Translations under genes and position numbers: made by a program
In this document: in pieces, positions 1 through 50,135 of the stretch
How the letters are laid out: the number at the start of each line of letters is the position of its first letter
Position numbering within the stretch: the first letter of the stretch is position 1
The notes under the pieces: model-generated
What the model saw: only the letters and a program-made list of their open reading frames with translations
Told to the model about the DNA's origin: nothing
The model's database searches: none
Assembly: GCA_028292245.1 (NCBI GenBank)
Contig: JAQGMS010000028.1
Span: 1 to 50,135 of the forward strand
Reading direction: 5' to 3'
Length of the DNA stretch: 50,135 bases
Source of the DNA: Ramlibacter sp.
GTDB taxonomy: Bacteria; Pseudomonadota; Gammaproteobacteria; Burkholderiales; Burkholderiaceae_C

Positions 1-318
1 CTTGTAGAGATCGAGCTTCCAGTCCATCCGTTCGGCGATGGCCTCGATGATCAGGTCGCAGTCGCGCAGCTCCTCCATGTGTTCTTCGTAGTTGGCCTGG
101 CCGATCAGGGCGGCATCATCGGCAACACCGAGGGGTGATGGCCTGAGTTTCTTCAAGCCTTCGATGGCCTTGGTGACTATCCCGTTCTTCGGTCCTTCCT
201 TCGCCGGCAGGTCGAACAGCACGACCGGCACTTTCACATTGACGAGGTGGGCGGCGATCTGCGCGCCCATCACGCCCGCGCCGAGCACGGCGACTTTCTT
301 CACCTGGAAGCGGCTCAT
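1..318 (-). CDS. 3-hydroxyacyl-CoA dehydrogenase (FadB-like), N-terminal part, cut by window edge
   Basis: Only the first 106 codons are inside the window; the gene runs off the left edge. The visible part is a Rossmann NAD-binding domain: after the start MSRFQVKKVAVLGAGVMGAQ it has the GAGVMG dinucleotide loop near residues 13-18, and the downstream segment LRDCDLIIEAIAER is typical of the 3-hydroxyacyl-CoA dehydrogenase family, which oxidises L-3-hydroxyacyl-CoA to 3-ketoacyl-CoA in beta-oxidation. It starts 13 bases after the stop of the acyl-CoA dehydrogenase, so the two are probably one operon. Whether a C-terminal enoyl-CoA hydratase domain follows cannot be seen here. Confidence 0.9.
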   Translation of the reverse strand, partial: MSRFQVKKVAVLGAGVMGAQIAAHLVNVKVPVVLFDLPAKEGPKNGIVTKAIEGLKKLRPSPLGVADDAALIGQANYEEHMEELRDCDLIIEAIAERMDWKLDLYK

Positions 319-331
319 GTTCTTGGGCCTT

Positions 332-2128
332 TCAAGCCAGGGCCAGGTCGGTGTCGATCAACACCTTGCTGCCGGCCCGGGCCGTGCGCATCAGCGTGGC
401 CGTCTCCGGGAACAGCTTGGCGAAATAGAAGCGCGCCGTCTGCAATTTGGCCTGATAGAACGTGTCGGTGTTGCCTGCCGCGATCTCACGCAGAGCCACC
501 TGCGCCATCCGCGCCCAGAAATAGCCATGCACCAGGTGCCCCGCAACGCGCAGGTAGTCCACTGCGGCGGCCCCCACTTCGTCCGGGTTCTGGAAACCCT
601 TGAAGCCGAGCTCGGTGGTGAACTTCGTCATCTGGTCGCCCAGGTAGGCGATCGGGTTGATGAACTCGGCCATCTTCTCGTTGACGCCCTCTTCTTCCAC
701 CAGTTGCGCGACCAGCTTGCCGAACTTCTTCAGCGTGGCGCCGTTGTTGCCCAGGATCTTGCGGCCCAGCAAGTCCAGCGACTGGATGGTGTTGGTGCCT
801 TCGTAGATCATGTTGATGCGGTTGTCGCGCACGAACTGCTCCATGCCCCATTCCTTGATGTAGCCGTGGCCGCCGAACACCTGCATGCAGGCGTTGGTCG
901 CGATGTGGCCGTTGTCGGTGGAAAAAGCCTTCACGATCGGCGTCAATAGCGACAGCATCTCGTCGCTGTCCTTGCGCACCTTCTCGTCGGGGTAGTAGTG
1001 CGCCTTGTCCAGCAGCACCGAGCAGTAGATCGCCAGCGCCCGGCCGCCTTCGGCATAGGCCTTCGCCGTGAGCAGCATCTTGCGCACGTCGGGGTGCACG
1101 ATGATCGGGTCGGCCGGCTTGTCCTTGGCCTTGGGGCCGCTCAAGCTGCGCATCTGGATGCGGTCCTTGGCGTAGGCCAGCGCGTTCTGGAAAGCCACTT
1201 CGGTCAGGCCAAGCGACTGGTTGCCCACGCCCAGGCGCGCCGCGTTCATCATCACGAACATCGCCTGCATGCCCTTGTTCGGTTGCCCCACCATCCAGCC
1301 GCTGGCGCCGTCGATGACGATCTGCGCCGTCGCGTTGCCGTGGATGCCCATCTTGTGTTCCAGGCCGCCGCAGTAGATGCCGTTGCGCGCGCCCAGCGTG
1401 CCGTCCTTGTTGACGAGGAACTTGGGCACGATGAACAGGCTCACGCCCTTGATGCCCGGCGGCGCGTCGGTCAGGCGCGCCAGCACCAGGTGGACGATGT
1501 TGCTCGTCATGTCGTGCTCGCCGGCGCTGATGAATATCTTGTTGCCGGTGATCTTGTAGCTGCCGTCGGCCTGCGCTTCGGCCTTGGTGCGCATCAGGCC
1601 CAGGTCGGTGCCGCAATGCGCCTCGGTCAGGCACATGGTGCCGGTCCATTCGCCGCTGGTCATCTTGGGCAGATAGGTCTGCTTCTGCTCGTCAGTGCCG
1701 TGCGTGCTCAGGGCGGCGTAAGCGCCATGCGTGAGCCCGGGGTACATGGTCCAGGCCTGGTTGGCGCTGTTGAGCATTTCATAGAAACACTGGTTCACCA
1801 CCAGCGGGAGGCCCTGGCCGCCGTAAGCCGGGTCGCAGCTCAACGCAGGCCAGCCACCCTCGACGTACTTGTGGTACGCCTCCTTGAAACCCTTGGGCGT
1901 GGTGACCTCATGGGTTTCCTTGTTCAACTTGCAGCCTTCCTCGTCGCCGCTCATGTTCAGCGGGAATGTCACTTCGCTGGCGAACTTGCCGGCTTCTTCC
2001 AGCACCGCATTGATGGTGTCGGAGTCGGCCTCGGCGTACCTGGGGATCGCCTTGAATTCATCGGTGACCTTGAGCATCTCGTGCATCACGAATTGCATGT
2101 CGCGCAGGGGCGGGGTGTAGCTGGGCAT
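332..2128 (-). CDS. acyl-CoA dehydrogenase with extra C-terminal domain (FadE-like)
   Basis: A 598-residue flavoprotein that would introduce the trans-2 double bond into an acyl-CoA, passing electrons to ETF. The middle carries the family signature CLTEAHCGTDLG (about residues 166-177), and the YEGTNTIQ motif near residues 442-449 holds the catalytic glutamate (E443). The protein is longer than the roughly 380-residue classical family because of an N-terminal extension and a C-terminal helical domain of about 130 residues, as in the long-form acyl-CoA dehydrogenases of proteobacterial fatty-acid operons. The start is ATG, 5 bases after the TetR gene stop. Substrate chain length cannot be told from sequence. 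Confidence 0.95.
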   Translation of the reverse strand: MPSYTPPLRDMQFVMHEMLKVTDEFKAIPRYAEADSDTINAVLEEAGKFASEVTFPLNMSGDEEGCKLNKETHEVTTPKGFKEAYHKYVEGGWPALSCDPAYGGQGLPLVVNQCFYEMLNSANQAWTMYPGLTHGAYAALSTHGTDEQKQTYLPKMTSGEWTGTMCLTEAHCGTDLGLMRTKAEAQADGSYKITGNKIFISAGEHDMTSNIVHLVLARLTDAPPGIKGVSLFIVPKFLVNKDGTLGARNGIYCGGLEHKMGIHGNATAQIVIDGASGWMVGQPNKGMQAMFVMMNAARLGVGNQSLGLTEVAFQNALAYAKDRIQMRSLSGPKAKDKPADPIIVHPDVRKMLLTAKAYAEGGRALAIYCSVLLDKAHYYPDEKVRKDSDEMLSLLTPIVKAFSTDNGHIATNACMQVFGGHGYIKEWGMEQFVRDNRINMIYEGTNTIQSLDLLGRKILGNNGATLKKFGKLVAQLVEEEGVNEKMAEFINPIAYLGDQMTKFTTELGFKGFQNPDEVGAAAVDYLRVAGHLVHGYFWARMAQVALREIAAGNTDTFYQAKLQTARFYFAKLFPETATLMRTARAGSKVLIDTDLALA

Positions 2129-2133
2129 GGTGG

Positions 2134-2841
2134 TTACTCCTTCGAGCTCTTGGTTGATTTGATGGGCTTGGCGGGCAGGCGCGCCGATAGCGCGTCCTTG
2201 GCGCCGTACAGCCTGAGGATGTTGTCGAAGCCGGCGTTCGCTCGGTCGATCGAGCCCGGATTTTTCAGGAAGCGCGCCTCGTAGTGCAGCGCCAGGATCA
2301 GGCCGTGGATCTCGAACAGCAGCTGGTCTTCGTCGACCTCGCCGCGCAAGTGGCCCTCTTCCTTGGCCGACACCACGGCGCGGCGCATCGCGGCCAGCCA
2401 GGTCTTCACCGAGCCGACCAGCGCATCGCGCACGGGGCCGGTGCGGTCGTCGAATTCGACGGCGCCGCTGATGTAGATGCAGCCGGAGTCGATCTCGATC
2501 GAGGTGCGCTTCATCCAGTTGGCGAACAGCGCGCGCAGCCGCGGCATGCCGCGCGGCTGCTGCATCGCCGGGTAGAACACTTCCTCTTCGAAACGCGTGT
2601 GGTATTCGCGGATGACCGAGATCTGCAGTTCCTCGCGCGAGCCGAAGTGCGCGAACACGCCGGACTTGCTCATCTGGGTGACTTCGGCCAGCGCGCCGAT
2701 CGACAAGCCCTCCAGGCCGATCTGCGTGGCCAGGCCGAGGGCGGCGTCGACGATCGCGGCCTTGGTCTGCTGGCCCTTTTGCAAAGCCCGCCCTTCACGC
2801 AGGGCGCGGGGCGATTTCAGGGGCAAGTCGGTGACGGACAT
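2134..2841 (-). CDS. TetR-family transcriptional regulator of the beta-oxidation operon
   Basis: A 235-residue TetR repressor. The N-terminal helix-turn-helix lies at about residues 25-75 and includes LSIGALAEVTQMSKSGVFAH followed by the FGSREEL cap typical of the family. The C-terminal two thirds form the ligand-binding helical domain. It is the first gene of a minus-strand run with the acyl-CoA dehydrogenase 5 bases downstream, so it probably controls its own operon. A palindrome matching a TetR operator lies 20 bases upstream of the start. The inducer is plausibly an acyl-CoA or fatty acid, by context only. Confidence 0.9.
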   Translation of the reverse strand: MSVTDLPLKSPRALREGRALQKGQQTKAAIVDAALGLATQIGLEGLSIGALAEVTQMSKSGVFAHFGSREELQISVIREYHTRFEEEVFYPAMQQPRGMPRLRALFANWMKRTSIEIDSGCIYISGAVEFDDRTGPVRDALVGSVKTWLAAMRRAVVSAKEEGHLRGEVDEDQLLFEIHGLILALHYEARFLKNPGSIDRANAGFDNILRLYGAKDALSARLPAKPIKSTKSSKE

Positions 2842-2857
2842 GGCGGATGTTGGAATA

Positions 2858-2873
2858 AACGAACGGTCGTTCT
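2858..2873. promoter_or_regulatory. palindromic operator upstream of the TetR gene
   Basis: The sequence AACGAACGGTCGTTCT contains the perfect inverted repeats GAAC-GGTC-GTTC (2861-2872) and AACGA-ACGG-TCGTT. It lies 17-32 bases upstream of the TetR start. TetR repressors commonly bind AT-flanked ACGAACG-type palindromes of this size, so autoregulation is the simplest reading. No binding data exist here; the role is inferred from symmetry and position. Confidence 0.6.
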
Positions 2874-2991
2874 ATTTTGCATGAAACCGGACAGCCCATG
2901 GAAGAGGCAGGGTGTTCTAGAGGCTCGTTCCTAGCCGCATCGGGGGTAAACCCTTGCGGGTCGGGATGGGTCGCCCAGGGGTCTTCCTAGA

Positions 2992-4269
2992 ATGAGCACC
3001 TTCCAAATACAAGAAAAGCGCTTGCGAGATGTCCCGATGCCCTGGCTGATCGACCGTTTCATTCCCGGCTTCTGGCTGGCGGTCTTCGTGGCGCTCGGGG
3101 TGACGCTGGCGTCGCCCATGCCGGCGCAGCCCGGCGCCTACCCCCTGCTCGCGTTCGCGGGCCTGTTGTACTGCGGCGCATTCCAGCGCGAGTCGCTGCT
3201 CCACCTGTTGCGGCGCCACCGTCTGATCTTCGGTTCGTTGCTGTTGATGATCGCGGCGATCGTCGTCTCCGAACTGGCGGCGCTGGCGCGGGACGCGGGG
3301 CGCGCGGCCGCGCCCCTGCCGGCGCAGGTCGGCTTGTTGCTGTGCCTGGCGCCTTTCGCGGTGTTGCTGCAGGACAGCCGCCGCATGCGGTTCGTGACGG
3401 GCGTCTTCGTCGCGCTGTGCCTGTGGCATCTCGTGGCCATGCCGGTCGAGGCGGTGAGCGGTGCGAAAGTGAGCTGGCACGGCATCGACCTGTTGCCGCG
3501 GCACCTCGGCCCCTTGAACTACCAGGCATCCGGGCTGGCCTGGCAGGCCTATTACTTCCCCGGCCTGTTCATGCCGCTGTTCTACCTGGCCGCCGGCGCG
3601 ATCCTGGAGCGGCAGGTGTGGGGCCGCTGGGAATTCAACCCGCGCACCTGGCTCGTTGCCAGCGTGCTCTGGCTGTTGCCCGTCGCCTGCGTTCAATCGC
3701 GCAGCGCGTTCGCGGGCGCGCTGGCCGCAACCCTGGTCGGGCTGCTGGCCGCGCGCAAGCGGCGCGATGCCCGCTTCTGGCTGGCGATCGGTGCGGTCGC
3801 GCTGGTGGGCGTGGCCGTGTTCTGGTACCTGTTCAGCGACAACAAGAGCGGTCCCGGGCTGCGCTGGGCCTACTTCAAGTTGTTCATCGCCGAATCGCTG
3901 CGCTGGCCCTGGACGCTGGTCGGCCGCGGCTACACGATCTACCCGGATCCGCAGATGCAGGTGCCGGGCCTGCAATTCCTGCAGCACAGCCACAACGACA
4001 TCGCACAGGTGCTGTTCACCTGGGGCGTGCCCACGGCACTGGCCTATCTCGCGTTCTGGGCCGGGCTGTTGCAGCTCATCTACAAGCGGTTCTGGAAACA
4101 GGGCGAGTACTGGCCGGCGCTCGCGCTGATCGCGGCAGCGCCGAACATGGTCACCGACCTGGGCTTCCACCACTACGAAAAAGCGGTGTTCATGGTGCTG
4201 CTGGCCGGCTTCTGCCTGGCCTTCGCCCAGATCGGGCCATGGCGGGATGCGGACGCGGAAGCGGCGTAG
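2992..4269 (+). CDS. O-antigen ligase/polymerase-like integral membrane protein (Wzy_C type)
   Basis: A polytopic inner-membrane protein of about 425 residues with roughly 10-12 hydrophobic segments. Near the C-terminus the motif HSHNDIAQVLFTWGVPTALA matches the periplasmic-loop and transmembrane signature of the O-antigen ligase/polymerase family, which joins lipid-linked glycans to lipid A core or to protein. It stands alone between the beta-oxidation operon and the N-oxygenase operon, so its glycan substrate is not shown by neighbours; the rhamnose and glycan genes are 20 kb away. The start is uncertain: ATG at 2992 gives a polar 15-residue leader, and a second ATG lies at 3037. Neither has a strong Shine-Dalgarno sequence. 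Confidence 0.75.
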   Translation: MSTFQIQEKRLRDVPMPWLIDRFIPGFWLAVFVALGVTLASPMPAQPGAYPLLAFAGLLYCGAFQRESLLHLLRRHRLIFGSLLLMIAAIVVSELAALARDAGRAAAPLPAQVGLLLCLAPFAVLLQDSRRMRFVTGVFVALCLWHLVAMPVEAVSGAKVSWHGIDLLPRHLGPLNYQASGLAWQAYYFPGLFMPLFYLAAGAILERQVWGRWEFNPRTWLVASVLWLLPVACVQSRSAFAGALAATLVGLLAARKRRDARFWLAIGAVALVGVAVFWYLFSDNKSGPGLRWAYFKLFIAESLRWPWTLVGRGYTIYPDPQMQVPGLQFLQHSHNDIAQVLFTWGVPTALAYLAFWAGLLQLIYKRFWKQGEYWPALALIAAAPNMVTDLGFHHYEKAVFMVLLAGFCLAFAQIGPWRDADAEAA

Positions 4270-4382
4270 AAATTTTCGCTTTGTCTTACAAGCGCTGATG
4301 TCCGGCGATGACAGCGCGGGTCCCCCCGCCGCCCTAGCCTGTGGAACCCAACAGCCCCCGCCGCCACAGCCGGCCTTGTGCA

Positions 4383-5078
4383 ATGCCCACTGCGAAGTCC
4401 CCGGATCGGGGCGCAACCCTGCAGCAATTCCGAAGCCGCTTCCAGGCGTATGTGCAATCCGACGCGTTCCCTTGCGTGGGCGCGCGCTCCGCGTTGCGCC
4501 GCGGCCGCGGGCGGTTCGGCCTGTACGAGACCCTGGGCCACGCCTGCAGCGCGGCGCGCCTGTGCCGCGACCTCGAGGTGTTTTCTGCGGAATTTCCCCT
4601 GCCCGGCGAAGTGCCCGCGACATTTGTGGCGATGTTCGCCGATGAAGTCGCCACCGAAATGGAGTTCGAGCAGCGCATGTGGCAGCACCTGCAGGAAGTT
4701 CATGTGCATGACCGGCGTTCGTTTCCCTGGGACCCCAGCGTGAGCGACGATCCGTCCGACGCGAATTTTTCCTTCAGCGTGGCCGGCCGCGCGTTCTTCG
4801 TCGTGGGTTTGAGCCCGGCCGCCTCGCGCATTGCGCGCCGCGCGCCGATGCCCTGCCTGGTCTTCAACTTCCACGACCAGTTCGACGCCCTGCGCGCAAG
4901 CGGCAAGTACGAAAGCTACCAGCGCGTCATCCGCGATCGCGACCTGGCCTTGCAAGGCGACATCAACCCGGCCTTGGCGCGTTTTGGCGAGCAATCGGAG
5001 GCCAGGCAATACGCAGGGCGCGCCACCGGGCCGGAATGGCAGTGCCCCTTGCACACCGGAGGCCAGGATGCCACTTGA
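4383..5078 (+). CDS. YqcI/YcgG-family protein (heme-dependent N-oxygenase-like)
   Basis: About 231 residues from ATG 4383; an in-frame GTG at 4341 would add 14 residues. Family hallmarks are visible from end to end: FPCVGARSAL near the N-terminus, the central SFSVAGRAFFVVGLSP, FNFHDQFDALR, and the C-terminal run with IRDRDLALQGDINP, SEARQYAGR and a final W-x-CPLH. Characterised members of this family are heme enzymes that hydroxylate guanidine or amine nitrogens, such as GntA of guanitoxin biosynthesis. The next gene overlaps its 3' end by 11 bases, so the two are translationally coupled. The substrate here is unknown; guanidino chemistry is inferred from the family and from the DUF1989 neighbour. 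Confidence 0.85.
   Translation: MPTAKSPDRGATLQQFRSRFQAYVQSDAFPCVGARSALRRGRGRFGLYETLGHACSAARLCRDLEVFSAEFPLPGEVPATFVAMFADEVATEMEFEQRMWQHLQEVHVHDRRSFPWDPSVSDDPSDANFSFSVAGRAFFVVGLSPAASRIARRAPMPCLVFNFHDQFDALRASGKYESYQRVIRDRDLALQGDINPALARFGEQSEARQYAGRATGPEWQCPLHTGGQDAT
5058..5062 (+). promoter_or_regulatory. Shine-Dalgarno site fixing the DUF1989 start
   Basis: GGAGG lies inside the end of the YqcI/YcgG gene, 5 bases before the ATG at 5068. This perfect spacing is why the start at 5068 is chosen over the longer in-frame readings upstream. Confidence 0.7.
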
Positions 5079-5682
5079 ACGCGGTACCGGACGGGTGCGG
5101 GTGGCGCCGCAAAGCGGCGCCTCGTTCAAGATCCGCATGAGTGAAATCCTGCGGGTACACGCGCCCCAGGGCGAGCAGGTGGCGGACTTGTTCGCCTTCA
5201 AGGAAGGCAACCTCGCCTGCAGCCTGTCCTCCGGGCGCAGCATCGACTATGCGAGCAAGATATTTCTTTCCACGGGGGACGTGCTCTACTCCAACGACAG
5301 CAGGCGCATGTTCACGATCGTGGCCGACACCGTGGGCCGCCACGACTTCCTGCTCACACCCTGCAGCCAGGAGATGTTCGAAATCCTGTACCGCTGCGAC
5401 GGGCACCATCCCAGCTGCTTCGAGAACCTCTGCCATGCCTTCGACGCCCACGGCGTGCGGCCCGACCAGATTTCGACCACGTTCAACATCTTCATGAACG
5501 TGAAGGTCGATGAACGGGGCGCGGTGAGCGTGGTGGCGCCGCTGGTCAAGCCGGATGATTTCATCGAGCTGCGCGCCGAGATGGACATGGTGTGCGCGCT
5601 GACCGCCTGCTCGGCCGAGCAATCGAACAACGGGTCGTTCAAGCCGATCGATTACGAAGTTGTCAGGCGCCCATGCAACTGA
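5068..5682 (+). CDS. DUF1989 / urea-carboxylase-associated family protein
   Basis: A 204-residue soluble protein. The segment GEQVADLFAFKEGN, the SNDSRRMFTIVADTVGRHDFL stretch and the cysteine/histidine-rich region with YRCDGHHPSCFENL are characteristic of the DUF1989 (urea carboxylase-associated) family. The later motif TTFNIFMNV and the tail CALTACSAEQ-SNNG also fit. Family members include carboxyguanidine deiminase subunits that act after guanidine carboxylase; others have no known role. No carboxylase is present in the window, so a different guanidino or carbamoyl substrate is likely. The gene overlaps the gene before it by 11 bases and the gene after it by 10, so the proteins are probably needed together. 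Confidence 0.85.
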   Translation: MPLERGTGRVRVAPQSGASFKIRMSEILRVHAPQGEQVADLFAFKEGNLACSLSSGRSIDYASKIFLSTGDVLYSNDSRRMFTIVADTVGRHDFLLTPCSQEMFEILYRCDGHHPSCFENLCHAFDAHGVRPDQISTTFNIFMNVKVDERGAVSVVAPLVKPDDFIELRAEMDMVCALTACSAEQSNNGSFKPIDYEVVRRPCN

Positions 5683-6482
5683 GCGAACCCACCGTCGCGC
5701 TGAAGTCACGCAACCAGCCCCAACATCACTCCGATGAGAGCCCGGCCCCACGCTCGTTCCGGCTGGCCTGGGCCCGCGCGCCGCACGAGCTGGCCGAGGC
5801 GCAGCGGCTGCGCCATCGCGTGTTTGCCGGCGAGATGGGCGCGCGCCTGCGAGTGCCGCCGGGCGCGCCCGCGGGCCACGACATCGACGCCTTCGACCCC
5901 TTCTGCGAGCACCTGCTGGTGCGCGCCATCGGCACGGCGCAGCACGACCAGGTGATCGCCACCTGCCGGATCCTTTCGCCGGACGGGGCGCGCCGCGCCG
6001 GCAGTTGCTACACCGACAGCGAGTTCGACCTCACGCCCGTGCGCGGCCTGCTGCCTCGGGCGCTGGAGATGGGCCGCGTGTGCGTGGACGCTGCGTGGCG
6101 CAACGGGCTGGTCGTCATGGCGATCTGGCAGGAACTGGGCCAGCAGCTGGTGCAGAGGGGGCTCGACACCGTCATCGGCTGCTCCAGCGTCAGCCTGTCG
6201 GATGGCGGCGAACTCGCCTTCAGGATGTGGCACGACCTCAAGCCGGTCTACCTGTTGCCGCCGATTCACCAGGTGCGGCCGTGGACGCCGCTGCAATTGA
6301 TGCCCGTGGGCGCAGACGAGCCCGTTCGCGTTCCGGCCTTGATCAAGGGCTACCTCCGGTGCGGCGGGAAACTGATCGGCCCGCCGGCACACGACGAGGA
6401 TTTCAACACGGCGGACTTCCCGATGATGCTGCGGCTGGCCGACATGCCCGCGCGCTACGGCAAGCGCATCATCGGCGCCTGA
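5673..6482 (+). CDS. OlsB-like N-acyltransferase (GNAT fold, PF13444-type)
   Basis: A 269-residue acyltransferase. The pattern AQRLRHRVFAGEMG, then DAFDPFCEHLLV, IATCRILSPDG, ALEMGRVCVDAAWRNG and IGCSSVSL, closing with LIKGYLRCGGKLIG and DFNTADFPMML, follows ornithine-lipid synthase OlsB and related acyl-ACP-dependent N-acyltransferases. These transfer a 3-hydroxyacyl or acyl chain from ACP to an amine. The ATG at 5673 overlaps the DUF1989 stop by 10 bases. No OlsA partner is adjacent, so classical ornithine lipid synthesis is not proven. In this operon it may acylate the amine or guanidine product of the two upstream enzymes (inference). Confidence 0.85.
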   Translation: MQLSEPTVALKSRNQPQHHSDESPAPRSFRLAWARAPHELAEAQRLRHRVFAGEMGARLRVPPGAPAGHDIDAFDPFCEHLLVRAIGTAQHDQVIATCRILSPDGARRAGSCYTDSEFDLTPVRGLLPRALEMGRVCVDAAWRNGLVVMAIWQELGQQLVQRGLDTVIGCSSVSLSDGGELAFRMWHDLKPVYLLPPIHQVRPWTPLQLMPVGADEPVRVPALIKGYLRCGGKLIGPPAHDEDFNTADFPMMLRLADMPARYGKRIIGA

Positions 6483-6483
6483 C

Positions 6484-7530
6484 ATGGGGCCCGTGGGCCG
6501 GCTGGAACGCCTTCCAAAATGGCTGAACCTCGTGCCGATGGTCGCGCAATGGGCCTGGCTGTCCCTTCGCTACCGCTCCATCACCCTGCCCTCCTGCGCC
6601 AATCCCGCGATCGTCACCGGCGGAATGGTCGGCGAGGGCAAGCTCGAATACTTCGACGTCATGGGCCCCGCCGCGGCGAGCTTCGTGGCGGCCACGACGT
6701 CCGTGATCGCCCGGGGCGCCGCGTCGTTGCCCGAGGCGGAAGCCGCGATGGCGCTGGCGGGCCTTGCGTATCCGGTCGTGGTCAAGCCCGATCTCGGCTG
6801 GTGCGGCTTCGGCGTGCGCCGCATCGATGGCCGCGCCGAACTCTGTGCCTATCTCGACGCCTATCCGGCGGGAGAGCGCATCGTCATCCAGGAATGGCTG
6901 GACGATGCCGGCGAAGCGGGCATCTTCTACATGCGCCATCCGGCCCACGACAGCGGCCAGGTCATCGGGATATTGCTTCGCCACTACCCGCGCGTGGTCG
7001 GCGACGGCAGGCAAACGATCGCGCAGCTGATCGCAGCCGATCCGCGCGCCAGCCGGCTCGGCCGCGACGGCGCCAGCGAACCCTGCTGCGACCCTGGCCA
7101 CGTGCCTGCGGCGGGCCACACCGTCCGCATCGCGACCGTGGGATCGACCCGCGTGGGTGGCATGTACGAAGACGGCAGCACCTCCATCACACCGGAGCTG
7201 ACGGCGGCCATCGATGCGATCGCCAAGGACATGAAGGATTTCTACGTGGGCCGCTTCGACGTCAAGTATTCAAACATCGCCGCGCTGGCTGCCGGCACGG
7301 GGTTCAAGATCATGGAGGTCAACGGCGCGGGTTCGGAAGCGGTGCATGCATGGGACCCGTCGCTCACGCTGCGGCAGGCCTATGCGATCGTGTTTGCCAA
7401 GCAGCGCCGGCTCTTCGCGATCGGGGACGAAATGCGCAGGCGCGGCCATGCGCCCGTGGGGTGGCTTGCACTGGCCCGCCACCACCTGCGGCAGCAGGCC
7501 CTCATCAAGAGGTATCCGCGTTCGAATTGA
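6484..7530 (+). CDS. ATP-grasp ligase of unassigned substrate
   Basis: A 348-residue protein starting 1 base after the acyltransferase stop. It has ATP-grasp features: a lysine/glycine-rich nucleotide site at YPVVVKPDLGWCGFGVR, the IVIQEWL strand, and the metal-binding C-terminal part GRFDVKYSN with FKIMEVNGAGSEA, where the E and N of MEVNG would bind magnesium. This superfamily joins a carboxylate (as acyl phosphate) to an amine, as in D-Ala-D-Ala ligase and cyanophycin-type enzymes. The N-terminus has a short hydrophobic stretch (LVPMVAQWAWLSL) that may sit on the membrane, fitting a lipid-like substrate made by the OlsB-like neighbour. It ends inside the convergent UPF0104 gene (26-base overlap). 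Confidence 0.85.
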   Translation: MGPVGRLERLPKWLNLVPMVAQWAWLSLRYRSITLPSCANPAIVTGGMVGEGKLEYFDVMGPAAASFVAATTSVIARGAASLPEAEAAMALAGLAYPVVVKPDLGWCGFGVRRIDGRAELCAYLDAYPAGERIVIQEWLDDAGEAGIFYMRHPAHDSGQVIGILLRHYPRVVGDGRQTIAQLIAADPRASRLGRDGASEPCCDPGHVPAAGHTVRIATVGSTRVGGMYEDGSTSITPELTAAIDAIAKDMKDFYVGRFDVKYSNIAALAAGTGFKIMEVNGAGSEAVHAWDPSLTLRQAYAIVFAKQRRLFAIGDEMRRRGHAPVGWLALARHHLRQQALIKRYPRSN

Positions 7531-8422
7531 TCGCGGGGCGCCGGCGCAGGGAGAACAGCGCCAGCGCCGCCACCGAAAGCAGGAACGGCAGGATGTTGTA
7601 GATCGCGCGGTAGAGCAACAGCGAAGCCAGCAAGTCCGCACGGCCCGCGCCCGACAGCAGTGCCGTGATGCTGGCTTCGAAAACGCCGATGCCGCCCGGC
7701 GCGTGAGCGATCAGGCCCAACGCGACGGCGGCGATGCAGCCCACGGCGAAATGGCTGAACGCCGGGGCAAGGTCCGCCGGCAACAGCACATAGAGGGCAC
7801 CGATCGCGGCGGCGCTCTCGACGGCGCCGACCAGCATTTGCAGCATCGCCAGCCGGGCCGGCGGCATCGGCTGGCGGAACTTGAAGATGCGCAGCTCACG
7901 CCGGCCGCCGGCCAGCCAGGCAAGCAGCGCCAGCAGGCCCGCGGCGATGGCCGCGCCGACGGCGGCGGACGAACCGGGCGTGACCCCGGCCGCGTACTGG
8001 ACCCCCTCCGCGGCCGCGATCATGGTGAGGAATCCCAGCCCCAATGCGAACCATGAAAGGGACACGACGCGCGCCGCTTCGGCACCCGTCAGGCCGGACC
8101 GCAAGTAGATGCGCGCGCGCACGGCGCTGCCGGTGAGCGCGTGGAAACCCAACGTGTTGGAAATCGCGTTGCCTGCCGCGCCGGCCAGCAGTGCGGTGCC
8201 GGGCGCAACCCGCCCTGGCGCGACGACCGACACACCGAACAGGTCGTACAGCGCCAACGCCAGGAAACTGGCTGCCGTCAGCGCCAGTGCCGCGAAAACG
8301 CGCGCGATCGGCTGTGCCCGGAGCGCGGCCAGGACATCGGCGAAGCCAGTACTACCGAACTGGCTTCGCAGGCCCCACCACGTCAACAATGCCGCGGCCA
8401 GGAACAACAGGCCGGAGCCCAT
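7505..8422 (-). CDS. UPF0104 / lysylphosphatidylglycerol-synthase-like transmembrane protein
   Basis: A 305-residue integral membrane protein with about eight hydrophobic helices, beginning MGSGLLFLAAALLTWWGL. The segments NTLGFHALTGSAVRARIYLR and LIAHAPGGIGVFEASITALL match the flippase-like membrane region of MprF and the UPF0104 family (PF03706). There is no aminoacyl-transferase domain, so it is a stand-alone membrane part. The ATG at 8422 lies 38 bases after the FAH hydrolase stop, so it is co-oriented with the sugar-acid genes, though a link to that pathway is not obvious. It converges on the ATP-grasp gene with a 26-base overlap, which could cause transcriptional interference. Confidence 0.8.
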   Translation of the reverse strand: MGSGLLFLAAALLTWWGLRSQFGSTGFADVLAALRAQPIARVFAALALTAASFLALALYDLFGVSVVAPGRVAPGTALLAGAAGNAISNTLGFHALTGSAVRARIYLRSGLTGAEAARVVSLSWFALGLGFLTMIAAAEGVQYAAGVTPGSSAAVGAAIAAGLLALLAWLAGGRRELRIFKFRQPMPPARLAMLQMLVGAVESAAAIGALYVLLPADLAPAFSHFAVGCIAAVALGLIAHAPGGIGVFEASITALLSGAGRADLLASLLLYRAIYNILPFLLSVAALALFSLRRRPAINSNADTS

Positions 8423-8460
8423 GGCGCGACGGGAAGGCCGCAAGGCGAACCGCCTTGCCG

Positions 8461-9309
8461 TCAGGCCTTGAAAGGCACCACCAGCTGGCGCTGTTCGCCC
8501 AGCCCCTGGATGCCCAGCGTCACCACGTCGCCCTTCTTCAGGTAGGTGGGCGGCTTCATGCCAAGGCCCACGCCGGGCGGCGTGCCGGTGGTGATGACGT
8601 CGCCGGGAAGCAGCGTGATGAAGTGGCTGACGTAGCTGACCAGCTTGGCGCAGTCGAAGATCATGGTTCGCGTGTTGCCCTTTTGCATGCGCTTGCCGTT
8701 GACGTCCAGCCACATGTCCAGCCGCTGCACGTTCTCGATCTCGTCGGAGGTCACCAGCCAGGGGCCGATCGGGCCGAACGTGTCGCAGCCCTTGCCCTTG
8801 TCCCATTGCGGCCCGCGCTCCAGTTGGTACTCGCGCTCGCTGACGTCGTTGATCGTGCAATAGCCGGCCACATGGGCCAGCGCGTCTTTCTTCGCCACGT
8901 AACGGGCGCGCTTGCCGATCACGATGCCGAGTTCCACTTCCCAGTCGGTCTTGGTCGAGCCGCGCGGCAGCATGATGGGATCGTTCGGCCCCTGGATGCA
9001 GCTGGTGGCTTTCATGAACACCACCGGCTCCTTGGGGATCGGCACGCCGGACTCGGCCGCATGGTCGGCGTAATTCAGGCCGATCGCGATGAACTTGCCG
9101 ATCTGCGCCACCGGGCAGCCGTAACGCGGCGTGCCGCGCACCAACGGCAATTTGGCCGGGTTGGCCTTGCGGATGCGCGCGAGCCCGACGCTGCCCAATT
9201 GCGCCGGGCCGATGTCGGGCACGACACTGGAGAGGTCACGCAATTTGCCCTCGAGATCGATGAGGCCCGGCTTTTCCTTGCCGGGGCTGCCATAGCGAAC
9301 CAGTTTCAT
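8461..9309 (-). CDS. FAH-family hydrolase (2,4-diketo-3-deoxy-aldonate hydrolase candidate)
   Basis: A 282-residue protein beginning MKLVRYGSPGKEKPGLIDLE. The fold signature runs through FIAIGLNYADHAAESG, VVFMKATSCIQGPND and DWEVELGIVIGKRAR, where the acidic residues bind the divalent metal, to GDVITTGTPPGVGLG near the C-terminus. The family cleaves C-C bonds of 2,4-diketo acids. In this setting, next to a 2-keto-3-deoxy-fuconate-dehydrogenase-like SDR and a dehydratase, the likely reaction is hydrolysis of a 2,4-diketo-3-deoxy sugar acid to pyruvate plus a short hydroxy acid. The start at 9309 is chosen for its GGAAG ribosome site 7 bases upstream; a longer in-frame reading to 9345 would overlap the SDR end. 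Confidence 0.9.
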   Translation of the reverse strand: MKLVRYGSPGKEKPGLIDLEGKLRDLSSVVPDIGPAQLGSVGLARIRKANPAKLPLVRGTPRYGCPVAQIGKFIAIGLNYADHAAESGVPIPKEPVVFMKATSCIQGPNDPIMLPRGSTKTDWEVELGIVIGKRARYVAKKDALAHVAGYCTINDVSEREYQLERGPQWDKGKGCDTFGPIGPWLVTSDEIENVQRLDMWLDVNGKRMQKGNTRTMIFDCAKLVSYVSHFITLLPGDVITTGTPPGVGLGMKPPTYLKKGDVVTLGIQGLGEQRQLVVPFKA

Positions 9310-9325
9310 TTTTCTTCCTTTGTTG

Positions 9326-10072
9326 TCAGTAGGTGGACCGCCCACCCGAGAGGTCGAACACCGCGCCGGTGGAGAACGAACAATCCTCGGTGCACAACCA
9401 GCACACCATCGCGGCGATTTCCTCGGGAGTGCCGAAGCGCGCCATCGGGATCTTGGACAGCATGAACTGGATGTGCTGCTCGGTCATCTGCGCGAACATG
9501 CCGGTCTTCACCGCCGCCGGGGTAACGCAGTTGACGCGCACACCGCTATCGGCGAGTTCCTTGCCCAGCGACTTGGTCAGCGCGATCACCGCCGCCTTGC
9601 TGGCGCTGTAGGCGCTGGCGTTGGGATTGCCCTCCTTGCCGGCGACCGAGGCAATGTTGACGATGCGGCCGTAGCCCGCATCGCGCATCAGCGGCGCGAT
9701 TTCACGGCAGCAGTAGAACAGGCCGTTGAGGTTGATTTCCATCACCTCGCGCCAGGCATCGACCGGGTAATCCCACACCTTGGCGTTCGGCCCGGTGATG
9801 CCGGCGCTGTTGACCAGCGCATCGATACGTGGCGCATTGCGCAGCGTGGCTTTGACGGCCGCCTGCACCGACTCGTGGCGCGAGACGTCGAGCTCCACCG
9901 CGTGCGCCTCGGCCCCGAGCTTCTGCGCGGCGGCCTGCGCCGTCTTCATGTCGCGGTCCCACAGCGTGACGCTGCCGCCCGAATCGATCAGCCGCGCGGC
10001 GATCGCATAGCCCAGGCCGGTGGCGCCGCCGGTGACGACCGCGTGGCGGTCCTTGAAATCGAGCTGGTTCAT
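9326..10072 (-). CDS. SDR-family dehydrogenase B of the sugar-acid operon
   Basis: A 248-residue classical short-chain dehydrogenase: NAD(P) loop TGGATGLG near residues 15-22, the NSAGITG segment, a catalytic serine in VNIASVAG, and the YSASK tyrosine/lysine pair. The C-terminal FDLSGGRSTY is usual for sugar or 3-oxoacyl reductase relatives. Its ATG overlaps the stop of SDR A as ATGA, so the two are translationally coupled, and the FAH hydrolase follows after 16 bases. It probably oxidises the sugar, lactone precursor or a hydroxyl of the same substrate as SDR A. Which step it performs cannot be told. Confidence 0.9.
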   Translation of the reverse strand: MNQLDFKDRHAVVTGGATGLGYAIAARLIDSGGSVTLWDRDMKTAQAAAQKLGAEAHAVELDVSRHESVQAAVKATLRNAPRIDALVNSAGITGPNAKVWDYPVDAWREVMEINLNGLFYCCREIAPLMRDAGYGRIVNIASVAGKEGNPNASAYSASKAAVIALTKSLGKELADSGVRVNCVTPAAVKTGMFAQMTEQHIQFMLSKIPMARFGTPEEIAAMVCWLCTEDCSFSTGAVFDLSGGRSTY

Positions 10073-10803
10073 ATCGTGATGCCTCCGTCGGCAGCATAAG
10101 CCTGGCCGGTCACGAAGATCGACTCGTCGCTGGCCAGGAACACCACCAGCGGCGCGATCTCGTGTGCCTGCGCCAGGCGGCCCATGGGTTGGCGCGCGAC
10201 GAAGGCCTTGCGCGCTTCCACCGGGTCGGCGTTGGCGTTGATGCGGTCCTGCAGCGAGGGCGTGTCCACCGTGCCGGGACAGATCGCGTTGCAACGGATG
10301 CCGTCGGCGACGAAGTCGGCCGCCACGCTCTTGGTGAGGCCGAGCACCGCCGCCTTGGTCGTGCCGTAGATGAAGCGGTTCGGCAGGCCCTTGATGCTGC
10401 TGCAGACACTCGCCATGTTGATGATGCTGCCGCGCCCGGCCTCCAGCATCTTGGGCAGCGCCGCCTGGATCGCCCAGAACTGCGAGCGCACGTTCAGGTT
10501 GAGCGCGAAGTTCCATTCCTCATCGGTCGCCTGCATCGCGGTGCCGCTGTGCACGAAGCCCGCGCAGTTGAACAGCACGTCCAGCGCCGGCATGCTGCCG
10601 ATCAGCCGCTCGATGGCGCCGCGGTCCAGCACGTCGAGCGTGACGGCCTTGACGCGTTCGACGCCTTCATAGCTTTTCAGCAAGCCGGCATTGATGTCGG
10701 TGGCCCAGACCTGCGCACCCTCCGCCGCCAGGGCCAGCACGCTGGCGCGGCCTATGCCTTGCCCGGCCGCGGTGACCAGGGCGGTCTTTCCTTCGAGTCT
10801 CAT
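10069..10803 (-). CDS. SDR-family dehydrogenase A (2-keto-3-deoxy-L-fuconate dehydrogenase-like)
   Basis: A 244-residue SDR beginning MRLEGKTALVTAAGQGIGRA. The cofactor loop is TAAGQGIG, an acidic residue after the second strand (VWATDIN) suggests NAD preference, the catalytic serine is in INMASVCSS, and the active pair is YGTTK. The C-terminal VTGQAYAADGGITI and overall style match 2-keto-3-deoxy-L-fuconate 4-dehydrogenases and the BDH2-like clade. ATG 10803 is preferred because GGAGAAG sits 3 bases upstream; another ATG lies at 10815. It is the first gene leftward from the shared regulatory region, facing the GntR gene. Oxidation at C4 of a 2-keto-3-deoxy acid would supply the FAH hydrolase substrate. 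Confidence 0.9.
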   Translation of the reverse strand: MRLEGKTALVTAAGQGIGRASVLALAAEGAQVWATDINAGLLKSYEGVERVKAVTLDVLDRGAIERLIGSMPALDVLFNCAGFVHSGTAMQATDEEWNFALNLNVRSQFWAIQAALPKMLEAGRGSIINMASVCSSIKGLPNRFIYGTTKAAVLGLTKSVAADFVADGIRCNAICPGTVDTPSLQDRINANADPVEARKAFVARQPMGRLAQAHEIAPLVVFLASDESIFVTGQAYAADGGITI

Positions 10804-10875
10804 TGGCTTCTCCATGCATTGCGGGCCCGGTTGAGGGTTTTGCCGGATGCCCGCGCTGACCTTTGCCGCCATATT

Positions 10876-10892
10876 AATTGGTCAGACCACTT
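10876..10892. promoter_or_regulatory. FadR/GntR-type operator between the divergent sugar-acid genes
   Basis: AATTGGTCAGACCACTT contains the perfect palindrome TGGTC-A-GACCA (10879-10889) flanked by nearly symmetric AAT/CTT. This is the classic half-site style of FadR-subfamily GntR regulators (TGGT...ACCA). It lies between the leftward SDR gene (start 10803) and the rightward GntR gene (start 10936), so one site could control both directions. Function is inferred from symmetry, family preference and position. Confidence 0.75.
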
Positions 10893-10935
10893 GGCCACTT
10901 CTGGCTAACCCTTAAATCTTTCCGCGTCCCCGTTC

Positions 10936-11652
10936 ATGCCGCTGCAAACCGTGGAACCGCAACGCCTGTACCGGCAGATCGCCGAGCAGCTGCGCACCTT
11001 GATGTCGGGCGGCGAATTCGTGCCGGGCAGCCGGCTGCCGGCCGAGCGCGACCTGGCCAAGCAATTGGGCGTGAGCCGGCCGTCGGTGCGCGAAGCGCTG
11101 ATTGCGCTGGAAGTGGAAGGCTGGGTGGAGGTGCGAACCGGCTCCGGTGTCTATGTGCTGAACCGCGTGGGCCGCGTCAACGGCAAGGACCGCAAGGTGC
11201 CGCCGTCCGAGTGGGGACCGCTGGAGCTGATCCGCGCCCGCCGGGTGATCGAGGGCGAGATCGCGTCGCTGGCCGCCACCCAGGCCAAGCGCAAGCACAT
11301 CCAGGCAATCAACGAGGCGATCGAGCAGATGCGCGAGGACACCGACCGCGGCGTCGCGCCACTGGCCGGCGACCGCGCCTTCCACACCGCCATCGCGCAG
11401 GCCTGCGACAACGTCGTGCTGCTGGAGACGGTGCAGACGTTCTGGGATGCGCGGCGCGGACCGCTGTTCGAGCGCCTGGGCGACTACTTCGAAACCGTTC
11501 CGTCCTGGCGCATGGCGATCGCCGAGCACGAAGCCATCCTGCAAGCCATTCGCGCGCATGACGCGCCGGCCGCCCGCGCGGCCATGCAGGGGCACATGGA
11601 CAAATCACATTCCCGTTTCAGCGCGAGCTGGCGCCGCGCCAATTCTTCCTGA
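10936..11652 (+). CDS. GntR-family regulator, FadR/FCD subfamily
   Basis: A 238-residue regulator. The N-terminal winged helix (residues about 8-75) has RLPAERDLAKQLGVSRPSVR followed by the wing EGWVEVRTGSGVYVL. The C-terminal FCD helical domain carries the metal/ligand histidines in the pattern ELIRARRVIEGE, DRAFHTAIAQA and EHEAILQAI-RAHD. FCD regulators sense small acids such as lactate, gluconate or hexuronates. It stands between the leftward catabolic genes and, 33 bases downstream, the TRAP transporter genes, and a TGGTC-A-GACCA operator lies just upstream. It most likely represses the whole locus until the sugar acid or an intermediate is present. Confidence 0.95.
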   Translation: MPLQTVEPQRLYRQIAEQLRTLMSGGEFVPGSRLPAERDLAKQLGVSRPSVREALIALEVEGWVEVRTGSGVYVLNRVGRVNGKDRKVPPSEWGPLELIRARRVIEGEIASLAATQAKRKHIQAINEAIEQMREDTDRGVAPLAGDRAFHTAIAQACDNVVLLETVQTFWDARRGPLFERLGDYFETVPSWRMAIAEHEAILQAIRAHDAPAARAAMQGHMDKSHSRFSASWRRANSS

Positions 11653-11685
11653 CCGCCCAGCCTTCATCCATCACTAGGAGACAAC

Positions 11686-12672
11686 ATGCAAAAACGCTTC
11701 ACCCTCAAACTTATGGCCGCCTGCGCGCTGCTGGCCACGGCAGCGGCGCCCTTCGGCATCGCGCAGGCCCAGACCAAGCTCAAGTGGGCGCACGTGTATG
11801 AAACTTCCGAGCCGTACCACAAGTGGTCGGTGTGGGCGGGCGACGAATTCAAGAAGCGCACCAACGGCAAGTTCGAGATCACCGTGTTCCCGGCTTCCAG
11901 CCTGGGCAAGGAAAGCGACATCAACCAGGGCCTGCAACTGGGCACGGTGGACATCATCCTCACCGGTGCGTCGTTCGCGTCCAACTCGTATCCGCGCCTC
12001 GCGGTGAGCTACTACCCGTTCACCTTCCGCGACGCCGACCACGTGATCAAGTACGGCAAGAGCGACGTCTTCAAGGAGCTCACCGAAGGCTACAAGAAGG
12101 CCACCGGCAACACCGTCACCGCCCTGACCTACTACGGCGCGCGCCACGCGACCAGCAACAAGCTGTTCACCAACTGCGACCAGATGAAGGGCCTGAAGAT
12201 CCGGGTGCCCGACTCGCCGGCCTACACGGCGCTGCCGCGCGCCTGCGGCGCGAACCCCACGCCGATCGCCTTCGCCGAGGTCTACCTCGCGCTGCAGAAC
12301 GGCACCGTCGATGCGCAGGAGAACCCGCTGCCCACCATCGAGGCCAAGAAGTTCTACGAGGTGCAGAAGAACATCATCCTGACCGGCCACATTTCGGACG
12401 CGCTGCTTACCGTGGTCTCCCCGAGCGCGCTGGCCAAGATGACGCCGGCGGAGCAGAAATTGTTTGCCGACATCAGCGTGGAGGCCGCCGAGCACGCGAC
12501 CAACGACATCCGCAAGCGCGAAGGCGAGCTGGTCGAGGAATTCAAGAAGAAGGGCATCAACGTGGTCACGGTGGACCGCAACGACTTCCAGCAGCACGTG
12601 CTGAAGGCGATCACCTTCGAATCCATGAAATTGGACAAGAAGGACTGGGACCGCGTCACGGCCATCAAGTAA
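11686..12672 (+). CDS. TRAP transporter substrate-binding protein (DctP family)
   Basis: A 328-residue periplasmic receptor with a Sec signal peptide (residues 1-28, likely cut after AQA). The mature part starts TKLKWAHVYETSEPYHKW, and LKIRVPDSPAY places the conserved arginine that salt-bridges the carboxylate of the ligand. NPTPIAFAEVYLALQNGTVD is the standard hinge and signature of DctP. A strong AGGAGA ribosome site precedes ATG 11686. Followed by DctQ and DctM genes, it forms a complete TRAP uptake system. Because the neighbours are a sugar-acid dehydratase and dehydrogenases, the ligand is probably an aldonate or uronate. Confidence 0.95.
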   Translation: MQKRFTLKLMAACALLATAAAPFGIAQAQTKLKWAHVYETSEPYHKWSVWAGDEFKKRTNGKFEITVFPASSLGKESDINQGLQLGTVDIILTGASFASNSYPRLAVSYYPFTFRDADHVIKYGKSDVFKELTEGYKKATGNTVTALTYYGARHATSNKLFTNCDQMKGLKIRVPDSPAYTALPRACGANPTPIAFAEVYLALQNGTVDAQENPLPTIEAKKFYEVQKNIILTGHISDALLTVVSPSALAKMTPAEQKLFADISVEAAEHATNDIRKREGELVEEFKKKGINVVTVDRNDFQQHVLKAITFESMKLDKKDWDRVTAIK

Positions 12673-12679
12673 CCCGGCA

Positions 12680-13252
12680 ATGACCGTCTCGATCGACGAC
12701 CTGCCCCAGGTGATGGGGGACGACGGGCAGTTCCACGCGCAGGACGACGCGGTGGACCTGTCCGGCACCAAGCCCGAGGCCTGGGTGGCGCTGGGCTTTT
12801 TCTGGATCCTCGGGCTCACCGTGTTCTACCAGTTCTTCACCCGCTACGTGATGAACGACTCGGCCGCCTGGACCGAGGAGATCGCGCGCTACCTGCTGAT
12901 CGCCACCGTGTTCACCGGCGCCACCATCGGCGTGGTGAAGAACAACCACATCCAGGTCGACTTCTTCTACCGCTACATGCCGCGCGGGATGGGCCGCGTG
13001 ATGGCGACCTTGGTCGACCTGATGCGCGTCGCCTTCTTCGCCGCCGCAGTCGTGCTGACACTGATGATGATGCTCAAGCTGGGCAGCAACTCGCGCATGA
13101 CGATGGTCGACCTGCCGATGAACTGGGTCTACGGCGTCTGCCTGTGCGGCTTCGCGGTGATGGCCTTGCGCTCGGCGCAGGTGGCATGGGTCCACCACCA
13201 GCGCGGCTACAGCGTGCTCGAGCGCCCCGAATCCGAGATGCAGGACCGCTAG
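12680..13252 (+). CDS. TRAP transporter small permease (DctQ family)
   Basis: A 190-residue membrane protein with four predicted helices. It has a polar N-terminal extension of about 30 residues, then WVALGFFWILGLTVFYQFFT, the NDSAAWTEEIARYLLI motif typical of DctQ, VKNNHIQVDFFYRYMP and two further helices. It lies 7 bases after the DctP gene and 35 before DctM. The small subunit scaffolds the large permease in the inner membrane. Confidence 0.95.
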   Translation: MTVSIDDLPQVMGDDGQFHAQDDAVDLSGTKPEAWVALGFFWILGLTVFYQFFTRYVMNDSAAWTEEIARYLLIATVFTGATIGVVKNNHIQVDFFYRYMPRGMGRVMATLVDLMRVAFFAAAVVLTLMMMLKLGSNSRMTMVDLPMNWVYGVCLCGFAVMALRSAQVAWVHHQRGYSVLERPESEMQDR

Positions 13253-13287
13253 CCCGTCGAACGAAGAACAAGAAAGAACAAGCCTCC

Positions 13288-14682
13288 ATGCTCAAGATCA
13301 TCTTCCTGCTGCTGATGAGCAGCGGCATCCCGGTGGCCATCGCCATGGCCGGTTCGGTGCTGGTCTACATCCTGTGGACCGGCAACCTGCCGGCCTTCGT
13401 GGTGATCCACCGGATGGTCAGCGGCATCGACAGCTTTCCGCTGCTGGCGGTGCCGTTCTTCATCCTGGCCGGCAACCTGATGAACAACGCCGGCATCACC
13501 AACCGCATCTACAACTACGCGCTGGCGCTGGTAGGCTGGCTCAAGGGCGGGCTCGGCCACGTCAACGTATTGGGCTCGGTGATCTTCGCGGGCATGAGCG
13601 GCACCGCCATTGCCGACGCCGCGGGCCTGGGCACGATCGAGATCAAGGCGATGAAGGACCATGGCTACAGCTCGGAATTCTCGGTCGGCGTCACGGCCGC
13701 CTCGGCCACGCTCGGGCCCATCATCCCGCCCAGCCTGCCGTTCGTGATCTACGGGATGATGGCCAACGTCAGCGTGGGTGCGCTGTTCCTGGCCGGCATC
13801 CTGCCGGGCGCATTGATGGCCGTGCTGATGATGCTCACCGTGGCGTACTTCGCGCACAAGAACGGCTGGGGCGCCGACGTCAAGTTCGAGTGGCCGCGCG
13901 TGCTCAAGGCGCTGGGCGAAACCCTGATCGTGATCGCCTGGCCGCTGGTGCTGTGGCTGCTGGTGACGCAGGCGGGCTTTCCGCCCCAGGCCACGGTGTT
14001 TGCCGGGCTGGTGGTGCTGTTCGCGGCCGACAAGTATTTCGGTTTCCAGGCGGTGTTGCCGATCATGACGCCGGTGCTGCTGATCGGCGGCATGACCACC
14101 GGCATCTTCACGCCGACCGAGGGCGCCATCGCGGCCTGCATCTGGGCCATGGTGCTGGGGCTGGCCTGGTACAAGACGCTCACCTGGAAGGCCTTCGTCA
14201 AGGTCTGCCTGGACACGGTGGAAACCACCTCGACGGTGCTGTTCATCGTCGCCGCCGCCAGCATCTTCGGCTGGATGCTCACGGCCACCGGCGTCACGGC
14301 GGCCATCGCGTCCTGGGTGCTGGAATTCACCAAGGAACCCTGGGTCTTCCTGCTGCTGGCGAACCTGCTGATGCTTTTTGTCGGCTGCTTCCTGGAACCA
14401 ACCGCCGCAATCACGATCCTTGTACCTATCCTGGTGCCGATCTGCCAGACGCTGGGCATCGACCTGGTCCACTTCGGGCTGGTGATGGTGCTCAACCTGA
14501 TGATCGGCCTGCTGCATCCGCCGATGGGGATGGTGCTGTTCGTGCTGGCGCGGGTCGCCAAGCTGTCGGTGGAGCGCACCACGATTGCGATCCTGCCGTG
14601 GCTGGTGCCCCTGTTGCTGTCGCTGGGCATCATCACCTACTTCCCGAAGGTGGTGCTCTGGTTGCCGAAGATGTTCTTCTGA
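13288..14682 (+). CDS. TRAP transporter large permease (DctM family)
   Basis: A 464-residue polytopic membrane protein beginning MLKIIFLLLMSSGIPVAIA. Signatures include FFILAGNLMNNAGITNRIY, FAGMSGTAIADAAGLG, GPIIPPSLPFVIYG and the second-half repeat PTEGAIAA. These are the paired hairpin and clamshell segments of the sodium-coupled DctM permease. ATG 13288 is chosen because the in-frame sequence before it is charged and lies within the preceding gene region. It completes the TRAP P-Q-M set. Confidence 0.95.
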   Translation: MLKIIFLLLMSSGIPVAIAMAGSVLVYILWTGNLPAFVVIHRMVSGIDSFPLLAVPFFILAGNLMNNAGITNRIYNYALALVGWLKGGLGHVNVLGSVIFAGMSGTAIADAAGLGTIEIKAMKDHGYSSEFSVGVTAASATLGPIIPPSLPFVIYGMMANVSVGALFLAGILPGALMAVLMMLTVAYFAHKNGWGADVKFEWPRVLKALGETLIVIAWPLVLWLLVTQAGFPPQATVFAGLVVLFAADKYFGFQAVLPIMTPVLLIGGMTTGIFTPTEGAIAACIWAMVLGLAWYKTLTWKAFVKVCLDTVETTSTVLFIVAAASIFGWMLTATGVTAAIASWVLEFTKEPWVFLLLANLLMLFVGCFLEPTAAITILVPILVPICQTLGIDLVHFGLVMVLNLMIGLLHPPMGMVLFVLARVAKLSVERTTIAILPWLVPLLLSLGIITYFPKVVLWLPKMFF

Positions 14683-14703
14683 AATTTTGCGGGACAGATT
14701 TTT

Positions 14704-16230
14704 ATGACCCCCTTCATCCGCCTCCACCCGCAGGACGATGTCCTGATCGCCCGATCGCAACTGGTCGGCGGCGCCACCGCCGAAAACATCGTCATCAAGG
14801 GCCTGATCCCGCCCGGCCACAAGGTCGCCACGCGCAACATCGCGGCAGGCGAACCGGTGCGCCGCTACAACCAGATCATCGGCTTCGCCAGCAGGCCGAT
14901 CGCGGCGGGCGAGCATGTCCACACCCACAACCTCGGTGTGGGACCGGATGGCGGCCACTTCGAGCGCGACTACGCGTTCGGCGCCGACGTGAAGCCGCAA
15001 GCGCCCAGGCGCGAGGCGACCTTCATGGGCATCAAGCGGGCCGACGGCCGGGTGGCGACGCGCAACTACATCGGCATCCTGTCCAGCGTCAACTGCTCGG
15101 CCACGGCCGCGCGCGCGATCGCCGACTGCTTCTCGCGCCAGAACCATCCCGAGGCGCTGGCGGCCTATCCGAACATCGACGGCGTGGTCGCGCTCACGCA
15201 CGGCACCGGCTGCGGCATGGACACCGAAGGGTTCGGCATGCAGATCCTGGAGCGCACGCTGGCCGGCTATGCCACGCACGCCAACTTCTGGGGTGTGCTG
15301 GTGGTGGGCCTGGGCTGCGAGGCCAACCAGATCAACGCCTGGCTCGCGCACAGCTCCTTGCGCGAAGGCGACACGCTCAAGGTCTTCAACATCCAGGACA
15401 CCGGCGGCACCCGCAAGACCGTCGAGAAGGGAATCGCCCTCATCAAGGAAATGCTGCCCCGGGCCAACGCCGTGAAGCGTGAGCCCTGCAGCGCGGCGCA
15501 CATCACCATCGGCCTGCAATGCGGCGGCTCGGACGGCTACTCGGGCATCAGCGCGAATCCAGCGCTGGGCGCCGCCGTCGACCTGCTGGTGGCGCACGGC
15601 GGCACCGCGATCCTTTCCGAAACGCCGGAAATCTACGGCGCCGAGCACCTGCTCACGCGGCGCGCCGCGAAGCGCGAAGTCGGCGAGAAGCTGCTCGAGC
15701 GCATCAAGTGGTGGGAGCACTACACCGAGGTCAACGAAGGCGAAATGAACAACAACCCATCGCCGGGCAACAAGGCCGGCGGACTCACCACCATTCTTGA
15801 GAAGTCGCTCGGTGCGGTGGCCAAGGGCGGCACCACCAACCTGGAGGCGGTGTACGAGTACGCGGAACCCGTGAAAGATCACGGCTTCGTCTACATGGAC
15901 ACGCCGGGCTACGACCCGGTCAGCGCGACCGGCCAGGTGGCCGGCGGCGCCAACATGATCTGCTTTACCACCGGCCGCGGCTCGGCGTACGGCTGCGCGC
16001 CATCGCCTTCGCTCAAGCTGGCCACCAACACTGCGCTGTGGCAGCGGCAGGAGGAAGACATGGACATCAACTGCGGCGAGATCATCGACGGCAAGGCGTC
16101 GATCCAGGAGATGGGCCAGCGCATCTTCGAGCTGGTCCTGGCCACCGCATCCGGCACGCCGACCAAGAGTGAGCAGCACGGCTATGGGCAGAACGAATTC
16201 GTGCCCTGGCAGGTCGGCGCGGTGATGTAA
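14704..16230 (+). CDS. UxaA-family sugar-acid dehydratase (altronate/galactarate dehydratase type)
   Basis: A full-length 508-residue enzyme. The N-terminal SAF domain (residues about 10-95) includes the KGLIPPGHKVATRNIAAGE part. The UxaA catalytic region has ALTHGTGCGMD with conserved cysteine, VLVVGLGCEANQI, LQCGGSDGYSGISANPALG and TGRGSAYGCAPSPSLKLATN. The family removes water from aldonates and aldarates with iron dependence, giving 2-keto-3-deoxy acids. It lies 21 bases after the TRAP permease gene and 17 before the Ldh2-type gene. In E. coli the product is usually handled by kinase and aldolase; here an SDR plus FAH hydrolase take that place, so a 6-deoxy-aldonate, pentonate or hexonate substrate is possible. 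Confidence 0.92.
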   Translation: MTPFIRLHPQDDVLIARSQLVGGATAENIVIKGLIPPGHKVATRNIAAGEPVRRYNQIIGFASRPIAAGEHVHTHNLGVGPDGGHFERDYAFGADVKPQAPRREATFMGIKRADGRVATRNYIGILSSVNCSATAARAIADCFSRQNHPEALAAYPNIDGVVALTHGTGCGMDTEGFGMQILERTLAGYATHANFWGVLVVGLGCEANQINAWLAHSSLREGDTLKVFNIQDTGGTRKTVEKGIALIKEMLPRANAVKREPCSAAHITIGLQCGGSDGYSGISANPALGAAVDLLVAHGGTAILSETPEIYGAEHLLTRRAAKREVGEKLLERIKWWEHYTEVNEGEMNNNPSPGNKAGGLTTILEKSLGAVAKGGTTNLEAVYEYAEPVKDHGFVYMDTPGYDPVSATGQVAGGANMICFTTGRGSAYGCAPSPSLKLATNTALWQRQEEDMDINCGEIIDGKASIQEMGQRIFELVLATASGTPTKSEQHGYGQNEFVPWQVGAVM

Positions 16231-16247
16231 ACGAGGCGAGAACGAGC

Positions 16248-17303
16248 ATGGCAAAAACTTTTCCAGCAGCGGCGCTGCGCACGCAGGTCGCCACTATCAT
16301 CGCGGCGGCAGGCAGCAAGCCCGAGGAAGCGCGCACCGTGGCCGACAACCTGGTGCTGGCCAACCTGAGCGGGCACGACTCGCACGGCGTCGGGATGGTT
16401 CCGCGTTATGTCGACGCGGTGCTCGAAGGCGGGTTGAAGCCGAACGCCAGCGCGAAGGTCAGCCTGGACGGCGGTTCGCTGCTGTCGCTGGACGGCCGGC
16501 GCGGCTACGGCCAGGTCGTGGGCGAGCAGGCGATGGCGCTGGGCATGGCCCGCGCCAAGGAGTCGGGAAGCTGCATCCTGGCGCTGGCCAACGCGCACCA
16601 TCTCGGCCGCATCGGGCATTTCGCCGAGATGGCCGTGGGACATGGACTGGTCGCGATTCATTTCGTCAACGTGCAATCGCGGCCGGTGGTGGCGCCCTGG
16701 GGCGGCGCCGACGGACGCTACGGCACCAACCCTTGCTGCATCGGCGTGCCCCTGAAGGGCCGGCCGCCATTCGTGCTGGATTTCGCGACCAGCCGGGTCG
16801 CGCAAGGAAAGATGCGCGTCGCCCACAACGAGGGCCGCCAGGTCGAGCCGGGTTACCTGATCGATGAAAGCGGGCATCCCACCACCGATCCGGGCGTGGT
16901 GGTCGTGCCGCAGGCCAACGGCCTGTTCGGCGCACTGATGGCGTTCGGCGAGCACAAGGGCTACGGCCTGGCTGTCGCGTGCGAGTTGCTGGGCGGTGCG
17001 CTGACGGGAACGGGCACCTGGCACCAGCCGGCCGACAACCGGCGGTCCGTGATCAACGGCATGCTCTCCATCCTGATCGATCCGCAAAAGCTGGGAACAC
17101 GCGCCAGCTTCGAGAAAGAGGCGCTGGCCTTCGTGGATTGGCTCAAGCAAAGCCCGCCGGCGCCCGGCTCGGACGGCGTGCGCATCGCCGGCGAGCCCGA
17201 GCGCGCGGCACGCGTCAAGCGAGAGAAGGAAGGCATCGCGATCGATGACACGACCTGGGCCGAGATCGTCGCCGCCGGCGCCAAGGTGGGCTGCGCGATT
17301 TGA
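16248..17303 (+). CDS. Ldh2-family malate/L-lactate/ureidoglycolate-type dehydrogenase
   Basis: A 351-residue NAD(P)-dependent oxidoreductase of the non-Rossmann Ldh2 fold. Visible signatures are NLSGHDSHGVGMVPRYV near residues 36-52 with the catalytic histidine, NAHHLGRIGHFAEMA, GTNPCCIGVPL, FVLDFATSRVAQGK and EHKGYGLAVACELLGGALTG. It is last in the rightward operon. Its role could be to oxidise the hydroxy acid released by the FAH hydrolase (for instance L-lactate to pyruvate) or to oxidise or reduce an upstream intermediate; sequence alone does not decide. The downstream region is a repeat element rather than a clear terminator. Confidence 0.92.
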   Translation: MAKTFPAAALRTQVATIIAAAGSKPEEARTVADNLVLANLSGHDSHGVGMVPRYVDAVLEGGLKPNASAKVSLDGGSLLSLDGRRGYGQVVGEQAMALGMARAKESGSCILALANAHHLGRIGHFAEMAVGHGLVAIHFVNVQSRPVVAPWGGADGRYGTNPCCIGVPLKGRPPFVLDFATSRVAQGKMRVAHNEGRQVEPGYLIDESGHPTTDPGVVVVPQANGLFGALMAFGEHKGYGLAVACELLGGALTGTGTWHQPADNRRSVINGMLSILIDPQKLGTRASFEKEALAFVDWLKQSPPAPGSDGVRIAGEPERAARVKREKEGIAIDDTTWAEIVAAGAKVGCAI

Positions 17304-17322
17304 TCTGTGGCGTTGCGTCCTT

Positions 17323-17447
17323 TTGAACGCAGAGGGCGCAGAGGATTCGCAGAGGACGCAGAGAAGGCAGAAAACAAAAAACAATGGAAATTCTTGGTAT
17401 TTCCTCTGCGATCTCTGCGTAACCTCTGCACCCTCTGCGTTCAAGAA
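17323..17447. repeat. extragenic imperfect palindrome built of CGCAGAG units
   Basis: A left arm (17323-17368) of repeated CGCAGAGG/CGCAGAGA units, an AT-rich centre, and a right arm (17403-17447) of repeated CCTCTGCG units. The outer ends mirror each other: TTGAACGCAGAGGGCGCAGAG against CTCTGCACCCTCTGCGTTCAA, with one mismatch. Elements of this type are scattered between genes in many betaproteobacteria. It sits between two convergent genes (Ldh2-type and pdeM) and could fold into a long hairpin acting as a bidirectional transcript end. Confidence 0.8.
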
Positions 17448-17460
17448 TACCTAGGCCTGC

Positions 17461-18147
17461 CTACGCAACAGGCAGCGCCGGAATCGCACGCACGACATCG
17501 TCCGCCACCGGGAATATCCGGTCGCCCGCCCGCGGCTCGATGCGGTGCATGCCGGTGAAGCTGCCGAACGCGGGCAGCACACCGATCGCGTTTTGCGGCA
17601 ACGCGCCGCTGTCGTCGCCGAACCAGAAGCATGGCAGCCGCAGGCGCTCGAAGGCGCGGCCGCTCACGCTGATGCAGGGATGCCAATGGCCCGCCAGCAC
17701 ATACGCGCCCGCCACAGGACGCGGGTGATGGCACAGCGCGAACGGGGCCAATGACAGCGGCTCGTCGACAACCGTGATGCCCAGGCTGGACGGGGGATCT
17801 CCGGCGCGGTCGTCGTGGTTCCCGCGCACCAGCGTGAGTTCGAGGCCGGCATGGCCGGCCCGCCAGCGATTCAAGGCATCGAGCGTGGGCGCCGCGTGCG
17901 AGCGCCGCGAGTGCAGGAAGTCGCCCAGGAAGACGACGTGCCGGGCCTGCGTTTCGGCCAGCACGGCGGACAGTTCGTCCAGGGTTTCCGTGGTGGTGCC
18001 TTGCGGCACCGGCACGCCGAGCTTGCGAAAGCTCACCGCCTTGCCGAAATGGGCGTCGGCGATCAACAGGGTTTGCGAGTCCGCCAACAGGGCCGCACCG
18101 CTGGGATGCAGCACGACGTCGGCCTCTGCGACGCGGATTCTGAGCAT
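17461..18147 (-). CDS. pdeM: PdeM-type ligase-associated metallophosphoesterase
   Basis: A 228-residue calcineurin-like metallophosphoesterase starting MLRIRVAEADVVLHPSGAAL. Metal-binding motifs are present in order: LLIADAHFGKA (D-x-H), VVFLGDFLHSR (GD), TLVRGNHDD (GNHD), ALCHHP (H) and LAGHWHPCISV (GHxH). The AHFGKA and SFRKLG context and the length match PdeM, a ligase-associated DNA damage response endonuclease usually encoded with an Lhr-type helicase and ATP-dependent ligase. None of these partners is in the window; slmA precedes it and a palindromic repeat follows. ATG 18147 removes an upstream in-frame stretch that runs through the hairpin and into slmA. Confidence 0.85.
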   Translation of the reverse strand: MLRIRVAEADVVLHPSGAALLADSQTLLIADAHFGKAVSFRKLGVPVPQGTTTETLDELSAVLAETQARHVVFLGDFLHSRRSHAAPTLDALNRWRAGHAGLELTLVRGNHDDRAGDPPSSLGITVVDEPLSLAPFALCHHPRPVAGAYVLAGHWHPCISVSGRAFERLRLPCFWFGDDSGALPQNAIGVLPAFGSFTGMHRIEPRAGDRIFPVADDVVRAIPALPVA

Positions 18148-18165
18148 GGGGAAGCCCTCACCCTG

Positions 18166-18187
18166 CCCCTCTCCCAGCGGGAGAGGG
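18166..18187. repeat. short palindromic repeat CCCTCTCCC-AGC-GGGAGAGGG
   Basis: Perfect 9-base arms (18167-18175 and 18179-18187) around a 3-base loop, preceded by CTCACCCTGC. This is a widespread intergenic repeat in Burkholderiales and Xanthomonadales. It lies between the slmA stop and the pdeM start. It lacks a T-tract on either side, so if it ends or shields transcripts it does not do so as a standard intrinsic terminator. Confidence 0.75.
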
Positions 18188-18193
18188 AACAGG

Positions 18194-18835
18194 TCAAAGC
18201 ATGCGGGCCAGGCTGGCTTCCAGGTGCTCGGACGGCGCCCGCTTGAAGCCCGAGCGCGCGAAACGCTGCAGGCGCCCGACCACGAAAGCGGTGAGCATCG
18301 AGGCGCGCACCTGGGCGTCGAGGCTGGGCGTGGCCGAGCCATCGCCATCGGCCGCGCTGCGCAGGCTTTGCTTGAGCGTGGACTCGATCTTGTCGAAGAA
18401 CTGGTTCATGCGCTGCTGCAGGCGCTCGTTCTCGAACACCAGCGCGTCGCCCACCATCACGCGGGTCATGCCAGGGTTCTTCTCGGCGAACTGCAGCAGC
18501 ATGGCGACGGTCTTGGCGGCCTGCGGGCTGCCCGCTGGCTCGCGCTCGCCGATCTGGTTGACCAGGGTGAATACGCTTTGCTCGATGAATTCGATCAACC
18601 CCTCGAACATCTGCGCCTTGCTGGCGAAGTGGCGGTAAAGCGCCGCTTCACTCACGTCGAGACGGGCGGCCAGCGCCGCCGTGGTGATGCGTTCCGCGCC
18701 CGGCTGCTGCAGCATCGTGGCCAACGCCTCGAGGATTTGCACGCGGCGCTCGCCGGGCTTGGGACGCTTGCGCGTCGGCGTCGCCGCGTCTTGGGCGAGA
18801 GGGGAATCGGGGCTGCTGAACTCGGCGTCGGGCAT
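18194..18835 (-). CDS. slmA: nucleoid occlusion factor SlmA (TetR fold)
   Basis: A 213-residue TetR-type protein that binds chromosomal SlmA sites and blocks FtsZ ring assembly over the nucleoid. The helix-turn-helix region GERRVQILEALATMLQQPG, ITTAALAARLDVSEAALYRH and FASKAQMFEGLIEFIEQSVF is near-diagnostic of SlmA, as opposed to ligand-sensing TetR repressors. ATG 18835 is chosen; an upstream TTG at 18844 is weaker. It has a polar, proline-rich N-terminal tail of about 25 residues. It follows the sensor kinase gene after 64 bases in the same direction. Confidence 0.93.
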   Translation of the reverse strand: MPDAEFSSPDSPLAQDAATPTRKRPKPGERRVQILEALATMLQQPGAERITTAALAARLDVSEAALYRHFASKAQMFEGLIEFIEQSVFTLVNQIGEREPAGSPQAAKTVAMLLQFAEKNPGMTRVMVGDALVFENERLQQRMNQFFDKIESTLKQSLRSAADGDGSATPSLDAQVRASMLTAFVVGRLQRFARSGFKRAPSEHLEASLARML

Positions 18836-18899
18836 GGGTTTCAAAATGTTATTGGTGATTCTCGCACAGCCCAGGCTAGGGTTTTCGCCAAGTGCGCGC

Positions 18900-20327
18900 T
18901 TACCCCGCGAAGGTCAAAGAAACCTTCAGTCCACGCTGGCCGGCACCGGTCTGCAACTCGAGATGGCCGTGGTGCACACGAGCGATCTCGTCCGCAATCG
19001 CAAGACCCAGGCCATTGCCTTCGCCTTGGGTACCCTTGACCCGGTAGAAGCGCTCGAGCACGCGCTGGCGCTCGCCGCCGGCGACGCCGGGACCGTCGTC
19101 CTCGACTTCGAGAAACGCCAGCGCATCGCGCTGGCCGCAACGGATCGTCACGGTGCCGCCCTCGGGCGTGTACTTGACGGCGTTGTCCACCAGGTTGCCC
19201 AGCAGTTCGCGCAGCAGCCAGTCGTGGCCCATCACTTGCGCGGGCTGCGCATCCAGCCCGAGGTCGATGCGCTTGGCCGTGGCGGCGTCCAGGTGGGCCT
19301 CGAGGCTCGACTCGCACAGCTCCTTCAGCTCGACTCGCTGCATCGGCTGCGCCTGCATGGTGCGCGAGTCTGCCCGCGACAGCGCCAACAGCTGGTTGGC
19401 CAGTTGCGAAGTGCGACGGGTCGCGCCGCGCAATTTGTTGACTTGTTCGGCGCGCAATTGCACCGTGCCGTCGGCCCTGCCGGGCGCGTTGGCGGCCTGA
19501 GCCCAGGCTTCGACCTGTGCCTGCAGGCCAGCCAGCGGCGTGCGCAACTGGTGCGCGGCGTCGGCGATGAAGCGCCGCTGGCTCTCGGCCTGCGCATTCA
19601 CCAGTCCGAACAGCCGGTTCAGCGAGTTCACCAGCGGCCGCACCTCTTCCGGCGACGCGCGCTCGTCGATGGCGCTCAAGTCACGAGGCGACCGGCGTTC
19701 GACCGCCTCCCTCAATTCCAGCAGGGGCTTGAGCGCCCGCTCGACCGCCCAGCGCACCGCGAACGCGGCGGCGGCCACCAGCACCAGGTTGGGCAGCAGC
19801 ACCTTGAACAGGATGGAACGCGCCCACTGCTGGCGCGGATCGGCGCCGTCCGCCAGCACCACCACCACCTCGCCCAGCACGGTCTGCTGGCGCTGGCGCA
19901 CGATGCGCCAGGTCACGCCGAGGTTCTCTTCGCTGTGGAATTCGGGTTCCGGCGTGGTGGGGGGCAACCCGCCGAGCCAGGGTTCGCCGCGCAGGACCTT
20001 GCCGTCGGCGTCCGAGATCGCGTAGGCGGAATGGTCGGGCGTGCTCTTCAGAAATTCCTCGACCGCGGGCGCCAGCAGCAGGATCGGGGGGTCGCCGCGC
20101 TTCATGCCTTCGCCGATCACCGAGTCCGCCAGCAACGGCACCAGCGCCTGCAAGCGCTGGTCCTGCTGCAGGGCCACGTTGTCGGCGGAGCGATAGTCGA
20201 ACCAGGCGTTGAGCAGCGCCAGCAGGATCAGGGGCGTGATCAGCATCACCAGCAGCCGCCGGCGCAGGCCCGAGGCCATGCCCAGGGCGTCGCTGCCGCG
20301 CGGGGGGCGGCGCACCGTGGTGCTCAT
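18900..20327 (-). CDS. sensor histidine kinase (TctE/QseC type)
   Basis: A 475-residue membrane kinase: TM1 about residues 24-42, periplasmic 2CSK_N-like sensor about 43-173, TM2 about 174-196, short HAMP-like linker, then the phosphoacceptor H259 in ADAAHQLRTPLAGL. The ATPase domain has N box LLGNLVDNAVKYTPEGG, DDGPGV and GNGLGLAIADEIA. Its start lies 10 bases after the response-regulator stop, so it is that regulator's partner. The TctE group senses tricarboxylates in some bacteria, but no tripartite transporter set is adjacent, so the signal is unknown. Confidence 0.93.
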   Translation of the reverse strand: MSTTVRRPPRGSDALGMASGLRRRLLVMLITPLILLALLNAWFDYRSADNVALQQDQRLQALVPLLADSVIGEGMKRGDPPILLLAPAVEEFLKSTPDHSAYAISDADGKVLRGEPWLGGLPPTTPEPEFHSEENLGVTWRIVRQRQQTVLGEVVVVLADGADPRQQWARSILFKVLLPNLVLVAAAAFAVRWAVERALKPLLELREAVERRSPRDLSAIDERASPEEVRPLVNSLNRLFGLVNAQAESQRRFIADAAHQLRTPLAGLQAQVEAWAQAANAPGRADGTVQLRAEQVNKLRGATRRTSQLANQLLALSRADSRTMQAQPMQRVELKELCESSLEAHLDAATAKRIDLGLDAQPAQVMGHDWLLRELLGNLVDNAVKYTPEGGTVTIRCGQRDALAFLEVEDDGPGVAGGERQRVLERFYRVKGTQGEGNGLGLAIADEIARVHHGHLELQTGAGQRGLKVSLTFAG

Positions 20328-20337
20328 GGGCGGCGCA

Positions 20338-21027
20338 TCACTCGGTCAGTTCGAGCCGGTAGCCGAAGCCCCGGATCGAGCGCAGGGCGACGCCGTGCGG
20401 CTCCAGCTTACCGCGCAGGCGGGAGATGTAGACCTCCACGGCGTTGGGCGTGATCTCCTTGTCCCAGCCGGTCAGGGCCTGCAGCAGCTTGTCCTTGCTG
20501 GCCGGCTTGGGGGCGTTGATCAGCAGGTACTCCATCACCGTCCACTCGCGCGGCCCCAGTTCGATGAGGTGCGACTGGCCGTCCTTGCGCGCCGTGGCCC
20601 GGCGATTCGCCGTATCCAGCTCGATCGGGCCGAACGACAGCACCGCGGTGGTCGCGGCTTGCGAACGGCGCAGCAGCGCGCGCAGCCGCGCCAGCAATTC
20701 GGGCAGCTCGAACGGCTTGATCATGTAGTCGTCGGCGCCCAGGTCCAGGCCCTGCACCCTGTCGTGCAAGGCGTCGCGGGCGGTGAGGATCAACACCGGC
20801 ATCGCCGGGCTGGCCATCTCGGCGCGGCGCAGGCGCTTGGTCAGCTCCAGCCCGTCCATGTGCGGCAGGCCGATGTCGATGATGGCCGCGTCGAAGACCT
20901 CGGTGCGCAGCACCTCCTCCGCGCGTTCGCCGGTGCCGACCCAGTCCACCGCGTAGCCGGCGTCGGTCAGGCCCAGTTTGATGCCGCTGGCCACCATCAC
21001 ATCGTCTTCGACCAGCAGCAGGCGCAT
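20338..21027 (-). CDS. OmpR-family response regulator (TctD/QseB type)
   Basis: A 229-residue regulator. The receiver domain has the acidic pair in LLLVEDDV, phosphoacceptor D51 in AAIIDIGLPHMDG, T in LILTARD and K in DYMIKPFELPEL. The C-terminal winged helix has LGPREWTVMEYLLINAPKPA and ALTGWDKEITPNAVEVYISR, ending SIRGFGYRLE. It lies 7 bases after argB and 10 before the kinase gene, so argB, regulator and kinase may be co-transcribed. Confidence 0.94.
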   Translation of the reverse strand: MRLLLVEDDVMVASGIKLGLTDAGYAVDWVGTGERAEEVLRTEVFDAAIIDIGLPHMDGLELTKRLRRAEMASPAMPVLILTARDALHDRVQGLDLGADDYMIKPFELPELLARLRALLRRSQAATTAVLSFGPIELDTANRRATARKDGQSHLIELGPREWTVMEYLLINAPKPASKDKLLQALTGWDKEITPNAVEVYISRLRGKLEPHGVALRSIRGFGYRLELTE

Positions 21028-21034
21028 GTGAACC

Positions 21035-23078
<2,044 letters not shown>

Positions 23079-23109
23079 GGCGCGAATTGTCGTGGTTTTT
23101 GCAGGCAGC

Positions 23110-23907
23110 TCAGCCGGGGCTGCTGGCGGCGACGTAACGCCAGAGCACAGGCCCCGACCACAGGCGCCCCAGGCTGTACAGGTGCCACGCCAGCTGGCGC
23201 CCCGGCCAGCGGCTGCGGCGCATGGCCTGGTGGACCACGGCGGCGGCGGCGCGCCGCAGGGACAAGCCGGCCAGCCGCAGCCTCAGGCAGAAGTCCGTGT
23301 CCTCGCAATACATGAAGAAACCCTCGTCGAACCCGCCGAGCTGGCGCCAGACCGCGGCCGGTACCAGCCAGAACGCGGCGCTGACCCAATCGACGCGGCG
23401 CTGCGGCTGCTTCAACAGGTGCCGGCGCAAAAGGGCGACGGGCGTCACCGCCTCGCGTTCGTTGTCCTGGCGGCTGCCGTCGGGATTGAGCAGGGTGGGG
23501 TAGGCCAGGCCGGCGCCGGGGGCGGCGGCCTCCTGGACCAACGCTTGCCACAACTGCGGCCCCGCCAGTTCGATGTCGGGGTTGAGCACGCAGAAGAAGT
23601 CGGACGAGCAGTGCTGGAACGCGCGGTTGTGGTTGGCGCCGAAGCCTGCGGGCTGCGAATTGAACAGTTCGGTAAAACGGAACGGCCAGCCCTGTTCGGG
23701 CGGCTGCAGCGGCCGCGCGCCCAGGTTGTGCGTGACGATGCAGTGCTCGATCCAGCCGCCATGGCCGTCGCACAATTGCGCCAGCAAGTGCGCGACCATG
23801 TCGGCGTGGTCATGGCTCACCACCGAGACGGTGATGCGAGGGCTCGCCGCAGGGGCGCCAGCAGGGGGGGCACTTACAATCAGGGGGGCCAAGCAGGGCT
23901 TTACCAA
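23110..23907 (-). CDS. family 2 glycosyltransferase (rhamnosyltransferase-like)
   Basis: About 265 residues. The GT-A fold starts at ITVSVVSHDHADMVAHLLA, with FGANHNRAFQHCSSDFFCVL before the metal-binding motif NPDIEL (DxD-like), and later FFMYCEDTDFCLRLRLAG with the ED acceptor motif common in rhamnosyl and mannosyl GT2 enzymes. The start is uncertain: no ATG or GTG precedes the first strand, so TTG 23907 (or TTG 23892) is needed. The first codons run through C6 and C7 tracts. It is divergent from rfbB with only 12 bases between, so a dTDP-rhamnose donor is plausible. Confidence 0.82.
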   Translation of the reverse strand: MVKPCLAPLIVSAPPAGAPAASPRITVSVVSHDHADMVAHLLAQLCDGHGGWIEHCIVTHNLGARPLQPPEQGWPFRFTELFNSQPAGFGANHNRAFQHCSSDFFCVLNPDIELAGPQLWQALVQEAAAPGAGLAYPTLLNPDGSRQDNEREAVTPVALLRRHLLKQPQRRVDWVSAAFWLVPAAVWRQLGGFDEGFFMYCEDTDFCLRLRLAGLSLRRAAAAVVHQAMRRSRWPGRQLAWHLYSLGRLWSGPVLWRYVAASSPG

Positions 23908-23919
23908 CAGGGAAAACTC

Positions 23920-24993
23920 ATGATTCTAGTGACGGGCGGATGCGGCTTCATCGGATCGGCGTTCGTGCTCGGATGGCTGCAGGACCGGGACGAGCCCGTC
24001 CTCAACCTCGATTTGCTGACTTATGCCGGCCATCCCGGCAATCTCCAGGCCGTTTCCGGGGACCCGCGCTACCTGTTCGTTCGCGGCGATATCGGCGACC
24101 AGCAGCTGGTGGAGCGCCTGCTGGCCGAGCATCGCCCCCGTGCCATCGTGAACTTCGCGGCCGAGAGCCACGTCGACCGTTCGATCTCCGGCCCGCTGGC
24201 CTTCGCCCAGACCAACGTCGTCGGGACGCTGAAACTGCTGGAAGCCGTGAACGCGTACTGGCGCGCGCTGCCGGCGCCGGCCCAGGCCGACTTTCGCTTC
24301 CTGCATGTCTCCACCGACGAAGTGTTCGGCTCGCTCGCCGCCGATGCGCCAGCGTTCTCGGAAAGCCACCGCTACGAGCCCAACAGCCCCTATTCGGCCT
24401 CGAAGGCGGCGTCGGACCACTTCGTGCGGGCCTGGCACCACACGTTCGGGCTGCCCACCCTGACCACCAACTGCTCCAACAATTACGGGCCGCGCCAATT
24501 TCCGGAAAAACTGATCCCGCTGATCATCCACAACGCGCTGCGGGGCAAGCCGCTGCCGGTGTATGGCGACGGCCGGCAGGTGCGCGACTGGCTGCATGTG
24601 GACGACCACTGCCTGGCGCTGCGGGCGGTGCTGGCCACGGGCCGGCCCGGCGAGAGCTACAACATCGGCGGCCGTTCGGAGCGCGCCAACCTCGACGTGG
24701 TGCATGCCATCTGCGGCGCGCTCGACCGTTTGCGGCCGCGTCCCGGCGGTGCCCCGCATGCCGAGCTGGTGACCCACGTCAAGGACCGGCCGGGCCACGA
24801 CCGCCGCTACGCGATCGACGACGGCAAGATCGCCGGCGAGCTCGGCTGGCAGCCGCGGGTCGGGTTCGAAGAAGGAATTCGCGGCACGGTGCAGTGGTAC
24901 CTGGACAACCAGGCCTGGGTCGAGTCGGTCACCAGTGGCAGCTACCGCGACTGGGTGAGCCAGCAGTACACGGGGCTGGCGACCGCGGCATGA
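23920..24993 (+). CDS. rfbB: dTDP-glucose 4,6-dehydratase
   Basis: A 357-residue extended SDR, second enzyme of dTDP-L-rhamnose synthesis. MILVTGGCGFIGSAFVLGWL carries the NAD loop; NFAAESHVDRSI and HVSTDEVFGSL bring the T, D and E catalytic residues; YSASKAASDHFV holds the Y-x-x-x-K pair, followed by NNYGPRQFPEKLIPL. ATG 23920 (GGGAAAA just upstream) is used because the sequence before it is in the divergent glycosyltransferase. The stop overlaps the rfbD start as ATGA. Confidence 0.96.
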   Translation: MILVTGGCGFIGSAFVLGWLQDRDEPVLNLDLLTYAGHPGNLQAVSGDPRYLFVRGDIGDQQLVERLLAEHRPRAIVNFAAESHVDRSISGPLAFAQTNVVGTLKLLEAVNAYWRALPAPAQADFRFLHVSTDEVFGSLAADAPAFSESHRYEPNSPYSASKAASDHFVRAWHHTFGLPTLTTNCSNNYGPRQFPEKLIPLIIHNALRGKPLPVYGDGRQVRDWLHVDDHCLALRAVLATGRPGESYNIGGRSERANLDVVHAICGALDRLRPRPGGAPHAELVTHVKDRPGHDRRYAIDDGKIAGELGWQPRVGFEEGIRGTVQWYLDNQAWVESVTSGSYRDWVSQQYTGLATAA

Positions 24994-25892
24994 AGATCCT
25001 GCTGCTCGGCTCGAACGGCCAGCTCGGCTGGCAATTGCGCCGCAGCCTCTCGGTGGTCGGCGAGGTCATCGCGTTGACACGCGGCAGCAAGCCGCTGTGC
25101 GGTGACCTCGCCCGCTCTGACGAACTGGCGCGCACGGTGCAGGCGGTGGCGCCCGACATCATCGTGAATGCCGCCGCCTACACGGCCGTGGACAAGGCGG
25201 AAAGCGAGCGCGACGCGGCATTCGCCATCAACGCTGCGGCCTGCGAAGTGCTGGCGGCACAGGCCGCCAAATTGGGTGCCTGGCTGGTCCACTACTCCAC
25301 CGACTATGTGTTCGACGGCAGCGGCACGCGCCCCTGGTCGGAGTCGGACGCGACGGCTCCCATCAACGTCTACGGCCAAAGCAAGCTGGCGGGTGAACAC
25401 GCCGTGACGCGCGGCGCGAAGCAGCACCTCGTGCTGCGCACCAGCTGGGTGTTCGACAGCTGGGGCCAGAATTTCCTCAAGTCGATCCTGCGCGCCGCGG
25501 CGCAGCGCGACAGCCTGAACGTGGTGTGCGACCAGTGGGGCGCGCCGACGCGCGCGGCCCTGATCGCCGACGTCACGGCGCAGATCCTGCCGCGACTGCG
25601 GCCCGAACTGGCGGGCACGTACCACCTCGCGGCGGCCGGCGAAACCAACTGGCATGAATACGCGCGGCTGGCCGTCGCCCATGCCGCCGAATGCGGCGTG
25701 AGCCTGAAAACCGGTGCGGGCCAGGTCAATCCCATTCCTGCCGCGCAATATCCGGTCGCCGCCGCCCGTCCCGGCAATTCGCGGCTCGACACCACCCGGC
25801 TGCGCGCCACCTTCGGCCTGGAACTGCCGCCCTGGCAGGACGGCGTTCGCAGCGTCGTGGCCGAACTGGCGGCCCTGGGCGCCATCCGATAG
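24990..25892 (+). CDS. rfbD: dTDP-4-dehydrorhamnose reductase
   Basis: A 300-residue NADPH-dependent SDR, last step of dTDP-L-rhamnose synthesis. [20 protein letters not shown] is the cofactor loop; [24 protein letters not shown] and [10 protein letters not shown] give the family signature and the Y-x-x-x-K pair; [16 protein letters not shown] follows. It is coupled to rfbB by a 4-base overlap. The order B, D, A, C is common in betaproteobacteria. Confidence 0.96.
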
Positions 25893-25908
25893 ACACCTCT
25901 GGACACAG

Positions 25909-26808
25909 ATGCAACAACAACAACAAACCACTGCCCGCAAGGGCATCATCCTGGCCGGCGGCAGCGGCACGCGCCTGCACCCGGCGACGCTGGCGATCTC
26001 CAAGCAGCTGTTGCCGGTCTACGACAAGCCGATGATTTATTACCCGCTGGCCACGCTGATGCTGGCCGGCATCCGGCAGGTGCTGGTCATCAGCACGCCG
26101 CAGGACACGCCCCGGTTCGAGCAGTTGCTGGGCGACGGCAGCGCCTGGGGCATGCAGATCGAATACGCCGTGCAGCCGCGCCCGGAGGGCCTCGCCCAGG
26201 CTTTCGTCATCGGCCGCGACTTCGTCGGCGGCGCGCCGAGCGCGCTGGTGCTGGGCGACAACATCTTCTACGGCCACGACCTGGTCAAGCTTTTGCACGA
26301 AGCCGACGCCCAGACCAGCGGCGCCACCGTGTTCGCCTACCACGTCAAGGACCCGGAGCGCTATGGCGTGGTGGCATTCGACGCCGATGGCAAGGCGCTG
26401 TCGATCGAGGAAAAACCGCAACGCCCGCAAAGCCGCTTCGCCGTCACCGGCCTGTACTTTTACGACAACCAGGTCTGCGACATCGCCGCCGGTGTAACAG
26501 CTTCCGCACGCGGGGAACTCGAGATCACGACGGTGAATCAAGCCTACCTCGAGCGTGGCCAGCTCAACGTCCAGACCATGGGGCGCGGTTTCGCCTGGCT
26601 CGATACGGGAACGCACGAAAGCATGCTGGAAGCGACGCAATTCATTCATACGCTGGAACAGCGGCAGGGCCTGAAGGTCGCCTGCCCGGAGGAGATCGCC
26701 TGGCGCAATGGCTGGATCGACCTGCAGCGCCTGCTCGCGCTGGCCGAGCCGATGGCCAAGAGCAGCTACGGCGTCTACCTGAACGCCATCGCCCGGGGCA
26801 CCGTGTGA
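25909..26808 (+). CDS. rfbA: glucose-1-phosphate thymidylyltransferase
   Basis: A 299-residue nucleotidyltransferase making dTDP-glucose. After the glutamine run [11 protein letters not shown], the signature [19 protein letters not shown] and [15 protein letters not shown] gives the nucleotide and catalytic residues, with [11 protein letters not shown] and [13 protein letters not shown] later. The [14 protein letters not shown] segment is also standard. The start at 25909 is the first ATG after the rfbD stop. The five-glutamine stretch encoded by a CAA run is a small simple repeat. Confidence 0.96.
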
Positions 26809-27365
26809 CGCTCAAGGTCACACCCACCCGGCTGCCCGAGGTCCTCGTCATCGAACCGCGGGTGTTCGGCGACGAACGCGGCTTCTTCATGGAAAGCTAC
26901 AACCAGGCCGCCTTCGAACAGGCGACCGGCCTGGCCTTGAAGTTCGTCCAGGACAATCACTCGCGCTCGGCCCACGGGGTTCTGCGCGGCCTGCACTACC
27001 AGATCCGCCAGCCGCAGGGCAAGCTGGTGCGCGTGACCAGCGGTAAGGTGTTCGACGTGGCCGTCGACATGAGGCGCTCGTCGCCGCGCCTGGGCCAATG
27101 GGCGGGTGCCGAGCTCAGTGCCGACAACAAGCGTCAATTGTGGGTTCCGCCGGGCTTCGCGCACGGCTTCGTCGTGCTTTCCGACAGCGCCGATTTTCTG
27201 TACAAGACCACCGATTACTACGCTCCCGAATTCGAACGCGCGCTGGCGTGGAACGATTCCCGGGTGGCGATCCAATGGCCGCTCGGCGAGCTCAAGCAAG
27301 CCCCGGCGCTGTCGGGCAAGGATGCCGCCGCGCCGCACTGGGCCGGGGCCGAGTTTTTCGACTGA
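26805..27365 (+). CDS. rfbC: dTDP-4-dehydrorhamnose 3,5-epimerase
   Basis: A 186-residue cupin epimerase. Signs: [40 protein letters not shown] with the active histidine, [17 protein letters not shown] and [15 protein letters not shown]. It starts with GTG (26805) overlapping the rfbA stop as GTGA. Together with B, D and A it gives the complete dTDP-L-rhamnose set. Confidence 0.95.
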
Positions 27366-27371
27366 CCGGCC

Positions 27372-28976
27372 ATGCAGTACCTATCGGAACATCCGGATAG
27401 CAACAAGGGCCTTGCCGCCGGCAGCGGCTCGTTGCCCGACGCACCGAGCCAGCCGCAGATCGACTTCCCCTACACCGGCGACTACCGCATCGACGCCTTG
27501 CTGCAAGGCGCCGACGGGCAAACCGGCCTGGGCGCGTTGGACTTCCGCTGGAACGTCGGCTCCCCCCTGGGGACGCCGGTCACCGTGACGTACAGCTTCA
27601 TGACCGTCAAGCCGTCCTACGGCGGCACCGACGACGCTGACGGCGACACGGGCTTCAGCCGCTTCACGGCGCAGCAGATGACCGCCGCGCGCCAGATCCT
27701 CGGCCAGCTGCAAACCGAACTGGGCATCACCCTCGTCGAAGTCAACGACACGGCCGGCAGCTACGGCCAGATCCGCTTCGGCGACAACCACCAGACCAGT
27801 TCCGCCGGCTACACCTGGCTGCCCGATGGAACCCGGCTGGGCGGCGATGTCTGGATCAACCAGGACATCACGGACAACCTCAATCCCGTTCGCGGCAGCG
27901 ACGCCTGGTCCACCCTGGTCCATGAGATCGGGCACGCGCTGGGCCTGAAGCACCCCGGCAACTACAACGCCGGCACGGTGAGCCAGCCGGCGCCGGGCAA
28001 CTACCTGGGCACGCTGGAGGACAACTACAACTACACGGTGATGTCCTATCGCGACGTGACGGGAGGCCAGGTGCGCGACTGGTACGGCATGTACGACCTG
28101 CTCACGCTGAAGAAACTCTACGGCTCGGGCAACCTGGGCGCGGGCGATTCGACCTACTCTTACATCGACAGCGACGGCGGCGTGCTCAAGATCATCGACG
28201 ATGCGTCGGGCTACGACACGCTCGACCTCTCGGGCGTGAGATTCGAGGGCTCGACGGTCGACATGCATCCCGGCGGCTTCAGCTCGTTCGGGCGCAACGG
28301 CCCGGTGGCGGCATTGAAGAACCTGTCGATCGAACTCACCACCGTGATCGAGAAATTCATCGGCACGTCGCACGACGACAGCGTGACCGGCAACGACGCG
28401 GCCAACCTCTTCGTGCTGGGCGCGGGCACCAACAGCGCCGACGGCGGCGCCGGCATCGACAAGGTGGTCTACACGGGCGCGCGCTTCGGCTACCAGATTT
28501 CGGTGTCGGACGGCGCGGTGCACATCAGCGGCGCAAACGCCGTGGACACGCTGACCAGCGTCGAACGGGTGGACTTCGCCGACCGCAAGCTGGCATTCGA
28601 TATTTCGGGCAACGCGGGCATCACCGCAAAAGTCATCGGTGCGGTCTTTGGCGCCGGCGCCGTGAGCGCGCATCCGGACTATGCGGGTATCGGCCTGTCG
28701 CTCCTGGACGGCGGCATGAGCTACGGCAGCCTGGCGCAGTACGCGATCGACGCGCGGCTGGGCGCCGCGCATACCAACGGCGACGTGGTCACGCTGCTGT
28801 ACACCAATGTCGCCGGCACGGCGCCTCCGCCATCCGACTACGCGAGCTACACCAGCCAACTGGCAAGCGGCGCGCAGACCCAGGCCAGCCTGGGCGTGTA
28901 CGCCGCCGAGCATGAGCTCAACGTGGCCCACGTCGACCTGGTCGGCCTGGCCCAGACCGGTCTGGTCTACGCCTGA
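27372..28976 (+). CDS. secreted M10 (serralysin-like) metalloprotease with C-terminal export module
   Basis: A 534-residue zinc protease without a Sec signal peptide. Catalytic domain: HEIGHALGLKH at residues 184-194 (three zinc histidines and the glutamate) and the Met-turn VMSY at 223-226, then a serralysin-like linker (YDLLTLKKLYG). After one degenerate RTX-type nonapeptide (GGAGIDKVV, about 358-366) comes a module of about 175 residues that is shared with the convergent serine protease: a YTGARFGYQISVSDG part, DTLTSVERVDFAD, then a helical tail with SAHPDYAGIG and GVYAAEHELN. This is as expected for type I export. It begins 6 bases after rfbC, so it may be co-transcribed with the rhamnose genes, an unusual pairing. 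Confidence 0.92.
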   Translation: MQYLSEHPDSNKGLAAGSGSLPDAPSQPQIDFPYTGDYRIDALLQGADGQTGLGALDFRWNVGSPLGTPVTVTYSFMTVKPSYGGTDDADGDTGFSRFTAQQMTAARQILGQLQTELGITLVEVNDTAGSYGQIRFGDNHQTSSAGYTWLPDGTRLGGDVWINQDITDNLNPVRGSDAWSTLVHEIGHALGLKHPGNYNAGTVSQPAPGNYLGTLEDNYNYTVMSYRDVTGGQVRDWYGMYDLLTLKKLYGSGNLGAGDSTYSYIDSDGGVLKIIDDASGYDTLDLSGVRFEGSTVDMHPGGFSSFGRNGPVAALKNLSIELTTVIEKFIGTSHDDSVTGNDAANLFVLGAGTNSADGGAGIDKVVYTGARFGYQISVSDGAVHISGANAVDTLTSVERVDFADRKLAFDISGNAGITAKVIGAVFGAGAVSAHPDYAGIGLSLLDGGMSYGSLAQYAIDARLGAAHTNGDVVTLLYTNVAGTAPPPSDYASYTSQLASGAQTQASLGVYAAEHELNVAHVDLVGLAQTGLVYA

Positions 28977-28984
28977 TCGATCAG
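28973..28984. other. 12-base palindrome containing both convergent stop codons
   Basis: CTGATCGATCAG is a perfect palindrome in the 4-base gap between the two protease genes; the TGA stop of each lies in one half. It is too short and loop-free to be a terminator and may simply be a consequence of the mirrored gene ends. Confidence 0.5.
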
Positions 28985-30366
28985 CCCAGGGGCTCGTAGG
29001 CCAGGCCGCTGCCGGCCAGCCCCGCAAGGCCGATGTTTTCCGCGTTGGGTTGCGCCTCGGCGGCGAACACTCCCAGCGCCGATTGCGAATACTGGCCCGA
29101 TTGCAGCAACCCCACGTAATAGTTGCTTGCGTTGGTTGACGGGCTCTCACCGATCACGTTGGTATAGAGCAGGTCCACCACCGCTGCGTCGGACGGCTGG
29201 GCGCCCAGCCGCGCCTGCAGCGCCAGTTGCACCAGTGCGCCGTAGCTCATGCCGTGATCCAGGTCCCACAGGCCGATGCCCGCATAGTCCGGGTGCGCGC
29301 TCACCGTGCCGGCACCAAAGACCGCGCCGATGATCTTCGCGGCGATGCCTGCGTTGCCGCCCACATCCAGCGCGAGGCCGCCGTCGGCGAACTTCAGGCG
29401 TTCGATCGAAAGCAACCTGTCGGCGCCGTCGCGACCACCGGTGTTGTCCGAGATCGTGAAGGCCGAGTCCGCGAAACCCAGGCTGTATCCGGCGCGCGCA
29501 CCGCTGTAGCCCGCGCTGTCGAGGCCATCGCCGCCGTCGAGCGTGTCGTTGCCGCCCGCGCCCGTCAGCGTGTCGTCGCCCGCACCGGCCGTGACGATGT
29601 TGTCCAGCGCGTCGCCCAACAACAGGTCCGCGCCGGCGGTGCCAGTGATCGCCGACTGCTGGTTGCCCGGCATCAGGCTGTCATTGGCCGCGGTCACGCC
29701 GGCCAGCCAATCCCAGGTGCCCGCGCCGAACAGGGCTGCATAGGTCGACTCGGTGGCGTTGCCGCTGGACAGCACACCGGCGACAAAGGCTTGCCCGTTC
29801 GAGATGTAGAACAGCGGGCCGCCCGAGCCGCCGGGGCCCAGTGACGAACCGACGTCGTACACCCCGTACAGCGCCGAAGCGTCGGCGAAGATCGCTTCGG
29901 ACATCATGCCGACGCCGGCGCCGGGCGGCGTATGCACCGGAAAGCCGGCCGTGGTGCCGGCGAAATCTTCGGGCCGCTGCGCTGCCTGCAACCAGCCGGA
30001 CGCGGCGCCGATCCGGCTGTGCAGGCCGATGACGGCCAGGTCGTTCTGGGCCTCGTCGTCGGTCAGCAAGCCATCGCCGTTGGGGTCCCAGCTGGGGGTG
30101 CGGCCGTCCAGGCTCGCGTGGTCATCGGTGAATGTGCCGAAAGGCGCCTCGAAGGGCGAAGTGTCGGCACCGGGCGTGACGCTCACGCTGGTGGCCCAGC
30201 CGCCATAGTCCGGCTGGAACACCATGTGCATGGCCGTCAGCACGTCGTTGGGGCCGATGACCGTGCCCGAACCGCGCAGCGTGATGCCGCCTGCGAAGGT
30301 GGTCGTGATGTAGCAGACGGCGCTGTAAGGCGCGGTGCTGCGTTCAGCGGCGGTGACTTCCTGCAT
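28981..30366 (-). CDS. secreted trypsin-fold serine protease with RTX repeats and shared export module
   Basis: A 461-residue protease with no Sec signal. The chymotrypsin-fold triad is visible: H47 in VLTAMHMVF, D109 in QNDLAVIGL and S181 in GPGGSGGPLFY. A perfect EF-hand-type calcium loop (DPNGDGLLTDDE, residues 94-105) lies just before the catalytic aspartate. Residues about 245-280 hold RTX-type repeats (GTAGADLLLG, GAGDDTLTG, GGNDTLDGG), and residues about 278-461 form the module shared with the M10 protease. It is the last gene of the type I secretion run, 15 bases after the TolC-like gene, so it is the prime substrate of that exporter. Calcium would fold it only after export. Confidence 0.9.
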   Translation of the reverse strand: MQEVTAAERSTAPYSAVCYITTTFAGGITLRGSGTVIGPNDVLTAMHMVFQPDYGGWATSVSVTPGADTSPFEAPFGTFTDDHASLDGRTPSWDPNGDGLLTDDEAQNDLAVIGLHSRIGAASGWLQAAQRPEDFAGTTAGFPVHTPPGAGVGMMSEAIFADASALYGVYDVGSSLGPGGSGGPLFYISNGQAFVAGVLSSGNATESTYAALFGAGTWDWLAGVTAANDSLMPGNQQSAITGTAGADLLLGDALDNIVTAGAGDDTLTGAGGNDTLDGGDGLDSAGYSGARAGYSLGFADSAFTISDNTGGRDGADRLLSIERLKFADGGLALDVGGNAGIAAKIIGAVFGAGTVSAHPDYAGIGLWDLDHGMSYGALVQLALQARLGAQPSDAAVVDLLYTNVIGESPSTNASNYYVGLLQSGQYSQSALGVFAAEAQPNAENIGLAGLAGSGLAYEPLG

Positions 30367-30381
30367 CGCCGCGCGCGGCCG

Positions 30382-31806
30382 CTAGGGCTTGAGCCACCCG
30401 TTCACTTCGGCGATGGCATCGCTGTCGGCCTCGCCGGCCAGCGCGCGCAAGCGGATGCGCGAGATCATGTAGGTGTAGCGCGCGTTGGCGAGATCGCGCT
30501 GCGCGCTGACCCGCTGCTCTTCCGCGTTGAGGATGTCCACCAGCGTGCGATTGCCGCCTTCGAACGAGCGGCGGTTGGACAGCACCATGACTTCGCTCGA
30601 CCGCACCGCCTGCTCCAGCGCGCGCACCCGGAGCACGCCTTCGGTGATGCCGCGGAACTCCTTTTCCACCCGCATTCCGAGGTCGCGCCGCGTGGCTTCC
30701 AGCGCCTGTTCCGCGCGCTCGAGGTCGGCCACGGCCTGGCGGGTCTGCGAATTGACGTAGCCGCCGGCGAAGATCGGCACGTTCAGCTGCAGGCCGATGG
30801 CCCGGTTGTCGTAGCGCGAGTTGATGCGGGTAACGTTGTCGCTGTCGCTGATGGACCATTGGGCGACCGCGTCCAGCGTGGGCAGGTGCCCCGCGCGGGC
30901 CTTGTCGACCTCGCGCCGCGCGGCTTCGCGCTGGGCCCGCAGGGAAATCAGTTCCGGGCTGCTCAACTCGGCGCGGTCGGTCCAGTCTTCCAGCCGGCCG
31001 GGCGTGGGGCCCGACAGCTGCAGCCGGGTCTCGTCGACCGGCGCCAGGCGCGTGACGGGCACGTTCACCATCACCTGCAATTGCCGCCGCGTGTATTCCA
31101 CGTTCTGGCGAGCCTCGAGTTCCTGCGCCACCGCCATGTCCAGCCTTGCCTGGGCCTCGTCGATGTCGGTGCGCACGCCAGCCCCGCCGGAGAATCGCTT
31201 CTTCGCGGCATCGACCTGGGTCGTGTAGGCCGCCTTTTGCGCGATCACGAGCGTGAGCTGGTCCTGCGCAAGCAGGCCTTCCAGGTAGGCCCCGGCCACG
31301 CGCACCGCGACGTTCTGGGTTTCCTTCTCCAGCACCGCGTTGGCGTCGGCCACCTGCGCCTTGGCCTGCTGGTAGTCGGCGATCTGGTAGGGACGGAAGA
31401 TCGGCTGGCGGATGGTCAGCGACTTGCTGCTGCTGTTGTAGTGCTCGTCCCCGTTCACCGGCCCGGCGAATCCCGGCGTGGTGCTGAACAGGTGGTTTTT
31501 GTTGCGCGATACGCTAGCCGAAACGTTGGGCAGCAATTGGGACAGGGCTTGCGGCAGCCGTTCGCGGCGTGCGTCGGCGGCGGCCCGGGCGGTGCGGATC
31601 ACCGCGTCCTGCTCCAGCGCTGCCTGGTAGGCCTGCGACAGCGTCAGCGGCCCGGCCGCCGCGATCGCCGCGGCAGTCGTGGCGGGCGCCGCCGTCTGGG
31701 CCCAGGCCGGGGCGATTGCGAGAATCGAACCAGCCGCGATCATGCAAGCCGTCGCAACGCGCACGAGACGCAGGCGCCGGGGGCGCGCGGATTTCGATGA
31801 ATTCAT
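30382..31806 (-). CDS. TolC-family outer-membrane channel of a type I secretion system
   Basis: A 474-residue outer-membrane factor with a signal peptide (residues 1-36, cut after AWA). The mature protein begins with an alanine-rich linker, then LTLSQAYQAALEQDAVIRTA, and has two long coiled-coil repeats typical of TolC (for example QVADANAVLEKETQNVAVRV and DLERAEQALEATRRDL). NRRSFEGGNRTLVDILNAEE is the conserved C-terminal repeat signature. It starts 4 bases after the HlyD-like gene stop. The channel spans periplasm and outer membrane for export of the adjacent proteases. Confidence 0.93.
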   Translation of the reverse strand: MNSSKSARPRRLRLVRVATACMIAAGSILAIAPAWAQTAAPATTAAAIAAAGPLTLSQAYQAALEQDAVIRTARAAADARRERLPQALSQLLPNVSASVSRNKNHLFSTTPGFAGPVNGDEHYNSSSKSLTIRQPIFRPYQIADYQQAKAQVADANAVLEKETQNVAVRVAGAYLEGLLAQDQLTLVIAQKAAYTTQVDAAKKRFSGGAGVRTDIDEAQARLDMAVAQELEARQNVEYTRRQLQVMVNVPVTRLAPVDETRLQLSGPTPGRLEDWTDRAELSSPELISLRAQREAARREVDKARAGHLPTLDAVAQWSISDSDNVTRINSRYDNRAIGLQLNVPIFAGGYVNSQTRQAVADLERAEQALEATRRDLGMRVEKEFRGITEGVLRVRALEQAVRSSEVMVLSNRRSFEGGNRTLVDILNAEEQRVSAQRDLANARYTYMISRIRLRALAGEADSDAIAEVNGWLKP

Positions 31807-31810
31807 CGGA

Positions 31811-33190
31811 TCATTCCTCTTTCATGGCGGCCGCGAGCCGCTTGGTCAGCGGGTGCAGCAGGTAAGACAGCAACGAGCGCTCGCCGGTCTTGAGCACGAC
31901 TTCGACCGGCATGCCCGGCTGCAGCACCCGCTTGCCCAGCCTCTTGTAGCCTTCGGGGGTCACCTGGACGCGGGCCAGATAGTACTGGGCGTTGGTTTGC
32001 GGCTCTGTCAGCAAATCGCCCGAAATGGAAACGATCTTCCCATCGACCACCAGCTGCGGCGAGTTGGAGAAGTTGTTGAAGCGCACGTCCACCGGCAAGT
32101 CGGGATGGATGCGGTCGATCAGGTTCGGCGGCACCTTGGTTTCCAGCATCAGCAGTTCGTTGTCCGGCACGATGTCCATCAGCTTCTGGCCGGTCTGGAT
32201 CACCCCGCCCACGGTCTGCACCGTCAGGCCCACCACTTGGCCGGTGGCGGGTGACTTGATGTCGATGCGGCCCAGGTCGTCCGCGTACGCACGAAACTTG
32301 CCCTCGTCCGACTGCACGTCACGGGTGGTGTCGGCCAACTGGGTTTCCACGTCCTTGCGATAGGCCTGCTGCAGGGAGATCATCTTCTGCCGCAGCTCGC
32401 CGACGCTGCGCTGGGCGCGCGTGATGTTGCCCAGCAGCTCGGCGACGGAGCCATTGCTTTCCGCCATCATCCGCTCGAGTTCGAGCTGGCGGTTGCGCGG
32501 CGCATAGCCCTCGCGCACCAGTTCCCGCGTGCTGGCCAATTCGTCGTTCACCAGCTTCATCTGTTCGCGGCGATTGGTCATCATTCCCTGGTAGGCCTGG
32601 ATCAGGCCCTGCTGGCCCGCGATGCTCTCCTGCAGGCCCTGCAGGTCGGCCTGCAGCGACGACTTGCGCGAACGGAACAGCTGGTCCTGCGTCAGGATCT
32701 GGCTCTGGATCAGCGGGTCCTTGCTGGCGCTCTGCAAATCGGGATGGAATGCGATCGCGTTGGCGCCCGTTTGCTCGGCAACCAGCCGCCCCTGCGCGGC
32801 GCGCAGGCCCAGGTAGTGCTGGCGGATCGCCTCGAAGTTGGCGCGCGCGGCGGCCTCGTCGAGCTTGATCAGCAGCTGGCCTTCCTTGACGCGGTCGCCT
32901 TCGCGCACCAGCACTTCCTTGACGATGCCGCCGGTGGGGTGCTGCACCGCCTTGCGCTTGGTGTCGATCGCCACTTGCCCCTGGCTGGGAACGCCCTCGT
33001 CCAGCGGCGCGAACGACGCCCACAGCACGAAGCCGCCCAGGCCGAGGCCCAGGGCCCACAGGCCGATGCGCGCGGCGCGGCTCGACTCGTTGGCCGCGGC
33101 CATGTCGGGATCGGGCGCAACCTGCGCGGGTGCCGGTGCCGGCGGCAGAAGTTTGGAGGAAAGCAGTTTGAGGAGTTCGGGTTTGGCCAT
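31811..33190 (-). CDS. HlyD-family periplasmic adaptor of a type I secretion system
   Basis: A 459-residue membrane fusion protein. It has an N-terminal cytoplasmic tail rich in proline and alanine, one TM helix at about residues 40-60 (IGLWALGLGLGGFVLWASFA), and the lipoyl/biotinyl half-motif GGIVKEVLVREGDRVKEGQL. Long helical hairpins follow, then the C-terminal beta-barrel with GLTVQTVGGVIQTGQKLMDI. The end GMPVEVVLKTGERSLLSYLL matches PrtE/LipC-type adaptors. Its neighbours on either side are the ABC exporter and TolC-like genes. Confidence 0.94.
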   Translation of the reverse strand: MAKPELLKLLSSKLLPPAPAPAQVAPDPDMAAANESSRAARIGLWALGLGLGGFVLWASFAPLDEGVPSQGQVAIDTKRKAVQHPTGGIVKEVLVREGDRVKEGQLLIKLDEAAARANFEAIRQHYLGLRAAQGRLVAEQTGANAIAFHPDLQSASKDPLIQSQILTQDQLFRSRKSSLQADLQGLQESIAGQQGLIQAYQGMMTNRREQMKLVNDELASTRELVREGYAPRNRQLELERMMAESNGSVAELLGNITRAQRSVGELRQKMISLQQAYRKDVETQLADTTRDVQSDEGKFRAYADDLGRIDIKSPATGQVVGLTVQTVGGVIQTGQKLMDIVPDNELLMLETKVPPNLIDRIHPDLPVDVRFNNFSNSPQLVVDGKIVSISGDLLTEPQTNAQYYLARVQVTPEGYKRLGKRVLQPGMPVEVVLKTGERSLLSYLLHPLTKRLAAAMKEE

Positions 33191-33232
33191 GACAGACTCA
33201 ATCGGTAAATATTCGGGTGGGGGATGCGCCGG

Positions 33233-34969
33233 TCACGCCGGCTGGGCCGGACCCAGCGCGGGGTTCGGCGGTTCTTTGCGGGCGGGGGCGGGGCGAAGGC
33301 TGGCCAGCACGGACTCGCGCGGGCCGTCGGCCTTGATGCGCCCGTCTTGCAGCAGCAATATCCGGTCGGCCACTGCGATGGCGCCGGCGCGATGCGTAAT
33401 CAGGAATACCGTCTTGCCCAGGGCCTTGAGTTGCTGCACGGTCTTGACCAGTGCCGCTTCGCCGGCGTCGTCCAGGTTGGCGTTGGGCTCGTCCAGCACC
33501 AGCAGGGCCGGGTCGCCATAGACGGCACGCGCCAGGCCGATGCGCTGGCGCTGGCCGCCCGACAGCAGGTTGCCGGCCTCGCCGATCGGCGTGTCGTAGC
33601 CTTTCGGGAAGCGCAGGATCATCTCGTGCAGGCCGGCGCTGCGCGCGGCGGCGATCACCTTCTCGGAGTCGATCTCGCCGAACCGCGCGATGTTCTCACC
33701 GATCGTGCCTTCGAACAGCTCGATGTCCTGCGGCAGGTAGCCCAGGTGCGGGCCGAGTTCCATGCGGTTCCATCCGGCGATCGGCAGGCCGTCGATCAGG
33801 ACTTCGCCGGACACGTCGGGCCAGATGCCCACCATCACGCGCGCCAAGGTCGATTTGCCCGAACCGGACGGGCCCATGATGGCGGTGACGGTGCCGGCCT
33901 GCGCCGAGAAGCTCACGCCCTTGAGGATGGGCTCGGCGCGGCCGGGGGCGCTGGCGACGACGTCGCGCAGCGTCATCTCGCCGTGAGGCGCGACCCGGCT
34001 CAGGTTGGGATCGCGCTCGGGATACTCGGCCAGCAGGTGCTCCAGACGCTCGAACGCGGCGCGGGTCACGATGTAGCTGCGCCACACGGTGACGAGCTGG
34101 TCGATCGGCGCCAGGGCGCGGTTCATCAACAGGTTGGCGGCGATCATCGCGCCGGGACTCAACTCGCCTTCGATCACCAGCAGCGCGCCGGTGGCCAGCG
34201 ACAGCGACTGCTGGCTGTAGCGGATGAACTTGCTCCAGGCCATCACGCGGCTGCTGACGTGGTGGGCATGCAGGCTCTGGATCAGGTACACGCCCTGCCA
34301 GACGCGCCAGCGCTTGCGCAGGCTGCCCAGCATGCCCATCGATTCGATCACCTCGGAATTGCGCAGTTTGCTTTGCAGGTAGGCGTTGACGTCGCTGTTG
34401 GCCCGGGCCGCGTCTTCCGAAGGCTCGACCGTCTGGCGGTGGCCGAACCAGGCAAGGCTGCCCTGGAAGATAGCGAATACCAGCGCGACCACGCCCAGCA
34501 ACGGGTGCAGGAAGAAGGTCACCGCGATGTAGATCGGCGCCCAGGGCGCGTCGAAGAACGCGAAGATGCCGGTGCCGGTGATGAACTGCCGCAGCGTGAT
34601 CAGGTCGCCGAACGCCCGGGACGGGCTGGCGCTGGACTGGCTCAGGTAGGACTCGAAGCTGGCGTTGAAGACGCGCGTGCTCAGGTGCTCGTCGAACCGC
34701 ATGCCGGCGCGCACCAGGACGCGTGATCGCAGCCATTCGGAAAACGCCATCACGCCGAACAGGAACAGCGTGATCATCGACACGGCCAGCAAGGTGAGCT
34801 CACTCTGGCTGCGCATGACGCGGTCGAAGATCTGCATCATGTAGATGGTGGGCGCCAGCATCAGCAGGTTGGCCACCATGCTGAAGAGGCCGACGAGCAG
34901 GAACTCGCGCCGGAACGCCCAGAGCGCGGCCGTCAATTCGCTGCGCTTGAAGAAGTCAGGTGTATTCAT
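33233..34969 (-). CDS. type I secretion ABC transporter, permease-ATPase fusion (PrtD type), copy 1
   Basis: A 578-residue exporter. The membrane part has about six helices (residues 15-300). The ATPase part has Walker A GPSGSGKSTLARV, signature LSGGQRQRIGLARA, Walker B LLVLDEPNANLDD and the H-loop ITHRAG, all intact. There is no N-terminal C39 peptidase domain, so substrates are not cleaved, as for serralysin exporters. It lies 18 bases after the second ABC gene and 42 before the HlyD-like gene. Confidence 0.95.
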   Translation of the reverse strand: MNTPDFFKRSELTAALWAFRREFLLVGLFSMVANLLMLAPTIYMMQIFDRVMRSQSELTLLAVSMITLFLFGVMAFSEWLRSRVLVRAGMRFDEHLSTRVFNASFESYLSQSSASPSRAFGDLITLRQFITGTGIFAFFDAPWAPIYIAVTFFLHPLLGVVALVFAIFQGSLAWFGHRQTVEPSEDAARANSDVNAYLQSKLRNSEVIESMGMLGSLRKRWRVWQGVYLIQSLHAHHVSSRVMAWSKFIRYSQQSLSLATGALLVIEGELSPGAMIAANLLMNRALAPIDQLVTVWRSYIVTRAAFERLEHLLAEYPERDPNLSRVAPHGEMTLRDVVASAPGRAEPILKGVSFSAQAGTVTAIMGPSGSGKSTLARVMVGIWPDVSGEVLIDGLPIAGWNRMELGPHLGYLPQDIELFEGTIGENIARFGEIDSEKVIAAARSAGLHEMILRFPKGYDTPIGEAGNLLSGGQRQRIGLARAVYGDPALLVLDEPNANLDDAGEAALVKTVQQLKALGKTVFLITHRAGAIAVADRILLLQDGRIKADGPRESVLASLRPAPARKEPPNPALGPAQPA

Positions 34970-34987
34970 CGTTGTACCGAATTTTTG

Positions 34988-36739
34988 TCAGGTCGTGGCA
35001 ACCGCTTGCGAGCCCGCCGCGGCCTGGCGCTGCTGCGCCGTTTGCTGAGCCTGCGCCATGGCCTTGGCCAGCGCGGCCAGCACCTCGTCGCGCGGGCCGA
35101 ACGCCTGCACCTGCCCGTCGCGCAGCACCAGCATCTTGTCCGCCACCGCCAGGATGCTGGTGCGGTGCGTCATCACGATGAAGGTGGTGCCGCGCGCCTT
35201 GAGCTGCTGCACGGCGGCGGCGAGCGCGGCATCACCGGCGTCGTCCAGGCTCGAATTGGGTTCGTCCAGCACCACGAACACCGGGTCGCCGTAGATCGCG
35301 CGGGCCAGTCCGACGCGCTGGCGCTGGCCGCCCGAGAGCATCGCGCCTTCGCGGCCCACGGGGCTGTCGTAGCCCTGCGGCAGCGCCAGGATGAATTCAT
35401 GCAGGCCCACGGCCTGGGCCGCGGCGTGCACCTTCGCGGTTTCCACTTCGCCGAAGCGGGCGATGTTTTCCGCCAGCGTGCCGTCGAACAGCTCGACGTC
35501 CTGGGGCAGGTAGCCCACGTTGGGGCCGAGCTCGGCCTTGTCCCAGGCGAAGACGTCCGCCCCATCCAGCCGCACCTTGCCGCTGGCGGCCGGCCACAGG
35601 CCGGTGAGCACGCGCGCCAAGGTGGTCTTGCCGGAAGCGGAAGGCCCGACCACAGCGAGCACCTCGCCCGGCTGCAGCCCGAAGGCGACGCCCCGCAGGA
35701 TGGCCGAGCCGCTGCCGGGAGCGGCGGCGACCACGTTCTCGGCTTGTACGAAGCCCTTGGGTGCCGGCAACGGCATGGACTTGGCGCCGGCGGGCACCGC
35801 AGCCAGCAGCTGGTCGAGCCGGGACCACGCGTCACGCACCGCCACGGCGCCGCGCCACTGTGCGACGATCATCACCAGCGGCTGGAGAACGCGCGCGCCG
35901 AGCAGCGACGCGATGATCATCATCGAGCCACCGCCGTTCAATTGGTTGTGCAGCAGCAGCCAGGCCGCCAGGCCCAGCAGCCCCGAGCTCATCGTGGTCT
36001 GCAGGAACTTGGTAACGGCCTGGTAGCCGCCGGCGCGGTCCGAGGCCAGGGCCTGCAGCCGCAGGAATTCGCGCTGCTTGTCCATCCAGCGGCGGTGGAT
36101 GTCGCGCTGCATGCCCATCGACTCGATCACCTGCGCGTTGCGCAGCGTGCCGTCGGCGTACACCTGGGCGCCGATGGCGCTGCGGTTGGCGGCCACCAGG
36201 GGCGGCTGCGTGGAACGTTCGTTGAGCAGGCCGACGAAAGTCTGGACGATGGCGCCGACCACTGCCACCCAGCCGAGCACCGGGCTGATCGCGAACAGCA
36301 GCACCAGGAACACCAGCGCGACGGGCGCTTCCATCAGCGCGAGCACCACCGGCGAGTACAGGAAATCGCGCAGCGTGCGGAAGTCGTTCATGGCCTGCGG
36401 CGTGCCACCCTGCTGGCGGCGCAAGTTGGCTGTGAACATGGCGGAAAAGATGCGGTCGCCCAGCTGCCGGTCCAGTTCCAGCCCGGCCGCGTGCAGGATG
36501 TGCGAGCGAGCCCACTCCAGCAGCTCCATCACGGCATAGGCGCCCAGCACCAGCAGCAGCAGCATGAACAAGGTGAAATGGCTGCGGCTGGTGACCACAC
36601 GGTCGTAGACCTCCAGCATGAAGCCGGTGGGCGCGAGCACCAGCAGGCTCGCCACCAGGCTGTACCAGAAGGCCCGCTTGAAATAAGGCCGCAGCAAGGC
36701 CACGGCCTGGGCGAGTTCGGAAGATTGGGGAGATTTCAT
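34988..36739 (-). CDS. type I secretion ABC transporter, permease-ATPase fusion (PrtD type), copy 2
   Basis: A 583-residue protein of the same layout as its neighbour: six helices in the N-terminal half, then Walker A GPSASGKTTLARV, signature LSGGQRQRVGLARA, Walker B VFVVLDEPNSSLDD and H-loop MTHRTS. Since both copies keep all catalytic motifs, they could form a heterodimer or two exporters sharing one adaptor and channel. Its ATG overlaps the stop of the TnpB-like gene by 4 bases (ATGA), so translation of the exporter is coupled to that protein. Confidence 0.95.
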   Translation of the reverse strand: MKSPQSSELAQAVALLRPYFKRAFWYSLVASLLVLAPTGFMLEVYDRVVTSRSHFTLFMLLLLVLGAYAVMELLEWARSHILHAAGLELDRQLGDRIFSAMFTANLRRQQGGTPQAMNDFRTLRDFLYSPVVLALMEAPVALVFLVLLFAISPVLGWVAVVGAIVQTFVGLLNERSTQPPLVAANRSAIGAQVYADGTLRNAQVIESMGMQRDIHRRWMDKQREFLRLQALASDRAGGYQAVTKFLQTTMSSGLLGLAAWLLLHNQLNGGGSMMIIASLLGARVLQPLVMIVAQWRGAVAVRDAWSRLDQLLAAVPAGAKSMPLPAPKGFVQAENVVAAAPGSGSAILRGVAFGLQPGEVLAVVGPSASGKTTLARVLTGLWPAASGKVRLDGADVFAWDKAELGPNVGYLPQDVELFDGTLAENIARFGEVETAKVHAAAQAVGLHEFILALPQGYDSPVGREGAMLSGGQRQRVGLARAIYGDPVFVVLDEPNSSLDDAGDAALAAAVQQLKARGTTFIVMTHRTSILAVADKMLVLRDGQVQAFGPRDEVLAALAKAMAQAQQTAQQRQAAAGSQAVATT

Positions 36740-37350
36740 GCGCCAGCCTCCAGCTGAACATAGGTGGGGATGTCGCCCCGGTGGCGCGGCAAGTCGGCGG
36801 CCTTGACGGCGGCCACGTCCTCTTGCGCTTCATTGAAACTGAACAGCAGCTCGAACACCTGGTCGGGCCGGCGCAACAGGACGATCTCGCGCAGCTTGTG
36901 CTCGTGGAAGCGCACTTCGTCCTTTTTTGCCAAACGTATTTCATACAGCATGCGGCCTCCCAAGGTGTAGATCGACAACACACCGGCCTTGAGGCTCAAC
37001 GTGTGCCGGTCGAAATAGACGGGACTGTTGTCGGCGAAGCGCAGCAATGGCAATTTGGCGCCTTCCAGCTTGGCGTGATGATAAGGACTCTGGGGGTGCT
37101 GGAACACGATCCGGCTGGTGCGCGAAACCGAATAAATCGCATTGCAGATCATCTGCGAGCCCACTGCCGGGAATTGCTCGCGCAGGGATTTGTAGGCCAG
37201 ATGGTGCAGCGTGACCCGGTTCCAGCATCGATGTTGCTGGACCAGCGGAGCGAGTGCGTTACAGACCTGGGCGAAGGAGATTTGCAAGGCCCGCAACCGT
37301 TCGTTCTGCTCCGGAGAAATATTGAGGGCGATCCGCAAGGAGCTATTCAT
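36736..37350 (-). CDS. TnpB-like N-terminal domain protein without RuvC nuclease, heading the export genes
   Basis: A 204-residue protein not assigned by any standard export family. Residues about 15-85 (ALQISFAQVCNALAPLVQQH, TLHHLAYKSLREQFPAVGSQ, then NAIYSVSRT) follow the helical N-terminal part of IS605 OrfB/TnpB. Residues about 100-145 (LPLLRFADNSPVYFDRHTLS and SIYTLGGRMLYEIRL) follow the beta-rich WED-like part, where TnpB proteins have a similar F...V.YD.R...F and TL.GR pattern. A full TnpB is about 370-420 residues with a RuvC nuclease and zinc finger; none of that is present and no remnant follows, because the next gene overlaps the stop. It therefore looks domesticated, not decayed. 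A nucleic-acid-binding or regulatory role is inferred. The recognition is by eye, with no profile search. Confidence 0.6.
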   Translation of the reverse strand: MNSSLRIALNISPEQNERLRALQISFAQVCNALAPLVQQHRCWNRVTLHHLAYKSLREQFPAVGSQMICNAIYSVSRTSRIVFQHPQSPYHHAKLEGAKLPLLRFADNSPVYFDRHTLSLKAGVLSIYTLGGRMLYEIRLAKKDEVRFHEHKLREIVLLRRPDQVFELLFSFNEAQEDVAAVKAADLPRHRGDIPTYVQLEAGA

Positions 37351-37378
37351 ATAGGAGATTCTACACTCCTATATGAAT
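37345..37378. promoter_or_regulatory. perfect 13-bp inverted repeat covering the TnpB-like start codon
   Basis: Arms ATTCATATAGGAG (37345-37357) and CTCCTATATGAAT (37366-37378) match perfectly around the 8-base spacer ATTCTACA. The ATG (37350-37348, minus strand) is within one arm. In the DNA this is a strong operator candidate. In an RNA starting upstream it would hide the start codon and the GGAG in a hairpin. No second copy was seen in the window. Confidence 0.8.
37358..37363 (-). promoter_or_regulatory. candidate -10 element (TAGAAT) for the export operon
   Basis: On the minus strand TAGAAT (5 of 6 bases of the consensus TATAAT) lies in the spacer of the inverted repeat, 7 bases before the ATG. 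The -35 region 17 bases further up (TTCGTA) is weak. If used, transcription would begin at or next to the ATG, giving a leaderless message with the palindrome straddling the promoter. This is a prediction only. Confidence 0.35.
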
Positions 37379-37408
37379 TTTACGAAACTCACGGAAAAAA
37401 AGAGCGTG

Positions 37409-38212
37409 TTACCCCGGCTCAGCAGCCTCCAGGGCCGGAAGCGCAGCCGCGGGATCGGCAACCGCCACGAAGTGCGGATTGAGCACCGGCCGGCCCAGCC
37501 CGTAACGCAGCGGCCGGCCGGCGGCGTCCAGCACGGCGCCCCCGGCCTGTTCCAGCACCGCCTGCGCGGCGGCCGTGTCCCATTGGCAGGTCGGCCCATG
37601 GCGCGGATAGACGTCGGCCTCGCCTTCGGCGATCCGGCAGAACTTCAGGGAGCTTCCAGCCGCAACAAAGCTGTATTCGCATGGCAGCCGCTGCAGCCAG
37701 CGGGTCAGCGCGTCGCTGCCGTGCGACCGGCTGCCCATGACCCGCAACCGCCCGCCGGAAGCGCGCTGCGCCGCCTTCAGCGCCTGCGTTCCCGCCGCCG
37801 TGCGCTTCCAGGCGCCCACCCCCTGCGCCGCGAAATACAGCTGGCCGAGCGCCGGCGCCAGTACCACGCCCGCTACCGGCTCGCCGGCACGGATGAGCGC
37901 GATGTTGACCGTGAATTCGTCGTTGCGCTTCAGGAATTCCTTGGTGCCGTCGAGCGGATCGACCAGGAAGAACACGTCGGCCTCGGCCACGCCGGGCGAT
38001 GCCGACTCTTCCGAAAGAATGAACACGCCCGGAAAGGCCCGCTCCAGCCCCTTGCGGATGACGGCGTCGGCGCGCAGGTCGGCCTCGGTCAGCGGCGAGG
38101 CATCGGGCTTGCTCCATGCGGTGAAATCGCCGGCATACACGTCCATGATTTCGCGGCCGGCCGCTTCCGCAATGCTGCACAGCGTCTCCAGGCCGTTCAG
38201 GTCCAGTTGCAT
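37409..38212 (-). CDS. cysQ: 3'(2'),5'-bisphosphate nucleotidase CysQ (inositol-phosphatase fold)
   Basis: A 267-residue metal-dependent phosphatase that turns PAP into AMP and phosphate. Motifs are in order: the E-E pair in ILSEESASPG (about 65-74), DPLDGTKEF at 85-93 and WDTAAAQAVLEQAGG near the end, which bind magnesium. In sulfate assimilation and sulfotransfer, PAP is an inhibitory by-product. Here two sulfotransferase-like genes lie upstream in the same gene run, so CysQ probably clears their PAP. It starts 8 bases after the epimerase gene and is followed by 58 bases holding the promoter and inverted repeat of the export genes. Confidence 0.93.
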   Translation of the reverse strand: MQLDLNGLETLCSIAEAAGREIMDVYAGDFTAWSKPDASPLTEADLRADAVIRKGLERAFPGVFILSEESASPGVAEADVFFLVDPLDGTKEFLKRNDEFTVNIALIRAGEPVAGVVLAPALGQLYFAAQGVGAWKRTAAGTQALKAAQRASGGRLRVMGSRSHGSDALTRWLQRLPCEYSFVAAGSSLKFCRIAEGEADVYPRHGPTCQWDTAAAQAVLEQAGGAVLDAAGRPLRYGLGRPVLNPHFVAVADPAAALPALEAAEPG

Positions 38213-38220
38213 GGTCCGCG

Positions 38221-39228
38221 CTACTTGCCGTAGTAGCCGCGGTACCAGTCGACGAAGCGGCGCACGCCCTCGGCCACCGGCGTGTCGGGACGGAAACCCA
38301 CCCAATCGTTCAGCGCTCGCACGTCGGCGAAGGTCGCGGGCACGTCGCCAGGCTGCATCGGCAGGTAATTCTTGCGGGCTTCGCGGCCCAAGGCCCGCTC
38401 GAGCGCGCTCACATAGTCCATGAGCGGAGTCGGCTGGTGATTGCCGATGTTGAACACCCGGTACGGCGCGGTGCTGGTGGCAGGGTCGGGCCGCAGGGGA
38501 TCGAACGCCGCGTCGGGTTGCGCGGGCTTGTCCAGCACCCGCACCACGCCCTGGACGATGTCGTCGACATAGGTGAAGTCGCGCACCATCTCGCCGTTGT
38601 TGAAGATGTCGATCGCATCGCCGGCCAGGATGGCGCGGGTGAACAGAAACAGCGCCATGTCGGGCCGGCCCCATGGGCCGTACACGGTGAAGAAGCGCAG
38701 GCCGGTCACCGGCAGCCGGTACAGATGCGCATAAGCGTGCGCCATCAGCTCGTTGGCCTTCTTGGTGGCCGCATACAGGCTGACCGGGTGGTCCACGCCA
38801 TCGTGCTCGGTAAACGGCAGGCGCGCGTTGCCGCCATAGACGCTGGAGGAACTGGCGTAGACCAGGTGCTCCACCGCGTGGCGCCGGCAACCCTCCAGCA
38901 CATTGCCGAAGCCGCCGAGGTTCGCGTCGACGTAGGCCTCGGGATGGGTCAGCGAATGGCGCACGCCGGCCTGGGCGGCCAGGTGGACCACCCGCAGTGG
39001 CTGCTCGCGCGCCCACCAGTCCTGCAATGCCGGACGGTCGGCGATGTCCAGCTTTTCGAAGCGAAAGCCGCCGAACGCCTTGAGGCGATCCAGCCGCGCC
39101 TGCTTGAGCGACACGTCGTAGTAGTCGTTCAGGTTGTCCAGGCCGACCACCTTGTCGCCGCGCTCGAGCAGGCGCAGCGCCGTGTGCATGCCGATGAAAC
39201 CGGCGCAGCCCGTCACCAGGATTTTCAT
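38221..39228 (-). CDS. UDP-glucuronate 4-epimerase-like NAD-dependent epimerase
   Basis: A 335-residue extended [23 protein letters not shown] carries the NAD loop, [18 protein letters not shown] the sugar-nucleotide clamp, [12 protein letters not shown] the family signature, SSSVYGGN and the YAATKKANE pair the catalytic part, with [14 protein letters not shown] after it. This pattern ([24 protein letters not shown]) is that of bacterial UDP-glucuronate 4-epimerases, which give UDP-galacturonate. It overlaps the UDP-glucose dehydrogenase stop by 4 bases, so the two enzymes act in sequence: UDP-glucose to UDP-glucuronate to UDP-galacturonate. Confidence 0.92.
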
Positions 39229-40553
39229 ACGCCGCCGCGCCCGATCGGGAAGTATTCGAAGCCCAGCTCGCGCATCTTCTGCGGCTCGAACAAGTTGCGC
39301 CCGTCGAACACCAGGGGCTGCTTCAGCGAGCGCTTCATCGCCTCGAAGTTCGGGCTGCGGAATACCTTCCACTCGGTCAGGATCAGCAGCGCGTCGGCGT
39401 CTTCCAGCGCCGCCATGGGATCGTCCACCAGCGTGAAGTCGGCCCGCACCCCATGCACGCGGCGCGCCTCGGCCATGGCCGACGGGTCGTGCGCGACCAC
39501 GCTGGCCCCGCGCGACCACAACGCTTCCAGCACCTCGCTGGCGGGCGCTTCGCGCATGTCATCGGTCCCGGGCTTGAAGGCCAGGCCCCACATGGCCAGC
39601 CGCATGCCCGCGAGATCGTTGCCGAGCCGGGCGACGAGCTTGTTGACAAGCACCTGCTTTTGCGCCGCGTTGGCCAGGTCCACGGCTTCGAGCACCCGCA
39701 GCGGGACATCGCTTTCCTGTGCCGTGTGGCGCAGCGCGCGCACGTCCTTCGGAAAACACGAGCCGCCATAGCCGCAGCCGGCATAGAGAAAGTGATAGCC
39801 GATGCGGGGATCGGCGCCGATGCCCTTTCGCACCTGCTCGATGTCGGCGCCCAGCCGCTCCGCGAGGTTCGCCATCTCGTTCATGAACGAGATGCGGGTC
39901 GCGAGCATCGCGTTGGCGGCGTACTTGGTGAGTTCGGCCGAGCGGATGTCCATCAGGACCAGGCGCTCGTGATTGCGCTGGAACGGCGCGTAGAGCTCGC
40001 GCAGGATCTGCGTCGCGCGATCCGAATCGGTGCCGATGACGATCCGGTCGGGCTTCATGAAGTCCTCGACGGCGGCGCCCTCCTTCAGGAATTCCGGATT
40101 CGAGGCCACCGCGAACTCGTGCTTCGTGCCGCGTGCCCGCAGCGCATCGTCGATGGTCTCGCGCACCTTGTCGGCCGTGCCGACTGGGACGGTGGACTTG
40201 TCCACCACCAGCCTGAAGCCGGTCATGTGCTCACCGATGCTCTGCGCGGCCGCCAGCACATGGCTCAAGTCGGCCGAGCCATCCTCCTCGGGCGGAGTGC
40301 CGACGGCGATGAACTGCACCTCGCCGAAATTCACGGCCCGGGCGACGTCGGTGGTGAACGACAAGCGCCCCGCCGCGACATTGCGTTGCACCATCTCCTG
40401 CAGGCCTGGCTCGTAGATCGGGATGCCGCCCGCTTCCAGCGTGGCGATCTTGGCCGCGTCCAGGTCCAGGCAGAGCACGTCGTTGCCCACCTCGGCCAGG
40501 CACGCGCCGGTGACCAGCCCCACATAACCTGTTCCAACCACCGTGAGTTTCAT
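39225..40553 (-). CDS. ugd: UDP-glucose 6-dehydrogenase
   Basis: A 442-residue two-step oxidase making UDP-glucuronate. [20 protein letters not shown] is the NAD loop; [34 protein letters not shown] and [20 protein letters not shown] follow the family; the catalytic cysteine is C266 in [29 protein letters not shown] is in the C-terminal domain. The start at 40553 lies 15 bases after the small membrane protein gene. Confidence 0.96.
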
Positions 40554-40568
40554 GGGTTCCTCTTTCGC

Positions 40569-41087
40569 TTACCCGCCGTGCACCAGCTTTCGCAGCGCCA
40601 GGAACAGGACCAGGACGATCGGCAGGCCGCAGATCGCCAGCAGCGGCGGTACGGCCAACAGCATTTCAGCCCAGTCCGGGTGCGCGTGCCTCAGGTACAT
40701 CACCATGCTGATGAGGCCCGCCACCACGATCACGATGGAATAGCCCAGGAGCGCCACCGTGCCGTAGAACCGATCGCGCTTGCGCGGGCGCGGCAGCAGG
40801 AATTCATCGGAAGCGTCGAGCCAGGCGCGGGCCAGAGCGCGATCCAGCACCTCATCGGCAATGCCGTTGCGCCGCAGCTCCTGGACGTACCTGCTGCTCG
40901 GCGACGCGTAAGGCAGGGCCTGCAGCACGTTCTTGCGGACCACCCGGCCCGCCGCTTCGACAAAAGCGTCGCCGCCGCCGGTCTGCTCCAGCAGCGCCTG
41001 CTTGCGGTAGTCCTGCTGCACGAAGCGCAGGAATTCGGGAATGTCGCCGCAGGGGCGGGACATCAATTCAGGGGTGGGTTGGGTCAT
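40569..41087 (-). CDS. small two-helix membrane protein of unknown function
   Basis: About 172 residues, not recognised. The N-terminal 110 residues are soluble and mostly helical (MTQPTPELMSRPCGDIPEFL onwards), with a segment YVQELRRNGIADEVLDRALA that looks like a short helical bundle. Two hydrophobic helices follow at the C-terminus (GTVALLGYSIVIVVAGLISM and LLAVPPLLAICGLPIVLVLF) with a short loop containing HAHPDW. The N-terminal region would be cytoplasmic. It lies in tight spacing between the Bug receptor gene and ugd, so it likely belongs to the surface-glycan run. ATG 41087 is preferred to an upstream TTG. Confidence 0.75.
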   Translation of the reverse strand: MTQPTPELMSRPCGDIPEFLRFVQQDYRKQALLEQTGGGDAFVEAAGRVVRKNVLQALPYASPSSRYVQELRRNGIADEVLDRALARAWLDASDEFLLPRPRKRDRFYGTVALLGYSIVIVVAGLISMVMYLRHAHPDWAEMLLAVPPLLAICGLPIVLVLFLALRKLVHGG

Positions 41088-41107
41088 GGATTGCCGGCCT
41101 TGCGCAT

Positions 41108-42094
41108 TCAACGCAGGGCCTCTGGCTTCAGTTTAAGGTCCTGGACGACTTGGCGGTAGTAGCCGATTTCGTCCGCCAGGCTCGCAGCCAGCACCTCCGG
41201 CGAGCCGCCGACGATGGCGTAGCCCTGATCCTGCAATGTAGCGCGCACTTCCGGCAGGGCCAGCACCCGGTTGAGCTCGCGATTGAGGGAGGCTACCGCC
41301 GTCGCGGGTGCACCCGCAATCACGTAGACGCTGGCCGATGTCGACATGCGCATGTTGGGCCAGAGATCCTTCAGCAGCGGCAAGTTCTGGTAGGGCGGCG
41401 CCGGTGGGCCGGACGTGGTGGAGGCGAGGATGCGTATCTGCTGCGAAGCGACCAGCGGGGGCGCCGCTGCGCGCGGCGTGAACATCACATCCACATGCCC
41501 GGCGACCAGGGCGTTGATCGCGGGCGCGACGCTCTGGAACGGGATCGTGACCATTCCCCCGCCGAGCAGCAGGCCCAGACGCTCACAAGCCAATGTCGTC
41601 TGCCCGGGCAAGGCGGCGCAGTTCAAGCCGCCGGGGCGCAGCTGCGCCAGGCGCTTCAAGTCGTCGGGTGTCCGCGCGTCCAGCGCGGCATTGGCGACCA
41701 GGAAGATTTCGCCGCTGGCAATCTTGATCACCGGCTGCAGGTCCCGCTGGATATCGAAGTCCAGCGCGTGGGTGGTGGAACTCACCGCGAACGAGGTCGA
41801 CACGAGCAGCAGCGTGCGCCCGTCGGCGGGCAGGCGCAGGACATAGTGCGTAGCCACCGTGCCGTCCCCGCCCGGCCGGTTCTCCACCATCACCGAAGTC
41901 CCCTGGCCCTCGAACATGTAGCGGGCCAGCAGGCGTGCTACACCGTCCAGGGTACCGCCGGCCGCATTGGGCACGACGATGCGGCCGGCAAGCTGTGCCA
42001 GGGCGGCAACGGGCAGCAGCAGGCCCATGGCGAGCGCCGCGATCCAGTGCCGCCATTTCGGGCCACAGGCCCAGGAACGTTCAGGTTTGAGCAT
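41108..42094 (-). CDS. Bug-family (tripartite tricarboxylate transporter type) periplasmic binding protein
   Basis: About 328 residues from ATG 42094, overlapping the adenylate-forming gene by 14 bases; a TTG lies three codons earlier. It has a signal peptide ending near PVAALAQ. The mature protein starts RIVVPNAAGGTLDGVARLLA, matching the Bug (TctC) receptor pattern of a glycine-rich PNAAGGTLD loop, then MVENRPGGDGTVATHYVLRL and PDDLKRLAQLRPGG. Such receptors often stand without their TctA/TctB partners. Being inside a glycan/sulfation gene run is odd; a sensing or periplasmic chaperone role is a guess. Confidence 0.88.
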   Translation of the reverse strand: MLKPERSWACGPKWRHWIAALAMGLLLPVAALAQLAGRIVVPNAAGGTLDGVARLLARYMFEGQGTSVMVENRPGGDGTVATHYVLRLPADGRTLLLVSTSFAVSSTTHALDFDIQRDLQPVIKIASGEIFLVANAALDARTPDDLKRLAQLRPGGLNCAALPGQTTLACERLGLLLGGGMVTIPFQSVAPAINALVAGHVDVMFTPRAAAPPLVASQQIRILASTTSGPPAPPYQNLPLLKDLWPNMRMSTSASVYVIAGAPATAVASLNRELNRVLALPEVRATLQDQGYAIVGGSPEVLAASLADEIGYYRQVVQDLKLKPEALR

Positions 42095-43586
42095 CTTTTT
42101 CAAATTTGATACGAAGCTGCGCGGCCATCTCGGACCGCATCACCTTGCCGCCGGTGTTCTTGGGCAAGGTGGGGGCGAAGATCATTTGCCCGGGTACGAG
42201 CGAAGTGCCCAGCCGCTCGCGGCACAGCTTTTGCAGCTCGTCCTTTTCAACGGGCGCGGTCGCTACCACGACCGCCACCAGCATCCGCAAGAGCGAGCCT
42301 TCCGCCTGCAATGCAACTACAACCGATTCGAGCACTGCCGGGTGCGAATTGATGACCTGCTCGATCTGCACGGGATCGATCTTTCGCCCGCCGATGTTGA
42401 TCAGGTGGTCCACCCGCCCCGCGAGTGTCAGGTAGCCGGCGCTGTCGACAGACCCCAGGTCGCCGGAGTAATTCCAGCCGTTGCGAAACATTCGCGCATT
42501 GGCCTCGTCGTCCTGGAGGTAGCCCGCCACCAGGGTCGGGCATTTGAATCTCAGGACGCCGGCCTGTCCCGCCGGCAACGGCTGGTCTTGCTCGTCCACC
42601 GCCTCGGCCTGGACCCACATGTGAACCCGGCCCGCCGACTCGGGCCGAACCGACAATGTTTCGTTGTTGGCCAGTGCAAGCGGTCCGGCCTCGGACGAGC
42701 CGTAGTTGATCTCGATGCGCGGGCATATGCGTGTGACGATGCCCTTGCGCAATGACGGCGAGACGCTCGCGCCTGCCACCGTAATCACCTGCACGCTCGA
42801 ACACATGGCCAGGCTTTGCGGCAAAGCCTGGGCCGCATGCGTCACCAGTTCTGCCGCCACACCGGTGGTCGTCACCACCCGCGTGGGCTGATCCCGTTGT
42901 ATGACGTCGAAAACATGCCCGAGCTTCACCGAGCTGGTGAGCACGATGCCGGAGCCGGACAACAATGGCCTCATTGCGTTGCCGATGCCCATCGAAATCG
43001 AGAGATCGGCCAGTACCAGCACCCGCTGCTCGCCATCATTCATGGCCCGCCCGAGGCCGTGGGACACGATCGCGCGCTCGTGCGTCTGGGGAATGCTCTT
43101 GGGGACACCCGTGGTTCCCGATGACAAGGTGATCAGCCAGGGCTCGTTGTCCACATCCTGCGGCACCGGCGCGGGGGACAGATCATGGTCCTGCGCCGAG
43201 CGCTTCAAGAGCTCGTTCACGTCCAGATAGGCATTCGATTCAAGGACGTCGGTGCGCCAGGCATCGCCGTGGTCCTGGATCACCCACCGTATGCCGTTGC
43301 GAGCCAACAGGGTCTGCTTCATCGGCTCGGGCCGGTCGGTCTTGAAGGGCGTCGCCACGGCGCCCATGCGGGCGATGGCCAGGATCATGAGCAGATAGGC
43401 CAACGGGCTTTTCACCGAAATCGCGACCACGTCGCCGCGCCGCACGCCCGCCCGGGCCAGCTTGGCGGAGCCGAGGTCCGCTATCCCGCACAGCACACCG
43501 TAGCTCATGGGTCGGCCGTCGTAGATCACTGCCACCCTGTCGGGGAATCCGTGGCTGTTGCGCCAGATGCCTTCGGTGATGTTCAT
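42081..43586 (-). CDS. class I adenylate-forming enzyme (acyl-CoA ligase/ANL superfamily)
   Basis: A 501-residue enzyme that would activate a carboxylate as an acyl-AMP and perhaps transfer it to CoA or a carrier. The phosphate loop LSSGTTGVPK is at 154-163, NYGSSEAGPLAL is the A5 motif, YSGDLGSVDSAGYLTLAGRV the A7/A8 motif, and LPKNTGGKVMRSE has the A10 lysine. No carrier-protein domain is fused. Its ATG overlaps the stop of the sulfotransferase B gene as ATGA. The substrate is unknown; in this setting it could activate an acid decorating the surface glycan or lipid. Confidence 0.9.
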   Translation of the reverse strand: MNITEGIWRNSHGFPDRVAVIYDGRPMSYGVLCGIADLGSAKLARAGVRRGDVVAISVKSPLAYLLMILAIARMGAVATPFKTDRPEPMKQTLLARNGIRWVIQDHGDAWRTDVLESNAYLDVNELLKRSAQDHDLSPAPVPQDVDNEPWLITLSSGTTGVPKSIPQTHERAIVSHGLGRAMNDGEQRVLVLADLSISMGIGNAMRPLLSGSGIVLTSSVKLGHVFDVIQRDQPTRVVTTTGVAAELVTHAAQALPQSLAMCSSVQVITVAGASVSPSLRKGIVTRICPRIEINYGSSEAGPLALANNETLSVRPESAGRVHMWVQAEAVDEQDQPLPAGQAGVLRFKCPTLVAGYLQDDEANARMFRNGWNYSGDLGSVDSAGYLTLAGRVDHLINIGGRKIDPVQIEQVINSHPAVLESVVVALQAEGSLLRMLVAVVVATAPVEKDELQKLCRERLGTSLVPGQMIFAPTLPKNTGGKVMRSEMAAQLRIKFEKDAQT

Positions 43587-44575
43587 GTCGGCTCCTCGTT
43601 CACAGGCTTTGCCTGGGCCGGCGACGCACCGTCGGCTTCCTTGGCAAAGAGCGCGTCCAGTCCGTGACGCTGCAATGTTTCCGGAAAGGTTCCCGCATAT
43701 TGCTCGATCGTGAGCTTCGCAGGCACGCCATTGGCGCCGAGGATGGATGCGTTGACGCCCGGGTCTCGCCACGAAGTGTTCTCGCGCGGGAGCACCCGCA
43801 GGCTGGCCGGAATCTCCCCCGTTTTCAAGCCCAGCAGCGAGTCGACGACATGGGCCGACTCCACCAAATCACGATAGTGGGTTACCACAGCTCCGGGGCA
43901 CAGCGCCTGAAAGTGACGCCGCACCGTCTCATGCATGCACAGGAAAATCCGGGAGGCGCTTGGCTTGCGCTCGTAGATTTCCATCTGCGTGACGATGTAC
44001 TCGTCGAACGACAAGGGTTCAACGGCGCGACGATGACGAAACTCCATCGCCTTGTAGTACGAGGCCCTCAGGAACCCCAACGGGTCGCGCAAGACGATGC
44101 TCAGTGAAACAGATTCCAGGAACCCCATGGCGTGCCACTGCTCCAGCGGAACGTCGTCGCCGCGCCTTGGATTGGCCACCAGTCCCGAAACGCTTTCCAC
44201 CAGCGACTCGTCCGAGTACAGCACCGGCTTGTCGCCCAGGGCATTGGCCGTGGCCTCAAGACATCGAGCCGCCAAGCGCGCGATATTCATGCGCGCCTTG
44301 CTGCCATCCGTCGCCGGGTCCTGGCTATAGGCCTTCAGCAACATGATGAGCGAAGGCATGACCATGCGCAGGGATCCCATCGCCTGCGGGTCTCCCGCGT
44401 GGTAGCGCTTGCTCGCATCCATGATCATTTGATGCGGCTTGAACTCGCCTGGGATGAACGAGTTGTCGGCGTTCTTTCCGAGATAGTGGACGTTCCGCAG
44501 ATTCGGGAACACCGCCTTTTGCAAGATCGTGGTGCCGGTCCGCGGCGCTCCTGCGTGAATGAATATTCTTGTCAT
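43583..44575 (-). CDS. PAPS-dependent sulfotransferase-like protein B
   Basis: A 330-residue protein. The phosphosulfate loop HAGAPRTGTTILQK lies at residues 7-20 right after the start, and IVLRDPLGFLRASYY (R163 and S172) matches the 3'-phosphate binding motif of PAPS sulfotransferases. It has no signal peptide, so it would act in the cytoplasm. It is a close paralogue of the next gene upstream, with which it shares the C-terminal YAGTF...RHGLDALFA pattern. It overlaps the neighbours on both sides by 4 bases (ATGA). The acceptor is not known; a nucleotide- or lipid-linked glycan is inferred from the glycan genes around it. Confidence 0.78.
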   Translation of the reverse strand: MTRIFIHAGAPRTGTTILQKAVFPNLRNVHYLGKNADNSFIPGEFKPHQMIMDASKRYHAGDPQAMGSLRMVMPSLIMLLKAYSQDPATDGSKARMNIARLAARCLEATANALGDKPVLYSDESLVESVSGLVANPRRGDDVPLEQWHAMGFLESVSLSIVLRDPLGFLRASYYKAMEFRHRRAVEPLSFDEYIVTQMEIYERKPSASRIFLCMHETVRRHFQALCPGAVVTHYRDLVESAHVVDSLLGLKTGEIPASLRVLPRENTSWRDPGVNASILGANGVPAKLTIEQYAGTFPETLQRHGLDALFAKEADGASPAQAKPVNEEPT

Positions 44576-45507
44576 TGCGCGTCTGCGGCAAACATCCGGT
44601 CCAAACCGCGGCGCGCCAATACATCCGCAAACGTGCCCGCATACTGTTGAATGGTCATGCCGGGGGCGACACCGTCGGCTTGAAGAATGAAGTCGTTGGT
44701 CTTGGGCTGCCGCCAGGACTGGTTGTCGCGCGGCAAGTCGGCCAGGCACACCGGCACCTCGCCGGTTTCGATGCCCAGCAATGTATCCAGTGCATGCGCG
44801 GAACCTGCAAGCTCCCGGTACGTCGTCAACACCGTGGCCGGGCACAAGCTCCTGAAGTGCGCCGAAGCGGCGCGATGCATGCCCAGGAAAATGCGGGATG
44901 CGCTCGGCTTGCGTTCGTAGATGGCGAGCTGGCGGCGGATATATTCATCGAACGAGAACGGCGCGCCGCCATAACCCTGCTGGAATTCCATCGCCTTGTA
45001 GTACGAGGCTTGCAGGAACTCCGCGGGCTCCCGCAGGACCACGCTCAGCGATGCGTGTTCCAGGAAGCCGACGTCGTGAAGCTGTTCGAGCGCGACGTCG
45101 TCGCCGAACGCCAATTCACCCCGCAGGCCGGACATGCTTTCCGTCAACGATTCATCCGAATAGAGCACGGGCAGGGGCCCCAGCCGCTCCGCGGCCATCT
45201 GGACACAACCAGCCCAGAGGGCGGCCAACTCACGCCGCTCGCCGCCCTGGTCCCGGTTCTGGTTCTTCAGCACCTTCAGCATCGACGGGAGCAACGCACG
45301 CACGGTCTGTATCCCGGCCGGGTCGCCTGCAAGGTGCCGGTCGCATGCGTCCGCCAGGACCTTCCTGGGATCGAATTTCCCCGCGAGCGGCTGGTTGTCC
45401 GCATTCTTGCCGATGTAGTGAAGCTTCTCCATGCGCGGGAAAACTTCCTTTTGCAGGACCGTTGTCGCGGTCCGTGGAAGCCCTGCATGGACGAAAACCT
45501 GGGTCAC
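44572..45507 (-). CDS. PAPS-dependent sulfotransferase-like protein A
   Basis: A 311-residue paralogue of protein B. The phosphosulfate loop is HAGLPRTATTVLQK (residues 7-20), with alanine where B has glycine, and the 3'-phosphate motif is VVLREPAEFLQASYY (R159 and S168). The middle shares LYSDESLTESMSG with B's LYSDESLVESVSG. It starts with GTG (45507) overlapping the TAG stop of the glycosyltransferase. Two copies side by side suggest gene duplication with division of acceptor or position. Confidence 0.78.
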   Translation of the reverse strand: MTQVFVHAGLPRTATTVLQKEVFPRMEKLHYIGKNADNQPLAGKFDPRKVLADACDRHLAGDPAGIQTVRALLPSMLKVLKNQNRDQGGERRELAALWAGCVQMAAERLGPLPVLYSDESLTESMSGLRGELAFGDDVALEQLHDVGFLEHASLSVVLREPAEFLQASYYKAMEFQQGYGGAPFSFDEYIRRQLAIYERKPSASRIFLGMHRAASAHFRSLCPATVLTTYRELAGSAHALDTLLGIETGEVPVCLADLPRDNQSWRQPKTNDFILQADGVAPGMTIQQYAGTFADVLARRGLDRMFAADAQ

Positions 45508-46823
45508 TACGCCCGCTTCTTTCCGGAGGCGTGAACCCGGCGCGCCTGGCTGGCCTTTTTCTTCTTCAGCGCCACGGCCAGCACGCTTTCTCCGGCGCCA
45601 CCGGTCGAACTCGCTGCCTTGATGTTGTGGCTGGCCAGCACATGCGGTGAAACGGCCGCGATGAAGCGCGTCGTGTTGGCCTGCAGGTCATGCTTGAGCG
45701 CTTCCTTGTCGGCGGCGGCGACGAGCTCTTCGTAATAGGTTTGGTCGCGCACGATCTTGCGCACCTCTTCCACCCAAGGGCGGACGACGTCATCGGGTGC
45801 TCGCGTGTCGCGCTTGGTCTTGACGTCTTCGGGGAAGTCGAACACCTTGCCCCCCTTTCCGACCAGCTCGGCCGAGCCACCGCTGTTGCTGGCGATCACG
45901 GGAATGCCGTTGAGCAGCGCCTCGGGGATCACACGGGCCCCGCTTTCGTGCCAAGTCGAGGGCAGCAGCAACGCGCGGGTTGCAGCGTAAACGGCGCGCA
46001 TGTCCTTCTGGTGGCCGATCACCTTGACGTTCGGGAAATCCTCGGGGGTATAGCCCAGGACTTTGAGCGCGACACCCCACCTGCCACGGCTTTGCACGAC
46101 CAGGAATTTGGCCTCCGGCACTTCCGTCAGGGCCATTCGGGCCAGGGGAAGGAACACATTCACGCCCTTTTCGAAGCTGGGGTTGATGAAAGTGATGAAT
46201 TCAGGCTTGCGCTGCGGTGCCTTGATCAGGTTCAGGTCGATGAACTTGCCGATCGGGTGGCAGGTGAGGTTCAGGCGCTCCTTGAACAGTTGCGCCGTGG
46301 CTTCGGTGTCGGTGACGATCACCGAAACGTACTTGAAGGTGGCGGCGTCCTTGTAGCCGCCGTTGACGAGGTAGAACACGACCGGGATACCCGCCTCGCG
46401 CGCCTCCCGCATCATCGTCATCTCCAGCAGCATCCCGCCCCAGAGGATGATCATGTCGGGGCGGCGCGTCTGCAGTTCATGGCGAAACCGCTGCAAGAAG
46501 ACTTCCTGCTCCTTGCAGGTCATCAAGGGACGCGATGTCTGGTCGGTCCGCACGATGAGGTGCTCCACGCCAAAGACGATGGTGCGGAGCATGTGCTTGT
46601 CCTTGTGGTCCTCGCCGGCCTTGATGACATGCTCGCCGCCCTGCGGCGAATCGAAGATGGTGGCCTGCAAGGCGACGGCGCGAAAGCCCCGCCCCGCCAA
46701 CGCGCCCAGCAGGGTGCGCATGGACAGCGCCGCGCCGCTGGTGATATCGAGGATGTTGCTGGCGCAGGCAAACAGGATGCTGGGTTGCTCAGGCAAGGCG
46801 GCGGGGGAAGGAGGTGCGTTCAT
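45507..46823 (-). CDS. family 4 glycosyltransferase
   Basis: A 438-residue GT-B enzyme. The N-terminal half (residues about 15-200) starts ILFACASNILDITSGAALSM; the C-terminal donor domain shows FINPSFEKGVNVFLPLARM and the E-x7-E motif in STWHESGARVIPEALLNG, followed by IPVIASNSGGSAELVG. The last 40 residues are lysine/arginine-rich (KKKKASQARR) and may contact membrane or nucleic acid. It is first of the long minus-strand run that includes the sulfotransferases, 114 bases after the giant repeat-protein gene, with an intrinsic terminator between. Confidence 0.9.
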   Translation of the reverse strand: MNAPPSPAALPEQPSILFACASNILDITSGAALSMRTLLGALAGRGFRAVALQATIFDSPQGGEHVIKAGEDHKDKHMLRTIVFGVEHLIVRTDQTSRPLMTCKEQEVFLQRFRHELQTRRPDMIILWGGMLLEMTMMREAREAGIPVVFYLVNGGYKDAATFKYVSVIVTDTEATAQLFKERLNLTCHPIGKFIDLNLIKAPQRKPEFITFINPSFEKGVNVFLPLARMALTEVPEAKFLVVQSRGRWGVALKVLGYTPEDFPNVKVIGHQKDMRAVYAATRALLLPSTWHESGARVIPEALLNGIPVIASNSGGSAELVGKGGKVFDFPEDVKTKRDTRAPDDVVRPWVEEVRKIVRDQTYYEELVAAADKEALKHDLQANTTRFIAAVSPHVLASHNIKAASSTGGAGESVLAVALKKKKASQARRVHASGKKRA

Positions 46824-46866
46824 GCTGACCCTGGGGAAGAAAGACCGATTTTATCGAAGCGTTCAC

Positions 46867-46896
46867 AAAAAAAAGCCGCCCTCGAAAGGGCGGCTT
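46867..46896 (-). terminator. rho-independent terminator of the giant repeat-protein gene
   Basis: On the minus strand a perfect 10-bp stem AAGCCGCCCT / AGGGCGGCTT with a 4-base TTCG loop is followed by a run of T. It lies about 40 bases after the stop of the repeat-protein gene and before the glycosyltransferase gene, so it separates that gene from the glycan run. It is the clearest intrinsic terminator in the window. Confidence 0.9.
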
Positions 46897-46937
46897 GGGA
46901 CCAGGGGTTGCCACGGATGACCGTGGCAAATCTTGGT

Positions 46938-49900
46938 TTAGACGATGTCGGCGAAGACGATGGCAGTCACGCCGGTCAGTTGGATCACTGCATCAGCCGT
47001 GGTGCCGTCGGTCGAGTGCACCAAGTAACCGTCCGAGCCCACAAAACCGAAGTAGTACTGAACTGTGCCGTTGAGCGCGGCGTCAGCGGCCGTCAGCATG
47101 GCCGAGAACGTCGCCGAGGCACTCGCGTTTGCGGTGAAGTTCGTTGCCGAACCAGCCACGGCGAAGTCCAGCTTGTCGGACGCCGTCACGAAGTCGGCAG
47201 AAGAGCCGTTCGCGATGACATCTGTCACGGTCGAGGTAGCGATCGCAATGGGGGTCGTCAGCACGTTGGTGCCGGTGAACACGAACGTATCAGCGCCACC
47301 CAGGCCAGCCATCGTATCGACGCCCGCGGCACCCGCGATCGTGTCGTTATAGCTGTTGCCGGTGATCATGTTGGCCAGGCCGTTACCCGTACCGCTGAGG
47401 ATCGTAGCGAGCGAGTCGTCCAAGACCAGGTTCTCGACGTTGGCACCCAGGGTGTAGGAAGCCAGGAACGAGATCACCGTGTCGGTACCCGCGCCCGCTC
47501 CTTCAGTCACCACGTCGCCGGTTTCACGCACGTAGTACGTGTCGTCGCCCGTGCCGCCTTCCATGACGTCGAGGCCAGTGCCCCCGTCAAGGAAGTCATT
47601 GCCGGCCCCGCCGGTGAGGACGTCCGAACCCGCGCCGCCGTTGAAGATGTCATTGCCGGCGCCGCCGGTCATGACGTCCGCACTGCCTGTGCCGATTGCG
47701 GTACCGCCGTCAACACCCGCAATGATCACTGTGCCTTGCGTCGTGCCTGAGGCATTGACGTAATAGGTACCGAGCCAGCCAGCCAGGTCGATCTTTTCGA
47801 CCGAGCCGCCGCCCGTCGTCACGTTGGCCCAGTTGCTTCCGCCTGCCGTGCTGCCCGAAATCGTGATTGCACCGAGGTTGCCGTCGGCAAAGCCCGAAAC
47901 GCTCACGTGGCTATCGTCGCCTGCAGTGATAGTGATAGTGCCCACGTCGCCGCTGGCCGAAGTCCGGACGTAACCCGAAGCTCCGCTGCCCAGCGTCTGC
48001 GTGATTGCGCCGATATCGGTGCCCGCACCAGCCGAGATAAAGGCGCCGCCGGAATCGCCCACCGTCTGCGAGATTGCGCCGACGCTGCCGTCGCTCGAGT
48101 CGAGGTAGAAGGAAACAAACGAGCCATCGCCCAAGTTGGCGGTCGACGTGCCCACATCGCCGGAGGATGTGGAGAAGTAGCCCGTGAAGCCGGTGTTGGT
48201 TCCGCCGGTCACCGAAACGGCGCCGATGCCGCCGTCACCGCTGTAGCCCGACACAGTGAGGTACGCGCCGCCGCTGTCTTCCAGCGTCACCGTCGTCGTG
48301 CCAACTGCTGCGCTGGCGTCGACGTTACCCCAGGCGTAACCGCTCACGCCAACGCTGATGGCGATGTCGCCGACGTTGCCGAAGTTGTCGCCGTTGCCGT
48401 CGTTGAAATCCAGGGCCGAAACGTTGAATTGCGCGTCGGCATGAGCGCCGACGTTCACCGTCACGTTGCCGATGTCGCCGCCCGAAGCCCATGCATAGGC
48501 CGAGGCGAAGGCGCCGCTGCCTGTGGCGGAGACCGAGATGTTGCCGATGTTGCCACCGCCGCCGCCCGACCAGCCGCCGGCCGAGGCCGATGCCGAGATG
48601 TAACCGGAACCATTGTCACCGTTGACCGCCAAGGTCAGGGTGCCGATGTTGCCGCCACCGGAGTACACGGGGAGCGTGGCGCCGTCGGAGAAGCCGCCGG
48701 CGTTGACGTCAACCATGCCATCCGCATTCGCGCCGACGTTGACCGTCACGTTGCCGACGTCACCAAAGGAAGCGTGGGCGGTGACGCCGGGGCCACCCGT
48801 GGTATTGCCGGCGAAACCACCAGAAGCGACCGTGAGGCTGATGTTGCCAATGTTGCCGGTGAATCCAGCCGAGGCACCATTGTCCGTAGTGCCGGAAACG
48901 GCAGCAGTACCGCCGGAACCGACGGAGACATTGATGTCGCCGAAACCGCCGTCGCCGCCGGAGCCGGTCGAGGTGAGGTCAGCAATGGCCGCGCCGCTGA
49001 CGCCTACATTGACGTCCACATCCGCGAACGAAGTGGCTTGCATGGCGTCCAGGTCAGCGGTGCCGCTGGCAGCAGCATTCACGCTGACAGCCACATCGAC
49101 CGCGCCCGAAGCCCAGATGCCGCTGTCCACGTGCACGGTCGAATCCGCTGCGGCGGTCAAGGTCACGAACTTGATGGAGTCAACGCCGTTGACGTCGTTG
49201 AGCGTTAAGCTGCCCAATGCCGTCAGCGAACCGAGCGTCAGCGACGAGGTCGTGGAATCAAGGTTGAGCTGGTCGAACACCACTGCCTTGGCGCCGGTTT
49301 CATTCAGCGTCAGGCTGCCGACGCCGTTGAGCGAGATGTCATCCATCTGGATGGCAGCGGCACCGCCGATGGTCGCCGTCAGGGCGCCCGTCTGGCCGGC
49401 CTTGTAGCTCAGGCTCAGGTCGTTGTCGATATCCGGAACTGTCGTCGTTGCGGCCGTGGACGTGATGTTCAGCGCGGTCAGTTCCGACGTCGCGTTGGTG
49501 ATGGTGGCGCTCTCGGAGCTGCCGGCCAACGTGATGGTCTTGACGCCGGTGCTGCTGCCCAGGTTGAGCAGGGCGTCCGCGTCGAAGTCGGCCTTCAGGG
49601 TTTCGACACCGGTCAGGGTGACGACGCCGATGGCGGTCGTTGCGTTGAAGGACACCGTGTCGGCGCCCGTGCCGCCCTTGACGACGTCGCCGTTCGACAG
49701 GCCGGTACCGAGGTTGAACGTGTTCGCGCCCGTCGAAGCCGAGGCGTCGATCGTGGACGTGCCCTTGATGCCGCTGAACGTGAACGCGTTGGTGCCGTTG
49801 CCGGTGATCGTCACGGTTGCCGCGGCAGTGCCGGCGTTCAACGTGACGAAGTTGGTGCCGGCGGTTGCGACCTTGACGGCTTCGATGGTGCTGCCGTCAG

Positions 49901-50135
49901 ACACGTCAACAGAGCTCGTCACGGTGGCCGAGGTGCCCACGCCGTTCAGCAGGACGCTGGCGGTGTCGGCGGTGCCGGCGGTGCTGGCGTAGTCGACGAA
50001 CAGGTTGCCCTTGCCCGCGAGGCCCATGGTGGAAGCCACAGCGGCGTTGGTCACCGTCGAGGTGTTGCCGGCAATGGTGTTGGTGAAGTTGATCGAAGGT
50101 GCGTTTTCGGTCAGCAGGGCGTTGTAGGTAGCGCC
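46938..50135 (-). CDS. giant RTX / beta-repeat surface protein (S-layer or adhesin-like), N-terminus beyond window
   Basis: At least 1065 codons, open to the right edge, so partial; an in-frame GTG at 50054 is not the real start because the same reading continues to 50135 without a stop. Composition is rich in A, G, T, S, V and D and very poor in K, C and R. The visible N-terminal half (TLTGVETLKADFDADALLNL, AGSSESATITNAT) resembles the beta-repeat body of RsaA-type S-layer proteins; the middle (about 47780-48970) is an array of G-D-I-G-x-V units; five RTX nonapeptides (47532-47666) precede a C-terminal domain ending VTAIVFADIV. No cleaved signal is visible. This fits type I export by the system 10 kb away. 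S-layer or adhesin is a hypothesis. Confidence 0.82.
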   Translation of the reverse strand, partial: GATYNALLTENAPSINFTNTIAGNTSTVTNAAVASTMGLAGKGNLFVDYASTAGTADTASVLLNGVGTSATVTSSVDVSDGSTIEAVKVATAGTNFVTLNAGTAAATVTITGNGTNAFTFSGIKGTSTIDASASTGANTFNLGTGLSNGDVVKGGTGADTVSFNATTAIGVVTLTGVETLKADFDADALLNLGSSTGVKTITLAGSSESATITNATSELTALNITSTAATTTVPDIDNDLSLSYKAGQTGALTATIGGAAAIQMDDISLNGVGSLTLNETGAKAVVFDQLNLDSTTSSLTLGSLTALGSLTLNDVNGVDSIKFVTLTAAADSTVHVDSGIWASGAVDVAVSVNAAASGTADLDAMQATSFADVDVNVGVSGAAIADLTSTGSGGDGGFGDINVSVGSGGTAAVSGTTDNGASAGFTGNIGNISLTVASGGFAGNTTGGPGVTAHASFGDVGNVTVNVGANADGMVDVNAGGFSDGATLPVYSGGGNIGTLTLAVNGDNGSGYISASASAGGWSGGGGGNIGNISVSATGSGAFASAYAWASGGDIGNVTVNVGAHADAQFNVSALDFNDGNGDNFGNVGDIAISVGVSGYAWGNVDASAAVGTTTVTLEDSGGAYLTVSGYSGDGGIGAVSVTGGTNTGFTGYFSTSSGDVGTSTANLGDGSFVSFYLDSSDGSVGAISQTVGDSGGAFISAGAGTDIGAITQTLGSGASGYVRTSASGDVGTITITAGDDSHVSVSGFADGNLGAITISGSTAGGSNWANVTTGGGSVEKIDLAGWLGTYYVNASGTTQGTVIIAGVDGGTAIGTGSADVMTGGAGNDIFNGGAGSDVLTGGAGNDFLDGGTGLDVMEGGTGDDTYYVRETGDVVTEGAGAGTDTVISFLASYTLGANVENLVLDDSLATILSGTGNGLANMITGNSYNDTIAGAAGVDTMAGLGGADTFVFTGTNVLTTPIAIATSTVTDVIANGSSADFVTASDKLDFAVAGSATNFTANASASATFSAMLTAADAALNGTVQYYFGFVGSDGYLVHSTDGTTADAVIQLTGVTAIVFADIV
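47532..47666 (-). repeat. five tandem RTX calcium-binding nonapeptides
   Basis: GGAGNDIFN, GGAGSDVLT, GGAGNDFLD, GGTGLDVME and GGTGDDTYY in direct succession in the giant surface protein. They match the RTX consensus GGxGxDxUx, which binds calcium and folds outside the cell. Confidence 0.95.
47780..48970 (-). repeat. degenerate array of about 13-15 G-[DN]-[IV]-G-x-[IV] units in the giant surface protein
   Basis: Units such as GDVGNVTVNVGANAD, GDIGNVTVNVGAHAD, GNIGNISVSATGSG, GNVGDIAISVGVSG, GSVGAISQTVGDSGG and GDVGTITITAGDD recur every 22-45 residues. Each starts with a glycine-acid-aliphatic-glycine turn and then an alternating beta strand, as in a stacked beta-solenoid. Boundaries are approximate and the family is not recognised. 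Confidence 0.8.

What the first reader, a model, noticed from the sequence alone, without database searches (positions are those of the whole stretch)
36736..37350. A nuclease-less TnpB-like protein is translationally coupled to a type I secretion operon
Seen: a 204-residue protein whose helical part (residues about 15-85) and beta part (about 100-145) follow the N-terminal architecture of IS605 OrfB/TnpB; no RuvC or zinc finger; its stop overlaps the ATG of an ABC exporter. Known: TnpB is the RNA-guided ancestor of Cas12, and nuclease-dead TnpB relatives have been domesticated as transcription repressors. Inferred: this is a more extreme case that lost the whole nuclease half and may sense or control export genes, perhaps with a guide RNA or by binding the palindrome at its own start.
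Basis: partly seen in the sequence, partly recalled or inferred. Interest (0 to 1): 0.85.

Follow-up and report, generated by a model that had tools for sequence, protein, structure and literature searches.

The report
Half-TnpB protein heading a secretion operon
A bacterial protein made of only the DNA-reading half of the gene-cutting enzyme TnpB (the ancestor of CRISPR-Cas12) has become the first gene of a protein-export operon, where it probably works as a switch that sits on its own promoter.

The parts
36736..37350 (-). NTB: 204-aa stand-alone WED-REC-WED lobe of a TnpB; first gene of the exporter operon
   Evidence: orthologues
37346..37356 (+). operator half-site TTCATATAGGA (reads TCCTATATGAA on the gene's strand; contains the ATG start codon)
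37367..37377 (-). operator half-site TTCATATAGGA, inverted partner, upstream of the -10 box
37358..37363 (-). putative -10 box TAGAAT between the two half-sites; implies a leaderless or nearly leaderless mRNA (predicted; the window's best -35 matches only 3 of 6)
34988..36739 (-). PrtDa: type I secretion permease/ATPase; ATG overlaps the NTB stop
   Evidence: TIGR01842 627.6 bits
33233..34969 (-). PrtDb: second tandem type I secretion permease/ATPase
   Evidence: TIGR01842 669.6 bits
31811..33190 (-). HlyD-family periplasmic adaptor
   Evidence: TIGR01843 363.6 bits
30382..31806 (-). TolC-family outer membrane protein
   Evidence: TIGR01844 317.5 bits
28981..30366 (-). possible cargo: trypsin-like domain, RTX repeat, DUF4214
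   Evidence: PF00089, PF00353 and PF13946 just above their cut-offs

Best explanation
NTB is the recognition lobe (WED-REC-WED) of an IS605-type TnpB, cut loose from its nuclease half and kept as the first gene of a PrtD-PrtD-HlyD-TolC type I secretion operon. It most likely binds 11-bp sites TTCATATAGGA at its own promoter, using the groove that in TnpB reads the transposon-associated motif (here TTCAT), and so blocks RNA polymerase: the upstream site lies just before the -10 box (between -35 and -10 where a clear -35 exists), the other over the transcription start and the ATG. Because the exporter genes follow on the same message, this sets exporter level by negative feedback. It probably works without a guide RNA. 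Shown: TnpB origin, fold, loss of the nuclease half, one clade, synteny, conserved sites, near-exclusive occurrence of the sites at this gene, identity of their first five bases with the TAM of related elements. Inferred: that NTB is what binds the sites, that binding represses, the start of transcription, absence of a guide, and the physiological signal (unknown).
Against: No binding, footprint or expression data. Arm spacing varies (10-25 bp), and so do copy number and orientation, unlike a rigid dimer operator. Part of the TTCAT match is forced: one arm contains the start codon, so CAT is given there; beyond that the chance of the match is about 1 in 16 by my own reckoning (about 1 in 70 unconditionally). 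A6, A8 and G10 are as invariant as TCAT, so more than the TAM is read. 5 of 50 loci have no exact half-site and 2 (L085, L090) no recognisable upstream one. -35 boxes are weak: at most 4 of 6 in 42 of 50 loci. G026 and G028 have the tandem PrtD pair without NTB, so it is not needed for export as such. One phage left end (L157) does not show TCAT, and the IS relatives G055, G883, G878, G822 and the tnpA-linked L108, L162, L167 lack the start-codon site. TAM-reading residues could not be mapped onto ISDra2 TnpB.
Confidence: 0.6

Rival explanations
1. A TldR-like RNA-guided repressor with a very short guide: the half-site is TAM (TTCAT) plus a 6-nt seed (ATAGGA) matched by a small RNA encoded elsewhere.
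For: The half-site is 11 bp, i.e. 5-bp TAM plus 6; in TldR, guide nucleotides 1-6 are the seed needed for silencing (figure legend of PMC13418256, passage seen). Independent, variably spaced sites suit a monomeric reader.
Against: ATAGGA outside the operator occurs 3 times in 50 loci within -3 to +7.5 kb (as far as fetched), its complement 12 times, without fixed position. No 8-mer between -400 and -45 is shared by more than 7 of 50 loci. No synonymous constraint at the NTB 3' end or PrtDa start (47 and 46 loci). Two Rfam matches, both far below their gathering scores. RuvC, which holds much of the omegaRNA scaffold (PMC10097598), is missing. Phage TnpBs carry the site although their own right flanks, the source of guides, differ from it by eye. 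A guide encoded elsewhere in the genome was not excluded.
Confidence: 0.17
2. NTB or the ribosome acts on an RNA hairpin formed by the palindrome, controlling translation.
For: The window's palindrome folds well as RNA and hides the ATG (-26.9 kcal/mol, z -5.7).
Against: The left arm lies upstream of a conserved -10 box, so it would not be transcribed from that promoter. Some loci have only direct repeats or a single site (L070, L005, L103) and cannot form the hairpin. The arms keep their sequence rather than only their pairing.
Confidence: 0.07
3. NTB is a working part or assembly factor of the exporter, and another protein binds the palindrome.
For: Tight coupling to PrtDa (ATGA-type overlap in 39 of 50) and a conserved C-terminal tail absent from TnpB (PEYV-like).
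Against: The site goes with NTB: one copy in 30 genomes without NTB, none in G026 and G028 that have the exporter pair. The kept lobe is part of a nucleic-acid-binding effector in the 50 structures listed.
Confidence: 0.12
4. A decaying tnpB remnant or assembly artefact.
For: Length is half of a TnpB; one second copy in G421 (L099) is degenerate after about residue 117.
Against: Stop-free copies at 47-68% identity in 49 other loci, 35 invariant columns among 51 rows, constant place in the operon, conserved operator.
Confidence: 0.01

Closest known systems
TnpB of IS200/IS605 elements (OrfB), subfamily with MGVDVGEN RuvC motif (Methylomarinovum WP_286294216.1; phage copies L149, L151, L152, L155, L159)
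   Same: N-terminal 170 residues align end to end; same fold class; TAM (T)TCAT; 6 of 10 distinct phage loci have CCTATATGA over the start codon, 3 of them the exact half-site
   Different: NTB has no RuvC/TNB half, sits in a chromosomal operon (in the window's genome as a single copy), usually has two inverted sites and has a new C-terminal tail
TldR (TnpB-like nuclease-dead repressors)
   Same: TnpB-derived, no nuclease activity expected, tied to non-transposon genes, probably promoter-blocking
   Different: TldRs, as described in the introduction of PMC13418256, keep guide RNA and DNA binding with an inactivated nuclease domain; here the whole domain is gone, no guide was found, and the site is at the gene's own promoter
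Cas12f / Cas12k / Cas12m (DNA-binding effectors)
   Different: full-length RNA-guided proteins; NTB has no RuvC; CRISPR arrays near NTB were not searched for
Conventional autoregulators heading transport operons (recalled)
   Same: repressor gene first, operator over own promoter, exporter downstream
   Different: DNA-binding module is a TnpB lobe, not an HTH of the TetR or MarR kind

Membership tests
TnpB (IS605 OrfB) | WED-REC N-terminal lobe | tested here: met
TnpB (IS605 OrfB) | RuvC catalytic domain with D-E-D | tested here: not met
   protein ends before GVDVGEN; no Pfam match
TnpB (IS605 OrfB) | TNB/zinc ribbon (PF07282) | tested here: not met
   five relatives match at 67-89 bits, NTB does not
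TnpB (IS605 OrfB) | omegaRNA from the 3' end and right end | tested here: inconclusive
   no sign; RNA not measured
TnpB (IS605 OrfB) | carried in a mobile element | tested here: inconclusive
   one copy in the own genome and fixed synteny speak against it; IS ends around NTB were not searched for
TldR | descends from TnpB with inactive nuclease | tested here: met
   (inactive because absent)
TldR | guide RNA beside the gene | tested here: inconclusive
   none seen
TldR | RNA-guided repression of a promoter | not testable with these tools
   needs binding and reporter assays
Autoregulatory repressor | operator-like site over its own promoter | tested here: met
   sequence only:
Autoregulatory repressor | binds operator and lowers transcription | not testable with these tools
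   bench work
Type I secretion operon (PrtD type) | ABC permease/ATPase, HlyD adaptor, TolC channel | tested here: met
   all above NCBIfam cut-offs

The most novel reading that the evidence does not exclude
A TAM reader freed from RNA guidance: the WED-REC lobe of TnpB alone recognises TAM-containing sites as an ordinary sequence-specific repressor, and intact phage TnpBs of the same clade already use the same lobe and site to restrain their own leaderless promoter. Cas12-type proteins would then contain a separable, guide-independent DNA-binding repressor, and domestication kept an old autoregulation rather than inventing one. (Probability lowered from 0.45 on recount: the exact site is at the start of 3 of 10 phage tnpB loci, a near form at 4 more, and it is missing from the bacterial IS relatives.)
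Probability: 0.35. Interest if true: 0.88.

Novelty: new variant of a known kind. Interest (0 to 1): 0.8.

Why it matters
Known domesticated TnpBs (TldR, per the introduction of PMC13418256) keep guide binding and an inactivated nuclease domain. Here the nuclease half has vanished, and the conserved family that remains must live on DNA (or RNA) recognition by the REC lobe alone. It makes two questions directly testable: can the PAM/TAM-reading lobe of Cas12-type proteins bind DNA on its own, and do some transposon TnpBs control their own expression through a TAM-like site at their start codon. It would also give a regulator, unseen by Pfam and NCBIfam, for a secretion operon found in many Burkholderiales-type genomes.

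Tried and rejected
Sequence searches of the PDB with NTB, its family, the N-lobes of ten TnpBs and one Bacillus N-lobe gave only chance matches or none; fold comparison was needed. Mapping ISDra2 TAM residues (Y52, S56, K76, F77, Q80, T123, N124, from PMC10097598) onto NTB failed: no ISDra2 TnpB was found in the Deinococcus plasmid stretches fetched. Y53, Q66 and N70 of NTB are invariant and are my guess at equivalents. Search of viral contigs with NTB itself gave no relative. Class-wide search of 369 genomes with the family profile gave the own genome, one further true relative (G751) and two weak partial hits. A phylum-wide search of 398 genomes with a phage TnpB gave one strong match, G894. 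G121, G282, G087, G253 and a second hit in G376 are weak partial hits; G121 and G282 were fetched and show no exporter operon beside them, the other three were not fetched. Two of the 13 viral loci (L165 partial at 33%, L166 a short piece) were left out of the phage counts. Embedded RNA in the operon: no support; PrtDa codons 51-60 show the highest excess (0.20), unexplained. Of the three exact half-sites elsewhere, those in G273 and G419 were viewed without a clear promoter role; the one in G062 was not viewed. The left end of the Methylomarinovum element could not be read (an IS4 transposase gene lies just upstream of tnpA); nor those of L149, L161, L162. Whether the tandem PrtDs work as a heterodimer was not examined. 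Foldseek on the 'pdb' library was not run; its second-look form was. The 'viral' library gave mostly TnpB-like transposases at the top, with poor rmsd.

Full report
What is there. The ORF of the finding lies on the minus strand, 37350 to 36736, and encodes 204 residues. Its TGA overlaps the ATG of a PrtD-type ABC exporter, followed by a second PrtD, HlyD, TolC and a protein with trypsin-like, RTX and DUF4214 matches just above cut-off. Pfam, NCBIfam, PHROGs and PADLOC are silent on it.

It is a conserved gene, not debris. Matches at E <= 0.001 were found in 13 of 61 close genomes (12 of them NTB, G055 being a TnpB) and in 43 of 399 genomes of the family, five of these only weak or partial (G183, cut by its contig, G121, G087, G282, G253). 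Named carriers are a Ramlibacter sp., Comamonadaceae and Burkholderiales MAGs and two Tepidimonas. Of the 45 places I fetched 40; the window and L004 cover two more, and three weak hits were left out. One search compared 55 records; less one duplicate and the weak hits L105 and L106, 52 distinct places remain, and 51 of them are followed on the same strand by PrtDa. In four of these (L004, L068, L072, L078) the contig ends within the operon; the other 47 have PrtDa-PrtDb-HlyD, and 46 of these also a TolC match (not L067). The exception, L099, is a second, degenerate copy in G421. G751, of another family and 41% identical, has NTB before a PrtD, HlyD and TolC. Fifty NTBs form one side of a branch with 100/100 support against 16 TnpB rows (one entered twice; bootstrap not settled), so one origin fits. 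Stop and start overlap as ATGA-type in 39 of 50 loci. Two genomes of the genus, G026 and G028, have the tandem PrtD pair without NTB and without an exact half-site.

The palindrome is an operator-like element. In 50 loci (duplicates and L099 dropped) an exact half-site TTCATATAGGA lies within 60 bp of the start in 45, an inverted pair in 34, with 10-25 bp between arms, 13-18 in 29 of the 34. Some loci have direct repeats, three sites or one. Counting only sites upstream of the start-codon arm, 48 of 50 have one with at most 2 mismatches, 41 of them exact; bases 2-5 (TCAT), A6, A8 and G10 never change in these 48, base 9 changes most. In the control of that call (one shuffle per locus) 47 of 50 were at 3 or more mismatches, two at 2 and one at 0. 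Between the arms sits a -10 box (TACAAT, TAGAAT, TACACT and the like; mean score 6.0 against 1.9 shuffled). A -35 box is clear in few loci: 8 of 50 reach 5 or 6 of 6, and in four same-genus loci and L086 (TTGACT or TTGACA) the left arm falls in the -35/-10 spacer. The right arm contains the ATG, so the mRNA is probably leaderless. The half-site is almost private to this gene: 58 of 60 exact copies in 30 carriers, one carrier (G437) having none, and one copy in 30 non-carriers, some of them incomplete; the reversed pattern gave 0 and 1. The palindrome occurs at one place in the window's genome.

Link to the TAM. In ISDra2 the TAM equals the insertion target of the element (PMC8612924, passages). 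Left ends of elements with related TnpBs start right after TTCAT in six of seven G055 copies (the seventh has a different left part), in two of three G883 copies (the third reads N there), and, placed by likeness, in single copies in G878 and G822. In phage-borne elements, placed by eye, the motif is TCAT in six (L155, L156, L158, L159, L160, L164) and not in a seventh, L157; L155, L156 and L164 share the left end but not the flank, which fixes that boundary. The half-site of NTB begins with TTCAT. Caution: one arm overlaps the start codon, which forces CAT there. Still, the upstream arm, which codes for nothing, keeps TCAT in 48 of 48, and the distant G751 locus keeps TTCAT and ATGAA motifs while the AGGA part is gone. 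Further, six of ten distinct phage tnpB loci carry CCTATATGA over their own start codon behind a promoter-like stretch (L149, L158 and L160 the exact half-site; L155, L156 and L159 one base off), a seventh (L164) has CATATATGA, and three (L157, L161, L162) do not. The IS relatives G055, G883, G878, G822 and the tnpA-linked L108 and L167 do not have it either. The element thus seems older than the loss of the nuclease, but only in part of the TnpB kin.

Guide RNA. In TldR, guide nucleotides 1-6 form a needed seed (figure legend, PMC13418256), so a 5+6-bp site could be TAM plus seed. Against this: ATAGGA and its complement show no fixed second position in the loci (3 and 12 occurrences outside the operator in 50 loci), no 8-mer upstream is shared by more than 7 of 50, no synonymous constraint is seen where an omegaRNA would overlap the gene end, and Rfam gives nothing near a gathering score. 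A guide made elsewhere is not excluded.

Mechanism, and what is known. I think NTB is an autorepressor that reads TAM-containing sites at its own promoter and thereby sets exporter level (0.6), probably guide-free. An RNA hairpin is unlikely because the left arm is upstream of the -10 box and several loci cannot form it, although the window's own arms would fold well as RNA. In print I found TldR as the nearest kind (introduction and passages of PMC13418256) and no description of this family in the listings of nine searches: TldR+TnpB, TnpB+domesticated/repressor/nuclease-dead, TnpB+type I secretion, TnpB+exapted/TAM, TnpB+TAM/WED/REC, TnpB+autoregulation, OrfB+type I secretion+Tepidimonas, Cas12+guide-independent, TnpB+REC lobe. 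Also seen in passages only: PMC11844463 and PMC10765051, neither of which bears on this family. The main TldR paper (Wiegand 2024) and the TnpB diversity survey (Altae-Tran 2023) are not held, so they may mention such truncated forms.

Noticed in passing
L149 about 2980-3000, L151 and L152 about 2980-3000, L155/L156/L159 about 1985-2005: Intact phage-borne tnpB genes without tnpA just upstream carry CCTATATGA over their own start codon behind a promoter-like stretch, hinting that some TnpBs of this clade regulate themselves.
   Followed up: partly
window 36739-36768 (minus strand), C-terminus of NTB: NTB orthologues share a C-terminal PEYVxVEE-like tail (PTYVQLEAGA in the window) after a low-confidence linker; it is absent from TnpB and could be a docking or sensing tail.
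   Followed up: no
L099 (G421), about 6357-6938, minus strand: A second, degenerate NTB copy, 65% identical to the window protein over residues 7-117, without an exporter operon.
   Followed up: partly
L136 (G273:C1:12019), L137 (G419:C14:15476), L197 (G062:C15:403763): The only three exact half-sites outside NTB operators in the 60 genomes scanned.
   Followed up: partly
window 33233-36739: Two tandem PrtD-type permease/ATPase genes, 44% identical, kept in nearly all carriers, suggest a heterodimeric exporter.
   Followed up: no
window 43583-45507, minus strand: Two neighbouring ORFs look like tandem copies of each other (both contain HAGxPRTxTTxLQKxVFP; sulfotransferase-like by eye, not searched).
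   Followed up: no
window 28981-30366, minus strand: Protein with trypsin-like, RTX and DUF4214 matches starts about 15 bp after TolC; likely cargo of the exporter. Related pieces lie near several orthologous operons.
   Followed up: partly

What the first reader, a model, noticed from the sequence alone, without database searches (positions are those of the whole stretch)
36736..37350. A nuclease-less TnpB-like protein is translationally coupled to a type I secretion operon
Seen: a 204-residue protein whose helical part (residues about 15-85) and beta part (about 100-145) follow the N-terminal architecture of IS605 OrfB/TnpB; no RuvC or zinc finger; its stop overlaps the ATG of an ABC exporter. 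Known: TnpB is the RNA-guided ancestor of Cas12, and nuclease-dead TnpB relatives have been domesticated as transcription repressors. Inferred: this is a more extreme case that lost the whole nuclease half and may sense or control export genes, perhaps with a guide RNA or by binding the palindrome at its own start.
Basis: partly seen in the sequence, partly recalled or inferred. Interest (0 to 1): 0.85.

Follow-up and report, generated by a model that had tools for sequence, protein, structure and literature searches.

The report
Nuclease-less TnpB heads secretion operon
A bacterial operon for exporting proteins begins with a gene that is the front half of a transposon's RNA-guided DNA cutter, kept without its cutting half and probably reused as a switch that reads one 11-letter DNA word at the operon's own promoter.

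Summary
The 204-residue protein (here TNPBL) is the complete WED-REC-WED lobe of TnpB without RuvC or zinc finger: 40% identity over 166 residues to a full-length TnpB, an AlphaFold model (pLDDT 86) matching Cas12f/TnpB over residues 1-180, one clade nested in a TnpB clade. It lies directly 5' of a PrtD-PrtD-HlyD type I secretion operon in 34 of 34 genomes examined.

Its start palindrome is two copies of TTCATATAGGA around a -10-like box. In 37 loci (652 kb) the word occurs 54 times near the operon start and never elsewhere. It follows the operon start where tolC is first, and is absent from 8 of 8 TNPBL-less sister operons read. Close full-length TnpBs carry it on their own start codon (8 of 12 with at most one mismatch; 0 of 68 more distant). 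Transposons of related TnpBs begin at TTCAT.

Best reading: a TAM-reading lobe, exapted with its operator as a guide-free autorepressor of export. No guide RNA was found, within limited searches. Binding, repression and signal are untested.

The parts
36736..37350 (-). TNPBL, 204-aa RuvC-less TnpB REC lobe: WED strand 1 (about 4-8), REC helices (13-84), WED barrel (102-172), variable linker, conserved C-terminal strand PxYVxVE (195-201)
37367..37377 (-). upstream operator copy TTCATATAGGA
37346..37356 (+). second operator copy, inverted; covers the TNPBL start codon (37348-37350)
37358..37363 (-). -10-like hexamer TAGAAT between the two copies; transcript probably starts at or next to the ATG (inferred, not mapped)
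   Evidence: sequence; same layout read in the homologous loci
34988..36739 (-). PrtD-type T1SS ABC exporter 1 (TIGR01842), start overlaps the TNPBL stop
33233..34969 (-). PrtD-type T1SS ABC exporter 2 (TIGR01842)
31811..33190 (-). HlyD-type membrane fusion protein (TIGR01843)
30382..31806 (-). TolC-type outer membrane protein (TIGR01844)
28981..30366 (-). trypsin-like protein with RTX repeat and DUF4214, possible substrate of the exporter (inferred)

Best explanation
TNPBL is a domesticated TnpB REC lobe (WED-REC-WED). It kept the part of TnpB that reads the target-adjacent DNA duplex and lost the nuclease half. It most likely works as a guide-independent, sequence-specific DNA-binding autorepressor: molecules bind TTCATATAGGA copies that flank the -10 box and cover the start, blocking transcription of the TNPBL-prtD-prtD-hlyD-tolC operon. 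The operator came with the protein: full-length TnpBs of the source clade carry the same word on their own start codon, and transposons of related TnpBs begin at TTCAT. Shown by computation: homology, predicted fold, one origin, operon linkage, operator conservation, absence of the operator where TNPBL is absent, the shared site in TnpB. Inferred: that TNPBL itself binds the site, that the effect is repression, that no RNA is needed. Unknown: the signal that relieves it.
Against: No binding data. Six of 37 loci have only variant sites. Copies vary in orientation and spacing, unlike a fixed homodimer site. 22 of 50 genomes with a close PrtD1 lack TNPBL, so it is dispensable for the exporter. 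The nearest genome TnpB (G346) has GTCAT where relatives have TTCAT, and TTCAT is not enriched before hairpins in the wider set of 80 viral TnpB loci. Four of 12 close TnpBs lack the site within one mismatch, and the 47% cut that separates close from distant was set after the sites had been seen.
Confidence: 0.62

Rival explanations
1. RNA-guided repressor like TldR: TNPBL binds a small guide RNA, and TTCAT (TAM) plus ATAGGA (6-nt seed) is the target.
For: TldR represses with guides as short as 6 nt (PMC13418256, passages), and 5 + 6 nt equals the operator. The WED part that helps hold omegaRNA is partly kept.
Against: RuvC, half of the omegaRNA-binding surface, is gone; late WED has diverged most. 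ATAGGA outside the operator has no recurrent context in 32 loci (18 occurrences). TGTTTACATAGGA (ancestral omegaRNA end plus seed) has no exact match in the 15 of 23 genomes whose matches were listed in full; the list was cut before the rest; with up to 2 mismatches 218 matches against 172 for the control. No Rfam family at its gathering score in 28000-40000. No raised synonymous constraint at the 3' end of TNPBL. The same word stands on TnpB start codons, where guides would differ at each insertion.
Confidence: 0.15
2. Another regulator binds the operator. TNPBL acts elsewhere, for example as an RNA-binding or assembly factor for the exporter or its mRNA, and is kept next to PrtD1 by translational coupling.
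For: TNPBL touches PrtD1 even where tolC is the first gene of the operon.
Against: The operator is missing where TNPBL is missing (0 of 8); it is nearly private to this operon in the genomes searched; it recurs on TnpB genes in transposon settings without the exporter.
Confidence: 0.18
3. A decaying tnpB remnant without function.
For: It ends where RuvC begins, and some operons lack it.
Against: 37 invariant residues in 81 diverse sequences, thousands of homologues of one length class, 34 of 34 linkage, no TnpB in the own genome.
Confidence: 0.03

Closest known systems
TldR (TnpB-like nuclease-dead repressors)
   Same: Domesticated TnpB next to non-transposon genes; predicted transcription repressor; TAM-like element in the target
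   Different: TldR keeps an inactivated RuvC and uses a guide RNA to act on other genes (PMC13418256, passages). TNPBL lacks RuvC altogether, has no detectable guide, and its word is one fixed 11-mer at its own operon
IS200/IS605 TnpB (ISDra2; P0228 clade)
   Same: WED-REC-WED sequence, predicted fold and REC helix-2 motif W-N-R-V-x-L-H-H; same word on the start codon of close members
   Different: No RuvC, no zinc finger, no transposon around it; late WED diverged
Cas12f (second protomer) and other Cas12
   Same: Closest solved structures to the lobe
   Different: Full nucleases with CRISPR guides; only about 6-15% identity in the rows shown
Autorepressors at the head of export operons (as a role, recalled)
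   Same: Usually first gene of the operon, operator over the -10 box and start
   Different: Not a helix-turn-helix family in any library searched; copies vary in order and spacing

Membership tests
TnpB superfamily (by descent) | Sequence homology of the WED-REC-WED lobe to full-length TnpB | tested here: met
   117 bits, 40% over 166 aa; profile 137.7 bits; one clade inside a TnpB clade
TnpB superfamily (by descent) | WED-REC-WED fold | tested here: met
   predicted model against Cas12f/TnpB structures
TnpB RNA-guided nuclease | RuvC domain with D-E-D and CCCC zinc finger | tested here: not met
   absent from all 11 TNPBL rows of the alignment with 13 full TnpBs
TnpB RNA-guided nuclease | omegaRNA encoded with the gene | tested here: inconclusive
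   none found, but these searches are limited
TldR | RuvC fold kept with mutated active site | tested here: not met
   whole domain absent
TldR | Guide RNA directs repression | tested here: inconclusive
   no guide found; needs RIP-seq
TldR | Stable link to non-transposon genes | tested here: met
   34 of 34 genomes
Type I secretion operon (neighbours) | ABC + HlyD + TolC | tested here: met
   TIGR01842 twice, TIGR01843, TIGR01844, all over cut-off
Sequence-specific autorepressor | Binds its operator and lowers transcription | not testable with these tools
   only conservation of the site

The most novel reading that the evidence does not exclude
A new class of bacterial transcription factor made from the TAM-reading lobe of TnpB alone. 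It reads an extended TAM-like word (TTCATATAGGA) in duplex DNA without guide RNA or nuclease. Full-length TnpBs of the source clade would already use it to autoregulate at their own start codon, and the lobe and its operator were exapted together to control protein export.
Probability: 0.5. Interest if true: 0.92.

Novelty: new variant of a known kind. Interest (0 to 1): 0.83.

Why it matters
The domesticated TnpB relatives described in the passages read here (TldR, Cas12) keep the RuvC fold and an RNA guide. A conserved family without either would show that the TAM reader is a separable DNA-binding module, able to recognise about 11 bp by protein alone, and would suggest that some TnpBs act as their own repressors. 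It makes directly testable how TnpB reads DNA before guide pairing. It also gives a candidate regulator to a recurrent double-PrtD type I secretion operon of Burkholderiales.

Tried and rejected
Chance ORF or tnpB debris: rejected. Weak unrelated family hits: Kdo_hydroxy 14.6 bits against a cut-off of 25; NCBIfam 'putative anti-sigmaE protein' NF010501 in 15 of 34 members, best E 0.0025, not followed further; PEPCK in one member. A TNPBL profile against PDB sequences found no TnpB (3 hits, best E 0.17); only structure and the intermediate TnpB clade made the link. Of 15 TnpBs tested only three, from two genomes, scored significantly.

Site explained by the TNPBL start-codon context alone: rejected, because in G392 and G431 the copies lie before tolC, and in L004, L041, L060 and L062 exact copies lie only upstream of the start. 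The large offsets printed for L046 and L166 come from counting from residue 1 of the match; there too a copy overlaps an in-frame ATG, so they are not used as evidence. A regulon at export substrates: the exact off-operon copies read (L119, L120, L128, L133) are not at RTX genes; the second extra copy in G205 was not read. Guide-RNA searches: nothing found. Raised synonymous identity at PrtD1 codons 41-60 (z 2.0-2.4) and weakly inside TNPBL (z up to 1.9) was seen and not explained. TTCAT as a general TAM of the wider clade: not supported (13 of 80 loci with TTCAT before a hairpin; rank 18 among pentamers in the stricter count). The seventh G317 copy (L150) lacks the TTCATAG end. TNPBL on plasmids: the only hit is a full TnpB of Methylomarinovum, in whose fetched stretch no TTCATA end or operator was found. 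Close TnpBs are rare: 0 of 320 other genomes of the class at E <= 1e-25, 1 of 398 of the phylum at E <= 1e-60, only G346 itself among 4 of its family.

Papers: TnpB + truncated + RuvC + type I secretion, 0 papers; TnpB + type I secretion, 4 papers, seen as a listing only, with a single TnpB mention each; TnpB + TTCAT + TAM, 0; TnpB + domesticat + transcription factor + RNA-guided, 24 papers, 15 listed, none opened except PMC13418256. The library lacks most subscription journals, so absence there is weak.

Full report
What is there. The ORF at 36736-37350 (-) encodes 204 residues, and its stop overlaps the ATG of a PrtD-type ABC exporter. A second PrtD, HlyD and TolC follow, then a trypsin/RTX/DUF4214 protein, a possible substrate. 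No Pfam or NCBIfam family reached significance for the protein itself. Of 34 aligned homologues, 5 graze TIGR01765 (transposase N-terminal domain, best E 0.0042) and 1 guided_TnpB (E 0.018); 15 graze a 'putative anti-sigmaE' model (best E 0.0025). 4464 homologues score E <= 0.01 among 4574 candidates; one of those listed carries the UniRef name 'Transposase' (P0064, Caenimonas koreensis).

Where it lies. A profile search of 299 genomes of the family found 30 with one match each: 27 full length, one cut by a contig end (G124), two weak and partial (G061, G027). I fetched all 29 besides the window's own. The 26 full-length ones and G124 stand directly before PrtD1, with PrtD2, HlyD and TolC following wherever the contig continues; the two weak ones do not. 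The order search (13 of 300 genomes) added six stand-alone copies, 6 of 6 before PrtD1-PrtD2-HlyD; in three of them (G436, G392, G431) tolC lies upstream of TNPBL. With the window this makes 34 of 34 genomes. Six named loci (L001-L006) agree, of which L003 and L006 seem to repeat G291 and G221. The exporter is less strict: 50 of 299 genomes have a close PrtD1 (E <= 1e-150), and 22 of these had no TNPBL match. I read 8 of the 22. G167 and G245 keep what looks like the promoter, first codons and last codons of TNPBL around an internal loss, while G051 of the same genus has the gene.

The operator. The start is covered by TTCATATAGGA, a spacer with a -10-like hexamer, and TCCTATATGAA. In the own genome the 11-mer occurs exactly twice, both here; allowing one mismatch there are 14 matches in all, against 7 for the reversed control. 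In 45 further genomes it occurs in 23 of 26 with TNPBL and 2 of 19 without; the control occurs twice in all. In 37 TNPBL loci (652 kb) there are 54 exact copies from -400 to +60 of the first gene and none elsewhere. 31 of 37 loci have at least one; the other six (L005, L054, L059, L061, L165, L167) show TTCATAT or its complement there on reading. In G392 and G431, where tolC is first, two direct copies 16 bp apart lie before tolC. 0 of 8 TNPBL-less operons have a copy with up to one mismatch in the 10-16 kb read. Related genomes are not independent, so these counts are not probabilities.

Link to TnpB. Among 80 TnpB loci from viral contigs, 12 are close to P0228 (47-70% identity; this cut was set). 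8 of the 12 have the word at the start codon with at most one mismatch, 4 of them exactly (L186, L190, L195, L250; L190 and L195 are identical over the stretch compared), against 0 of the other 68. In elements with a TnpA before TnpB the left end begins at TTCATAG: 6 copies in G317 (a seventh lacks it), 2 in G444, 3 in G390, 1 in G914. That the target motif (TAM) lies at this boundary in IS200/IS605 elements is recalled knowledge; PMC10097598 gives TTGAT for ISDra2. Against this, G346 has GTCAT and TTCAT is not enriched before hairpins in the 80 viral loci.

Which surfaces were kept. Between 11 TNPBL and 13 TnpB of the clade, residues 41-60 (REC helix 2) are 0.69 identical, 91% of the within-group mean; residues 134-172 (late WED) are 0.16, or 29%, although 0.66 within TnpB. 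W43, N44, R45, V46, L48, H49, H50, Y53, R57, G64, S65, Q66, M67 and C69 are invariant in all 24 rows. Profile alignment puts C69 at ISDra2 Q80, a TAM-reading residue. The pairing of K76/F77 with S65/Q66 and of Y52/S56 with helix 2 is my reading beside an alignment gap. Since WED together with RuvC holds the omegaRNA in TnpB, the RNA side seems to have diverged while the DNA side stayed.

Is there a guide? TldR needs only a 6-nt seed (PMC13418256, passages), so TTCAT + ATAGGA could be TAM plus seed. But ATAGGA has no recurrent context around the loci (18 occurrences outside the operator in 32 loci). The ancestral omegaRNA end plus ATAGGA (TGTTTACATAGGA) has no exact match in the 15 of 23 genomes whose matches were listed in full; the list was cut for the others, and with up to two mismatches there are 218 matches against 172 for the control. 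No Rfam family reaches its gathering score in 28000-40000, and synonymous identity is not raised at the 3' end of TNPBL. The same word on TnpB start codons argues for protein-only reading, since transposon guides differ at each insertion (recalled).

Conclusion. Most likely a guide-free TAM-reader turned autorepressor, exapted with its operator. Homology, fold, linkage and operator association are shown computationally; binding, repression, RNA-independence and the inducing signal are inferred or unknown.

Noticed in passing
L186, L190, L195, L250 (exact), L184, L185, L188, L189 (one mismatch), at the TnpB start codon: Full-length TnpBs of the source clade carry the operator word over their own start codon, suggesting that the transposon protein regulates itself.
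   Followed up: partly
L064 about 9780 (G061) and L065 minus strand (G027): Short ORFs (open frames of 109 and 103 aa) resemble only the REC helices (GQTHEHLAxRTLKExFPxL) and sit between unrelated genes, with no secretion genes found nearby.
   Followed up: partly
L175 and L176 (G167, G245), upstream of PrtD1: Apparent internal loss of TNPBL with both gene ends left, and operator arms decayed from AGGA/TCCT; three tRNA-like sequences lie just upstream, by eye.
   Followed up: partly
window 33233-36739: Two different PrtD genes in tandem recur in TNPBL loci where the contig continues, which suggests a heterodimeric exporter.
   Followed up: no
L128 (G015), position 1500 on the minus strand: A single exact TTCATATAGGA lies 19 nt before a short ORF that by eye resembles a ParD-type antitoxin, in a genome without TNPBL.
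   Followed up: no
PrtD1 codons 41-60 in 29 loci: Synonymous identity is raised (z 2.0-2.4), unexplained.
   Followed up: no
G317, G390, G444, G914 transposon left ends: IS200/IS605-type elements share the left end TTCATAGAA, then an AGGAAAC-like stretch and a hairpin, and G317, G444 and G346 share the right end GTTTAC.
   Followed up: partly
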